45,194 nt of DNA. Origin: Polymyxa betae. Lineage: Eukaryota; Endomyxa; Phytomyxea; Plasmodiophorida; Plasmodiophoridae. How positions within the stretch are numbered: the first letter of the stretch is position 1; each line of letters starts with the position of its first letter. The notes under the pieces are model-generated. The model was not told the DNA's origin and did no database searches. It saw only the letters and a program-made list of their open reading frames with translations. Both the position numbers and the translations under genes were made by a program. The DNA is taken from assembly GCA_003693705.1 (NCBI GenBank), contig RBZT01000597.1:1-45194 (forward strand), given 5' to 3'. Of this stretch, positions 1-45,194 are shown one piece after another.

Positions 1-140
1 TCGGAGACGAGATGAGAAACGTATGAATTTTGGAGTTGATCGGAATGGTTGCGTGGAGGCCGCTCCTCGCCATTCATAGTAGGGAGGCGAGGGGACCCGC
101 GCAGTCCGTGACAGTTAGGGCTCTTCCCCTATAGGAATCG

Positions 141-560
141 TCAGCAGGGGCGCAGCCCTCTGCGCAGCCCCTCAGGAAGGGCCAGTACGACTGCCTGGTG
201 GTCGGCTGGGCGGCTGCGAGTACTGTCATGCTCAATGGGCATGACACATTGACGGATCGGGTAGGAATCGTCCTCGGGATAGGGAATTATCACCTGTTTG
301 CTTAAGGTATAGCAAGCATCGGCCACAATAAACATTCCCACTGGAAGAATGCGCTGCAGCTTCTCCCCCTAAACCTGAATAATTGAAAATAGATTTGCCG
401 TTTTGGCCGATCCGGGTCTCAAATCATATGACCTGACACCAGCCTTGTAATCGACGACCAGCTGGCAATTGATAGCAGGGTATCCTTTTCGACAATACCA
501 GCCAAAAACTCTCTGGGGCGCTCAATCGCAATCAAAGTCCATCAACTGAAAGGCAGTAGT
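141..560 (-). pseudogene. DDE transposase relic (Harbinger/HARBI1-like)
   Basis: Read on the minus strand, the segment carries pieces typical of a Harbinger-type DDE nuclease. A block around 400-520 reads like the strand-core region (NCQLVVDYKAGVRSYDLRPG). A stop codon follows near 370. A second block at about 270-330 reads FIVADACYTLSKQVIIPYPE, matching the family's 'aDaGYpLs..lltPY' motif around the second or third acidic residue. No start codon, first acidic block or C-terminal glutamate block is visible, so this is a broken 5'- and 3'-truncated remnant. Family-level assignment is inferred from these two motifs only. Confidence 0.5.
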
Positions 561-620
561 TGGGAAACCGACAAATCGCTCCATTCTGATGCTTCAGGAC
601 CTGAAGGCAGTCGAATGATA

Positions 621-1166
621 TCACTCGGCACTCCCCATGACATCAACGATAATATCAGTCACTTCATTGTTAAAGCGGACAGGCACACATGTCTTGCTCA
701 TTTCGAAAATCGAAGACAGAGCCTGTATGGGTAACGTAATGTAACGTTGCAGCAACACGTTGGCGCCTTGTGCAAGACGCACTGTGGTAAATCGAGTCAT
801 GAACAAGATGCCACCTGGCCTCAATCAAACAGCAAATATTCTCAAAAGAGCTCTTATTGCACCGAAGGGTTTTCACGAACCACCCTATGTCAAAAGCTGC
901 ATTTAAATTAGTAACAGCGTACAATGAAACACGAGTAGAGATCTTTTCGATTGCGATCGGCGATAGCTTCGACCATCAGTATGAAGATCCTCATCTACCA
1001 CAGCGATGACAGCGCCCAGGGTGGCCGTGACTGCCCCAAACAGGTCTGCAATGGTCGAAGGAGCATTGACGAAAAGAGATGACCTTCGGGAAAAGAGGTC
1101 CGTGACCTCTTTCGAAACGAAAGAGATGACAAAATACCGTATAGTGCGGGGCTTGTACTCCTCCAT
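621..1166 (-). pseudogene. Decayed fragment, possibly methyltransferase-like
   Basis: Minus-strand reading gives short coding-like stretches that change frame. One is an ALLRIFAV-stop-LRPGGILF segment near 790-850, which resembles the 'aLrniarvLrPGG' post-II motif of class I SAM methyltransferases such as METTL2/6/8. The last segment, ending in a stop at 621, is preceded by an intron-like stretch at 720-745. That stretch contains two ACGTTAC copies on the minus strand and ends in CATACAG. A stop inside the motif region and the lack of a continuous frame suggest a pseudogene, or a gene whose exons I could not resolve. The assignment is weak. Confidence 0.25.
1091..1112. repeat. Short perfect hairpin
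   Basis: AAAGAGGTC and GACCTCTTT form a 9-bp perfect inverted repeat around a CGT loop. It lies in non-annotated sequence next to a longer inverted repeat at 1136-1213. It may be part of a decayed mobile element. Confidence 0.5.
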
Positions 1167-1213
1167 CCAGAATCATGTAATTTTGCCGGTACAAAGTCCC
1201 GCACTATACCGGT
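1136..1213. repeat. Imperfect inverted repeat, arms about 23 bp
   Basis: The arm at 1136-1158 (ACCGTATAGTGCGGGGCTTG and following GTAC) pairs with the arm at 1189-1213 (GTACAAAGTCCCGCACTATA and following CCGGT), with a few mismatches and a spacer of about 30 nt. Downstream, up to about 1242, lies a GGTAG-rich micro-repeat. The arrangement could be a small foldback element or the end of a MITE. From 1214 to 1760 I see no gene. Confidence 0.5.
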
Positions 1214-1760
1214 ACGGTAGGCCGGTAGGGTAGGTAGGTCCTACCACTCAGACTGCTGCGCAGTTTTTCCGCACCTCTTTTTATCGTTACCTCTTTCTAC
1301 TTACCACCCTCTCAATTTCCAATTGTCCCCTAATAAAAAATCCGTATCACAGCAATCCGAATTTATTTTTTCGAAATTCGTAACTTTTTCTAAGCGATGA
1401 GATCTGTCGAATTACGAGATAATAGTTTGGTTGGGACCCTTTGGGAGGCCCCAATAGGCCCCGAGTATTTCTCATACAAAAGTTGTCGGTTTAGGACTGC
1501 CTGCAAAGTACAAGAGCGGCGAAGCTAGATAATCAGGTGACAAGTAAATGGGCCATTTCAACGTTAACTGTTACGAAGTGTCACATTCCGTACAGGGGAC
1601 CACAACATTTTCTTGGTATTCAGTTCGATAATTCCCAAAATCTCTTTAAACCAGAAAAATTTCCGTGAAGGCAAAAAGTGGCCAGAAAAGGTGGAAAAAA
1701 GCAGACAGAGATTTTCCAACGTATATTATGCGTGATAGTGTGATCGTCTGGGGATAGCAA

Positions 1761-2969
1761 ATGTATGAAGTGTTGCGGAGTCCGAAGCTCAGACGAATGA
1801 TGCAGGTCGAGGCGGCGACGGCCCCGACTGCTGGTGGTCGCTGCCAGGTCTGCGGTAACACTGGCGGAGGCACAGCCGTCAGCTGCCAGCGATGCCAGGC
1901 CGAAGTCCATACCGACTGTTACACGATGAGGAAGGGCACCGACCAGGAATGGCTCTGCGATGCCTGCAATGACGGCATCGAGAATCTGCGCTGCGATCTC
2001 TGTCTGAACGAGTGGAATTTCCATGGCGGCTGGCAGCCTGCACTCACCAAGATCTCATCTTCATACATTCACATGATTTGTGCTAAGGTGAGGCTTTGCA
2101 TTCTAGTTTACCAATGCTCGCGGTTTCCATGCATCTCACATTCCTTTTGTCTTCTGCCAATTACTCAGTCTTTCGCTCAGGTTAAATATCGTCGAGGTCG
2201 GCTACCACAGAACGCTCAATGCACAGTATGCCAGCGAGGTACTGGAAAGCTGTTAGGCTGTCAAGACGCCTCCAAATGTCGCGAGCTATGCCATGCCAGC
2301 TGCGCTCTGATCAGCGGTCTGATCGACGGATTTTCGTTCAGATGCAGACAGCATAGATCTGGCAGTGTTCCAGTTCAGCCTACGCCTGTAATAGAGAAGG
2401 CAGTCGAGCAAGCTGCCAACGAACCAGCCCCGTCGATCTTCGATCACGATAGTGTTTTGGATTTGAAATCGGTCGAAGATGGCATTTTCGCCGATCACGA
2501 GCATAAAGTTGAGAATAGTATTTTTGACGATCAGGAGCCGAAAGCTTTAGAAAGGCAGCCAGGTTGTGCTGATGCAGACAAAGTTATCGAGAGCAGCATC
2601 TTTGAGCAGCAGCATCCTGCTGAATCAGGGGATAACATTGATCAATCTGCTCTTATCAGCAAAGGGACTCCTCTTGATGCAATTCTGGTTAAGAGTGATG
2701 CATCTCATGAGGACACACCTGTTGATGGAGGTAATGAGGCCGGCGGTCAACCAAGCCGAGAAGCGATTCCTAGCGAGGGCGCCAGCGGGAATCTGCCAGA
2801 ACTGGTTGAAGGTGTCGTCCGGGGCTCATTGTCTGACATGATCGGTGAAAGACAAACAAATGGAGAACCCGAACTGCATTGTGACAAACTTCTAACGAAT
2901 ATTATTGATAGATGTTGTGAGGATGTCGCTGACGCTCCTCCAGCCAAGAAACCTAGGAATCAATTATAA
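1761..2969 (+). CDS. PHD-zinc knuckle-extended PHD finger protein
   Basis: The protein starts at ATG 1761 (an alternative in-frame ATG follows 36 nt later). A canonical C4HC3 PHD finger at about residues 29-74 begins CQVC, has HTDC in the middle and ends WLCDAC. A zinc knuckle (LRCDLC) and an extended PHD module follow (CTVC, GCQD, CHASCA, then a final C..H), the order seen in JADE/BRPF/AF10 proteins that read histone H3 tails. No bromodomain, PWWP or acetyltransferase part is present. The acidic C-terminal tail carries four S/G-I-F-(D/A/E) motifs. An intron at 2088-2180 (GTGAGG...CTCAG, 93 nt) is in frame and free of stops, so spliced and retained forms are both translatable. A nuclear chromatin-reader role is inferred from the fingers. 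Confidence 0.8.
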   Translation: MYEVLRSPKLRRMMQVEAATAPTAGGRCQVCGNTGGGTAVSCQRCQAEVHTDCYTMRKGTDQEWLCDACNDGIENLRCDLCLNEWNFHGGWQPALTKISSSYIHMICAKVRLCILVYQCSRFPCISHSFCLLPITQSFAQVKYRRGRLPQNAQCTVCQRGTGKLLGCQDASKCRELCHASCALISGLIDGFSFRCRQHRSGSVPVQPTPVIEKAVEQAANEPAPSIFDHDSVLDLKSVEDGIFADHEHKVENSIFDDQEPKALERQPGCADADKVIESSIFEQQHPAESGDNIDQSALISKGTPLDAILVKSDASHEDTPVDGGNEAGGQPSREAIPSEGASGNLPELVEGVVRGSLSDMIGERQTNGEPELHCDKLLTNIIDRCCEDVADAPPAKKPRNQL

Positions 2970-3130
2970 ATACGTAATAACATATTCATACAGGTCTCAT
3001 TTTGCTCGCTGTATAATTCAAGGCAGATGACAAAGAAGGAGTTTATTTGGACAGTACAAAGTCCTTGAAGGGATCTACAGGATGCAGAAAAGCGTGTTGC
3101 AGAGAAAACGAGATGGATCGAACCTGAACA

Positions 3131-4240
3131 TTACTTGAAGAGGCTTGCTCTCTTATCGTCTTTCTTTTCGTCTTTCTTCTTGTCATCCTTCTTCTCGTCC
3201 TTCTGGGAACAGACAGAAGATATCCAAGGTTATCCATAACAGGCAAATCGTCACAAGCGCAATGGAGACCCTATTGTTTGCATTCCATTCTAATCTCAGC
3301 TATATCGAAACAACACTTCCTAACAACATGAGCAGGCAAAATGACATTCCGGTGTCTGCGTCGTTCAATGCAACGAGAAAAAATGCCAGCGGTATCAGAG
3401 CTCAGGTTTGAAAGTGGGCGGGACATTGGTGCCAGCAGAGGCTGCCTGATGATCGAGTGACAACTGCTATCAAGTATCATATGCTTACGAAGTCGCTGCT
3501 CATTCATAACAATGATGCTGTGGTCAGTGCTGGCTCATTGCGACATCATTGACAATTGGGTGGCGACGAACAAGAAAGCGTCGTCTCGCAGATCAAAAGA
3601 TCTTCAACATTCGAATATCGCCAGGAACATTCCGATCGTATTTTACAAAGAGATGCTTGACGGTTTCTTACTCATGAAAACTTTTCCCGGAACGACATTT
3701 TTTGACAGATTTGGCAAATTTTTGCCTATCACCGCATGTTCTAATGAACTATCAGCCTGACTGCACTAGTTGACCAGAAGACTCTGGCAATATTGAAGAA
3801 CCGCTGGTAATTGCTGAAATCAATCTTGAAATGGAGATGACACAAGTTGGAGAGTAGAAGAGCTTCCGTTGTTGTTCACTAGTAAACTGTTCCTATTTGG
3901 CTAATAAGCCTGTTCCTGCCAATGATTGATTCCAACAGAAAGTTCATGAGCCGAGTCTTCGCTCGAGTTCTCATATGTCATCAGCAAGGTGATCGTTCTT
4001 GACTGGGAATTCAAATTCTATAAGACAATAGTCAGTTTCGCTGAAGTTTGGAATATCGAACTGTTGATTCGCGGAAATTGGATTATTTCACCTGGGCATA
4101 TGGAATCGTATAGCGTTAATCTGGCAATGGTAAAGAGCGCGGTTGTTACCGCATCACAACATCTATTCGACAGGCAAGCATTGGTCTTTTAGAGAAGTTT
4201 GTTTAATGAGTCCGAGGTACAGTGATGGTTGATCCATCAT
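3131..4240 (-). CDS. Unresolved gene for a membrane protein with Lys/Asp/Glu tail
   Basis: The last minus-strand exon, 3131-3202, follows a TTCCCAG acceptor and encodes a highly charged K/D/E-repeat tail that ends RASLFK. Upstream minus-strand segments encode hydrophobic stretches, for example RVSIALVTICLLWITLDIF and ALIPLAFFLVALNDAD, which look like transmembrane helices. Further segments at about 3900-4200 look coding but contain stops, so introns are needed. I could not fix exon borders or a start codon, although an ATG near 4238 on the minus strand is possible. The family is not recognised. The gene would be divergent to the WD40 gene. Confidence 0.35.
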
Positions 4241-4397
4241 GACGTAATTGCATCAAACCAAGATGGATGTGACACTCTCTTTAACACATGTGCAGTCATT
4301 CACGACGCTGCCATTGCTGGAGGCAGTTTCCGCGTCCAGAAAATCGCACGTACAACAATGCTTCTTTCCTATCGTAAACCGCTAAAGCGACGAACAG

Positions 4398-6305
4398 GCT
4401 ACGATTACATCGCATATAGTCGTCGATAACCAACAGACGTTGATCGCCGGCACCAGCTGCGGTGACATTCTCATCTGGAAATCAAGAAGATCATCGGCCT
4501 CGTCGCTCACCTCATTGCAAACCCAGATTCTATCTGGGCATCAAGGCCGAATCCATGCTCTGCTCTGCGTCGACTCCAAGTATCTGTTCAGCGCCAGCTC
4601 TGATCGCAACGTTCGTGTTTGGGCGCCCTGGGAGCCTGACTCCAGCCGGGCTCGAGTCCAAACCCTAATCGGCCATAGTGGCACTGTCACCTGTCTTGGA
4701 TGGTGCGGCCTCTCCCTAGTTACAGGCAGTACTGACAGGACCCTTCGTGTCTGGCGTCATGAAGGTCATCGTCATTTGCTTCTACACCCGGTCCTGGTCT
4801 GCGTCCAGACACTAGGCCCATTTAACCACTGGATCACGTCGTTGGATGTCCGCCCAAGCACCGATCCGCCGTCGCTGTTCGCGGCCGACGGCAACGGCAC
4901 CATCCATGTGTTCTCGGTAGGCGCCAGCGGCCTACGACAGGTTCGCAAGCAGCATCTTCACTCGCGTTCAATCTCGAAAGTATTCCTGGTCCCGCACGAG
5001 AACCTTCTTATCTCGCTCTCGTATGATTGCACGCTGCAAGTACACGACGCCAACACGGGCACCGGCCTATTCGCGGTCGAAAACCCGAATCGATGCAGAT
5101 ATACGGGCGTGGCGTGGGACGGGCCAAGAAAGGATCTGGTAGTCGTCGACGCCCTCGGCTATTTTCAAATTTGGAACATTTTCGCCGAACGCTGCTTGAA
5201 AGTGCAACGGCTACGTCGTGGAGAACTCTCTGGCGTCGTCTGCCATCACGACGCAGTCGTCGTCAGCGCACCAGAATGCATTGAGATCTGGAACGTGACT
5301 CGAGCTAGCCACTCTCGTGATCATTCAGCACATACTAGCGTCGTTGTCGGCCTTGTCCGCGGCGTTGATGGCCTGCTTTGGTCGGCATCGGTTGACAACA
5401 CCATTCGGGCCTGGAATGATACCATGTCGTGTGTTACGACACTGCGCGACGATGTTAGCGAGATCAGCGCCTTCGGGCAGATTCCCGAGACCAACCTGCT
5501 CATTACCGGGCTGGATAACGGAGACGTTCATGTTTGGAACTCGGATACGGGCAGCGCCCTGACCCTGTATGGTCACACGAATGCAGTCACGTCGATTATC
5601 GTGGCGCGATCGCATCGTCGCGAATTGCTCGTCACCGGATCGTTCGATGCTCGAGTATTAATCTGGGACGTCACCAGGCGGAAGACATCAACGATCGTGC
5701 CGGCGCTAGAGCATGAGCTAGTTCGGCATCCAGATGCGAAAGAAGTGCTCTGCGTCGCACATAATGTATCGAACGGGATGGTGCTGGCCGGCGGCAACGA
5801 CGGCGTCGTTCAGATCTGGGATCTGGAGACATACGAAGGACGCGGTTTGCTGGTTGGGCATCGCGATGCTGTAATTGGGCTGGCGTTCGATGGAAACCTG
5901 GTACTGACGGCCAGCAATGACGGCGATATCCGTATTTGGGACGCAATCAATCGGCAATGCCTCGATATTTTGGAAAGCAAACCGCCGGTCAGGAGCTTGG
6001 TGTTCGCCGAAGGTCTCGTGATCGCATCATACGGCGACGGCAACGTCCAGCTATGGGATTACGTCAAGCGAGCTGTGAAGCTCGCTTGGAGAATTCCAAA
6101 CGATGCTGAGCCGCGATCTATGCTGGTGGAATCGGGACAGGTTATAATTGGGTCGGAGAACGGCACGATCACTGTTTTTAGTATTCCGGATGGTGATCGG
6201 GATTCTGACGACGTGGACTCATTTAAATTAGATGTTGAAGGGCTACTTCCAGGAATCTCTGATGACAGACAGTATACCGTGTTGCATAATCTAGCAAGCT
6301 TATAA
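4398..6305 (+). CDS. WD40-repeat protein
   Basis: A long open frame encodes at least ten WD40 repeats from end to end. Strand-d/GH-WD signatures recur: GDILIW, RNVRVW, RTLRVW, NTIRAW, GDVHVW, ARVLIW, GVVQIW, GDIRIW and GNVQLW, spaced about 40-50 residues apart, often preceded by GH or H. That is enough for one or two beta-propellers and a scaffold role. No other domain is seen. There is no usable ATG: the frame opens after a stop at 4383 and an acceptor-like CGAACAG ends at 4397, so the first coding exon lies upstream and is unresolved. A TTG at 4440 is not a credible start. The stop is at 6303-6305. The specific orthologue is not recognised. Confidence 0.8.
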   Translation, partial: ATITSHIVVDNQQTLIAGTSCGDILIWKSRRSSASSLTSLQTQILSGHQGRIHALLCVDSKYLFSASSDRNVRVWAPWEPDSSRARVQTLIGHSGTVTCLGWCGLSLVTGSTDRTLRVWRHEGHRHLLLHPVLVCVQTLGPFNHWITSLDVRPSTDPPSLFAADGNGTIHVFSVGASGLRQVRKQHLHSRSISKVFLVPHENLLISLSYDCTLQVHDANTGTGLFAVENPNRCRYTGVAWDGPRKDLVVVDALGYFQIWNIFAERCLKVQRLRRGELSGVVCHHDAVVVSAPECIEIWNVTRASHSRDHSAHTSVVVGLVRGVDGLLWSASVDNTIRAWNDTMSCVTTLRDDVSEISAFGQIPETNLLITGLDNGDVHVWNSDTGSALTLYGHTNAVTSIIVARSHRRELLVTGSFDARVLIWDVTRRKTSTIVPALEHELVRHPDAKEVLCVAHNVSNGMVLAGGNDGVVQIWDLETYEGRGLLVGHRDAVIGLAFDGNLVLTASNDGDIRIWDAINRQCLDILESKPPVRSLVFAEGLVIASYGDGNVQLWDYVKRAVKLAWRIPNDAEPRSMLVESGQVIIGSENGTITVFSIPDGDRDSDDVDSFKLDVEGLLPGISDDRQYTVLHNLASL

Positions 6306-6611
6306 AACATATGTGTCGTATTACCATCATACCTGCTACTTTCCTTCTGTTGAGCGAACTCAGTTTGCTGTACATATATTTCAAGAACTTGGCTTTCAAC
6401 TGTGTGCATAATTGCTGTTTTTTTCGAAAGGCGCTACTGCGCAGATTTGCTCAACAACTTTTCTGCTTTATAGCGCGTTATTACGAACATGTGCGTGTTA
6501 CTGTACTAACTTGGGGGCAGCCTCTATGTGTGCGGCGCGACCTCACTGGGCTTCCTCTGATCGTTCTGCAAACCGAACTCCAATCAGGGCTGTCTCCAGG
6601 TTTCGTCGACC

Positions 6612-7586
6612 ATGTCGGAGGCAATTGGCATTATGAATGAGGCCTATTTTGTTGGCCGCCACGAACTCATCGACTGGGTGAATACGACGCTGAAGCTGAA
6701 CATCTCGAAGGTGGAGGAATGCTGCACGGGCGCCATTCATTGCCAAATCTTCGATATGCTGTATCCGGGAAAAATGAACATGTCGAAGGTCAATTACGCT
6801 GCCAAGCACGAATACGAATACGTTAATGTTAGTTCGCAGTAGGAGGGTCTGTATTCTACTCAGAACTAATTCTAATGCAGAATTTCAAATTGCTGCAAGA
6901 TCTGTTCACCAAGGTCGACATTCAGCACCATGTTCCTGTCGACAGGGTTGTCAAGGGTAAATACCAGGACAACTTGGAATTACTGCAATGGGTTTATGAA
7001 GTCTTCAACCGAAACTATAATGGTGCTGAGTATGACCCTTTGAAACGTCGCGCGAAATCAAAGGGCGGTGTTATCGCCCATGCTGCCAAAAGACCTGGAG
7101 CATCTGCCGCTTCGGTCAAAGCGACTACTACTAAACCAACGATGTATGCTTTCTAATTTCATATATCTGTTGATCATATTTCTTGCTATCCTTTCTCGCA
7201 TCTCGTTTTTCTTCTTTTCATTTACTTATCCATATTTCAGGCGTTCAGATGGAGGTGCCAAGCGCACACCATCGCAGGCCAGCGCTCCCATGGAGAAACC
7301 GTCTGTGAAATCTAGCGAAGGTCACGGCGAGACTGTTGTCTTGAACGAAGCCCTAGGCAAAGCCCGAAGAGAGGTCTCGGAGCTGACAAACGTTCTGAAA
7401 GAGCTCGAAAAGGAACGTGATTGGTATTTCAGCAAGATTTTGGAAATTGAGAAGATCTGCAAGGATTCGCCGCCTGAATTGGCCAACACATCCTTGGTGC
7501 AACATATTTTCGATGTCTTATATGCAACTGATGCTGAAGACAATGCTGCCGGCAACAGCTCTGTCGGAGAGCAGCCTGCTTATTGA
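6612..7586 (+). CDS. EB1: EB1/Mal3-type microtubule plus-end binding protein
   Basis: Three exons, 6612-6827, 6881-7143 and 7241-7586, join in phase to 274 aa. Introns are 53 and 97 nt (GTTAGT...GCAG, GTATGC...TCAG). The N-terminal calponin-homology domain (about 1-130) has the EB hallmarks GRHELIDWVN, CCTGAIHCQIFDMLYPG, VPVDRVVKGKYQDN and LQWVYEVFNRNYNG. A basic linker follows, then an EB-homology coiled coil with EKERDWYFSKILEIEKIC and VQHIFDVLYATD. The C-terminus is EQPAY, a variant of the EEY/F tail that CAP-Gly proteins bind. EB proteins track growing microtubule ends and recruit partners. Length and domain order are normal for the family. Confidence 0.96.
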
Positions 7587-8080
7587 ATCTAGTCGCTCTT
7601 TTCGCAGATTGTCCATTGTCAAACAGTTCACTTAGTCCCTCGAAGCCACAAAATGTCAAATTTTCATTAAAGTTAAGCACCGTGCTGGAACATATGAACA
7701 GCGGTTGAATTACCAATGGACTGCAGTGAATTTCTGATGTTCGATATGCCAGACTACTTCAACTCAACATTGTCAACTGGCATGCGTCTGGTAGAACTGC
7801 TGCTTTCACATGGAATATGAACCTGCCTCATAATGCCTCTGCTAGCTGACGCTCTCTCCATGGCTATAGTTTCCGCGTATTTGATACAACTGAGAAATAG
7901 GCGTGTCAGCGTGTCTATTGGGACATTACACCAGTCCATTTTATGTCACACAATGAGTTGGTGTTAGGGGCCTCATAGCAGTCAAATATTCATGTCAGTT
8001 GTTAGTTATGTGAAGATTGATGTCGGATCGGAAATCTCTCTCTCCCTTTTCATTATCATATCGCTGTTTTCTTTACCAAG
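7587..8080. other. Intergenic region between EB1 and esterase genes
   Basis: About 490 bp without a convincing coding segment. Short open frames on both strands lack family resemblance and are probably chance. The stretch must hold the EB1 3' end and the promoter of the downstream S-formylglutathione hydrolase gene. A C/T-rich stretch at 8036-8060 lies just before the esterase start. Confidence 0.5.
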
Positions 8081-9493
8081 ATGTCGCTGAAGGTTATCGC
8101 GAAGTCGCGCTGCTTTGGCGGCACCCTGACCAAATACGAGCACGAATCGACCTGCACTGGAACTACTCAGAGGGTCAATGTGTTCCTGCCTGGCGACGAG
8201 GGCCCTTACCCGTCGCTGTATTACTTATCGGGGCTGACGTGCACCGAAGACAATTGCATGCAGAAATCAGGAGCCCAAAGAGCCGCTGCAAAATATAGTA
8301 GGAGCCGTCGATAGCCTGTATCTACTCGCATTTGATGTCCTATAGAGGTCGCATTCATCTGTCCTGATACAAGCCCTCGAGGTGCGAATATTCCTGGAGA
8401 AGATGAATCGTATGATCTGGGAACTGGGGCTGGATTTTATGTAGATGCTACTCAGGTAGTGTTTGCCTTTTCCCTATTTAGACTTCGGCTTGGTTTAGCC
8501 TCATTGAGGTTGTCCAATTTGGAATCGTTTCTTCTTTTACCGAAATTGTTCTGTCAGTTCCGCCTTTCGCTAAATCTGAGGACGATGTCAGGAGCCCTGG
8601 TCAAAATCGTACAAGATGTATTCTTATATAACCAAAGAACTGCCGGAGATCCTGGAATCTAATCTCCCTTTGATTCCCAAACGTCGATCGAGTTCGTCTT
8701 TCACATCGAGTCACGGATTTTGATTTCTGACAGAAGTGATTAGTTACAGGACAGTAAGTGTTTGCCTTCCGATTCTGGATGGCTTCATTCTCAAACATCA
8801 ATCAGCTCAATGGGCGGGCATGGCGCTCTTATCCTAGCTCTAAAGAATCCCGGAATGTATCAGGTATTGGCATCTTTCGATTCTTTATGTTTGTGCTATT
8901 TGCTTCTTGATCTCTCCAGTTGACCGTTACCGTTTTAAAAAAAGTCATTATCTCATTCTGACGTCGTCATTAGTCAGTTTCTGCATTTGCTCCAATATGC
9001 CATCCGTCAGCTTCGGCCTGGGGCATCAAGGCTTTCTCGGCTTATCTTGGGCCCGACAAACGCGATTGGGCAGCGTATGATGCCACCGAACTGGTGCTCT
9101 CCGGAAAGACTTTCCCCGGTCATGTTTTAATCGACCAGGTAGCGAGAGTACATCTAATTGCACTGGGATTCGCCCGACTTATTCTCAGGGCACTCATGAC
9201 GAATTTCTCAAGGATAGTCTCGGACTTGACGACCTCGAAGAAGCGGCCAAGGAAAAATCAGTTCCATTAGTTGTTCGCCGCCAAGAGGGCTATGATCATA
9301 GGTAACAGAAGCTAGCATTTTTTAAGATTTTTTTGGCGATTGTCAGCAAATTCTTCCTTCAAAGGCAATTTGGAAATTCTGTTCATTTTTCTTCTTCGTT
9401 GTCGGCTGACGATTGTCTAGCTATTATTTTATTGCCACATTCATCGAGGAACACCTCAAATACCATAGCGATGCACTCCACCTGCGCCAGTAA
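8081..9493 (+). CDS. S-formylglutathione hydrolase (esterase D)
   Basis: Eight exons (8081-8297, 8346-8455, 8592-8691, 8744-8753, 8806-8863, 8974-9138, 9189-9301, 9421-9493) join in phase to 281 aa, the usual length. The enzyme hydrolyses S-formylglutathione to formate and glutathione, the last step of formaldehyde detoxification, in the cytosol. Family motifs are [37 protein letters not shown], the nucleophile elbow GHSMGGHGA, APICHPS and EGYDHSYYF. The predicted triad is Ser147, Asp224 (in IDQGTHDEF) and His257. Exon 4 is only 10 nt, encoding part of Ile plus Thr-Gly and part of His just before the nucleophile. Both flanking introns are 52 nt. All junctions are GT-AG. Confidence 0.95.
8744..8753 (+). 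other. 10-nt micro-exon of the esterase gene
   Basis: The exon TTACAGGACA lies between a GATTAG acceptor and a GTAAGT donor, flanked by introns 8692-8743 and 8754-8805. Only its inclusion produces the invariant Ile-Thr-Gly-His-Ser-Met-Gly-Gly elbow. Skipping it shifts the frame and removes the GH of the motif. Confidence 0.85.
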
Positions 9494-9588
9494 TCGGATT
9501 CGAGTTTCACTTAATTTGAGAAATAAACGATTGTGTACGGGTATCGATCCTTCAACCGGCTTTGTTCTGGCGTGCTACCCGTGTCGCC

Positions 9589-12500
9589 ATGAGCTTCGTT
9601 CCTGGTATTTCCAGAACTGCAATCAAGTTTGTATTAAGGAGCCGGTGTTGTTTTCGATTATAACAGTGCAATAGTTCGGCTCGGGCACCAGATCCGCATC
9701 ATCGATTCCGTTCGCTTGGTAATTCCAATTCGATCGAATACAGACGAACAGGCCCCTGATTTACTGATAGTATTGGACGTATTGGTTCGTGTAAGAGAAG
9801 CCATTAATGCTGCCGGTAACCGCTCCAAAGCAGATGACGGTGACGATTCAGCCGATGCTTTACGGTCTGATGGCGTTGTGTGCCTTGCATTTGAGGCTAT
9901 GCGTAAGAAGCTATCATCAATATGAAGCATTCACAATATTTTGTCCTATTCATATTTGTTACATCATAGATCGATACATTTTGTAAATTTTTTGGCGACC
10001 GTTTTGTAGAAACACTAATCCTTGTTCGTTGAATGCCTTAAAATTTCTCTTCAATGCTGAATTATTTCCAGCCGTTACAAACAAAACGCATTCGCTGACT
10101 AAAACTTTCTTAGAGATGATTGCGACAATACCGCTTTTGTCTTCGATTCCTGCACTAAGCGACCTCATCCACAACATCATTCGTATTATGGACGCAGCTG
10201 TCTACAGACAGGAACAGTACCGTTACGGCCCGAACTCCGCCCGACGTGAAACATTCTACAGTCTGTATCAGGCCGCAATTGGCAAACAGTAACTAGAAAT
10301 TTCGAGATCAGCCGTTTTCGTTTCATGTAATGGCCAGATAGGCAGTCTGATCTGCAACACGAAAGCGAGGTCCATCTACGTAACGACAAGCTAACGCGAG
10401 AGATCTTCACCTTCCAGGAGCAGATCCGCGGGTTCGAGTCCGTAACTTGGTCAAAACCAGCCGATAAACGACTAAGCCATGTGCAGGCAGGAATCACAAC
10501 AGAGCTCGGCTGTTATACGCGCGTTGAAACTAGAGGCGATTAAATCGAACAAAGCGATCGAAGTGCTGCAGAATCAAGTGACCTCGTAACAATCGGAAAC
10601 ATTTCATGCCTTCAGTTGATGACCTGATATGGCGCAGACTGAAAGAAGACATCGAATCGCTTCGTTCGAACAAGCTGGATCTGGAGCGGTCGCTATTCGA
10701 GGCCGAGCTCGAGTCGATCGAACGCCAACGCGTCGCTGATCAAGGTGACTGCATGTTCGGTGACCCCGCCCGTACTGACCCAACGTTGCAGCTGTCACCG
10801 AATACCAACGGATCGTGTTGGAGCGCAACATGCAACAGCGCCTGCTGGCCGAAGTCGATTTCAATCCGGCAAGGTTGACTCGGGCGCCTCAACGAAGGTC
10901 TTCAACAATGTCCCAACACGATTCGTGACGCTTCTGAACTGTGAATGCAGCACGGCCATAGATCCCGGCGATAACGACGACTCGTTGCGGAACGAACTCG
11001 ATACGGCGTATCATGAACGCGACCTGTTGCTGGAACAGATCGAAGCGATGACGCGCGACCGCGACCAGCTGAACGGGCTGTATCGGAAAGAGAACCAATC
11101 GAAGAACGCCACGCTGCTGCGCCTGGCCCAGGTCAAGGACGAATACGCGGATCTGCAGGCCCGATATCGTGAAGGTCACCCGTTTAGTGACCGCTTCAAC
11201 GGGCACGCTGACAATTGTTATTCAGCGTTGGAATCGCGGACGCCGCGTCCCGATTGGTGCCAGGTCTGTGACCGATTCGATGCGACGTGTCGTATCTGTG
11301 CTCGACACGATCTTCGCGCCCCGTCGTCGACGTTATCGTCAGCTCGAAAGGTATCGCATAATGGTGATACTTTCTCCATTTCGTTCTGCTCTGTTTATCG
11401 AAAAACAAGCTGAATGATCTCGTGTCTATTTTGTGATAGTTTCTTGTATAATAATCTGGTCCAGGTCTTGCAGCTGATGGCGACGTTACAAGAGCGCACC
11501 AGCGAACTCGACGAATTGCGTCGTCGCGCAGCGCTCGAACCCGAAAACGACGAAGGCATCTATTTCAATGTTCGAAGCAGCTGTCGGTGGACGAGCCGCG
11601 ATCTGTTCGCGTACGACAACGCCCAAGACCCGGATGCCAAATCCAAGGTAGGCTCGTTACCGGCTACGGCGACCAGAACCAACTTGTTGCTGCAGATCCC
11701 GTCCTGGCTTCGGGTTCCGATCGCTGACGGCGGCCCGATGCGGTTCCGCAACAGGAACTTCACGTTCAAGACGATCTCGAAAATGATTCGCGATGTCTGG
11801 GACGTACACGACCCATCCGTACTTGACGTCAATGTTTGTTACCATATTCGCTGAGTGGCGTTGGTTTGGTCTTGTCTGAAATTCATTGCCAGGATACGTT
11901 GAAGATCTATTTCGAATCGCGCTCCAATGGCAACTCCAGCGAGGCTCTTGAACTGGCGTACAACTTCGCTGACGGTCTGGATCGTCATCGCTGGGTTTAT
12001 GAATGCCATTTGCTGCACGAAGTCGGTCGCTTCTGCGTTCTGCACGTGTCACTGATTGTATCTGGTTCAAGGTGATCCGTGGCCGGCTTCATTGGCGCTG
12101 TTCGAGCCTGGCTGACAAGGCTGAAGAGAGCCTCGTTAATGGTATGATGCAGGTCGATCGCAGAGTTCGTGGCAAGCTCACATACAAAGTCGCCAAAGGT
12201 AACAGATCTTCGCTGCTCATGAAGGGTTTCTAACGGGAATCAATCTGTTCTTATCAGGTCTATTCCTGGAGCAGTGCAGGGTTGTGTTCCCGAACAAGAC
12301 TGAAGAAGCCCGCACGGCCTATGCCAAAGCCCTGCAGCGCTCCGGGATCGGCGGTGGGTTCCTCATCGAGTACCGCACCCTGTTGCAGAAATCTGCCTCC
12401 AACGATGTCCGTGAACGATTCCGTTCAGCGTACTGATACTGGACTTATTGTTTCTTAGTTTCTAGATACGATTCGATCGCAGCTGCTGAGCGAACTGCTC

Positions 12501-13321
12501 GACTATCAGCGGGCGTTGCTCACAGCCGTCCAGCAGCGAACCGACTCGGATGGCGGCGTCTGTATTCGTCAGAACAAAATCGACCATGCTGCTGACATCC
12601 CTTCAGGTCACGCTGCAAAGCGTGTTGGACGTACTGGAATCGTTATCGACCGAGTTCCAGGCGCAGGCGGTGACAGACCTATTCCGGACGATCCGTTCGC
12701 AAACCTCCACGGATTTAGCAGGCGATAATTTCGATGCCGAATCGGGCGCGGTCAACGCCTATCTGTTCCTGCGCCAGCTGAATCTGCATATGCTCCTTTA
12801 TCCGAGAAATCTGTTCGTTGTCGTCGCTGCGTCTGCCGATGCCGTTGCCAACGAACGAAGGTCGGCTTCTGAGATTGGTATGCGCCCAGGTGTGCTGAGC
12901 TCGTTTTCGTTCGCCAGTATGGGACGAAGCTCGTCGCATTCGCCACGGAAACAAAACGTGCTGAAACTGGGGATGTCCCTGGCCGGAAGCAAGTCGACAA
13001 CAGCGTTGCCAGAGAAGATCGAGAGTGACGACGATGGCAACGATACAGATTCAACCGTGTCGAAAACGCCCGACCGGGGGCCAGCATCGTCCGTCGGCTC
13101 GGATAACGGCTCGTTGTTGTCGGAAGGTATCGCGAATTCGTTGCCTTCACTTCAATAACAGATTGATTGATTTCGAATCAGATGGAGTACGTTCAGGTTT
13201 CCATCCCAAACGTGCTTCGATCAGCAAAGAGGCGTCGGAATTGTCGCCAAACAGATCCGATTATGCCAGCAGCGGGCAAAGGTCTAGACGTGCGTCCATC
13301 AACATCAACATAATCCAATAG
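9589..13321 (+). CDS. Multi-exon coiled-coil protein with Cys4 knuckle
   Basis: About 17 exons can be chained in phase, from ATG 9589 (short first exon, donor GTATTT) to the stop at 13319-13321. Introns are about 45-110 nt. The N-terminal 150 residues are mostly helical. A long coiled coil follows (LQHESEVHLRNDKL, LKEDIESLRSNKLDLERSL, ELDTAYHERDLLLEQIEAM). Next come a C-x2-C-x6-C-x2-C knuckle (CQVCDRFDATCRIC), a helical globular part (FTFKTISKMIRDVWDVHD) and a Ser-rich tail. I do not recognise the family. The globular segment distantly recalls TSNAXIP1-like ciliary coiled-coil proteins, but that is a guess. Gene limits are good; individual exon borders are moderately sure. Confidence 0.7.
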
Positions 13322-13488
13322 CTGATTGATATAATATATAATTATAAATTAACAAGTTATTACAAAATGGCATAAGTCAACGAAGACTTGATATTAGTCG
13401 ATCATCTTCTGGATGAAACATTCCGCCAGACAATCGATATGATGCTGATCATAACCGGTAGGCGCTAACAGACCTGACCACAACACCG

Positions 13489-14642
13489 TCAATAATGACA
13501 ATCACAGACAGCAACACATTGATGAACCAGCCAGACACGATTGTGACGAATGTCGACATCCCTGAACGCAGCATTGCAGCACATTGCGTCCGGTAACCCT
13601 GCATACGATTTAGTAACAGTAAACACGATCAGCGGCAGCAATTGCGCTGACGCTTGAATCATGGCGATAGAGACGGCAATCCAGTCATCGTCATCAGCGG
13701 GAAGGTCATCATCGCCGATATCAATAGTCGACAGCAAACGCTCCAGATCGGAATCGACCGCGTTGCGATACGGATCCGGGCAGTAGCGACGGACGCGATC
13801 CCGGACCTGGTCCAGTACAGCGTCGGAGCTCGTGCCGACTCCATAACACCATCGCGAGACCGTCACGAATAAACGCCCGAAACGCGACAGCGCCGCTTCG
13901 CGTTCGTCCGACGAGATGTGCACCGGTTCCGGGGCCAGCACGTCGCCTGGCGCCGCCGCCGCCGCCGACGACGATTGTGCTCGTTCCAGCTGATTGCGGG
14001 CGATTCGTGACAGCTCGAATAGCATATCGGCGAACGAGTTCGTGGCCGGCAGCGATTCCTCCGCCCTGGGCGGTGCCTTCTCCAGAACCTGGCCGCGAAC
14101 GGGTCCATCCCGGGGGCGGCACGACGCCGGCTCACGCACGATGTCCCTGTACTGAATATGGACGTCCGACAACCCGGCCCGGTACGTGGCGCAGAGCGCC
14201 GCGCAGGCGCTCGAGCAGTGCGACTGCAGTGCGGGCGCCTGGGCGTGTACGACCTGGCGCTCAGCGGCCCGAATGCGGTATTTGGGCCCGTTTGGTGTTT
14301 CGGCGGGGAGATCGTTGGGGCAGGTCGGCAGACCACAGCGATGCATGTGGACGCGCTCTTCGACGACGGCGTCATAATCGGAAGGGCGGAGAACGCGAGC
14401 CTGAATATGACGTTCGTGAACGTTTCGAAATCAGGAGGTGAAGGAAATACAGCTTTGCGGAGATCGAGATCTGAGACGTGAGTGGCGAGAAGACGCTCCT
14501 GGATCTGGATGACGAAACGCTGCAGATAGCGCAGGCGAGCAGCCTTGTCGGGCTCGGCACTCGAGTCCGGCTGCATGTCTGTGGGAGTCGCCATGGACGC
14601 CGTCGCCGCGGAAATCTCACGAAAACCGGGACTGCGCGACAT
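13489..14642 (-). CDS. RPAP2: RPAP2/Rtr1-type RNA polymerase II CTD phosphatase
   Basis: Exon 1 (14451-14642) and exon 2 (13489-14400) are split by a 50-nt intron, GTATTT...TTCAG. The join gives LDLRKA-ARVLRPSDYDAVVEERV, then the RTR1 zinc module. Ligands are Cys86 and Cys91 (CGLPTC), and Cys126 and Cys130 (HCSSAC), the C-x4-C...C-x3-C pattern of the family. RPAP2/Rtr1 removes Ser5 phosphate from the Pol II CTD and helps import Pol II into the nucleus. The C-terminus is uncertain: a further minus-strand exon ending near 13396 (GYDQHHIDCLAECFIQKMID) looks coding and may be the true last exon, replacing the end at 13489. Start could be the first ATG or the ATG 16 codons later. Confidence 0.82.
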
Positions 14643-14857
14643 TCGAACAGCTTTCTAGACGCAAATTGTTCATCTGCAAGTGACGCACTAAATTTAAACT
14701 GTTAAATTAACATTTTTATTTGAGACAGTGGAATGACGACTCCAAAAAGTTGGCGTCGGTTGCGATTAGTGCGTCACAGAGCAGGACAAAGAACTGAATG
14801 GCGCATCGGCATGGCCCTGGAGCAGAAGCGACCTGCCATGAAGCGGACAGATCCGCG

Positions 14858-16609
14858 TCATTCTGTTGTCGCTTTGGACGCAGACCAGTGGCCGTCGTCG
14901 TCGATCTCAATGACGACATGATGGAATCGGCGAATGGTTGAGCGATGCCCGATCGATAGCAGCCCGGTCCCTGTCTTCGTTAACAGATCGTAGACGTAGA
15001 TTTCCGTCTGTTCGTCCATGGCCGAAGTGCTTTCGTCCAAGATCGCGAATCGCGGCCGATGATAAAGCAGCCGAGCGATCCCCAGGCGCTGCTGTTCACC
15101 ACCCGACAGAATCTCGGGCCACATTGCGACGAGATCGAGATCTTGACATATTCTGTTCAGGCGGACCGCGTCTAGAAGCCCTCTTGCAGATTTATCGTCG
15201 AGATCGGAGCCGTCAAGAGGATATGCGATCTGCTCTCGAAGTGTCCCGAACGAGAGAAAGGGACGTTGTGGCACGAAGAAGATGGAGCCACGATCGATCG
15301 GCTTTCGAATTCGACCCGATTGTACGGGCCAGAGATCTCCAAGCGCCCGAAACAGGCTCGATTTCCCGATGCCATTCGGGCCCATAATCAGGACGTTCTG
15401 TCTACCGCCGTCTTGAACGCGGAAGCTGATACCGAGCGGGAAGAGAAGCCGCCCGGAAGGCGTCCGCAGGGTCACTTGGTCGAAGGCGATTTCGTCCTCA
15501 TCCAGCAGTCTCTGCGATTCAGTCCCGATCGATTTCATGTCGTAGTCGTCACATTCGACGAGGTCGTTCAACACGGCGATTAGCTCGTCGACGCGCTCGG
15601 CGAGAGCGCACAGCTGCGAGAAATCTCGCGATAGCAGCGCGAAAACTGCGAGCTGGTAGAGCATCTGAGTAATGTAGCCGGAACTGGCCAAGAATGTCTC
15701 CTGCTTGAGCGAGTGGCCCGCGATCTTCATCGACAGGAACGGGATGACAGCGGACGCAGTTCCGACGCCCCAATAGAACAGATTCGAGTTCGTGTTCAGA
15801 GCGATATCGGAGAGCGCCTCGGCGGACGTTTGCTCGGCCATCTTCTCCATCAATTGTCGGCAGCGTTGGCGCTCGCGATCATGACCGCCTAATAACGCAA
15901 TCGATTCGCTTTGAAGACGAATGTACGTCTGCATAAAGCGATAAACACCCGTTGTGTTCGTATTCACCTTCGACAGCGCTTGCGGACGCCGCATGAGCAC
16001 GTAATTGATTGCTAGAAACACGAAGCAGAGCGCGAACGCCATCAGCGGTGCCAGGATTCCGATCGCATGCACGAGGGAGAAGCAGAAAGCGATGATGGAA
16101 GCGATCAGAGGGATGACTCCCAGGAACATTGGCGCCCCGATTAGCACCGTCTTGAGCTGAGCGCAAAGCGCCACCGTATCGGATCCGATACGTTGATCGG
16201 CATCTGTAATGCGGCCATCGATCTGTGATAGTCGAAAGGCGACCCGAGACTTAAAATATCGTTCGCCGATATATTCAGTGAGGCGATATTTCCAGGCGAC
16301 ATTGATCAGCAGGTCGCCCGTATAAAGCATGAGGGCGGCGGCCAGAGCTCCACCAAAGATCACGAAGAGCAGCATAATCAGAGCCTGGACTCGATTCCGC
16401 TCGTTCCTGCTGAGAACTGCATCCTGCAGGACGGCGAGTTGGGATGTGAACACAACATAGCAGATGCCATACAAGATTCCCATGCCGACGCAGACGCCGC
16501 ACATGGGCGCCGATTGTCGATCGGCCATGATCCGAAGCAGATTCCATAACGACCTGAGACGTCCTGCCATAACCCAGCTGGTGGTTGTTGGTATGTCAGA
16601 GCGACTCAT
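14858..16609 (-). CDS. ABCD-family half ABC transporter
   Basis: A single-exon frame of 583 aa has one transmembrane domain followed by one ATPase domain. About six hydrophobic segments occupy residues 30-340. The ABCD/SbmA-type sequence ITDADQRIGSD, with WKYRLTEYIGERYF before it, marks the ABC_membrane_2 fold. The nucleotide-binding domain has Walker A GPNGIGKSS, Q-loop FVPQRPF, signature LSGGEQQR, Walker B FAILDESTSAMD and H-loop GHRST. All catalytic residues are present. Family members dimerise and move acyl-CoA or cobalamin-related substrates across peroxisomal or lysosomal membranes. Length and organisation resemble ABCD4 and bacterial SbmA/YddA-like proteins, so peroxisomal placement is not certain. 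The lack of introns is unusual beside intron-rich neighbours. Confidence 0.9.
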   Translation of the reverse strand: MSRSDIPTTTSWVMAGRLRSLWNLLRIMADRQSAPMCGVCVGMGILYGICYVVFTSQLAVLQDAVLSRNERNRVQALIMLLFVIFGGALAAALMLYTGDLLINVAWKYRLTEYIGERYFKSRVAFRLSQIDGRITDADQRIGSDTVALCAQLKTVLIGAPMFLGVIPLIASIIAFCFSLVHAIGILAPLMAFALCFVFLAINYVLMRRPQALSKVNTNTTGVYRFMQTYIRLQSESIALLGGHDRERQRCRQLMEKMAEQTSAEALSDIALNTNSNLFYWGVGTASAVIPFLSMKIAGHSLKQETFLASSGYITQMLYQLAVFALLSRDFSQLCALAERVDELIAVLNDLVECDDYDMKSIGTESQRLLDEDEIAFDQVTLRTPSGRLLFPLGISFRVQDGGRQNVLIMGPNGIGKSSLFRALGDLWPVQSGRIRKPIDRGSIFFVPQRPFLSFGTLREQIAYPLDGSDLDDKSARGLLDAVRLNRICQDLDLVAMWPEILSGGEQQRLGIARLLYHRPRFAILDESTSAMDEQTEIYVYDLLTKTGTGLLSIGHRSTIRRFHHVVIEIDDDGHWSASKATTE

Positions 16610-17468
16610 TGCATGGAAGCCTTCGCAACCCTGGCTAAGGCAGATAGAGCGTCCCGACTCCTCTCTTCTGACGCAGCGAGACCCCTGTGGTGCGGCCTCT
16701 CCCTTCTTTCGTCGCCATCCCTTCTCCTGCCTGCCTTCAACCGTCTCCTAGTTGATGCAGCCGAGAGAGCATCCTCGACTCTTTCGTCGCTGAAATCTGA
16801 GGTTTTGCTCGATGAGAAAGGCTGGATGAGATATAACAGAGATTGCGAGGATCAACGTCGATGATCTTGGTCTTGACTTTGGTTTCGCAGGGTGCCTAAT
16901 GAAGCGATTAGCCGTTATCAAACTGTTTGAATGCATTACTTGAATTACTTTCCATTCAGTTACTCAGGTGGAAGTCTATATAGTAGTCCTGACATCATTC
17001 GAATCTGCTTCTTTGGTTTTTCTGGAAATTTGTCTTTTGTCCATCAAAACACTTCCACCAGGTCTTTTCTTTCATTTCTGCGTTGTAACCAGGTAAGTGC
17101 CGGCGGAGAGGGTTTTTGTGCCAAACAAGTGTTAGTGAAACGCAGCATGTAGCGAAGCAGAGCCATTCTCCTTGTCACTATCAGTCTTTGGGAGCATCAT
17201 ATCTCATCAACATCTCTACGAATTCAGCCACAATGGTCCAAACGTACCAGGCGACTCTGCCTGTTCGTCTGACAACTCGATTTAGTAACAAGCATTATCT
17301 ATGATTGGTTTCAATAGGCGCTTTTTATAACAGAACAGCTTAGCAACGTAAATCGAGTGGCTCGGCCACCCAGATGACGTCGAGGAAACCCTAATCAGAC
17401 TGCAGACACAATGACCTTCACCATATCGATCGAGCTACTCGTCACACCCTATCCTCCATATCGGGTGA
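16610..17468. other. Divergent intergenic region
   Basis: This 860-bp space lies between the ABC transporter (-) and Furry (+) start codons. I see only short frames without family resemblance. It presumably holds two divergent promoters. A short frame at 17233-17304 is unsupported. Confidence 0.5.
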
Positions 17469-20400
17469 ATGACGACGACGGCGCCGGCGTCCAAACCCAG
17501 ACAGCTTCGATGCCCATGCGCCCTAGTCATCAATGATCTTTTGGCCCAATTTGAACCGGCCGTTGCCGAGCGTCTGCAGTATCTGACCACCCTGGGTCCA
17601 TCCGATGCGATCGTGTTCGAGTCCGATACGCCCCTGGATCGCGTCTTTCATGCTTTCGCTGCTTATTGCCCATTCTGTATCCAGCAAATGCTGAGCGAAT
17701 TGCTGAGCTGGAGGAATACACGCCATGTTCGACTGCTTTCTGATACTGCAGGCGAGAAGCAGCATCTGGCGGTCGATATCGTCTTCGTCGAGGCAAGCAT
17801 CGCAGCTTTATCACAATACGAAGGCGATACAGTACCAGAGGAATTTGCAGAAGCGATCGAAAAAGCAGCGCATGAATTCTGTCGCATGCGGGCATCGCTG
17901 ATTGCCAAATTGGATGCCGCTGCCCGTCCCATATTTTCACAATTGTTCAGCGGCTCATCGCAGGGCTCGCAGCCGTCTTCTTCAAGCACTCGCGACTATC
18001 TTTTCGACATTTGGTCTCTGATTCTTGGACGAATTTCGGTCTATCGCGTCACCCAATTCGCAGCCCGGTTTCTTCAGGGCATTGATCATGATGATATTGG
18101 CGCCATCCATGCGTACCGCATGCTGCGAAGCGTCGATTTACGATTGGATTCGGAGCCAATTTTGAGCCAAACAATGCAGTTCATTCAGCTCCTATTTCGT
18201 ATGTTCGGAACCTGTACTGGGCGGCCTAATGTCAAACGAGCGATTGTCGAAACAATGACCTGCGTTTTGTACCCGGTTGCTATGCATCCTACACAAGCCA
18301 GCGTTAACTTAACGGCCTGGTACGCTTTGATGCAGCAGATTTACGTCAGCGTACGTCGATGGGCTCGTAAGCCGCGACGTCGAGCCTATGCCTATCCGCT
18401 GCTAACTGTTGTGCTCTGTAACTGTGAACCAGAACATTTCATCACAAATTTCGGTGTTTTGCTGGAATCTCTGATCGCTCTCTACGACGATCGCGAAACC
18501 CGTCTTATCGGTATTGCTTGCATTCAGCGACTCTTCCATGTGTATTTGGAGCAGATCGCTTACCGGAAAAATGCAACCAGTAATAATCTGCTTACGATCG
18601 TTCGGCGGATTGTGTTCGGTGAACACAAGCGATTACCTTACGTGGACGGGACGCATCAGATGGAGCACGATGGATTGGTGGCACTTATTCTGACTGTCGC
18701 TGAAGGAAAGTTCGATTTCTGTGTCTCCGAAGTGATCATCAGAATGCTCCAATTTGGTGAAGGCGATGACGTCATCAACGAATATGTGCAACTGGCGTTG
18801 CGGGCGCTGATCGCGATCTTTGATCGCGGTGAACGCCGTACTCGATTGTTTACGAGTTCCTGTTCGACCAACGATTCGCTTCCTCCTGGTTTTCGGACCC
18901 ATTACGGACCCTCGATTGCAACAATGTTGGAAGCGATCGGAGAAAGGCTGTGCACGCTACAGCCATTCCAAAGTGCTGATTTAGGGCCTTACATTCATCA
19001 GCTCGGATCCCTTCTTGGATCGATACTGAAGCATTGCTACCGAGCTGTTGGCCAGACGTTGCTGACAACGCCGGCTCCACAAGCGGGGAAAATATCTCCA
19101 GCGACGTGCTCGTCTTTGGGATCTCCTCAGCTCGACCCACAAACGGAAACTATTCACCTGCCGACGCTGATTTATCGGTTCGCTTTAGCTGCATTGCCAT
19201 ACATATGGACGGAGACTGTTCAAGAATCGGATCTGTTGCGATGGATTGTACAAGCTTCAATTCATCAGAATGGCGGTATTCGTTTCGCTGCTGGTTATGT
19301 GATTGACAGTATTGAATCGAATCCCCGCGATCGCAACATGATTGGCAGATTCCTTGCTCGGCTTGCAGACTATATAATAAGCAGCGTTCCATTATCATAT
19401 GAGACAGTGGCTTTGCATCTACTGGATAACATGTGCCGCATCTTATCAGCTTTACCAGATCGTCCAGATCGTTTAAACATCGTACTATCGGATGGACAAG
19501 CAGATCAGATTGAAGCCGCTGCATTATTCTGGCTGACCAGTGCCAGTCCGAACATTCGCCTTCTCTGCTTCAGGATATTGGAAGCCGTTCGTCGTACAAT
19601 CAATGTTTACAATGACGACATCGCCAGCGATGACGACGATGACGTCATGGCTCAGATGGAGACAGCTTCGGTCAGGTCGCCTTCCGTCGCGTCGCATTCC
19701 CCTCGACGAAGACGAATGCGCCGCACCTGCGCACTGAACGTCATCGAGATGCATGAACCGACGATTATAGCAGCTTTCGATCGTCACACTCTACCAGATT
19801 TGCTTCAGTCGTGCATATCAGCTAACGATAAAGAGGAAGCAAACGGCGAAGTTCACCGCCAGATTCTAAGTGCATTATGCCAGCGAACGAGCGCTATTCG
19901 TGTTATTCATGCAGCGACTTGCAAGCCCACTGTTCAAGCGCAAAATCGCTGGACTGCTTGCTTAGCTGAAATTATTCGTCGTCTAGCACACACAAGATAT
20001 AATCACTCACTGCGGTTGCTGTTTTCGGAAGCAGCTGTCCAACTGAATTCATTCCTCTCCGATCGTGATACGAAATTGCCCAGGGACTCGTACTTTCAAT
20101 ATCGAAACATTGGAGTGGTGTCGCTGGCTGCCGCTGGCTCCAGCACTGAATATCCTCACATGCAATTAGCAGATTCTGTTGTCAGTCGCTGTGTCAATGT
20201 TCTGCGTTCTTGTGGAGATAGCCCTCATGCTGTCGTGGCGATCACAGCATTAGGCAATGTATCATCGTCGCTTATTGAAGGTGTACTGTCAGCGCTCCCG
20301 TCTACTGCCAACCATGGTCGCGTCACGTATGTTTATCGTTTGATTGCTGAGGGTTTGACTTCGGTTCTGCTCCATGACTACGAGAATGTCCGCTCCCGAT

Positions 20401-23400
20401 TTATTGCATTTGTACAAAGGATGTGTTCCCAGATGGAGCACGATTCTGTTGGAGATTTGGAATTAAGGCAAAACTTTGCGATTATTGTCAGACGCCTGAG
20501 CGAAGAATCGATTGCAGAACCCTGTCTGCTGGCACTGGATCAATCGTTACGAATTCAGGTTTTCACATTGCTGTCTCGATGGGTTTCGCCTTCAGCATTT
20601 TCCTCTCGCAGCGGTTCACGAACAGATTCTTCGGCTCCAGAATCAGTTTCAATTATGACTGCAATGGCATCTTTGTTACTTGGGCCTTTCTTAGATCCCG
20701 ACGGGCAAGTTCCGGATAGCCAAGTCTTTCCCTGGATAAATTCTGTCCTTAAACATTCAATGTACTGTCTGCATTCTTGATCGTTATATCTGTATTCAAT
20801 CCATTCTAGGCCTTCTATACGCGATATTGGATCGCTTGCCTTACAAAACGTGCTTGTTTCTAATCCCACTTCGACAGTTTTGTCGTATTACGCAAGCCAA
20901 TGCTACTCTGCAGAGATTCCCGTAGCCCGACGATATTTCCTGGTTGTTGGTGAATATTGGATGAATACCAGCAGTGCTCGTTTAGCATTACCTGAGATTG
21001 TTCATCTCATCATCTATAAACTTGGAGATCGCTCGTTCACAGTTCGTTCTATGGCCATGGATATGGTCCCTGTATTGGCTGAAAAGGTGAATACTTTTCT
21101 GATGGGCGTTTGACAATGCGACATGGATTTGACTTGTTTGTGCTATTTTCGTTCCATTAACGTCTTCGTAGCGTCCAGGAACGCTGTTCGGCCGCAATGT
21201 CCCTCATATGGTCATAACCAGCCGGCTTCCAGATACGTACTTGCAGAAACAGATGGAAGTTTCGATGCGATTTTCGAAAGAGTATGCCTCGATCACCGAC
21301 GAATTCCTATCGACTTTGTGGAAATACTTGCCCTCAGTTCCTCCATACGATCAGCTGATTATGCTACGCTATTGCCGATGCTGGATTCAGGGCATCAACT
21401 TGACAGGAAAACTTGGCGGTCGAATGCTAGAAATATGTATTGAACAAGTTGTTAATGCCATATATCGCTCTAAATCGCTTTATAGTGTTCCGCGTAACGG
21501 TTGAGCACGGCATCCATTTTGCAGTGGAATTACAACAGATATGGCGCGAATTAGCCACAAAATCTGAAAATGGAATCTCTCTTGATAATTTACGATGCAC
21601 TTTGAAATTTCTGTTGGTCAAATGCTGCCTTTGCGAAATTGAAAGGTCGTCGGCCCATGTCGGGATGATTTTTGAAACTGCCAAACGCATTACATTATAT
21701 CTGAGCCGCGTTGCTCAAACCGAAGTCATTCAGTCGCTGGTTGCTGAAATCGAAAACGAATCTGATTCAGTATTTGGCGCTTTACCTGAGACGAACGACG
21801 ACCAGCCTGGCCAGAACTTAACCGATACCGAACTGATTCTGATGAAGCTTGATCGAACCCAAAACGAAGGATTTCTGTCAGCTCCCGGCCTCTATCCGCC
21901 TTCTGAAACTGGCGATGAAACAAGGCGCCAGCAGCGCGTTCCAAACCGTCCACGCAATGTCGCCGAACGAGCGAACCCGTCAACATCGCATATCGCATTG
22001 ATGCTGTTAGTCGAGGTCGCGTATGAGATGAAATCGGAAGCTCTGGCTCAGTTCGAATCTCATGTTATGTTAATGCAGCATTGGGCTTTGCTAGGCTTAG
22101 ACCATCATATTTTTGAGATCCGCGAACAGTCGAAGTTTCTGCTGCTTAATCTGGTCCATGCATTAACATTTCGCGGATTCGACAGCAATGCCTTTGCTGA
22201 TGATGACGACCAAGAAGAACATCGTGCACAAGTTTCACGCCGTAACAAGGCACGTCAGTTAATGGACTATTTGATGTCTGGTGATGGAGTCCCACTATGG
22301 AGACGAGAGGTTATTTCTGGTACCAATATGGTCCTAGACAGTGTGGACGCAATGGCGGCAGTTATCCGACCTCTGCTTCAAGTCTGCGATGCACCAAATG
22401 CGGTTAGTTCCTGGGCGAACTATGCGCTGGAATCAGCTAGACGTGGTGGACCTCTGATCGCCTCCCGTTCGCTACAAATGTTCCGGATTCTGACCGAAAA
22501 CTGCAAAGAAGACCAAGTTACCATTATCTTTAAGCAACTCATCGAGTTCCTGCATGTGTCTAACGATGCCTGCGTTATCAGCGAAGCGCTTTCAACACTT
22601 GTTGTGATTCTGGATCGAGTCAAAGACGGCAACGGTCCTATACTGGAAGACCTATCGCATTTGCTATGGCATTGTGTCGATGTGCTCGGATGCAACAATG
22701 TCCCTGTACACGTGTTTGTCCATGCTGTCACATTATTGATTCAGCTAATGGATAAGATCTCGGTCGAAGACCAAGCAGTCCGCATAGCCATCATGCGGCA
22801 ACGTCTGACGTCTTTCCATGGTTTGCAACCTCTGGTGCTCGATGGACTAGCTGCAGGATGTATTATCCGGCAACCTGCCTATATCCTGTTATCGAAGCTG
22901 ACCCTGTCTGGGTTTTCCGCATTTGTGGACCCGTCTGATGGCCGAGTTCTACACAATATCATCGGGCTGTTGCCCTGGTTATGTGAACACATCTCGATGC
23001 GAGAATATCCGCCGGCTGTGGCCAATGCAGCTCGTAATCTGCGCCGTTTGAGCGAGACTCGTCTGGATGATATCAAGCTGTCGCGGAGTCTCGCTGCATT
23101 CGAGCGCCACGAGATTCGAACCGCATCACAACTTTGTGAGGCTCTGGCTCCAAGCTTAACGTCGATGATGAAAAGGCATGGTGACGATGTTGTCTTCGAT
23201 ATTCTTACAGGAATGCTACGCGCAGGATCTGCCGAGCAGCAGAAAGTGATTATCGTCATCATGACATCGCTGTTTCGACATTTACATTGGCAGCAAACCT
23301 CGTTGCGCCATCATGGCTCGAATATGTTCACAACGCTTATTGGGATGCAGAACGGCGTAAACCGAAACGATATTATGACACTGATCTCAATTCTTCTGGA

Positions 23401-24196
23401 AAAGACGTGTTCATCTTCAGGCTCGTCGTGTTCTGATTGGCTGCAGGACATAACGGTTTCCTCATCACCCGTACTGGATATCGCTCCTGCTCCTGCTCCT
23501 GTATTTGCTCGTTCGCCATCTCCGGTCCGCATGCGGTCGCCATCGCCGCGGCATGACGCGCCAGCGCCGACTGCTCAACCATCAGTTCAGAATTCGATTC
23601 AGTCGTCAGATGACGAAGACGACAAAGACGCTCGTCAGTTCACATGGAGTGCTGATTGGGCTCGCCGACGGCGATTAATCTATTCAACACATTCGCGTCG
23701 CCTTTCATTTATATCAAACCAGTTTCGGGACGAGAAATCCAATAATTCTCCGAGGCGGTTACCGACTCAAATGGCAACAGTTCCCAATTCGAATCAAGTG
23801 TTGCCGTCAGCGCCGCCAGGCGAATCCCCATACAATAGCCTATCCAGGACGCCATCGAAGCTGTATCCGGCATTGTATAGGCAACACAGTTCCGATGTCG
23901 GAAGTATAGCTGGAGAGACGCGGAGATTGATGGAAGGCTGGAGCTCACCCGTTTCAGTGCGAGTTGAGGGATTCGGGTTTCTACGCCGCCGCTCTTCGAA
24001 CCATCTGCCCTCAGCACCTTCAATCGAGAAAGATTTCGGTTTCTGGGAGAGGCGTATGCAGTCTCCAGCTTCTGTGAAATCCGACGGCGGAAACAATCGC
24101 AATAGAACTCTGGGTCGGCCGCCGCGCACACCACCTGTTCCAACTGGCCAAAGACCATTCCGGATGACGCCCGACGATATAGCTCGAAGGAAGTAG
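17469..24196 (+). CDS. FRY: Furry/Mor2/Tao3 family scaffold protein
   Basis: Four exons, 17469-20761, 20810-21086, 21172-21436 and 21486-24196, join in phase (introns 48, 85 and 49 nt) to 2181 aa, the size of fungal Mor2/Tao3. The N-terminal part shows the Furry opening: a helical segment LAQFEPAVAERLQYL, then DRVFHAFAAYCPFCIQQMLS. HEAT/armadillo-like helices fill most of the length. The last 250 residues are low-complexity, Ser/Pro/Arg-rich (SPSPVRMRSPSPRH). Furry proteins bind and activate NDR/LATS kinases with MOB co-activators and control polarity and morphogenesis at the cell cortex. The joined HSM-PSIRDIG and MLEI-LFRVTVEHG junctions support the introns. The two long open frames are one gene, not two. 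Confidence 0.93.
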
Positions 24197-24594
24197 ATTA
24201 ACGAGTAATAAATAGTGTATTTAAATTGGGATATCAGCAAGATTGTCGCTGATGTCGTTAGCTACAGATAATATAACGTCTCTGCATAGGGTTATGATCA
24301 TACAGAGATCGTGAATCTTTCCGAATTGCTGCATTCTCACAGAGCCCGACGACTAGTAGAGAAAGCCTTAAATGAACTGGAATCATGAAGAGCTATGATG
24401 GTTTACCTTAGGATGTGGAATCCATTGCAGCCCACCACGATCAATTCTAATCATGGACATCCCGCTTGAATGAATATACTGGATCGGGAGCCTAAACAGC
24501 GAAATATTCCATGAGCACATTGCGAACGTTTCTGAATAAAACACCAAGTTGTAAACACAGAAAGCAATTCGGACGAATATCGAAAGCTATGGGG
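24197..24594. other. Convergent intergenic region
   Basis: About 400 bp lies between the stops of Furry (+) and Iml1 (-). It is A/T-richer than the Iml1 exons. No coding segment is supported. It should contain both 3' ends. Confidence 0.5.
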
Positions 24595-27500
24595 TTACGT
24601 TAGCGCCGTATCTAACACGTATTCGAATTTCGGCAGGGTCAGGTACGACCGAACAGCGACGATCATGGCTTGCGTGGGCAACGAGATCGGGATCACGGGC
24701 TGGAACGGCGAGGTAGACGACGACAGGAGCGCGCCCGGATTCCGCGGCTGATAATGACAGGCTGGCAGCTGCCGACCGATATCAATGGGCATCGTCCGAC
24801 AGCCTCAGGACAGCGTTTACCTGAAGCAAGGCGATCTGCGTATCTTTCGCCGTCGGGCGCAGGACGTTCTCGATCCAGCGGCGCATACTGGCCCCGGTCG
24901 CCATCATCCACCGTACTGGATCAACATTGGGTCAGGTTCGTGCTGGTTCGAAGGAGTTCGTTACGTTCGATGTGGAAACAGGCGCTCTCGTCGACCACGG
25001 AATCGTAGTAAGCGCTGAACGATTGGTAGCGGTCGGCGTCGTCGACGAACCCGATGTCGATGTTGACGAACGCGTCCAGCGTGCCGGCCCCGAGCGGCTC
25101 CGGGATCTGCGAGACCCAACGCAGATTCAGGTCGGTGACGTCGCGGCCCAGCAGCGTCTGCAGGAACGTCGTCAGGCGCTCGACGTCCTGGACGCGCCCG
25201 TCCGCCAGCGACGTCGCACTGATCAGCGCGAACCTGCACCCCACCGTCAGTAACATAAATGTCGCATGACGTTACATGACGGGCGTAACGTCAATGCAGG
25301 AAACGTGACATACCGAAAGCGACGGTAGTTAAGGTTGGGTCCGGAAAGTGCGTCGACGTGGCCGGCCACGAGCTGGTCCGCGTAGTTCCAGTTAAATGGC
25401 GCATCCGTGGCACGGATCAGAGCGTCAATCGGTAACAGGGCCGCACACGCATCACTCCACAGGAAATAACGATACGGGAACGCCGGCTGCATGCCGAACA
25501 ACGTTACACTGTGTAACGTTGTGACACCGTGCTATGACCGACCTGATTGCCAGTGCTCCAGGGGGAGTCGTGCGTCACATTCGACAGGCGGAAATACCGA
25601 TGAACCTTCACAGGACACGTTACGCAGACACAGGGTAGCGCACGCAGACGTCACGGACCTGGATATTGTCCGTGGATCGGTCCAGTATGACCTGGTGATG
25701 ATCGCTGCCGAGTGACAGCTGGTAGAGGATGGATTGCCCCGGACCTGGCGAATGCCGTGTCGGAGCGACCATCAGCTGGAAATCGTTCGTCAGACGTTGT
25801 GTGATCAACTCCGTGAGCAGGTTCTCGGCTCTGTTCGTGGGTAACGTTATCACAAGGGGGTGCCACCAGTCTATACGTTACCTATCATGATAGCGCCGGT
25901 CATTTGGCACAAGCGACAGAGTCTGGACCGTATTGCGGAACTCCTTCTGTAGCTGGTCCAGATGCGGGAAATAGTCCGTGGTCAGGGGCAGTACGGCCGG
26001 CGTGCACAGCGACTTGAGATCGAGTTGGGTGAGTGGCTCCTCTACTGACAAGCTCACGATTAGAGAAGGGTTGCTGCGGCACGGAGTCCGTGGCGGCAAT
26101 GGACGTCACGGACCTTGTTTCGGGAACAGATGCACCCAGCGACGACGATTATTGGCCAACTTCGGGGTCGAACTCTGACACAGCCCTCATCAGAACCCGC
26201 GGATCGTAACGTAATCCGGGGGCGTAACATAAATATGAAACGTAATAGGGGTAACGTAAAATGTGCGAAGGCGAATGAGTGAAATGTAATCAAAAAGGTA
26301 ACGTAATCAAAGTCACATAGCGTAAAATATGCGACGGCGAATGCGTGTTACATGGAGCCTGAATGGGTTGGGCTCTGTGGCGATCCCGCCCAAGTCGGAG
26401 CCCGGGGACGATACGGACGCGGTCAGCGGGGCCGTGTACGACTCCACGAGGATCGGTCGTGATTGGTCGTCGTGCTGGACCTCGAACAGGACTTGGTGAC
26501 GGCCGACGCCTACGTCCGTGGTTGTCAGTGACGGACAATGATGGGCGCAGGTCGCCACGGACCTGCGGAGCCTGATCGGCTCGGTGTGGGTGTGCTGGAG
26601 TCGAGCCGGATCTTGGACGCGGCCGCGGACATAGTGGCGGACACCGCCGGCGAAAATGACGACGGCGCCGGTGGCGATGCCCATCGTTTCGGGACGAGAT
26701 CGGTCGGGGATCCGGAGCTCACTTGACGCTGCTGCGGAATGCGGAACTCCGACTGTGCCAATATCGTTTCACGTTACATTATGTTACGAAATCGTGAACA
26801 ATCATCGTTACGCGATGATCCAATGCGGACATGGAGACAGTCTTGGTCAGCGATGTCGGATGATACCGGACAGGACGCACGGACTCCGTGGGTCCGGGCA
26901 GCTGTGGCGACGCCGACAGTGACGGGACGATCTGGCCCAGCGACGGAAACGATCCCGAGTGCGCAATGTAACGAATCGGTGAGCGTAACGCCTCGGACTC
27001 CGAAAGGCAGGGACCTTCCCCGCACTGGAACACGTCGCTGTCGTACTGGTCGTAATAAGCCGGATTTAGCTCCTAGAAATCCAGTTAAGAGAAACCTGTA
27101 GCCCGGAAACCCTAAACCCTACTAGAATCGAGATCGAATCGGAGAGGGTCGGAGTCACGGGGTACACGACAGAGTTCGACGCAAAGGCCCAGTCCGGGTC
27201 GGACTGCGACGATGGGAACATTCGACAGAGAGGGATCGGGCCGAATCCATCACCGCCCTTCTCGCCCTACAAGCGGTATCGGCATTGGCAAGGTAAACGG
27301 CAACGTAAAACAGGTATCAGAAAAACAAGGTAACGTAAGAACCCTAACTGACCCAGTGCGAATCCCGTCCGGGTTCGGCCCAGAACTTCATCCCGAGCCA
27401 GTCGTCGGCGATACTGTATCGCGGCTGTGCCCTGTAACATAATGCGATGAGGTGATCGCCGCAGGTGTGTAACGTTTACGTACAGGGAGGGGGCGGTCTC

Positions 27501-29364
27501 CTGAACGTTATAGACGAAGAGCGGGACAGCATGGAGGGGAGGCCGCGCCATCGAGATCAGATCGCAGCCGATCCCGTTATCCACCATTCGTTCCTTGGTG
27601 AGTTCCAGCAGCCGAGGGTCCACAGTCCAGACACCTGACGCAACGTTACCCAACCGACGTGGCCATTCAGAGTGGTGACACGTTACCGGTGCCGGCCGTG
27701 ACGACCACGACGGCCTGCGCGGTCCGATGCAAGTCGCGATCCACGAAGTGTTTGTCGAAGGCGTTGGCGGCCAGGTTGATCGCCTCCAATACGTTACCGT
27801 CCGTGGCCGAGCACGGCACGCCCTGTAACGTGTCAGTCAACCCCCAGGCGTATCGTAAGAAAAACTGAACGGACTTTCAGGCCGGAGATGGGGTCCAGGG
27901 CGCCCCAGCGCAGCTCCTGGCTGAACCGGTTGATGCCCCGGATCAGCAGCGAACGTAACGTGGCCCAGTCGCGTCGCGACTCGCCCTCGAACACCAACTG
28001 TAACGTGATCAGCGAGTCGATCAGCACGCACGACCCCGAGACCAAGCGACCTTATAATAGTCCTGGTACAGGCGCTGCTGAGCATCGGTCTGGAACACGT
28101 TCGAGACGTCCGCCAACAACCTGCAACGATAACCGATTTGGTGTAACGTATAAAGTAAGGGAAAATCACTTGGCAACGTAAACCATTGGAAACGAAATCG
28201 AACAAAGAAGAATGAATGCGTTGACATAAACGTCGTTACGTCTGTTCGGAGTGGGCGACGGCGGGTTTCGGACCCCAGATGGGGGCGCGGGCCTCGATCG
28301 GCACGAAGAAGGTCCGCGCGAACAGCACGATTCTCAAGCTGTGATTGACGCCCAGCTTCTGCCATTGCTGGAACACGAACTGTGTAACAACAACAACACA
28401 GGTCGGTTTCGGTTACAGTCAACCGATGCCACGTTACTTTGAAGAGTCCATTGACGAGATTCTCCTCATACAGCTGCCCATCATCATCATAATCCCACAT
28501 CTCTTTGCTCAGCTGAATCAACCAGGTGATCTTCGCAGATCGAGACCGATACACGAGCTTGGTGGCGGCCGTGATCTGTCCGCACAGCATCGCCTGACCC
28601 CATCATCAGTAACGTAACATCCTGACACCAGCTAGCTACGTTACCTTGCCATTGACAAGAAGTTCATCAGCGCGGGCCGTGATGCCCATCGCTGTGATCG
28701 TCTTGGTAGAATAGACACAGGACCCCGTCAAGTCCTGTTTCAGGCGCCACATGTCACCCCTAAAACCCTAAAAACCCTAAACCCTAGACAAAGGGTTTCG
28801 TTTTACCGCGAGATGTACTGGTCGCTGAAGCTAAGCTGAAGGAAGTCGAGAGCGACGATCCCGTCGGCGGTCAGGATACGGACCACGACCTGGCAGCGAT
28901 TCTTCAATTCGAATAGATCCGCGATTCCCTTCCGGATGCTAATCTGCACATTCCCTGCAACAAACCGGCGTAAAAATACGAAATAAAATAATAAAAAACT
29001 TGAAAAGAAAAAACAAATCAAAGAAACAGGAGACGGGCGACCCTTCACGGGATTGAGTTCGGTGATGCGCGTCTGTAGTCGGGGCGCATCCGGTCCCCGT
29101 TCGGCATCGGAGATGGCGATCAGGTCGCCAATACGCAAACCCGGGAACGATTCCGGGTTCAGGCAGATCTCAGCCCGGCTCGATCGGAAACGCTCCTCGT
29201 GGACGACCTAACAAAAGTCACGGTCGGCGCCCCGCGTTCCAGTACGACCCGCCATCACCGACCAGGGTCCGGGTATAGGTACGCGCGTCATAATGGTCGC
29301 CGCCGCGATCCGACCCGGGCTGGTCGCGCTGCCGCCACCGACCGACGCGGCGTTGTCCGGCCAT
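24595..29364 (-). CDS. DEPDC5: Iml1/DEPDC5, GATOR1 subunit
   Basis: N-terminal exons run 29364-29263, 29207-29042, 28954-28807, 28759-28645, 28593-28438, 28379-28240, 28120-28051, 27997-27866, 27822-27687, 27634-27507 and 27424-27353, all in phase. C-terminal exons are 25233-24965, 24915-24821 and 24768-24595. Middle exon borders are approximate. Diagnostic motifs are [54 protein letters not shown] with [35 protein letters not shown] and [23 protein letters not shown]5/Iml1, with Nprl2/Nprl3, is the Rag GTPase-activating complex that restrains TORC1 at the lysosome when amino acids are scarce. The sequence passes from the [16 protein letters not shown] helix almost directly to the C-terminal domain, so a DEP domain seems absent. 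Exons are GC-rich relative to neighbours. Many introns start GTAACG. Confidence 0.9.
25498..25522. repeat. 25-nt perfect palindrome in an intron
   Basis: ACAACGTTACAC and GTGTAACGTTGT are perfect 12-nt reverse complements around a single T. The palindrome is built of two head-to-head copies of the cluster motif and lies close to an intron 3' end (minus strand). Confidence 0.9.
26255..26347. repeat. Imperfect direct repeat inside an Iml1 intron
   Basis: Two 27-nt units, 26255-26281 and 26321-26347, share 24 of 27 bases. They begin CGTAAAATRTGCGA and end GCGAATGMGTG. The intervening sequence holds a further GTAACGTAATC, and the 5' flank another GTAACGT. On the minus strand they lie in an intron starting GTAACACG. 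Confidence 0.7.
27107..27122 (-). repeat. Telomere-like TTTAGGG repeat near a donor site
   Basis: AAACCCTAAACCCTAC on the plus strand reads GTAGGGTTTAGGGTTT on the minus strand. It could be the 5' splice site and first bases of a 50-nt intron that ends CTAG at about 27073. Confidence 0.6.
28760..28786 (-). repeat. Telomere-like TTTAGGG repeat forming an acceptor
   Basis: On the minus strand this is CTAGGGTTTAGGG, then TTTTTAGGG, then TTTTAG. It fills the 3' half of Iml1 intron 28760-28806, and the final TTTTAG is the acceptor. The exons on both sides join in phase at the [10 protein letters not shown] sequence, so the placement is firm. Confidence 0.85.
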
Positions 29365-29537
29365 CGCCGTCGACGACTCCGGAGGACGCTATAAAGGCGC
29401 TCGCAGTTGCGCGCAATGACTACAATGATGGAACAAGACGAAGACGAATGCAAGGGCCAGCATGCCGGCAGGAATATTATTAGTCAGGTTGGTTACATAG
29501 TTTGTGGAATCGGACGGCCACCTCGGGAGCGATTCTT

Positions 29538-32500
29538 TCAGGAGGTCTGCGAGATCTGACGCAGCATGTCTTTGGTGTAATCGAGACGGCGGCGGAAATC
29601 GTCGCGATCGCGGTCGTGACAACCTTGATCGATATGGCACAGATAGGCGGCGTTGTTCTGCAACGAAGACTCAATACCGAATTTGATACCGATAATGGGA
29701 TTGTCAATAAGGTCATCGACAATCAAAACGCAATATCATAGATCGATTTCTCCCTTTGAATGAAACTTTTGGTTACAAAAAATGACGAAATGAAAATGGA
29801 AAACCACTCGATCGCGACACTTTCAATCCAGACGCGAGAATTCATAGAGAACTGCGAAAACCGATGCAGCCACCAAACTTTAACAAACCTTATCGGTGAA
29901 TCTGACGATCCTGTCTGAGTTGATGACCAATTCTGAGCGATCAGCAAACAGAACCTAAAAATCGCCAGTCAGTTTGCAAAGCTTGACTATCACTAATTGA
30001 TGCCGACCTGCACGACACCGTTGCTCAATGCAAACAGAATCGATCGTTTCGTAGTGGCCCATTTCTTGGCATACACTGAAATCATAATTAAATAAAAAAC
30101 AAACAGACCATATTGATTAAAGCTAACAATGGGGCTCATATAAACAATCATCTCTTCAAAAGTGGATCTAATGAGGGTAAGCAGAGAAAAAACGACAGAC
30201 CTAGATCTGATCCCTTCGTTGACTTGAACGACAGCTGTATTCCGGCCGTGATATGTTTCTGGAAATGATTCAGCAATGTGACCTTCTTCTGGAGCCCGGC
30301 AGGATCGTATTTTCGTTTCGGATCGTAATGCGACGCCTGTCCGATTTCCGAATGACGCTCATAATATACAAATATGCTGCATGGCGAAACTCAATACAGC
30401 AGCAAATCGCGAAAAATGCCAGAAGCTAGAAATCTTCCCAGGCCTTCATTTTCTTTCAGAAAAGTCGAGAGGTAAGCTCAGTAAAAAACTTCAACCGAAA
30501 AAACGAATACATCAAGACGTACGTGGAGGAGGGATTCAAAATGATTTTGGTTCCATCATTGAAATAGACGCCGACACCGCCCTCCGATGTCAAATACCCG
30601 ATCCCATATTTTTCCGAATAGTTCAGCGTTTTGATGATCGTGACGCAGTCCCTCCAGTGCAGCTTCTCGTTCTGATCTGCACCGGATCACATCAGCTCGA
30701 CCAGCGCTCATAATAAGAAAAACAGCAAAAACACAGCAATAAACAGAACCAAGGATCACAAATCGAGAAAAAACCTGCCGGGGCTGGCACGACCCTGAAA
30801 CTTTTGTCAATGGCTTTTTGCAGGTTATCGAACTGCTGCCGGATTTGAACGGCAAATTTGTCAACGAAGTTTTCCTGATCAGCGCTGCCGATTTGTCCAC
30901 CGCCTGTGATCCTGCAGCCAATCCTTTAGTTCAATGCCGAAGGCAACGCTGGTCGTACTGGTTCGCATCCGTTGTCGAGTTGAATGGATTCGACTTTAAC
31001 GCCGATAATGGCAACGATGTGGGGACATTCGACATAAAGAATAAATCTACAGTCAGGATTAAACTTGACGAAACTCTTGAAGGCAATAAAACAGAACCTA
31101 CGAGATCGGATCTGCCGTAACGTTGCCCTTCGATTCGGAAGTAGAACAAGCATGCGTGAGATGAGGTCCTTGGCAGCAGCTGAAATCGGGATCCGGCTCG
31201 GGTACTCGTAATTGTTGGCGCGAATTCGGGCGTACGTCTCCTTGATGTTTGACGTCTCGAACGGCGGATACCCTGATTTAGGCCATCAATCCCGAGATAT
31301 ACAAACAAAGGAAAATACGACAAGAAGAGGTTTAACAGACACAAATTAGAACAGAGACAGAAGCACAAGGTTGCAGACAGACCTACTAAGATGGTGTACA
31401 TGATGACGCCCAGACTCCAGATGTCGACCTCGAACGAATGACCGCTGGTGGAATTGTCGAGAATCTCCGGCGCTGAAGACGTCGTTAATGCCAGGCGATC
31501 AGCAACAAAAGATTCGTGAGCGAGTACCAATATAGTTGGGCGTCCCGCTGCAAATGAAAGAATCATGTCAGAACAAGCTGAATTAGAGGATGGAAAGTTT
31601 TCAATTGCTATGGCGGAAATAAGTGAAACAGTCGGAAGTGTGTTGACAAAAGTATCATTTTCGTGGAAAACTTTCTATAAAAATTGCGGTCTGAAAGCCA
31701 GAACGAACCAAATCGTGGTCTTTCGTTCATTTTCCTCTGATAGTCGAGCGGCCAGCCCGAAATCACCCATTTTCAGCCTCAGATTGTCATGAAGAAAAAG
31801 GTTGCCAAGTTTTAGGTCGCGATGAATCACGCGGTGCTGCCGAAGATACTCCAAGACATCCAGAATCTGAAGAATGAAGAATTGCGCTTCCTGCATTGAC
31901 AGCTCAGAATCAATTTGATAACGAAAATCAACCCGACAAGCAAGATATCGCACAACGTGACAAGAACAGGTTGCAGACAAACAGAGAACTATTCATGTAA
32001 GATCCATCAATGTGAAAGGCAAAATTCGAATAAACTTGATAAGAAAGAGGAAATGCATTCAAAGGAAACTGAAACAAAAAGATAAGATTGGATTAATTCA
32101 AAAATGCTTACAGGCTCGGTGAGGTTACCCCTCACTTTCAGCATCTCTGATAAGGTCTGATACTTGCACCTCTCTAAGAGAATATACACGTTCTCATGGT
32201 CCTCTGTAAGATGGCGTCAGAACAGGACGTCTTTAGACCCAGCTCTCAAACCGACCGAAGAAGTGGTGAAATTTGACGATGCCGTCGTGTTGCAGATTGC
32301 GATGGATTCGGATTTCGTTCACCAACTGCAAATACATGGTGTGAGAATTGAAAAGCGAAAGCATGTGCTTCGAAATGGAGAGAATGATCAGCGATTGAGC
32401 TGCAGACTACGTGATCGCCAGCATGAACGAAACCAAGAAAGCCAATTTGAAAAAAGTTCGAATGAAAAGCTTGCTAAAGGCAAGAAACCCGGATTCACGA

Positions 32501-32916
32501 TTCGGTGGGAAAGCTCGAAAACGCTCATCAAATAAACGACAGCGTATAGAATGATGTTAAAACGAGAAGTTTGAATAAGAGTAGCACCTTGGCTTTTGCC
32601 ATGGAATTTGTCAGCGATTGTTTTGCAATAATCTTCGCAGCGAGTGTTTTAAACGAATCGGTCGCGGTCATCTCGTGGCATACTGCAAACCCGCCCTGGG
32701 AGAAACCGAGCTTAGATGAAAGCAAAAGCCAGATAATTATCAGCAAAAAACATCTTCTCTTTTGTCAAGAAGAAAAACTTCTCATTCTCATAAAGCTAAA
32801 CTTCCAAAGATAACCTTGCCAAGGCGGGTTCCAAGGCGATACGTTTTATCACTGCCCGATGCCAAGCGTTCCACAACGATGGTTCCGGGCTGGAACTCGG
32901 GCAGAGCCACGGCCAT
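29538..32916 (-). CDS. Polo-like kinase (PLK1/Cdc5 type)
   Basis: Fifteen exons join in phase to 547 aa: 32916-32815, 32695-32588, 32325-32256, 32203-32112, 31890-31709, 31547-31528, 31472-31383, 31272-31102, 31046-30959, 30911-30775, 30676-30523, 30376-30201, 30075-30008, 29954-29889 and 29657-29538. An in-frame TAA just upstream fixes the start. The kinase has LGKGGFAVC, Lys55, the polo-specific [11 protein letters not shown] (Asp149), DFGLA (Asp167) and activation Thr183 in KTTICGTPNYIAPE. Two polo boxes follow ([41 protein letters not shown]), ending with a [12 protein letters not shown] helix. Polo kinases drive mitotic entry and cytokinesis at centrosomes and kinetochores. The residues equivalent to human W414, H538 and K540 are T370, R492 and E494, so normal phosphopeptide docking is doubtful. 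Exon 6 is 20 nt. Confidence 0.95.
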
Positions 32917-34075
32917 GGATTAAGCGACGCTTGGTTAACGATCTTCGTTTTGGAAATGCAGACACAAACCTTGACTGGACTGTGAGGTTTAAACCAGCGC
33001 GCCCAGAAAGCACCTGTATGTGTGATAAAATTGAAAAGTGCGTGAAACTTCACATTTCTCAATGTTTGCGGAAAAGATTATTTGGCAGTTTTTTTGAAAG
33101 CAATTTGCTCTTTTGATTTGTTTGGCTCAGCGCAGATTTATTTAGCGCTGATTTATTTAGAGCAGAGTTTGCGCTACCGTTATTTAAATAGCAATTCATT
33201 TGTCTTGTCTGGCAATTCCAAGGATTGAGAAATTGAGGATATCTCTAGCAGTGGTAAAGTAGGGTGCGGCCGGTTGATGTTCCAACATTAGCTTGTGTCC
33301 CAACACAAGTGATCTGCCTTATAAACGGTCTAGTCATGGCATCTTGTAGTTACTGGTTCCCACTTTGCATATGCCAAGCAATTACTATAAACATTGAAAA
33401 CAAAATTGAAACTCAACTTGTTTTCAGAAATAAAGTAATTGCATGTCTACTGGGTGCCACAAAAATATGATGTCAAGGCAACATTTCTGATTGGAAAATT
33501 TGCATAGCTTTTGCTCCTACAGTATTTCGAAACCGTTCAGAAAAGTCTCGTAAGAAGCGAACTAAAATGCTGTGGGCCCGTCATGGGTTTAGGTTATAGT
33601 GATGCTACCAAGACCTTGGCACAAGCGAAATAAAAGTATGTTTCGAGATCAAATCAAGAGATACTTTTAGAAAAAATAGTACAGGAAGAGCCTTGATGGG
33701 ATTTGATAGGTTGTTTGAAGAACAGCGCTTGGCAGGAATCGGGATGATTCGCGAAGAATCCCGGCAGGGGGTCTATTCCCAAACCTCAGTTCGCTACCGT
33801 TCGGCTCAACTGCCAGGGTTTCAGAGAGAGTCGACCGCCTTCGGCCCAGCCCCAGCCGCTTCAAATCAGCAGGACCATCACAGACAATTGCAAACCAATC
33901 ATCCATTCACCAAATTTGCGATCGTGGGCTACGTTACGCCAGCGACTCATCATCGAATTGGAGCGGCCCCCAACTCATCAAGAAAGAGAGGTGTGCCGCC
34001 CTCTAGCCAGTCGGTTTAGTGGCATTTTCGAATATTGCTCGCAATTCGCAGTTTGTCGAGGACAGGACAATAGCC
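32917..34075. other. Divergent intergenic region with one weak minus-strand frame
   Basis: About 1.15 kb lies between the polo kinase start (-) and the F-box/Kelch start (+). Most is A/T-rich without coding signal. A minus-strand frame at 33667-33906 (79 aa, starting MDDWFAIVCDG) has balanced composition but no family I recognise. It may be chance or an old fragment. Confidence 0.4.
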
Positions 34076-35643
34076 ATGTCGGGTGCACCTGTCGCCATGG
34101 TCGCTGAGACGTCAGGCGGCGCCAGCGAGGGTGCCGCCAATGATAGGCCTGCCGTGGTGAAATTCCTGCAGGCCTTGCCTTCGATGGAGCGCCTCGAAGA
34201 CTGCCTTGTCGACGATATTACAGAGCTAATCCAGCATTATCGGCAGAATCCGGTATGATTCCTCTTGTTTTATTCCTTTGGTTCCTTAATATTTTTTCTG
34301 ATCGTTTTTTTAGGGTAAAAGACGTCGAATTGCTTCGGACAAGTCAAACAAGATGATAGAAACTATTCTGTTCACCCACTGGAAACTGATCTATAAATTC
34401 CTCGGGTTATCCCCCGATTTGGTGAATGTCATGCAAACATGCAAGCAGTGGCGTGCCATATCGCTGCCAATGGTTAAGGTTCGCGACATACTGGTGCTGG
34501 TGGGTAACCCAAGAAAATTCGACGCCACCCAAAACGTCCAATACTTCGATATGCTACGAAGGGAATGGATGCCATTTATCAGATTTCATCCCGATTGGGT
34601 TCGTGGCCGTATTAAGGCAAAGTTATCAGCAGTGTATTCGAAAGATCATGGGCTGTATATCCCATCTGATCATTTGCGATGGAATTCTGAGCAGCGCATG
34701 TGGAAACCTGTGAAGAATATCCAATGCGATAGCATGGTCTTTATCGACAACGATATCTACAGCTATCAATGCTTCGATAATTGGGGCTCCGAGCTTTATC
34801 TAGAAATCACGAAGCGCCAAGCCGATGAGCATCTCTCGCCGATCAAGCGAATCGTTCGAGAGCTTGACCCTATCAGTGCCCCATATCGGGTTTCTCAATA
34901 TCAAGGGGCCTGTCTTGTGACGCCGATGCGAAACGGCTCCAGCAAGATTGGTTTCTTCGGCGGTTCTACATTTATCTCCAAAACCAGCTGTTGCTTGTTA
35001 GATCCAGATTCGGAAACCTGGACCGATCTACCAGATCTTCCAATAAGAATTTTCAACAATACTGGAACTTTCTGGAACGGCTGTGTCGTGATTGCGGGAG
35101 GTTCGAGAACAGCGGGTCGCTGGGCGTTCAATAGCAAGGTCTGGATGCTGGATGTGTCAAAGCCCGGTGCAACATGGACGCCGCTTCCAGAAATGCCTCG
35201 TGAGCATGGCCATTGTATGGTGGCGACATTTAACGGCGATCTGGTTGCTCTCATGTCTACAAGCGCCACGAAGCCAGCTGTTTTATATCGATATTCTCCT
35301 GCAGACTACACTTGGGTCCAGCTCTGGAACGAAGTCAACGCTAGCGCGAATTCGAATGTTTCAAAGGATGGGTTTTTGTTATCATGCCCTTATTCGGTGT
35401 TGTTCCCAGATCGACCAACCGAAAGGTCCTTTTCAGATTGTTTCACTAAAAAATCAACCTAAACTTTTTATTAAACTGCGTGAATTTTATGACCCATTTT
35501 CATCGGCCGATAGATGGGCCGATCCTTCATCTCATCGCGTCTCTATCGCCGATTCTGAGCCCCTGGATCGAACCCATCGTTCTATGACCGATCGACAAGC
35601 GACATTATCCAGTATTGGGACCTTGATCGATAAACTCGAACAG
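34076..35643 (+). CDS. F-box/Kelch-repeat protein region
   Basis: Exon 1 is 34076-34252, starting at GCCATGTCGG (an in-frame upstream ATG at 34019 is possible). After a 61-nt intron, exon 2 begins at 34314. Residues about 70-110 resemble an F-box (LIYKFLGLSPDLVNVMQTCK, then QWRAIS), which binds Skp1 in SCF ubiquitin ligases. Kelch-like repeats follow (KIGFFGGSTF, CLLDPDSETWTDLPDLP, GCVVIAGGS, SKVWMLDVSKPGATWTPLP). Two ends are possible. Unspliced, the frame stops at 35462. With a 40-nt intron at 35397-35436 (GTGTTG...TTTCAG) it continues in phase through 35643 to a good donor (CAG-GTAGGG) with no stop. That second model can join in phase to the RING/RCR gene at 35889. Confidence 0.75.
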
Positions 35644-35888
35644 GTAGGGTTTCGCTTTTTTGTACTTTGGCCTTCCTGATTTGTCTGTTTTCATCGACTT
35701 TTTTTCAAGATACTTTTGATAAACAGCTGTCTGTTCTTTCTATCAGTTTCTCCAAGCCTGCTAGAGCAGAAAGGCAGTCATAAAGCTTAACTTGGATCAG
35801 GGTTTCTGTCAGTCGCTTTACGTTTCCAAATTTCTAACCCATTTTGTCTCTCTTGTTTGTTTTGTCATTTCGATCATGTTCGATTTAG

Positions 35889-38388
35889 ACTGCCTGTCGT
35901 CATCGTCTACCGCTTCTGCCGACCACTGTCCAGATCCTGAACGCTTTCCGTGAGCGAGTTAGTGACATCGTTGATCACGCTCGGCAAGGAGGCATGGGCG
36001 AGCCGTCGCCCGCTTCCGCTGGTAGTCAACAGCGCGATTCAAACCGAACCGATGCAGCGAGAAACACTGTTGCGTTAAACGATTTCGATTTTGAGACTCC
36101 CGGCTCGGCTTTCAAACCTTCTTCGTCTGAGAATATTGCTGCTGAAATCGTGAAACTGGATTCGCCACCGGTGTTAGGCGAAGATGCCCAGTTTGAAGCA
36201 TTGCTGGCGAAAGAGTCGACATGCTTGCGATGTAGTCGGGTTGATATGGATTCCATACTTGTTTTGGAGTCCTGCGATCATCGATTCTGTCGAGATTGTC
36301 TCCGTTCAGTTTTGCTTGATGATAAATCTGATTATCAATCTCGAACAACTTGTCCGGATATAGGCAAGCTGGTCAATTTTTCGCTAATTTATTTCAAAAC
36401 AATTGCAAACCGTTTTTGCGAACAGATTTTCATGCTTATGTAATTGTGTTAATAGCAACTAATTCTCTATTTCAAGGTTGCCAAACAATCATTCCAGCTT
36501 GCATTTGTCGCAAGATTTTGCACCCTTTCGAATACCAAGCTCTGGAAGATGCTAGTATCGAAGCTGTCCTTTGCAGCAGCGCCTATATTCGATGCCCTTC
36601 ATGCAACGAACGATTCGAGAAGCAGCCGGGTAAGATCCTCGGCCCCGAACAAGATGCCGTCCGTTCATTGGATGGCTCTCGCATGAGTTGGGCCGCTCTA
36701 AAGCACCGAGCATTACATCGATTCCGTTGCCATTGTGGCGTCGATTTCTGCGATTCGTGTGGCTCGAATCCCTATCATAACGGTTTCAACTGCGAGAGCT
36801 ACAAGGCGTATTCGGCGTCCCAGTTCTGTCGCTTCTGCCATGCGGTGATCGGGAGACAGATTCTGCCGAAGTTCGGGCTTCTGACATTCATGCTCTCACG
36901 ACTTCTGACGTTGGGCGTCAGATCTTCTCCGGTCGCCGACGTTTGCGGCAATGCTGACTGCATCGCCAAGTCCAATGAGATCTGCACGAAGGTTCTGCCG
37001 TGCTCCCATCCTTGTTCTGGGATCGCCCGTGAATCGAAGTGCTTGCGCTGTTTGAAGTGTCCTGACAAAGATAATAATGTAGTTTCTGTGAGTTACAGGT
37101 TTATGAATGTATTATTTTTGCTTTCATGCCGTTCGCGTTTATCCAACTTTCGTATTTGTTGAGAGAAAACTAAATGGTTGCTCGTTTTAGGAGGAGTTTT
37201 GTAACATTTGCTGGGTCGAAAGCCTCGGTTCAGCTCCCTGTATTGAACTAGAATGTGGCCATATTTTCCATAGTGCCTGTATGCGAAAGAAATTAGAGAA
37301 TCGGTATCGCTTTTGCGCCTTATTCTTTCTTGATGCTCTGACATATCCCATAGATGGCCTGGGTCTCGAATCTCGTTCGGTTTCCTGTCATGTCCACTTT
37401 GTCAAAAAACAGTTGCTCATTCGAGCGTGAACGCAATCATTCGTACACACCAAAAACTGAGAAAAGACGTCACTGTATTCATTGCTTCTGTGTTTTCTAT
37501 AACGTTTGGCTGTTTCATACTTGACCAGCCTCGGGCTTGTTCTCCCATTTGCCAAGATATTTTATGAATATGGTTTGCTGCCAGGCGCTGGCGGTGAAAA
37601 GGCTGCGTGTAGAGCAACTAACGGAACACGAAAAAATCACGTCTCCCAGCTCCCGCTATTTCAGAAAGCCGGAAGCGTTCGCTCTAGATACGTTCGCTTT
37701 TTATCAGTGTTTCAAGTGCCAGGTCAGTGTTGGTTTCTGTTCGCTGTCTTCGATTCAGACCCTTTACAGAAACCCTATTTTGGCGGCAAGCGAGAATGTG
37801 GCGATATGGTTGGATTGAATGCAGAACAGGTATCTTATTTGAACGGCTATGTCGTTTTGTCGATATAATTGGTATTAGTTTGATGCCTCCGAATTGCTCT
37901 GTGCCAAGTGTGCCGGATCGCCATCGAGCTGCTCCAAGCATGGTCCTAATTACATGTATTCTGTGCTAGCCGATGTCGCCAAACGATCTAATCTTTGTAT
38001 CCAGAGAGTATAAGTGCCGTTATTGCTGTCATGTTGCGGTTTGGTTCTGTTGGGGTGCGCTGATTCGAAATCTCAACTGATACTGACATTAGCATTATTA
38101 GGCAATACACATTTCTGTGATAAATGTCATGGTTTGCGGCCAACCACATTCCCAGCATGTCCTGGACCGACACGCTGTCCGCTTGGCGTCGATCATCCGC
38201 CCAATGGCAAGGAGTTCTCGTTGGGCTGTGCATTATGTCGTCGAGGTCGGGAGCGCCCCGAACCGCCGCCCAGCGCCTCGCCGCCTGTTAGGACCAGGCC
38301 GAGAAGAGACGTCATCGATCTCTCCAAGGACGAACGGCCACGTCGTCCTCGACTGCAAGAGCGAAGAGAAATCATTGAGCTGGAGTAG
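35889..38388 (+). CDS. RING1-IBR protein with MYCBP2-type RING-Cys-relay E3 domain
   Basis: Exons 35889-36363, 36477-37087, 37191-37303, 37354-37474, 37585-37722, 37770-37829, 37879-37955, 38005-38054 and 38102-38388 join in phase to 643 codons including the stop if read from 35889. ATG 35994, giving 608 aa, is the first in-exon start. Order: RING1 (CLRC, CDHRFCRDC, CPDIGCQTII), IBR (CPSCNERF, FRCHCGVDFCDSCG), a C/H-rich segment (VCGNADC), RING-H2 (EEFCNIC, LECGHIFHSAC, ENRWPGSRISFGFLSCPLC), then the tandem-cysteine domain (YQCFKCQKPYFGGKREC, YKCRYCCHVAVWFCWG, NTHFCDKCH, CPLGVDHPPNGKEFSLGCAL). Both cysteines equivalent to MYCBP2 C4520 and C4572 and the catalytic His are kept. No Rcat-like domain is seen. 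MYCBP2 relays ubiquitin between these cysteines to Ser/Thr. Intron 1 is GC-AG. Confidence 0.9.
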
Positions 38389-39100
38389 GCTCACATTGAT
38401 CTCATTTGTTACGTGCATCATCTAATAAGTATTGAACCAACATTTAATATCGTGATCCCTTTTCGAGCATTGCATTACAAGCTCAAGAAGATCTGTGGAA
38501 AGCAAGGCATTCGCCTGCTTTTTATTATCATGCCGGAGAAGGGGTTGTAGACGGGTCTAAGCAGGCTCTTCCCTCGTGAAGGTGGTCATGCGCGACACCG
38601 GCAAACCGTTCAAGGCGAACCTGGGCGAACGCGCTCTTTACAACTTGAAATTTGACGGTCGTATTCGTGATTCTGTCGAGCGTCAGTATTAGCGCCTCAC
38701 GTTAAATGTTCTCATCGCTGGGTCGTGGTCGGCTATCACGAGACTCGCGATTTGCCGACTGACAAAATCTGTCACTGAGAACTGAGAAAAGCTGATTACA
38801 TCGCCCTCTTTGATTTGCAGACGAATGCATTTGTTTTCAATTCTATGTAGCCATACCTTATACACTGATATATTTTTGTATGCAGAGATTCGTAGGCGAG
38901 GTATTCACAAAGCAGATGCTGGGAACTCGCGCCGCGAACTTCAAAGCTTGTAACGATATCTTAAAATTCATCAAGAAAAGTTGTGACACTGATTTGGAAT
39001 CTGCAGAAGCATCAGCTGTACGACGAAACCCAGTACGACAAAACGTTATATCGGCTTTATGGGTTCTTATCCAGGGTACCAAATAAAAAATGATGTCTAC
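38389..39100 (+). other. Coding-like fragments, unresolved small gene
   Basis: Several plus-strand pieces read like exons. One at about 38455-38550 gives PFRALHYKLKKICGKQG and RLLFIIMPEKG. One at about 38580-38692 gives DTGKPFKANLGERALYNL before a stop. One near 39010-39085 gives KHQLYDETQYDKTLYRLYGF before a stop. They lie in different frames and I could not chain them with convincing splice sites. The family is not recognised. This could be a small intron-rich gene or a decayed copy. Confidence 0.25.
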
Positions 39101-39365
39101 TAACTGAATTTTGGCCTTTTATCTATTTGAAGCTATGCGGAATCGATTTTAACCTTGAACGAGCTTTTTTTATTTTTGAATTACGGCTTTAACCTTTGCT
39201 TGCGGCCAAGTTAAATGGGTAGTTATTCAGAATACCGTATTTGATGTATTTAACCGATGATTTCTACTTTTCAGATTCCTTAATTTGTATTGCATACGTT
39301 TAGTGTTTACAGTTAATCTGTACAATACATGTTATTCATATAAATTTTAGTTATTTTAATTATTA

Positions 39366-41180
39366 TTATAGTAAAATGTGGATAAGATAGTGCTTGAAGT
39401 CCTTCCAGGGGCTGTTCTTCTTGTTTAGCGCCTGCTCCCTGTTATCGATGTCCTTCAGGCACTTTTTCTTGATGCCGTGCAGGCTGTCCCTTCCTCCGGC
39501 AGGAATTTCAAGCCTGGCCATCTCTCTCATCACTAAATGGCGATCAGCAATTGGTTACCAGCAGAATGGGGGAATTTACAGAGCAGAGTGCTGAAAACTT
39601 GCACCTGCATGTCCTTTCCGTCTTCCGCGTCGATGAGAGTTTGGCCGGCGGTCCCCGAGATTTGTTTCGAAGCCAGAGCTTTCAGTTCCTGCCTGCGAAT
39701 GCCGTCAAATATGGAACTCAAAAATGTTAACATTTTAATACAGGTGTGCTGGGACATTTTCGTCGAACCTGAAGTCTCGCAGAGCCGAAAATTCTTCCAA
39801 TGGAACTATTTCACTGAGAAAAAAAGCATCAGACGTTAGGGTAGGAAATAAAAATCAGTCTTACATATCATGCCAGTCGATTCCTTCGAATCGGACCTGG
39901 ATTCTGGTATCTATCGCATCTTTGACGTCTTGTATCAAGAACTGACTTGTGTAAAACGAAGGATATAATAAATAAGGTGTAAGAATAAGAAGATTAGCGA
40001 GAAAGAAGAACAGGAAGAGCGGCGCGAGACTAAGAAGAAACGAGACGAGATAGTTGATTCAAGAACGGCGTTGACCGAACTGAGCTAGCTCTAGTTCGGT
40101 CGCGCTGCACAGGCTCTGTATTATCATGTAGTCGCAGGAATGCAGTTTCTGAAGGAAGCGGCTGCGCCTGCACGCAATCACGACATCTTGTAGCCAGCGA
40201 CTAAGGTAGCCTTCAGCGCCTCATCATCGACGATGGAGCGCTTTTGTACACAGTCGAAGACGCACGAACTGTCAACAAACTCTACCTTGCGCCCGTGTTT
40301 TTGGCGGTTGTTAGGCGCTAGGAGTACCGCATTTGGACGCTGGGCAGCCCCCATCTCGATCTGAGTCAGCAACAAAACCTTATATTCACTGGATCCGATG
40401 GTTTCTTCACTCAGATGAGCGAAGTAGATTGGGACCAGCTGTATCATATCTTGAAACTCCATCTCGATGCCTCTGGATGCCCGAACAGGAGTCCAAAGGC
40501 ATCGAAACTGCCGCTGCTCCCATCATATCGAGCTCGACCAGATCCGGCGCAATGTACCTATTATATCGCTCAAATATGAATTTGCATCAAAACAATAAAT
40601 GCTAAACCTGAATCTGGTTCGCTCAGAATGATTTGTCTGATTCCAGCGTATAAGATTCGTTTTCTTGAACAGTCATCATTTCCAGTTTGACTTCCACTCC
40701 GATGATCTCGAGAGCATGCATTATCAACCCTGATATATACCAATCTCGGTTCGGGACTGCGTGCTTTGGAGGCGATGGCGGTAGTCGTCAATCAATTCAC
40801 GATCATGCAGTAGACAGCGGTTTAGAAATCCAGAGATCTGCACCATGCTGTCAACAAACAGTGCTTGGAATTTCAGGCGCCGCATTTCCTAAGAAAATTA
40901 TCGATATAATTCAACTAGTTGACCAATTGATAGAGCGAACTCATTTGCCACCACGACGATTTTTGTGATGCGGCAAGCGCTGGGCAAGGTAAAATAGAAA
41001 TTGGAAGGTTTGGAAAACAGCTCGTTTTCGTGCTGCAAACGGTCTTCGTTGCCTTTTTCAATACATTGTCCAAATTGATCGATCTGATAGGTAACGTTGT
41101 GGCAAATCCAGTTTTGCGCTTGCCGTTCAGTTTCAATCTCCTGCAACCATCATAGGTTGAGCCGTTTTCTAGTTGCAAAC
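39366..41180 (-). other. Unresolved minus-strand multi-exon gene
   Basis: Coding-like minus-strand segments include MREMARLEIPAGGRDSLHGI and following charged sequence, ending in a stop at 39366-39368. Others are FDGIRRQELKALASKQISGT (about 39640-39720), IQLVPIYFAHLSEETIGSSE (about 40390-40450), HALEIIGVEVKLEMMTVQEN (about 40650-40730) and EIETERQAQNWICHNVTYQI (about 41080-41140). Stops between them mean introns or decay. I could not build one phased model and do not recognise the family. The gene may be intact. Confidence 0.3.
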
Positions 41181-41229
41181 AATGAACAGCATCCTAGATG
41201 TTGCTGTCCATTGGGTGCATGATTACATT

Positions 41230-42060
41230 TTCGATGCCCCCAAACCGGTAACTTCTGAAATGATGACCTGGTACTGATGAGTAAGGCAGGCGCAATAACG
41301 TTACGAAATCGTAAATGTTACGTCTGGGACGTCCCCAACCAGGATATCATAATAGGAAGAGACCTATTGTTAGAAATTGGCATCACACCTGAGCAAGCTC
41401 TTGAGGTGTTAATTGCATGGAAAAACTAGATTACCTGCTACCAGTTTTGGGAGAGGATAGAGAGCCATGTCGGCTGTAAACCGACGACAAAAAAATTTAG
41501 TCTCAATGTTCAATCTTGATAAGAATATGGCGAAGCACACCTCTGCGAAACTTACTCGATGGGGGTATGGATATTTCGACCTTCAACTATAGAATTGAGC
41601 ACATTCGCGATACTTGGGCTGATTTGATGACCCGATGAGGCGCCCCAGTAATAAATTGAATGGTTAGAAAAGTCAATGTGGAATCGAAGATACCTTCAAC
41701 TTTACATATCAGGCCGCTTCAGCGTGCTGACTTTGAATGGCCGAATGTAGAAGCGGTTGCATCATCACAAGGTCAACATCAAACATGCTCGGGTCGGAAG
41801 AAAAACGATGGTTTATATATTGACAGGAAAGAGCGGATAATCATTCCTGACGATGATGGATATCTACGTCTGAGATTAGCGATCATTGGTGGAAATAGTG
41901 GACACGTTGGAACAACGGAGAGCTTGAACTTGATACAATCTGTTTTCGTTTGGAAGTTAATGAGAAAAAAGATGTGACAAATATTGCAAGCAACTGTCTA
42001 CACTGTCTCCAATGTAGAGGAGGTAAGAGAGTTCCACGCCCTCTCGGCGAACAAGGGGGT
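41230..42060 (+). mobile_element. Ty3/Gypsy-like retroelement relic
   Basis: Plus-strand pieces follow the pol order of a Gypsy element but are shortened and interrupted. Around 41315-41430 is a protease-end-like segment (VPNQDIIIGRDLLLEIGITP). Around 41550-41640 is an RNase H-end-like LTRWG and FNYRIEHI segment. Around 41810-41990 is the integrase zinc-finger region (DGYLRLRLAIIGGNSGHVGT, VWKLMRKKM, then C..C). Stops and frame changes separate them, and reverse transcriptase, Gag, long terminal repeats and the integrase core are not seen. This is an internally deleted remnant with no coding capacity. Confidence 0.55.
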
Positions 42061-42087
42061 ATCAAAGTTGGCGTTTAGGAGAATTTC

Positions 42088-42182
42088 AAAAGCGCTTTTA
42101 AAATTTAACGTGGCATCGGTTTAAAAGCGCTTTTTAATCTTAGAAACACCTCGGGAGATGCTTTTAAATTTTAAAGCGCTTT
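42088..42182. repeat. Three palindromic AAAGCGCTTT units
   Basis: Copies lie at 42088-42099 (AAAAGCGCTTTT), 42123-42134 (AAAAGCGCTTTT) and 42173-42182 (AAAGCGCTTT), about 35 and 50 bp apart and each flanked by further A/T runs. They sit between the Gypsy relic and the Harbinger element. Confidence 0.8.
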
Positions 42183-42281
42183 TAAAGTGGAGGCCACGCA
42201 AACTTGCGAAAAAAATCGGAAAAATACCGATTTTTCACAGACTTAGAGCATCAACAGCAAAGTTAAAAGCACTTTTAGAGT

Positions 42282-42296
42282 AAGTACAGCGGTGTG
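42282..42296 (+). repeat. Left inverted-repeat block of Harbinger element
   Basis: AAGTACAGCGGTGTG, exact reverse complement of 44886-44900. Confidence 0.9.
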
Positions 42297-42418
42297 TGCT
42301 AAATTCCGTGAGGTATAACCTCAATAGCACACAAAATAGCGTATGAAAAAGTGCGGGAGGCTAGAAGCTCCCAGCGGTGCCTGCAGGTCCCTTCTGTGTG
42401 CTATACTGATTCTTCAAA

Positions 42419-43826
42419 ATGTCGGTTTCCCAGCAGCAGATGCTGGCGCTCTTTGCTCAGTATACAATGGTGTTGGCCCAGGAATGTGAGGCGGAGCTTC
42501 CCTCATGTTCATCCAGCTCTGACGACAGCGATGAAGACCTCTTCATCGATATTCGACCTCGGAAAAAACGCATTCCGAATCGAAATAGGAAACGAGTTTT
42601 GTATTCGAAACTTTTACTGGATGATTATTGGGGACCACAACCAATTTATTCAGAAGAGCAGTTCCGCACCCGTTTTCGGATGCTTCTGGAACTTTTCGAT
42701 ATAATAGAAAAATAATTAACGTTACGAAACAATTATTTTGTTCAGAAACGTGACTGCACTGGACTTCTAGGATTTACAGCCAAGCAAAAGATTGCTTGTA
42801 GTATCAGGACTTTAACAAGTGGCGGTTCTTCAGAAGAGATGGACGACAAGTTCAGGATGGGCAAGTCTACGACCCTCTTAACTTTGAAATTGTTTTGTGA
42901 AGCCATTTGCGACATTTTTGCTAACTCGCTACGTCACCCAACTGTCGCCGATATTGACCGTCTTCTGGATGAGAGTAATTCTCAGGGATGGCCTGGGTGT
43001 CTCGGTAGCATCGACTGCATGCAATGGCAATGGAAAAATTGCCCAAGCGCATAGTCGGGCCAATTTAAGGGGAAGGAGGGATCACCCACTATCGTTCTAG
43101 AGGCCATTGCTGACTCAAAAATTGCCGATTTTGGCATTTCTTTTTCGGCGTTCCTGGTTCCTTGAACGACATCAACGTTCTTCAACGGTTATTTAATATT
43201 TTTGAGAACGCTACTCCTGAAATATCATTTTAGGTCCGACCTGTTCCACCAAGCAATGAACGGAGAATCTCCTCGGGTCAAATTTACAGTTAACGGTAAT
43301 GAATACTCTCAAGGGTATTGGTTAGCCGATGGGATCTACCCTACCTATCAATGCTTTGTGAAAAGCATCCCGGGTGCCCAATATATGAAAACAAAAGATT
43401 TCAACAAAAACCAGGAAAACAAGCGGAAAGACATTGAACGGGCCTTCGGAATCCTTCAGCGACGGTTCCATATTCTTACAAAACCGTGTGAATTATGGGA
43501 CCGGGATGCCATTAAAATGGTCATAAAGACCTGCGTCATATTGCACAATATGATCAACGATTTGAGATCGTATGCAGTTTCGTTTTGATGTCTCGGATCC
43601 TCGTTCACACTTTTGTACACAGGAAAATGGAATCGATCCAAATTACATTGAACATCGCGATTATGAACCTGAGCATGGCTTCATCGTCTGTCAAAGAGAT
43701 CCTGATGAACTTATGACTTACAGTGATCGTCGTCAAATAATGAGGGAGCTTACCTCGTCCGAAGAACATGCTCGGCTACACAAAGATCTAATCGAGCATC
43801 AGAGGGCAATGAAGGGTGAGCAATGA
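42419..43826 (+). pseudogene. Harbinger DDE transposase, broken
   Basis: The frame starts at ATG 42419. A first exon encodes an acidic N-terminus and DDYWGPQPIYSEEQFRTRFR, and ends near 42715 before an intron-like gap. The next part holds GCLGSIDCMQWQWKNCPSA, containing the first catalytic Asp. It ends in TAG at 43052-43054, where family members carry a Trp codon. Later blocks are GVPGSLNDINVLQRLF (second Asp) and YWLADGIYPTYQCFVK, with DIERAFGILQRRF (Glu). A one-base deletion in the A-run near 43120 separates the first and second blocks, and another frame change lies near 43580 before a C-terminal helix ending at 43826. All three catalytic residues survive but the frame does not, so the copy is non-autonomous unless recoded. 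Confidence 0.8.
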
Positions 43827-43852
43827 CTGTCTGATTTTATCCATTTCAAAAA

Positions 43853-44686
43853 TTAAATGTCGGAAGCTGCAGTCTCATTCTGCTTCACTCCCTGTTGGAA
43901 AATGGATCGCATCATTGCTTTAATTTCCGCCATATCCTCCATAATTCGCTTACATTTTTCTTCAGTAGCAACAGCGGCTTGGGTTTGCGCTTCATATTGG
44001 GCCAGCTTGGCCGCTTTGATCTCTGCAAGGTCAGTATCAAACGCTAATCGTTTGGCTTTTTTACGACCGATTGGATGCGAGGGTTTTGCAGACTTGATGG
44101 TCGCAGGTGAAGGGTCAGGTTTGTTACCTTGCGGATCTGCAGAGGCAACTGATTCAGAGAATACGATTTTTTGGTTTTCAGGTTCTAAAGGGTCCAACGA
44201 AAACTTCGGAATCGCCTTCAGCAAGTTCCAGCACGCTTCATGAGTAAATTTAGAAGGAAAATCCGTAGAGTCAGCAATTAGTTTCTTTGCCTCGTCGACA
44301 TACATTTGGTCAGACCAGCCTGATCGTGTTCGAGAGTAAGCTTGTCCCAAGCATCCGACAAATTTTAGAACATCTTTTTGTATTGTCTATTAAATATTGA
44401 ATGTTTTCACTTAAAAAAAAACAGCAGATGAAAGCAACCTTGTTGAACCGTGCTGTCAAAGATTTGATTGATCTATAACAAGGATCGGTTTCCGGCTTAT
44501 CGCCATCAAATAGGTTGCCGATTCTCTCCCAGAAAATTTCCTTTTTCTGGTTATCCGCAGTGATTGGGTCTTGGGAAACCGACATCCAAGCGCGACAAAG
44601 ACGTTGATCTTCATCCAATGTAAAACCACTGCCCGCTTCTTGCTGACGGCAGAAGGAATCTCGCTGGGAACTGATGCAGAAGTCAT
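43853..44686 (-). CDS. Harbinger ORF1, Myb/SANT-like DNA-binding protein
   Basis: Two exons, about 44618-44439 and 44386-43853, are joined by a 52-nt intron (GTTGCT...AATAG). The first holds a trihelix like plant PIF ORF1 and NAM-associated proteins (DEDQRLCRAWMSVSQDP, EIFWERIGNLFD). Across the junction the frame reads FNK-TIQKDVLKFVGCLGQAY. The C-terminal half has a basic patch (GRKKAKRLAF) and a long helix (AEIKAAKLAQYEAQTQ) that may dimerise. ORF1 proteins help import the transposase and bind element ends. The start is unclear: ATG 44686 is one frame off from the SANT part, so there is a frameshift or another exon. Confidence 0.7.
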
Positions 44687-44885
44687 ATCAAGGACCTAGA
44701 CAATGGAGAGAGATAGACAGGGAGAAAGAAATGGAGATGATAGATGTTTATTCCGTGCGTCATCCGATGCGCCAAATTTGGCGCACGAGAAAGCGCAGGA
44801 GCAAAATAGCGCATTGAATACCTCACGACTGGAAAACTGAAAAAAAAGCGCAGCGCTATTGCGCGGCCTTCTTAGCTCATAAACG

Positions 44886-44900
44886 CACACCGCTGTACTT
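44886..44900 (-). repeat. Right inverted-repeat block of Harbinger element
   Basis: CACACCGCTGTACTT, exact reverse complement of 42282-42296. Confidence 0.9.
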
Positions 44901-44957
44901 GCTCTTAAACCTTTAAAAGCAGACGTTCAAAGCTACTGAAAGCGCATGTTTGTGTAA

Positions 44958-45194
44958 GGGGAGTGACTGAGGCTAGCTGAAGGGGACGAAGGGAACTAGC
45001 TACTTTGCAGGCGAACAAGATGTGAACAGAAGCAATCAGATTGAAGAATGATTTATATAGGACGAGATCAGGCGATTAAATAGGACGCTGACTGGCTGCA
45101 GGCCACTCGAGGAGTCGACAGTGGACCAGGCGACTTGGACAGGGTCGACGACGACTTGGACAGAGTCAAAGACGGCTGGCATTACAGTCAAAAA
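44958..45194. other. Terminal stretch, no gene seen
   Basis: No coding segment is supported. A near-exact direct repeat, GACTTGGACAGGGTC and GACTTGGACAGAGTC, lies at about 45131-45168. Confidence 0.4.

Follow-up and report, generated by a model that had tools for sequence, protein, structure and literature searches.

The origin of new introns is an open question, and the bursts of introns known so far involve whole repeated elements. Among described introners, some families lack duplications, such as the Acanthoeca one with terminal repeats in the passages cited here (PMC9860276), and the cited part of the Amoebophrya study reports no family-specific repeat motif detected for its introners (PMC7789003). 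Plasmodiophora introns are described as averaging 4 per gene and 60 bp in the section cited from PMC4471660, in which the Spongospora sequences derive from a transcriptome. In Polymyxa betae, which parasitises plant roots and is a relative of Spongospora and Plasmodiophora, the introns of the Iml1/DEPDC5 gene belong to the same length class, but there are 22 of them within 3.3 kb of coding sequence, and many of them bear a short word, GTAACGT or its reverse complement ACGTTAC.

The Iml1/DEPDC5 gene and its introns

The window, the whole stretch of 45,194 nt that was analysed, holds 31 copies of the word in the two orientations, against 3.10 expected from 100 dinucleotide shuffles, the largest of which gave 7. 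The enrichment noted earlier is real. As the sequence-only reading had described (about 23 exact copies crowded into 3.4 kb in both orientations), 23 of the 31 lie at 25269-28644, in the Iml1/DEPDC5 gene, and the two further copies that it placed near 731-747 are present at 731 and 741. A 1065-aa model of the gene, which predates the splitting of intron 18 and the extension of the start, matched Pfam IML1 (E 1e-90), PDB DEPDC5 (E 5.9e-189) and a Spongospora homologue (54% over 100%). The current gene model and the neighbouring control are as follows.

24595..29364, minus: Iml1/DEPDC5 gene from its ATG (29364) to its stop (24595), 1101 aa, 22 introns
29208..29262, minus: intron 1, 55 nt, donor GTCGGT
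28955..29041, minus: intron 2, 87 nt, T-rich, donor GTCGCC, without the word
28760..28806, minus: intron 3, 47 nt, telomere-like TTTAGGG run up to the acceptor
28594..28644, minus: intron 4, 51 nt, GTAACGTAGC pairs back with GTTACGTTAC, fold z -3.35
28380..28437, minus: intron 5, 58 nt, GTAACGT start, GTTACACAG end
28121..28239, minus: intron 6, 119 nt, GTAACGA start, ACGTTAC inside
27998..28050, minus: intron 7, 53 nt, CACGTTACAG end
27823..27874, minus: intron 8, 52 nt, GTCCGT start, CACGTTACAG end
27635..27686, minus: intron 9, 52 nt, GTAACGT start and another GTAACGT internally
27432..27483, minus: intron 10, 52 nt, begins GTACGTAAACGTTAC, ATGTTACAG end
27267..27352, minus: intron 11, 86 nt, ACGTTAC inside
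27073..27122, minus: intron 12, 50 nt, begins GTAGGGTTTAGGG, the telomere-like word at the donor
26753..26811, minus: intron 13, 59 nt, GTAACGA start and 2 more sense copies of the word class
26510..26562, minus: intron 14, 53 nt, holds the second word pair, GTCCGTGG..CCACGGAC, listed as convergent
26175..26351, minus: intron 15, 177 nt, GTAACAC start, several ACGTTAC, internal partial duplication
26042..26113, minus: intron 16, 72 nt, begins GTCCGTGACGTC, CCACGGAC internally
25831..25881, minus: intron 17, 51 nt, GTAACGT start, AACGTTAC inside
25606..25658, minus: intron 18, 53 nt, begins GTCCGTGACGTC, GTAACGT internally
25487..25542, minus: intron 19, 56 nt, 25-nt imperfect palindrome CAACGTTACAC-AGT-GTAACGTTG, fold z -3.31
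25234..25313, minus: intron 20, 80 nt, internal GACGTTAC..GTAACGTC
24916..24964, minus: intron 21, 49 nt, GTAACGA start
24769..24820, minus: intron 22, 52 nt, GTAAAC start
31112..32316, minus: polo-like kinase domain, neighbour of Iml1, control, 5 introns by homology

All 22 Iml1 introns, which were picked as GT-AG and of which introns 10 and 12 have junctions in gapped stretches of the alignment, can be read as GT-AG and restore the frame aligned to the Spongospora and Plasmodiophora proteins. The borders and conserved frame of these predicted introns are those of spliceosomal (U2) introns. Of the 23 copies of the word, 21 are intronic, near equal in orientation (9 and 12), and two are exonic (27791 and 27955; codon-shuffle mean 0.34, P 0.042), giving densities of 14.3/kb in introns and 0.6/kb in exons. 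Neither the word nor the 6-mer class occurs in the 1-kb flanks of the coding region. Eight of the 22 donors read GTAAC in this homology-checked model (GTAACGT 4, GTAACGA 3, GTAACAC 1), where at least seven introns starting GTAACG or GTAACA had been claimed. Two of the 22 introns end in ACGTTACAG, and the intron ends named earlier were likewise recovered, with CACGTTACAG twice (27998-28050, 27823-27874), GTTACACAG once (28380-28437) and ATGTTACAG once (27432-27483). The kinase domain has no GTAAC donor among its five introns, in agreement, for this one gene, with the earlier claim of varied other donors outside Iml1; inspection by eye showed the word in none of the five.

A second word accompanies the first. 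Telomere-like doublets number 22 in 136 kb of stretches selected for the word and 3 in 120 kb of unselected stretches (P 4e-4), 19 of the 25 lie within 600 nt of a word copy (12.5 by chance, P 0.0035), and two Iml1 introns have a telomere-like run at a splice site. Myb-type factors bind TAACG and telomeric repeats, and both words could be intronic sites for DNA-binding proteins acting from within the gene. This would suit the near-equal orientations in the Iml1 introns, the clustering and the co-occurrence of the two word types, but the empty 1-kb flanks, the strong placement exactly at donors and the excess of convergent pairs described below make it unlikely.

The word in other genes and across the genome

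Islands of the word recur on many contigs, including introns of other genes, and its frequency in unselected DNA of the same genome is at chance level. In NOG1, five of the eight homology-checked introns contain it (4.0/kb in introns, 0/kb in exons); these eight were obtained from ten by hand merging, as the aligner had introduced spurious exons, one of 3 residues and one of 4, and the last intron is placed elsewhere by one of four homologues. By eye, NOG1 intron 4 has duplicated stretches inside. In the DUF2235 gene the word class is present in all six homology-checked introns, one of which, of 53 nt, runs GTAACGT..GCGTTACAG. For the third intron, one homologue gives a start at 3614 and the four others give 3647; the longer form was counted, and the word is present in both. 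The introns of NOG1, DUF2235 and the kinase domain are GT-AG by construction because the aligner permitted GT-AG alone. The listed DUF2235 homologues with organism names are from Plasmodiophora and bacteria, and the gene was possibly taken from bacteria.

Over the three checked genes, GTAAC donors make up 13 of 36 (Iml1 8/22, NOG1 3/8, DUF2235 2/6), and the word class stands, for Iml1 and NOG1 together, at 11 of 30 donors compared with 9 of 247 internal GTs of the same introns. It is absent from 10 of the 36 introns, with a telomere-like run at the donor in one and at the acceptor in one. Donor counts from a home-made ab initio gene finder carry little weight, since it merged genes and, after retraining, recovered 12 of the 36 checked introns: short predicted introns starting GTAAC were 5/22 in island stretches, 2/32 in other stretches and 1/22 in the window outside Iml1 taken together with the unselected stretches other than L025. 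Later counts with this finder were 17/108 in selected and 3/50 in unselected stretches and, contrary to the island contrast, 6/44 in the window outside Iml1.

For pair orientation only genome-wide counts were used; counts on fetched stretches were dropped because 17 of these had been chosen for holding a pair. At intron-like spacing, 55 pairs are convergent and 15 divergent (P 1.7e-6, pairs taken as independent); direct pairs outnumber either kind (119). AG follows ACGTTAC in about 1 in 16 cases, without clear excess. If replication or repair accumulated the word in some noncoding regions and introns simply used it, the prevalence of direct pairs and the duplicated stretches of Iml1 intron 15 and NOG1 intron 4 (the latter by eye) would fit, as would the 6-mer class around the DUF2235 gene, with 3 copies in one 1-kb flank and 4 in the other. 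Such a regional process is nevertheless very improbable, given Iml1 flanks empty of both classes and a neighbouring kinase domain whose introns lack the word.

Searches for marks of transposition and for pairing of intron ends

Target-site duplications, which the sequence-only reading had led us to look for, were not seen at 61 convergent pairs (2-bp, 2 vs 4.75 expected; 3-bp, 1 vs 0.90), and repeats at the junctions of the 36 checked introns were not in excess (sum 70 vs 73.1 for random), so these data bear no mark of duplicating transposition or of microhomology repair. Outside the words, the 36 introns have no more 8- to 12-mers in common than shuffles do (P 0.34-0.84). The Iml1 island, compared with 294 kb, gave short matches alone (41 nt at 80% from one word array to another, some telomere-like runs, and one local duplication) and no similar intron family; in the sequence compared, these introns do not form a sequence-defined introner family.

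The earlier inference that a family of intron-creating transposons colonised this gene, or homogenised its introns, stands in part. The word at donors, its recurrence in other genes, including all six introns of the DUF2235 gene, and the convergent excess are in its favour, and Acanthoeca-type families with terminal repeats and no duplications provide a partial precedent in the text cited (PMC9860276). What did not hold is likeness between introns outside the word, the duplications, and an AG after the right end; the prevalence of direct pairs and the pairing results below also count against it. Confinement of the word to a single gene, with nothing else in common, had been named as telling against an introner; the word is in several genes, and nothing beyond it is common. 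We regard the classical DNA-transposon introner, an element with GTAACGT terminal inverted repeats that inserted copies of itself into exons, as decidedly unlikely.

The main rival to our reading, possible if rather doubtful, is a selected splicing code, in which ordinary introns evolved GUAACG at the 5' splice site and CGUUAC internally or near the 3' end, the two pairing in a hairpin or binding one factor to mark or regulate introns. It would account for exact reverse-complementary words without common bodies or duplications, for intron confinement and for the convergent excess. Folding of the Iml1 introns is more stable than that of their shuffles (mean z -0.89), more so with both word orientations (-1.72) than with none (-0.39), and in introns 14 and 16 the second, unrelated complementary pair GTCCGTGG/CCACGGAC makes the same stem at the 5' end. 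However, 5'-terminal inverted repeats of at least 6 nt occur in 8 of 36 introns, where swapping the introns gives 6.6 (P 0.30), so the pairing is not intron-specific; the telomere-like words are left without an account; and the four U1 gene copies have an ordinary 5' end that does not favour GTAACG.

Several candidates were set aside. Hairpin compensation as the driver was rejected on the swap test, and a variant U1 matching GTAACG was not among the four U1 copies found, all canonical at the 5' end. The second word pair, GTCCGTG/CACGGAC, was convergent 4 times and divergent twice genome-wide, and GTCCGTGACGTC occurred 10 times vs 2 in the reversed control, so this pair is at most a local feature rather than a genome-wide family. 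Nothing special was seen in the full palindrome GTAACGTTAC (96 vs 80 for its reversed control).

A tentative origin and its nearest parallels

The reading that we put forward, with somewhat less than even confidence, is that these introns are introner-like in effect, gained or rebuilt from word-bearing DNA that supplied splice sites. In a subset of phytomyxean genes, mostly ~50-nt introns would have been gained or rebuilt from DNA with a few short words, namely GTAACGT, on either strand, together with telomere-like TTTAGGG repeats; GTAACG would become the 5' splice site, and ACGTTACAG or TTTAG the 3' splice site. The effect would be that of an introner, yet the word alone is in common, and cut-and-paste transposition has left none of its usual marks. 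We infer that the introns were gained and that the words arrived together with inserted DNA. A stronger form, which we hold to be doubtful, is a mode of intron birth or marking in which short words alone (GTAACGT, telomere-like) enter genes of Rhizaria, including one possibly taken from bacteria, and then serve as splice sites; neither an element body nor a duplication would be involved.

That introns of otherwise unrelated sequence have a word in common hints that they may be made or marked in an unusual manner. It appears in gene-restricted islands, with introns sharing a short word and its complement, in a compact 24-Mb genome whose relatives' genomes are published, and the bacterial-like gene with six word-bearing introns is a natural test of intron gain.

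As far as the cited passages describe them, the introners of Micromonas, Aureococcus and dinoflagellates (Gozashti et al. 2022, PMC9860276) resemble the Polymyxa introns in being spread over many genes and in that the element can supply the 5' splice site, with a possible further likeness in the inverted-repeat character of the termini; their families are set by sequence similarity, whereas here a 7-nt word alone is in common. Fungal introner-like elements and symmetrical stwintrons share the lack of flanking duplications, the canonical splice sites and perhaps the inverted-repeat symmetry, but have repeats of 45-55 nt and similar sisters in the part cited (PMC8469720); the longest 5'-terminal exact repeat in our checked introns is 8 nt, bodies are unrelated and no similar sister introns were found, which places them outside that class. 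In the parasitic protist Amoebophrya, inverted repeats pair the intron ends, as they might here, and the cited text gives 8-20 nt inverted and 3-5 nt direct boundary repeats with many non-canonical borders (PMC7789003), unlike the one word and no direct repeats of Polymyxa. Finally, the ends of euglenid nonconventional and intermediate introns can pair together, as those here might, and the borders of the nonconventional ones are variable in the account cited (PMC4770533), whereas the Polymyxa introns fit GT-AG, with all 22 Iml1 introns readable in this way with protein support.

Word-bearing introns of the Iml1 gene

Introns bearing the word GTAACGT (or its reverse complement ACGTTAC) are a real, gene-restricted feature that recurs across the genome. 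The window holds 31 copies of the word, where 3.10 are expected, and 23 of the 31 lie at 25269-28644. We joined the exons of this region by hand on the minus strand and verified them by protein alignment to the closest relatives, at 54% over the full query for Spongospora subterranea and 49% for Plasmodiophora brassicae; the nearest proteins are phytomyxean. The Iml1 identity was confirmed by Pfam IML1 (E 1e-90) and PDB DEPDC5 (E 5.9e-189), with an earlier 1065-aa version as query.

24595-29364, minus strand: Iml1/DEPDC5 gene, final model, 1101 aa, 22 introns totalling 1464 nt, read as GT-AG

The donors and acceptors listed for this gene by the sequence-only reading proved right once the gene had been modelled. 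Intron length is 47-59 nt in sixteen of the 22. Introns 10 and 12 have less certain junctions, as these sit in gapped parts of the alignment. A single 115-nt intron was rejected because the alignment shows a conserved exon separating two introns.

The introns hold 21 copies of the word (14.3/kb) and the exons 2 (0.6/kb; codon shuffle mean 0.34, P 0.042), and both 1-kb flanks hold none. No word was seen by eye in the five homology-placed introns of the adjoining polo-like kinase domain. Outside Iml1, two direct GTAACGT copies stand ten bases apart at 731-747.

Recurrence in other genes and across the genome

Two further genes, found via the word itself, extended the homology-checked set to 36 introns: 22 from Iml1, 8 from NOG1 (contig C287) and 6 from a DUF2235 hydrolase.

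L031 (a stretch of contig C354) 2956-4583: DUF2235/PF09994 hydrolase gene with six introns, placed by homology

The word class, GTAAC[GA] or [CT]GTTAC, is present in 26 of the 36 (Iml1 15, NOG1 5, DUF2235 gene 6); 13 start with GTAAC and 22 are 45-60 nt long. For Iml1 and NOG1 together, the class stands at 11/30 donors vs 9/247 internal GTs (Fisher 3e-7). NOG1 has eight intronic and no exonic copies of the word, and its 1-kb flanks have 0 and 4, the four lying within a predicted adjacent gene. The flanks of the DUF2235 gene contain 0 and 0 (looser 6-mer class, 3 and 4). Among the best 120 of 2298 homologues of this gene, two are from Plasmodiophora and the rest of those with an organism name are from bacteria; many entries carry only a family name or no name. 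The gene may have been acquired from bacteria before the Plasmodiophora-Polymyxa split; if it was, its introns would be gains. DUF2235 proteins also exist in fungi, however.

Thirteen unselected stretches (130 kb) contained 12 copies, about the chance number, including a small cluster of three in stretch L025. Defining an island as at least three copies within 1 kb, we found 19 islands, which span 0.3-3.6 kb. The window and L025 have one each, and the other 17 are in stretches fetched for a word pair (11 of 17 such stretches had an island, 6 did not). Among clustering 7-mers without tandem spacing, the word ranks first after the telomeric words of stretch L026, most scanned stretches having been chosen for the word.

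Exact pairs counted genome-wide (24.43 Mb, 541 contigs; gap 18-48) were 55 convergent, 15 divergent and 119 direct (49 + 70). The convergent-divergent difference has P 1.7e-6 assuming independent pairs, which clustered pairs are not fully. Among 50 of the 55 convergent pairs, 41 contigs are represented; two pairs lie within Iml1. AG followed the right-hand word in 9 cases (gap 20-50) per about 110 chances on both strands, close to 1 in 16; a convergent pair is therefore usually not a whole intron.

Tests of transposition and of a splicing code

The sequence-only reading had proposed that an intron-creating transposon family colonised this gene or homogenised its introns. The introns do begin at a shared word and are introner-like to that extent, but the shared bodies that define such a family fail to appear. 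There were no target-site duplications at convergent pairs (2-bp matches 2/61 vs 4.75 expected, not all pairs being known introns). The 36 checked introns showed no excess of junction repeats (70 vs 73.1 random) and no similarity outside the words (k=8, 403 vs 395.2; k=10, 41 vs 55.0), nor was anchored similarity seen downstream of the donor (GTAAC introns 0.229, other introns 0.261). Besides telomere-like runs and one local duplication, BLAST of the Iml1 island against 294 kb recovered an 80% match of 41 nt that links two word arrays (stretch L030), and a few matches of 21-46 nt with E 0.09-0.33. Long word-rich introns (window 26175-26351; L030 4640-4881) contain diverged internal duplications of a word-bearing stretch.

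Alternatively, the words in introns might be a selected splicing code, which we consider somewhat less likely than intron gain. The mean fold z of Iml1 introns is -0.89, being -1.72 with both word orientations and -0.39 with none; the corresponding values for other predicted introns are -0.78 and -0.10. Exchanging 5' ends between introns left nearly as many inverted repeats (8 observed vs 6.6 swapped, P 0.30), indicating that stems arise because the word is shared. Four U1 snRNA-like genes (stretches L003, L004, L005 and L006) all have the canonical 5' end ATACTTACCT and score under the Rfam gathering threshold.

Within Iml1 intron 19, two word copies make a 25-nt imperfect palindrome (25498-25522). 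A second word, GTCCGTGRCGWC, begins three Iml1 introns (26042-26113, 26510-26562, 25606-25658), and its complement lies inside two. CACGGAC is clustered in Iml1; as a genome-wide pair family it was rejected by genome-wide pair counts.

Telomere-like words and proposed intron gain

TTTAGGG-type doublets are dispersed in or near genes (29 in 314 kb, L026 excluded) and concentrated in GTAACGT-pair stretches.

Telomere-like doublets, examples among others
Window 27110-27121
Window 28758-28786
Stretch L008, 5334
Stretch L013, 275
Stretch L015, 7621
Stretch L031, 3765

Word-selected stretches had 22 in 136 kb vs 3 in 120 kb of unselected DNA, an imperfect comparison because the latter is mostly contig starts (L026, whose start lies close to a telomeric array, was excluded). 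The doublets lie nearer GTAACGT than chance, 19/25 being within 600 nt vs 12.5 expected (P 0.0035). The window has three, in Iml1 introns 3 and 12, where a doublet is used at a splice site; one overlaps the acceptor by 2 nt. Telomere-like words at splice sites would be expected of DNA brought in together with the words, but not of a splicing hairpin. We tentatively favour the gain or rebuilding of introns from word-bearing DNA over a selected splicing code.

At title and abstract level, we found no report of introns of this kind in phytomyxeans in searches of an open-access library. Bulman et al. (2007) reportedly described intron-rich Plasmodiophora genes. Another rhizarian, Amorphochlora, has introns that were gained and that lack both conserved sequence and terminal repeats (PMC12730881).
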